From Candidatus Sediminicultor secundus (lineage in GTDB: Bacteria > Atribacterota > JS1 > SB-45 > 34-128): DNA of 5,964 bases. The stretch spans positions 1 to 5,964 of the forward strand of contig NCRO01000458.1 of NCBI GenBank assembly GCA_002849045.2, given 5' to 3'. The notes below the pieces were generated by a model. It was not told where the DNA came from. It was given only the letters and a program-made list of their open reading frames with translations, and searched no databases. Below are positions 1-5,964 of this stretch, one piece after another. Position 1 is the first letter of the stretch. Each line of letters begins with the position of its first letter. A program made the position numbers and the translations under genes.

Positions 1-19
1 AGATGTTGATAAGAGACAG
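1..19 (+). other. Probable Tn5/Nextera mosaic-end adapter residue at contig edge
   Basis: The window opens with AGATGTTGATAAGAGACAG. The 19-base mosaic end used in Tn5 tagmentation libraries is AGATGTGTATAAGAGACAG, so 17 of 19 bases agree and only positions 7-8 are swapped. The match begins at base 1, which is where leftover adapter would sit on an assembled contig. It fits the native Tn5 inner end less well, and no transposase gene is nearby. The likely reading is a library artefact rather than biology, so the junction at about base 20 should not be trusted. Confidence 0.7.
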
Positions 20-27
20 GAGTAATA

Positions 28-56
28 TGTAGGGGCAGACCTTGTGTCTGCCCACA
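28..56. repeat. Short palindromic repeat, TGTAGGGGC type, copy 1
   Basis: The arms GGGCAGAC (33-40) and GTCTGCCC (46-53) form a perfect 8-bp stem around a 5-base loop. Outside it, TGT (28-30) can pair with ACA (54-56) across an AG bulge. The leading TGTAGGGGC is shared with the copies at 96 and 1060, while the inner stem differs and is kept self-complementary. This is the style of dispersed REP-like intergenic elements. No transposase is present here to show how it moves. Confidence 0.75.
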
Positions 57-95
57 GAAAAACATAAGCGTAAAAAAATATTTTTATTGTTTCGA

Positions 96-120
96 TGTAG
101 GGGCACGATGCATCGTGCCC
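96..120. repeat. Short palindromic repeat, TGTAGGGGC type, copy 2 (perfect palindrome)
   Basis: TGTAG at 96-100 is followed by GGGCACGATGCATCGTGCCC (101-120), a perfect 20-base palindrome. It belongs to the same family as the repeat at 28-56. It is followed by a short linker that runs into the longer hairpin repeat starting at 135. It lies in non-coding DNA upstream of the LolA-like gene. Confidence 0.8.
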
Positions 121-134
121 GTAAGAAATTAAGA

Positions 135-214
135 TGTCATTGCGAGGAGCGTAGTGACGAAGCAATCCCAACTCGAGATTGCCACGCCCCGATAAATCGT
201 GGCTCGCAATGACA
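135..214. repeat. Long hairpin repeat with TGTCATTGCGAG ends, copy 1 (MITE/REP-like)
   Basis: The ends TGTCATTGCGAG (135-146) and CTCGCAATGACA (203-214) are perfect 12-base inverted repeats. Inside are further pairs: GCAATC (162-167) with GATTGC (177-182), and CCACG (182-186) with CGTGG (198-202). Elements of this sequence type are dispersed in many bacterial genomes and look like non-autonomous mobile or REP-like units. It ends only 38 bases before the start codon of the next gene, so it would lie in that gene's 5' leader or promoter region. Confidence 0.8.
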
Positions 215-251
215 ATTAAACCAACTAACCAAATTGAAAGGGGAATCTATT

Positions 252-1007
252 ATGAAAAAAATTAAAGGGCTTTTACTGATAGGAATAATAATGTCGATTT
301 TATTTTCAAGTTTAATCATAACAACTGCTGCAGAAATGACTGCCGAAGAAATTATCAACAAGAGAGATGATAATGAATATTTTGATACAGCTCAAATGGA
401 AGCGGAAATGATAATTGTTAGCGGAGGTCGTAAAATAACTAAAACTATGTTTATTTTAAGCGATAAAAGAAATGCTCTTGTAGAGTTTACGAATCCAGTA
501 GATAGAGGAACAAAATTCCTTAAGAGAGAAGGTGACCTATGGATGTTCTTCCCTGATGCCGAAGAAATCATCAAAATATCCGGTCATATGTTGAACCAGG
601 GGATGATGGGGAGCGATTTTTCCTATCAAGATATAATGGAATCAGACAAATTAACCGATCTATATGATTTTAAAATTATCGGTGAAGAAGAAATTGAGGG
701 ACGTCTTTGTTATGTTCTTGAAGGTATTGCCAGAGAAGGGGTTAAAGTTTCCTATTATCGTCGAGTAAGCTGGATAGACAAAGAGAGGTTTATCGGTCTT
801 AAAGAAGAATTATATACTAAAAGCGGCCGTATATTAAAAGAAACCAAAGTCAACAAAATAGAAGAGATTGAAGGGCGCTGGATTCCTATTGATTCGGTTA
901 TGGAGAATAAACTAAGAAAAAATACTTACACCGGATTTAAAATTACTAATATAGATTTTAATCCGGAAATTCCCGAAGGAACATTCACTTTGCAGAATTT
1001 GAGGTAA
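252..1007 (+). CDS. LolA-like outer-membrane lipoprotein-sorting family protein
   Basis: This 251-residue protein is secreted and probably acts in the periplasm. It has a clear signal peptide: a KKIK basic start, a hydrophobic core at about residues 7-25, and likely cleavage after AA at 26-27. There is no lipobox Cys. The mature part matches my knowledge of the 'outer membrane lipoprotein-sorting protein' family (LolA-like fold, COG2834 type): GTKFLKR (86-92), LWMFFP (96-101) and GMMGSDFSY (117-125) are family hallmarks. The fold binds acyl chains or lipids, and members often sit beside RND/MMPL exporters and an outer-membrane barrel, so a lipid-shuttle role is inferred. The ATG at 252 is chosen because AAAGGGG ends 8 bases upstream. 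An in-frame TTG at 234 would put this ribosome site inside the gene. Dispersed repeats flank it on both sides. It may be co-transcribed with the barrel gene, but 292 bases of repeat-rich DNA separate them. Confidence 0.85.
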   Translation: MKKIKGLLLIGIIMSILFSSLIITTAAEMTAEEIINKRDDNEYFDTAQMEAEMIIVSGGRKITKTMFILSDKRNALVEFTNPVDRGTKFLKREGDLWMFFPDAEEIIKISGHMLNQGMMGSDFSYQDIMESDKLTDLYDFKIIGEEEIEGRLCYVLEGIAREGVKVSYYRRVSWIDKERFIGLKEELYTKSGRILKETKVNKIEEIEGRWIPIDSVMENKLRKNTYTGFKITNIDFNPEIPEGTFTLQNLR

Positions 1008-1059
1008 CTTCAAGAAAGATAGACATCGGTTAGTTTTTTAAACAAACAAGATCAAAAAT

Positions 1060-1084
1060 TGTAGGGGCTCGATTCATCGAACCC
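1060..1084. repeat. Short palindromic repeat, TGTAGGGGC type, copy 3
   Basis: TGTAG (1060-1064) is followed by GGGCTCGAT (1065-1073) and ATCGAACCC (1076-1084). The arms pair with one C/A mismatch, so this is a slightly decayed copy of the family seen at 96-120. It opens the non-coding 292-base gap between the LolA-like gene and the barrel gene. That gap is almost filled by repeats up to 1249. Confidence 0.7.
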
Positions 1085-1095
1085 GCAAATCAAGA

Positions 1096-1120
1096 TGTAG
1101 GAGCATATTGTATAAACCCT
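1096..1120. repeat. Degenerate short palindromic repeat, copy 4
   Basis: It begins TGTAGGAGC and runs to AACCCT, which follows the outline of the TGTAGGGGC repeats. The inner arms no longer pair well. It sits in the same place relative to its neighbours as the second short repeat does upstream of the LolA-like gene, which is the main reason to count it as a decayed copy. Confidence 0.4.
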
Positions 1121-1131
1121 CATAATAAATA

Positions 1132-1197
1132 TCATTACGAGAAGTGAAACAACAAAGCAATCTAATGCTTGAGATTACTTTGCTCCGCCCGTAATGA
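1132..1197. repeat. Long hairpin repeat, TCATTACG-end variant, copy 2
   Basis: TCATTACG (1132-1139) and CGTAATGA (1190-1197) are perfect inverted ends. Inside, AAAGCAATCT (1154-1163) pairs with AGATTACTTT (1172-1181) with one mismatch. Size, internal GCAATC core and layout match the element at 135-214. The ends have A where copy 1 has G (CATTACG against CATTGCG), and both arms carry the matching change. This is the same family with a compensated variant end. Confidence 0.75.
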
Positions 1198-1213
1198 CAG
1201 ATTAGTATCTAAA

Positions 1214-1249
1214 TGTCATTGCGAGCGACTGTAGGGAGCGCGGCAATCT
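1214..1249 (+). repeat. Solo left arm of the TGTCATTGCGAG repeat, copy 3
   Basis: TGTCATTGCGAG (1214-1225) is identical to the left end of the repeat at 135-146. It is followed by a GCGCGGCAATCT segment like the inner left arm of the family. No matching right arm is found before the barrel gene starts at 1300. This is half an element, which suggests truncation or recombination between copies. The remaining bases to 1299 are AT-rich and hold the ribosome site of the barrel gene. I see no convincing promoter there. Confidence 0.65.
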
Positions 1250-1299
1250 GAATTTACCTTTTAAGAAAATATAAAAATTATTTAGATAAGGAAATAAAA

Positions 1300-2415
1300 T
1301 TGATAATAAAAAAATATTTTAACATTGCCATTCTATTTATGATTTTTTTTCTCTTAGGGTCAATTCCAATTTCTGCCAAGGTTGATATTGGCGGTGAGCT
1401 CGCTGCTTCTCTAATAAACATCATCGATAATGAAGGAAATATTTCTAGTTATCTGCAGGAAAGTTTGGATTTAGAATTATTCTTACCGACTATTAGTAAT
1501 ACTCAGGCTAAATTCGAAATATATTTATTTAATAATCCTATGAGTGGAGGATTTGATTATTTAATTAAAAAACTTTATCTTAAACATAAATTTGAGAAAT
1601 TACATTTAACCCTGGGTCGTCAGCCCATATCCTGGTCTTTCGGCTCGATGCTCAATCCGGTTGATTTTACTTTAGGATCGATGGTAATGGATGAAGAGAC
1701 CGGTGCCAAATACCAGGATGCGATAGAAGCCTATATCCCTCTAAATTGGAATTCAAGTATATCATTGGTTGCTGCTTTTCCTAAAGGTAGCCAGGATATT
1801 AAATGGGGCTTGAGAGGCAGGACAATGATTAAAGGATATGACCTTACCCTGAATTATGTCAGAGAACCAGAAATAGATTTTATGGGAACTATTATCCCGG
1901 CCAGCCAGAGAATAGGTTTTACTGCAAAAGGAGATTTAGGACCAATAGGAGTATATGGAGCCCTGGGATATTATTTTAAAGATAATGATGATGGTGATTT
2001 AGCTTATCTAATCGGTGGTGATTATAGTTATTTTTTTGAAGCGGGGAATAATATATATTTTCAGTTAGAATATTTATATATGAAAAAAGATAATCTGTCC
2101 TCTATTTTGGGCCCTTTTTTTGCAGGAAATGTCACCAACAATTTAAATGAAAATATAGGGTTAATTTTGGGTATGGCAAATTATGGAATTGATGAATTTT
2201 CTCAAATTAATTTAATGGCTATTTCCAGTTTAAATGATGGGAGTATAATTATTATACCCGGATATCATAATCAATTAAGCAATAATCTAAGTCTTAATCT
2301 TAGCACCGCAATTTATTTTGGCAAAGAAGATACTCTCTTTAGTTCGAATGTTTCTGAGGGAGCTCAACAGAAGCCCAAAGGAATGATTAGTATCGGTTTA
2401 ACCTATTCTTTTTAA
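1300..2415 (+). CDS. Secreted outer-membrane beta-barrel (porin-like) protein
   Basis: This 371-residue protein is predicted to be an outer-membrane barrel. It has a signal peptide (IIKK start, hydrophobic core at about residues 8-23, likely cleavage after SA at 25-26). It has no cysteine, alternating short hydrophobic and polar stretches typical of beta strands, and a C-terminal GLTYSF ending in Phe, as expected for recognition by the BAM machinery. The segment LGRQPISWSFGSMLNPVDF (105-123) resembles a signature of DUF1302-like and related barrel proteins that often accompany RND exporters and LolA-like proteins. The exact family and substrate are not recognised. The start is a TTG at 1300 with AAGGAAA at 1288-1294. 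The next Met (residue 14) lies inside the hydrophobic core and would lose the basic n-region. It lies downstream of the LolA-like gene in the same direction and converges on the regulator gene with a 22-base gap. Confidence 0.75.
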   Translation: MIIKKYFNIAILFMIFFLLGSIPISAKVDIGGELAASLINIIDNEGNISSYLQESLDLELFLPTISNTQAKFEIYLFNNPMSGGFDYLIKKLYLKHKFEKLHLTLGRQPISWSFGSMLNPVDFTLGSMVMDEETGAKYQDAIEAYIPLNWNSSISLVAAFPKGSQDIKWGLRGRTMIKGYDLTLNYVREPEIDFMGTIIPASQRIGFTAKGDLGPIGVYGALGYYFKDNDDGDLAYLIGGDYSYFFEAGNNIYFQLEYLYMKKDNLSSILGPFFAGNVTNNLNENIGLILGMANYGIDEFSQINLMAISSLNDGSIIIIPGYHNQLSNNLSLNLSTAIYFGKEDTLFSSNVSEGAQQKPKGMISIGLTYSF

Positions 2416-2437
2416 AAGAATCTTTATATTTAACTGG

Positions 2438-3109
2438 CTAAAGTTTATTCAAAGCTGCCATATCCTTAATTATAATAACCTCTCTGTTAAAATCAATAAT
2501 CCCCGTATCTCTCATTTTAATTAGCTCTCTTGACAAGGAAGGCCGCTGAATTCCCATATGTTCGGCCATCTCTTTTCTGGAGAGGGATACTTTTATAATA
2601 TTACTTCCTTGTTTCTTATATTCTTCCATCAGAAAATTTCCTATTTTTTGTCTGATGCTTTCCAGGGAAAGCATCTTGACTTTTTTGTTTAACATCAATA
2701 ATTTATTGGAAAGTAGTTCTAAAAAATTCTCCATAAACTTATGGCAATTGGTTAAACAGTTGATTAAATCCTCTTTCTTTATAAACATAATCTTTGAATC
2801 TCTAATTGCCCCGATAGTAGCCGGAAATTTATTCATCCTAGAAAAAATAACGGCTTCTCCGAAGATTTCCACTGGCCTTAATTGGGAAAAGGTCAACAAT
2901 TTACCAGACGGATAGAAGGTTTGCACCTCCAATAGACCTTCCAGCAAAATTCCCAATTCTTCACAATTGCTGCCTTCGATAACTACCATATTTCCCTTAG
3001 GATATTTTTTTATGGTATAATTAGGCGTATTCAAAAAATTAGAAATATCTTCACACTTCATATCCTTAAATAAAATGCACCTTTTTAAATTATCTGATAA
3101 AACATTCAT
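2438..3109 (-). CDS. Crp/Fnr-family transcriptional regulator, probably HcpR-like
   Basis: This 223-residue regulator has the Crp/Fnr layout. An N-terminal cyclic-nucleotide-type beta roll includes YPKGNMVVIEG (about 36-46) and EIFGEAVIFS (about 81-90). A long dimer helix follows, then a C-terminal winged helix-turn-helix (about 176-207) with recognition helix IQRPSLSRELIKM (about 187-199). The Ser-Arg pair is placed as in FNR. The cysteines (11, 19, 49, 118, 122) do not reproduce the FNR N-terminal cluster set, so oxygen sensing by a [4Fe-4S] cluster is not supported. Heme-based NO sensing, as known for some HcpR proteins, is possible but not visible in sequence. The start at 3109 is chosen because GGAGG lies 8 bases upstream. 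An ATG at 3142 would overlap the dyad and has no such site. It is divergent from the ferredoxin-hcp operon, which is the usual place for its regulator. The specific HcpR assignment comes from context. Confidence 0.85.
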   Translation of the reverse strand: MNVLSDNLKRCILFKDMKCEDISNFLNTPNYTIKKYPKGNMVVIEGSNCEELGILLEGLLEVQTFYPSGKLLTFSQLRPVEIFGEAVIFSRMNKFPATIGAIRDSKIMFIKKEDLINCLTNCHKFMENFLELLSNKLLMLNKKVKMLSLESIRQKIGNFLMEEYKKQGSNIIKVSLSRKEMAEHMGIQRPSLSRELIKMRDTGIIDFNREVIIIKDMAALNKL

Positions 3110-3135
3110 ATTTAAAACCTCCGAAGAATAAATCG

Positions 3136-3149
3136 GTAACATCGGTTAC
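3136..3149. promoter_or_regulatory. Candidate operator: GTAAC-N4-GTTAC dyad (FNR-type geometry)
   Basis: GTAAC (3136-3140) and GTTAC (3145-3149) are perfect inverted repeats around the 4-base spacer ATCG. The 5-4-5 layout is that of an FNR box (TTGAT-N4-ATCAA), with different half-site bases. It lies in the divergent region between a Crp/Fnr regulator and the ferredoxin-hcp operon. Its centre (3142.5) is 41.5 bases upstream of the start predicted for the + strand operon. I infer that the neighbouring regulator binds here. No second copy was seen in the other intergenic regions of the window. Confidence 0.65.
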
Positions 3150-3184
3150 ATACTTTCTTTTCTTATGATAATATAATAATTCCG
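3149..3184 (+). promoter_or_regulatory. Predicted activator-dependent promoter of the ferredoxin-hcp operon
   Basis: A perfect TATAAT -10 box lies at 3172-3177, predicting a start at about 3184. At a 17-base spacing the -35 position (3149-3154, CATACT) bears little resemblance to TTGACA. A strong -10 with a poor -35 and a dyad at -41.5 is the classic class II pattern for Crp/Fnr activation. The transcript would have a leader of about 90 bases before the ferredoxin start codon. Confidence 0.55.
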
Positions 3185-3193
3185 AAAAAACAA
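3158..3193 (-). promoter_or_regulatory. Candidate promoter of the Crp/Fnr regulator gene
   Basis: On the minus strand, TTGTTT (3193-3188) and TATCAT (3170-3165) are 17 bases apart and predict a start near 3158. The -10 matches the consensus at 5 of 6 positions, the -35 at only 3 of 6. It overlaps the predicted + strand promoter. The GTAAC dyad would lie at about +10 to +23, where a bound regulator could block its own transcription. The whole reading is weak. Confidence 0.35.
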
Positions 3194-3197
3194 GCGC

Positions 3198-3260
3198 ATG
3201 AAGACGGCGAAAATGGCTGAGATTGTTTTTAGAATATTATTTATGCGGTTTAAAAAATAA
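3198..3260 (+). CDS. Possible 20-codon leader ORF upstream of the ferredoxin gene
   Basis: An ATG at 3198 opens a 20-codon frame ending in TAA at 3258-3260. The peptide begins MKTAKMAEIV and ends FMRFKK, with a hydrophobic middle and a basic tail. Its stop codon overlaps the AAGGAG ribosome site (3259-3264) of the ferredoxin gene, an arrangement that could couple translation. It would lie wholly inside the predicted leader transcript. No ribosome site is visible ahead of it, and a frame this short can arise by chance, so it may not be a gene. Confidence 0.2.
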   Translation: MKTAKMAEIVFRILFMRFKK

Positions 3261-3273
3261 GGAGAAGATTATC

Positions 3274-4020
3274 ATGAAAAGAAAGATAATTAAAATTAAT
3301 AAAGAACTATGTAATGGTTGTGGCTTATGTGTCGAGGCCTGTCATGAAGGGGCTATTCAGATGGTAGACGGTAAAGCTCAATTGGTGAGTGACCAGTACT
3401 GTGATGGTTTGGGAAATTGTCTGCCCGCTTGTCCTGCCGGAGCAATCGAAATTATTGAAAGAGAAGCTAACCCCTACAACCAAAAGGCAGTAGAGGAGAA
3501 GCACAAGAGTGAGCAGAAACAAAAACAGGAAATGCCGGTCTGTGCCTGTGCAGGCGCGATGCCCCGAAACATTGCTCGGGAGAAAGCTGTTTCAAAACCA
3601 ACACAAGATACTAAAGAAATAAATAACAATCTAAGCGACATTCGACAGCAACCCTCTGAACTTCAAAATTGGCCGGTTCAGCTTAAATTAATAAATCCCG
3701 GGTCAGACTATCTAAACAATTCCGATATTTTAGTAATGGCTGATTGCGTGGCCTATGCCTACGGAAACGTCCATCAGGATTTTATAAAAGACCGTATTAC
3801 TATTATCGGTTGTCCCAAATTGGATGATAATGAATATTATACTGAAAAGCTTACCGAAATCTTTCAGAGAAACAGCATCAAGAGTATAACGGTAGTCCGG
3901 ATGGAGGTCCCCTGTTGTGGCGGCCTATTCCAAGCGGTCAAGACCGCTATGTTAAAGTCAGAGACTATTGTCCCTTATAAAGAGGTAATTATAGGGATAA
4001 ATGGCGAAGTTAAACAGTAA
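3274..4020 (+). CDS. Hcp-associated 4Fe-4S ferredoxin-like protein with Cys-rich C-terminal domain
   Basis: This 248-residue cytoplasmic iron-sulfur protein is probably the electron donor to Hcp. Residues 1-60 form a ferredoxin domain. The first motif is complete (C13, C16, C19, C23). The second is C43-x5-C49-x3-C53-P, with Leu46 where the second Cys of CxxCxxC would be. A charged Lys/Glu/Gln-rich linker (about 63-87) leads to a CAC motif (C90, C92), then a conserved-looking domain with WPVQLKLINP (133-142), ADC (C158), GCPKLDD (C180) and RMEVPCCGG (C214, C215). I recognise this architecture from ferredoxin-family proteins encoded beside hcp in strict anaerobes, but the C-terminal domain's function is unknown to me. 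The ATG at 3274 has AAGGAG 9 bases upstream. An upstream in-frame TTG at 3223 adds 17 residues without a ribosome site. The gap to hcp is 49 bases on the same strand, so co-transcription is expected. Confidence 0.85.
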   Translation: MKRKIIKINKELCNGCGLCVEACHEGAIQMVDGKAQLVSDQYCDGLGNCLPACPAGAIEIIEREANPYNQKAVEEKHKSEQKQKQEMPVCACAGAMPRNIAREKAVSKPTQDTKEINNNLSDIRQQPSELQNWPVQLKLINPGSDYLNNSDILVMADCVAYAYGNVHQDFIKDRITIIGCPKLDDNEYYTEKLTEIFQRNSIKSITVVRMEVPCCGGLFQAVKTAMLKSETIVPYKEVIIGINGEVKQ

Positions 4021-4069
4021 AGCATATTATTAAAAAAAGAAAAAGTAAAAATTAAAGGAGGATCTTAAT

Positions 4070-5725
4070 ATGACCGATAAAATGTTTTGTTATCAATGCC
4101 AGGAGACTGCCAAGGGAAGCGGATGTACTGTTCGGGGTGTTTGTGGAAAGACGGATGATGTAGCCCGATTACAAGACTTGTTAATTTATCTGCTAAAGGG
4201 AATTTCATTTTATAGCTCAAAAGCAAGAGAATTGGGCGTGACTTCTAAAAAAGTAGATAAATTCCTCTTCGACGGCCTGTTTTCTACTATTACCAATGCT
4301 AATTTTGACCGAAGTGATTTTACAGCCCGGATTAGAGAAGGATTAAAGTTAAAAGACGAAGCGAAAGATATGTTAGAAAAAGCCGAAGGAGATATCGGAG
4401 GCAAAGTTCCTGAAGCAGCAATCTGGCAAGCTGATACCGAAGAAGAATTTGAAGAGAAGGCCAAACAAGTAGGAGTTTTAAGTACTGAAAATGAAGATGT
4501 CAGGTCTTTAAGAGGACTAATTATTTACGGAGCAAAAGGGGTAGCAGCCTATGCTACCCATGCCCGGAATTTAGGTTATGAAGATGAAAAGATAATTGAG
4601 TTCATCGAAAAAGCCCTAACCGCTACCACTAATGATAGTCTCTCTGTTGATGATTTAGTCGGCTTGGTTTTAGAGTGTGGTAAATTTGGAGTAGAAGCTA
4701 TGGCTTTACTGGATAAAGCCAATACTTCCAGTTATGGGAATCCGGAGATAACTAAAGTCAATATCGGAGTCAGAAATAATCCGGCAATTCTAATCAGTGG
4801 CCATGACTTGAAGGACATGGAAGAACTATTGAAACAGACCGAGGGGAGCGGAGTAGATGTATACACTCATGGTGAAATGCTCCCTGCCAACTATTATCCG
4901 GCCTTTAAAAAGTATTCCCATTTTGTAGGTAATTATGGGAACGCCTGGTGGAAACAGAAAGAAGAGATTGAAAGTTTTAATGGCCCGGTTCTCTTTACTA
5001 CTAATTGTATTGTTCCCCCTAAAGATTCTTACAAAGACAGGGTGTACACCACCGGTGTTGTGGGATTTCCCGGAGTAAAACATATTCCGGAAGCAGAAGA
5101 GGGGAAAGAAAAAGATTTCTCTAAGATTATAGCTCATGCCAAAAAATGCAAACCACCGGTAGAGATAGAAAAGGGAGAGATTATCGGAGGATTTGCTCAC
5201 AATACGGTAATCGGACTGGCTGATAAGGTAGTTGATGCTGTAAAATCCGGAGCTATTAAGAGATTTTTTGTTATGGCCGGTTGTGACGGAAGAATGAAAA
5301 ATCGTGAATACTATACAGAATTTGCCCGGGCTTTACCCAAAGATACTATAATATTAACTGCCGGATGTGCCAAATACAGATATAACAAGCTTGATTTGGG
5401 TGATATAAGAGGCATTCCCAGAGTCTTAGATGCTGGCCAGTGTAATGACTCCTATTCTCTGGTAGTAATAGCCTTAAAATTAAAGGAAATATTTAAATTA
5501 GATGACATAAATAAACTTCCCATCTCCTACAATATAGCCTGGTATGAGCAAAAAGCCGTAATAGTCCTATTGGCTCTACTCTATTTAGGAGTGAAAAATA
5601 TCCATTTAGGGCCAACTTTACCGGCATTCTTATCCCCGAACGTGATAAAAGTTCTGGTGGAAAAATTCGGCATCGCCGGAATAACCGATGTGCAGAATGA
5701 CCTTAAGATATTCTTAGGCGCATAA
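4070..5725 (+). CDS. hcp: Hydroxylamine reductase / hybrid cluster protein (class I Hcp, prismane protein)
   Basis: This 551-residue cytoplasmic enzyme carries a cubane [4Fe-4S] and the hybrid Fe-S-O cluster. The family reduces hydroxylamine to ammonia in vitro and is widely regarded as an NO reductase and nitrosative-stress protein in anaerobes. The N-terminal cysteines C7-x2-C10-x8-C19-x5-C25 have the class I spacing of Desulfovibrio Hcp, with no class III deletion. By alignment from memory to Desulfovibrio Hcp, every hybrid-cluster ligand is present: H245, E269, C313, C405 (the persulfide Cys, in AGCDGR), C433 (AGCAKY), C458 (GQCND) and E493 (WYEQK). Length is normal for class I and the protein looks intact. 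AAAGGAGG lies 8 bases before the ATG. Relative to the Desulfovibrio form it has four extra N-terminal residues. No HCR-type reductase is present, so the upstream ferredoxin-like protein is the likely electron donor. A strong terminator follows. Confidence 0.97.
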
Positions 5726-5732
5726 ATAAAAA

Positions 5733-5761
5733 TAGAAAAAGTGGACAGGCTACTTTTTCTA
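5733..5761 (+). other. Hairpin overlapping the hcp terminator (possible competing structure)
   Basis: TAGAAAAAGT (5733-5742) and ACTTTTTCTA (5752-5761) are a perfect 10-bp inverted repeat, extendable by a G-U pair (5743/5751). Its right arm shares bases with the left arm of the terminator stem at 5748-5758, so the two hairpins cannot form together. It begins 8 bases after the hcp stop. In leaders this layout is typical of attenuators, but here it lies at the end of a gene with no recognised gene following. Confidence 0.5.
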
Positions 5762-5784
5762 GGTAAAAAAGTAGCCCCTTTTTT
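5748..5784 (+). terminator. Intrinsic terminator of the ferredoxin-hcp operon
   Basis: GGCTACTTTTT (5748-5758) and AAAAAGTAGCC (5766-5776) form a perfect 11-bp stem with a 7-base loop. CC and a run of six T (5779-5784) follow. It starts 22 bases after the hcp stop codon, as expected for the end of the operon. Confidence 0.9.
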
Positions 5785-5900
5785 CTCCCCCACATTCCTT
5801 ATTAAATAATCTCCATTACATCCAAATTATTACATATTTTCCCATAAAATCTTTCTAAAAACATACCTTTCTGTTAGTGTAAACTTTAGTGAAATAGGTT

Positions 5901-5932
5901 AGATAGAAAGAAGAATGCTACTTTTTCTATCT
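5901..5932. repeat. Second hairpin sharing a 13-base repeat with the hcp terminator region
   Basis: AGATAGAAA (5901-5909) pairs with TTTCTATCT (5924-5932), a perfect 9-bp stem. AAG (5911-5913) with CTT (5921-5923) extends it past a single bulged G. The right side contains GCTACTTTTTCTA (5917-5929), identical to 5749-5761 in the post-hcp hairpins. A TTTTC tract follows, so it could act as a weak second terminator. Otherwise I see no convincing gene, RNA or operator between 5785 and the window end. Confidence 0.5.
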
Positions 5933-5964
5933 TTTCTTGCGCTTTCTTAACTCGATACTCAATA

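What the first reader, a model, noticed from the sequence alone, without database searches (positions are those of the whole stretch)
3136..3184. Perfect 5-4-5 dyad centred at -41.5 of a TATAAT promoter driving the ferredoxin-hcp operon
Seen directly: GTAAC-ATCG-GTTAC at 3136-3149 and TATAAT at 3172-3177 with no good -35. Counting +1 as 7 bases past the -10 gives 3184, so the dyad centre is exactly -41.5. Known: this is the class II site position for Crp/Fnr activators, and FNR boxes are 5-4-5 dyads. Inference: the divergent regulator activates ferredoxin-hcp through a half-site GTAAC that differs from FNR (TTGAT) and CRP (TGTGA).
Basis: partly seen in the sequence, partly recalled or inferred. 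Interest (0 to 1): 0.75.

Follow-up and report, generated by a model that had tools for sequence, protein, structure and literature searches.

The report
HcpR2 activator site before ferredoxin-hcp
The mirror-image DNA box in this anaerobic bacterium matches the already published binding site of the stress regulator HcpR, and it sits at the position where such regulators usually switch on a promoter, so the find is ordinary, though its fixed spacing to the promoter turns up again in distant bacteria.

Summary
GTAAC-ATCG-GTTAC lies at 3136-3149, TATAAT at 3172-3177, no -35 matches well, and the implied dyad centre is -41.5. The half-site is not new: GTAACnnnnGTTAC was published in 2005 as the HcpR2 motif upstream of hcp (PMC1274295, passages read). 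The divergent regulator has the recognition-helix pair (R, P) which that paper ties to the motif.

What the comparison adds is the geometry. In 9 of 9 exact dyads assigned to such target genes (the window plus 8 sites in Atribacterota genomes) a TAnnnT hexamer starts exactly 22 nt after the dyad. Away from such genes this holds in 1 of 86 orientations. In named records, 7 of 13 fetched hcp loci carry the exact dyad; 6 of those 7 have the same spacing, and one has 23. This fits class II activation and argues against a plain repressor.

In Atribacterota the site also precedes ferredoxin-flavodiiron NO reductase (G041) and msrAB (G038). Not shown: binding, transcription start, the signal. The Met68 haem ligand of P. 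gingivalis HcpR is not conserved here (Thr64). Verdict: new member of a known kind.

The parts
3136..3149 (.). 5-4-5 dyad GTAAC-ATCG-GTTAC, HcpR2-type operator
   Evidence: exact match; published consensus GTAACnnnnGTTAC; invariant in the 4 orthologous regions aligned
3172..3177 (+). -10 hexamer TATAAT of the ferredoxin-hcp promoter, 22 nt after the dyad
   Evidence: sequence; TAnnnT at this gap in 9 of 9 exact Atribacterota target-assigned sites and 6 of 7 external ones
3184..3184 (+). inferred transcription start, which puts the dyad centre at -41.5
   Evidence: inference from the -10 position; not mapped
2438..3109 (-). hcpR-type CRP/FNR regulator, 223 aa, recognition helix GIQRPSLSR; start ATG at 3109-3107 with GGAGG at 3122-3118
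   Evidence: Pfam HTH_Crp_2 and cNMP_binding; R189-P190. The ATG at 3142 offered by the ORF listing lies inside the dyad; the choice of 3109 is my reading
3165..3170 (-). possible hcpR -10 (TATCAT read on the minus strand)
   Evidence: ATGATA is invariant in 4 orthologous regions; promoter function is inference
3274..4020 (+). ferredoxin-like protein (FrdX-type position), 248 aa; Shine-Dalgarno AAGGAG at 3259-3264
   Evidence: Fer4 families
4070..5725 (+). hcp, hybrid cluster protein, 551 aa
   Evidence: PF03063; PRK05290 and TIGR01703 over cut-off

Best explanation
The dyad is the operator of the divergently encoded HcpR2-type CRP/FNR regulator. When activated, presumably by NO or nitrosative stress, a dimer binds GTAAC-N4-GTTAC centred at -41.5, overlapping the missing -35. 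From there it recruits sigma70-type RNA polymerase to the -10 at 3172-3177, turning on ferredoxin-hcp to reduce NO or related species. The same bound dimer lies between the hcpR start codon and its likely promoter, so it probably also limits hcpR expression. Shown here by sequence: the dyad, the -10 spacing and its conservation, the helix residues, and co-occurrence of regulator and site. Inferred: binding, activation, signal, autoregulation.
For: The motif equals the published HcpR2 consensus, and the regulator has R-P at the two specificity positions. The dyad is exact in the G001, G002 and G038 orthologous regions. TAnnnT at gap 22 occurs in 9 of 9 exact target-assigned sites; grouped to 6 distinct promoters, 6 of 6, with spacer identity 5-11 of 22 in 14 of 15 pairs (window against msrAB is 20 of 22). 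In 20,000 mononucleotide shuffles the best of gaps 0-60 reached 5 of 6 once and never 6. At the 43 other dyad places, 1 of 86 orientations has it. In named records, 7 of 13 fetched hcp loci have the exact dyad upstream, 6 of 7 with gap 22 and 1 with gap 23; 10,000 shuffles of those 7 never exceeded 5 at any gap 0-45. All 7 of 50 genomes with a regulator match have a dyad at a target or at the locus (G033, decayed, with 1 mismatch). Of the 29 genomes with a Prismane match but no regulator match, only G038 has an exact dyad near hcp (coordinates). In C. difficile hcpR is needed for NO induction of frdX-hcp (PMC12915319, abstract and passages), although that species is reported to use another motif.
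Against: No start mapping or binding data. Other -10-like hexamers overlap; in the nine sites gaps 14 and 19 reach 4 of 9, against 1 and 2 of the 6 distinct promoters. No Atribacterota physiology was found: no paper in the library pairs Atribacter with HcpR or with hybrid cluster protein. The haem-ligand Met68 of P. gingivalis HcpR aligns with Thr64 here, so NO sensing is not carried over by that residue. Two regulators found in dyad-bearing organisms lack R-P (Prevotella K-F, Paraclostridium R-A), though they may not be the ones acting on hcp. No regulator match was listed for Haliovirga. No phylogenetic tree was built. Target assignment was by neighbouring gene, made with the hexamers in view; msrAB in particular was recognised after its TATAAT was seen, and without it the count is 5 of 5 distinct promoters. 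The neighbours of four other non-ORF dyads (L055, L057, L071, L077) were not examined. Many of these genomes are fragmented, so some promoters are off contig (for example G039).
Confidence: 0.87

Rival explanations
1. The regulator is a repressor of ferredoxin-hcp: it binds the dyad in the absence of stress and NO releases it.
For: A derepression model is stated for the protein called HcpR2 in Desulfovibrio desulfuricans (PMC5701242, passages). The same paper also speaks of HcpR2 activating hcp and calls the mechanism undetermined, and its HcpR2 may not be the HcpR2 branch of the 2005 paper.
Against: The fixed -41.5 position over a missing -35 is the class II activator arrangement; a repressor would tolerate varied positions. 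In C. difficile, loss of hcpR abolishes induction rather than causing constitutive expression.
Confidence: 0.06
2. The dyad works mainly as an autoregulatory operator of hcpR, and ferredoxin-hcp is driven by another overlapping promoter (for instance TATGAT at 3164-3169 or GATAAT at 3167-3172).
For: The dyad lies 26 nt from the hcpR start codon; ATGATA is invariant in orthologous regions.
Against: The overlapping hexamers are kept less well across distinct promoters than gap 22. In G042, G048 and G049 the dyad precedes hcp, with no divergent hcpR seen at the site (in G048 the contig ends about 190 bases beyond the dyad).
Confidence: 0.05
3. The dyad is a chance palindrome.
For: It also occurs in open reading frames and in raiA RNA of relatives; with up to 2 mismatches about 1.4 matches are expected in the window.
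Against: Exact occurrence is about once per 1.7 Mb, yet it is found at hcp-type promoters in four phyla at a nearly fixed distance.
Confidence: 0.01

Closest known systems
HcpR2 regulon, motif GTAACnnnnGTTAC (Rodionov et al. 2005, PMC1274295)
   Same: Same consensus, hcp and ferredoxin-like targets, R-P recognition helix, regulator gene beside the operon.
   Different: The host phylum (Atribacterota) is not named in the passages I read; the spacing to the -10 is not discussed in them; msrAB and ferredoxin-flavodiiron targets were not seen in them. Its supplementary site table was not looked at.
P. gingivalis HcpR (PMC12750200, passages; taken to be PDB 9day)
   Same: 9day is the best sequence match among solved structures; activates hcp; same family.
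   Different: Its helix has R-Q and the 2005 paper reports a different motif for it; the haem ligand Met68 is Thr in the window protein.
Class II CRP/FNR-dependent promoters (CRP, FNR; general knowledge)
   Same: Dyad centre at -41.5, weak or absent -35.
   Different: Half-site GTAAC with a 4-nt spacer, not TGTGA-N6 or TTGAT-N4.
C. jejuni NssR, TTAACnnnnGTTAA (mentioned in PMC1274295)
   Same: 5-4-5 dyad with an AAC/GTT core; CRP/FNR activator of a nitrosative response.
   Different: Different outer base, helix residues and target genes.

Membership tests
HcpR2 regulators | CRP/FNR two-domain architecture | tested here: met
   PF00027 and PF13545 over cut-off
HcpR2 regulators | R180-P181 pair in the recognition helix (E. 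coli CRP numbering) | tested here: met
   GIQRPSLSR; R189 and P190 are invariant in the 6 regulators aligned; definition
HcpR2 regulators | Operator GTAACnnnnGTTAC upstream of hcp or its ferredoxin gene | tested here: met
HcpR2 regulators | Gene linked to hcp | tested here: met
   window layout; convergent with hcp in G042 and G049, and in G048 with the regulator split between frames
HcpR2 regulators | No FNR-type cysteine set | tested here: met
   No cysteine among the invariant columns of 6 regulators; the window protein itself has Cys11, Cys19, Cys49, Cys118 and Cys122, not shared by all
HcpR2 regulators | Placement on the HcpR2 branch of a tree | not tested
   Only a ranking of solved structures was made (9day, then 1o5l). 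That 1o5l is the T. maritima HcpR2 is recalled
P. gingivalis-type haem/NO-sensing HcpR | Met68 haem ligand | tested here: not met
   Ungapped alignment puts Thr64 there; A, A, K, K and M in relatives L001, L002, L010, L011 and L014
Class II CRP/FNR-dependent promoter | Operator centre at -41.5 relative to the -10-inferred start | tested here: met
   9 of 9 exact Atribacterota target-assigned sites, 6 of 7 external
Class II CRP/FNR-dependent promoter | Poor -35 hexamer | tested here: met
   At most 3 of 6 matches at spacings 15-19 in 6 distinct promoters
Class II CRP/FNR-dependent promoter | Contact of the activator with RNA polymerase and activation in vivo | not testable with these tools
   needs experiment
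FNR or CRP site | TTGAT-N4-ATCAA or TGTGA-N6-TCACA | tested here: not met
   sequence is GTAAC-N4-GTTAC

The most novel reading that the evidence does not exclude
HcpR2 activators obey one rigid promoter rule in at least four phyla (perfect 5-4-5 dyad, 22 nt, TAnnnT, no -35). Because the rule fits in about 42 bp, it can be handed between NO- and oxidant-defence genes. In G038 a dyad and -10 flanked by a ferredoxin relic now sits before msrAB, and in G041, where no hcp was found, the same module sits before ferredoxin-flavodiiron NO reductase. In the window's clade the regulator does this with a sensor pocket that lacks the known Met haem ligand.
Probability: 0.5. Interest if true: 0.45.

Novelty: new member of a known kind. 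Interest (0 to 1): 0.3.

Why it matters
It places a predicted nitrosative-stress switch in Atribacterota and gives a testable 42-bp rule (dyad, 22 nt, TAnnnT) that separates likely HcpR2 targets from chance dyads: 9 of 9 target-assigned sites against 1 of 86 orientations elsewhere. It favours activation over repression for this regulator group. It is an incremental advance, not a new kind of system.

Tried and rejected
Rejected: the dyad as a general regulator's site. It is rarer than its reversed control, 55 against 131 in 50 genomes (my sums). Rejected: the ATG at 3142 as the hcpR start (inside the dyad; the Shine-Dalgarno favours 3109). Looked at and left: a leader hairpin in 3184-3290 (z -1.30, 25 of 200 shuffles fold as well). 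Three non-coding dyads without a nearby target turned out to lie in raiA RNA. Rfam found nothing in the window at gathering thresholds.

Limits: my pattern for the Hcp N-terminus failed on 20 of 30 loci, so those were judged only by comparing coordinates. In one search the helix pattern failed on most loci, and one search replaced it; still gave no match for the regulator annotated beside hcp in Parabacteroides (L142). Of 46 plasmid-collection records with hcp (40 listed) I fetched the first 13; 7 had the exact dyad. The 6 without were Ilyobacter, two Cetobacterium, Desulfosarcina, Pelobacter and Terrisporobacter. Of 8 regulator records I fetched 6 by that hit; Peptoclostridium (R-T helix) showed no dyad with up to 1 mismatch in its locus. 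The decayed G033 site (1 mismatch, TGCAAT at the -10) was left out of the 9; with it the count is 9 of 10. For G002 only the ferredoxin gene is on the contig, for G001 only the first piece of hcp, and in G038 the contig ends just beyond the dyad, so its regulator was not seen. The 52 dyad places are distinct by surrounding sequence; identical surroundings were merged. Literature searches for the position gave nothing on it in the rows listed, but one search matched 3,722 papers and listed 20.

Full report
What was checked. The window holds a divergent pair: a CRP/FNR-type regulator on the minus strand (2438-3109) and ferredoxin (3274-4020) followed by hcp (4070-5725) on the plus strand. The dyad GTAAC-ATCG-GTTAC is at 3136-3149 and is the only match in the window with up to 2 mismatches. 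TATAAT is at 3172-3177. With standard numbering +1 is 3184 and the dyad centre is -41.5.

Where it comes from. The closest loci found are two Atribacterota MAGs (L001, regulator 84% identical; L002, 81%). Both keep the dyad exactly, and a third (G038) keeps the region up to its contig edge. No whole genome is held for the window itself.

Already known part. Rodionov and colleagues (PMC1274295, passages read) derived GTAACnnnnGTTAC as the HcpR2 motif upstream of hcp and tied it to proline in place of Glu181 in the recognition helix. The window regulator reads GIQRPSLSR, and R and P are invariant in the six Atribacterota regulators aligned. The best solved-structure match is 9day. I take it to be P. 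gingivalis HcpR: PMC12750200 names 9day once (a count; I did not see the passage), and the residues around its Met68 mutagenesis primer match the chain.

New part: geometry. Across 50 genomes of the phylum the dyad occurs at 55 places (my sum). With the window there are 52 places distinct by surrounding sequence; 36 of the 52 lie inside reading frames of 80 or more residues and three in raiA RNA. Nine were assigned to plausible targets by neighbouring gene: the window; G001 and G002 (ferredoxin); G038 (ferredoxin-hcp, and msrAB); G048, G049 and G042 (hcp); G041 (ferredoxin-flavodiiron). All nine have TAnnnT starting exactly 22 nt after the dyad. Grouping orthologous promoters leaves six distinct ones, 6 of 6. 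No other gap between 8 and 45 exceeds 2 of 6; among all nine sites, gaps 14 and 19 reach 4 of 9. The spacers are 5-11 of 22 identical except for msrAB against the window (20 of 22). Mononucleotide shuffles gave at most 5 of 6 at any gap 0-60, once in 20,000. At the 43 other places, 1 of 86 orientations fits. The assignment was made with the hexamers in view, and the neighbours of four other dyads outside reading frames were not examined. For G042 the promoter lies on one contig and the full hcp on another; their ends carry the same gene start.

Outside the phylum. Among 46 plasmid-collection records with hcp I fetched the first 13; some, by their length, look like chromosomes filed as plasmids. 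Seven have the exact dyad, starting 69-269 nt before the hcp start: Haliovirga and Fusobacterium (Fusobacteriota); Acetoanaerobium, Paraclostridium and Roseburia (Bacillota); Parabacteroides and Prevotella (Bacteroidota). Six have TAnnnT at gap 22 and Parabacteroides at gap 23; shuffles of these seven never exceeded 5 at one gap in 10,000. Regulators found in Acetoanaerobium, Roseburia and Fusobacterium carry R-P, as does one on another Parabacteroides plasmid beside nrf genes. The one found in Prevotella has K-F and the one on the Paraclostridium plasmid R-A, which do not fit the helix rule; whether those act on hcp is unknown. No regulator match was listed for Haliovirga.

Co-occurrence and decay. 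A regulator match occurs in 7 of 50 genomes and a Prismane match in 33 of 50. Of the 29 with Prismane but no regulator match, only G038 has an exact dyad near hcp, and its contig ends just beyond the dyad (coordinates). Fragmentation limits this: the G039 contig, for example, begins inside the ferredoxin gene. In G034 and G035 the surrounding genes are the same, but hcpR, the dyad and the ferredoxin gene are absent from the locus and hcp follows the outer-membrane-like gene directly. In G033 the regulator has lost its middle, no Prismane protein is found, and the dyad has one mismatch and a poor -10. In G038 the msrAB gene is preceded by a 54-bp stretch 89% identical to the ferredoxin-hcp promoter and by a ferredoxin remnant. 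Of the 30 msr loci held, 5 could not be placed by my script; of the other 25 only G038 shows a dyad with 0 or 1 mismatch within up to 700 bases. The closest copy, in G001, is among the unplaced because the contig cuts it, so the target is seen in G038 only but not excluded in G001.

Mechanism. The position, the missing -35 and its persistence argue for class II activation. Repression, as modelled for the protein called HcpR2 in D. desulfuricans (PMC5701242, passages), does not explain a fixed distance. In C. difficile hcpR is required for NO induction of frdX-hcp (PMC12915319, abstract and passages). A 2026 preprint reports an RNA locus that cooperates with HcpR at the Bacteroides hcp promoter (PMC13370916, passages); I did not look for such an RNA here beyond the Rfam scan. 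Since the dyad lies 26 nt from the hcpR start codon, a bound dimer should also hinder hcpR transcription; the invariant ATGATA at 3165-3170 could be the hcpR -10 read on the other strand. That is inference.

What remains open. The signal is unproven. Met68, assigned as haem ligand in P. gingivalis HcpR (PMC12750200, passages), corresponds to Thr64 here and to A, A, K and K in L001, L002, L010 and L011; Met is present in the G041, Fusobacterium and Prevotella regulators. No start site or binding was measured. I found no paper in the library joining Atribacter with HcpR or with hybrid cluster protein. A search for any two of HcpR, methionine sulfoxide reductase and flavodiiron (22 papers, 15 listed, titles and counts only) showed HcpR together with flavodiiron in two Desulfovibrio papers and, among those listed, no bacterial paper pairing HcpR with methionine sulfoxide reductase. 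The 2005 paper's main text has no occurrence of class II, spacer or RNA polymerase; I did not look at its supplementary tables.

Noticed in passing
L076 (G038:C155) 1851-2135: An intact dyad and TATAAT followed by a broken ferredoxin remnant (matching residues 203-248) directly before msrAB: looks like promoter capture.
   Followed up: partly
L014/L100 (G041:C276) 999-3168: A 28%-identical regulator with R-P helix and Met at the haem-ligand position, divergent from a ferredoxin and a flavodiiron protein scoring over the PRK11921 cut-off; no Prismane match in that genome.
   Followed up: partly
L101 (G034), L102 (G035): Same neighbouring genes but no hcpR, dyad or ferredoxin gene in the locus; hcp follows the outer-membrane-like gene directly.
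   Followed up: partly
L013 (G033:C125) 1558-1952: Decayed locus: regulator missing its middle (residues 46-142), dyad with one mismatch, weak -10.
   Followed up: partly
window 3132-3149: The dyad is also an imperfect 9-bp direct repeat, ATCGGTAAC-ATCGGTTAC; the G041, G042, G048 and G049 sites lack it.
   Followed up: no
window 96-124 and 1060-1088; 199-218 and 1210-1229: Short repeat pairs in intergenic DNA (GTAGGGGC... with an internal palindrome; CATTGCGAG...).
   Followed up: no
window 1300-2415: A 371-aa protein with no Pfam or NCBIfam match, beside a LolA-like protein (252-1007, PF17131); kept in synteny in G034 and G035; looks like an outer-membrane barrel (not tested).
   Followed up: no
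L006, L064, L070: raiA RNA genes in Atribacterota carry an exact GTAAC-N4-GTTAC, a source of false hits for this motif.
   Followed up: yes
L012 (G048) 1465-2117: Regulator split between two frames although the dyad and -10 before hcp are intact; assembly error or recent loss.
   Followed up: no
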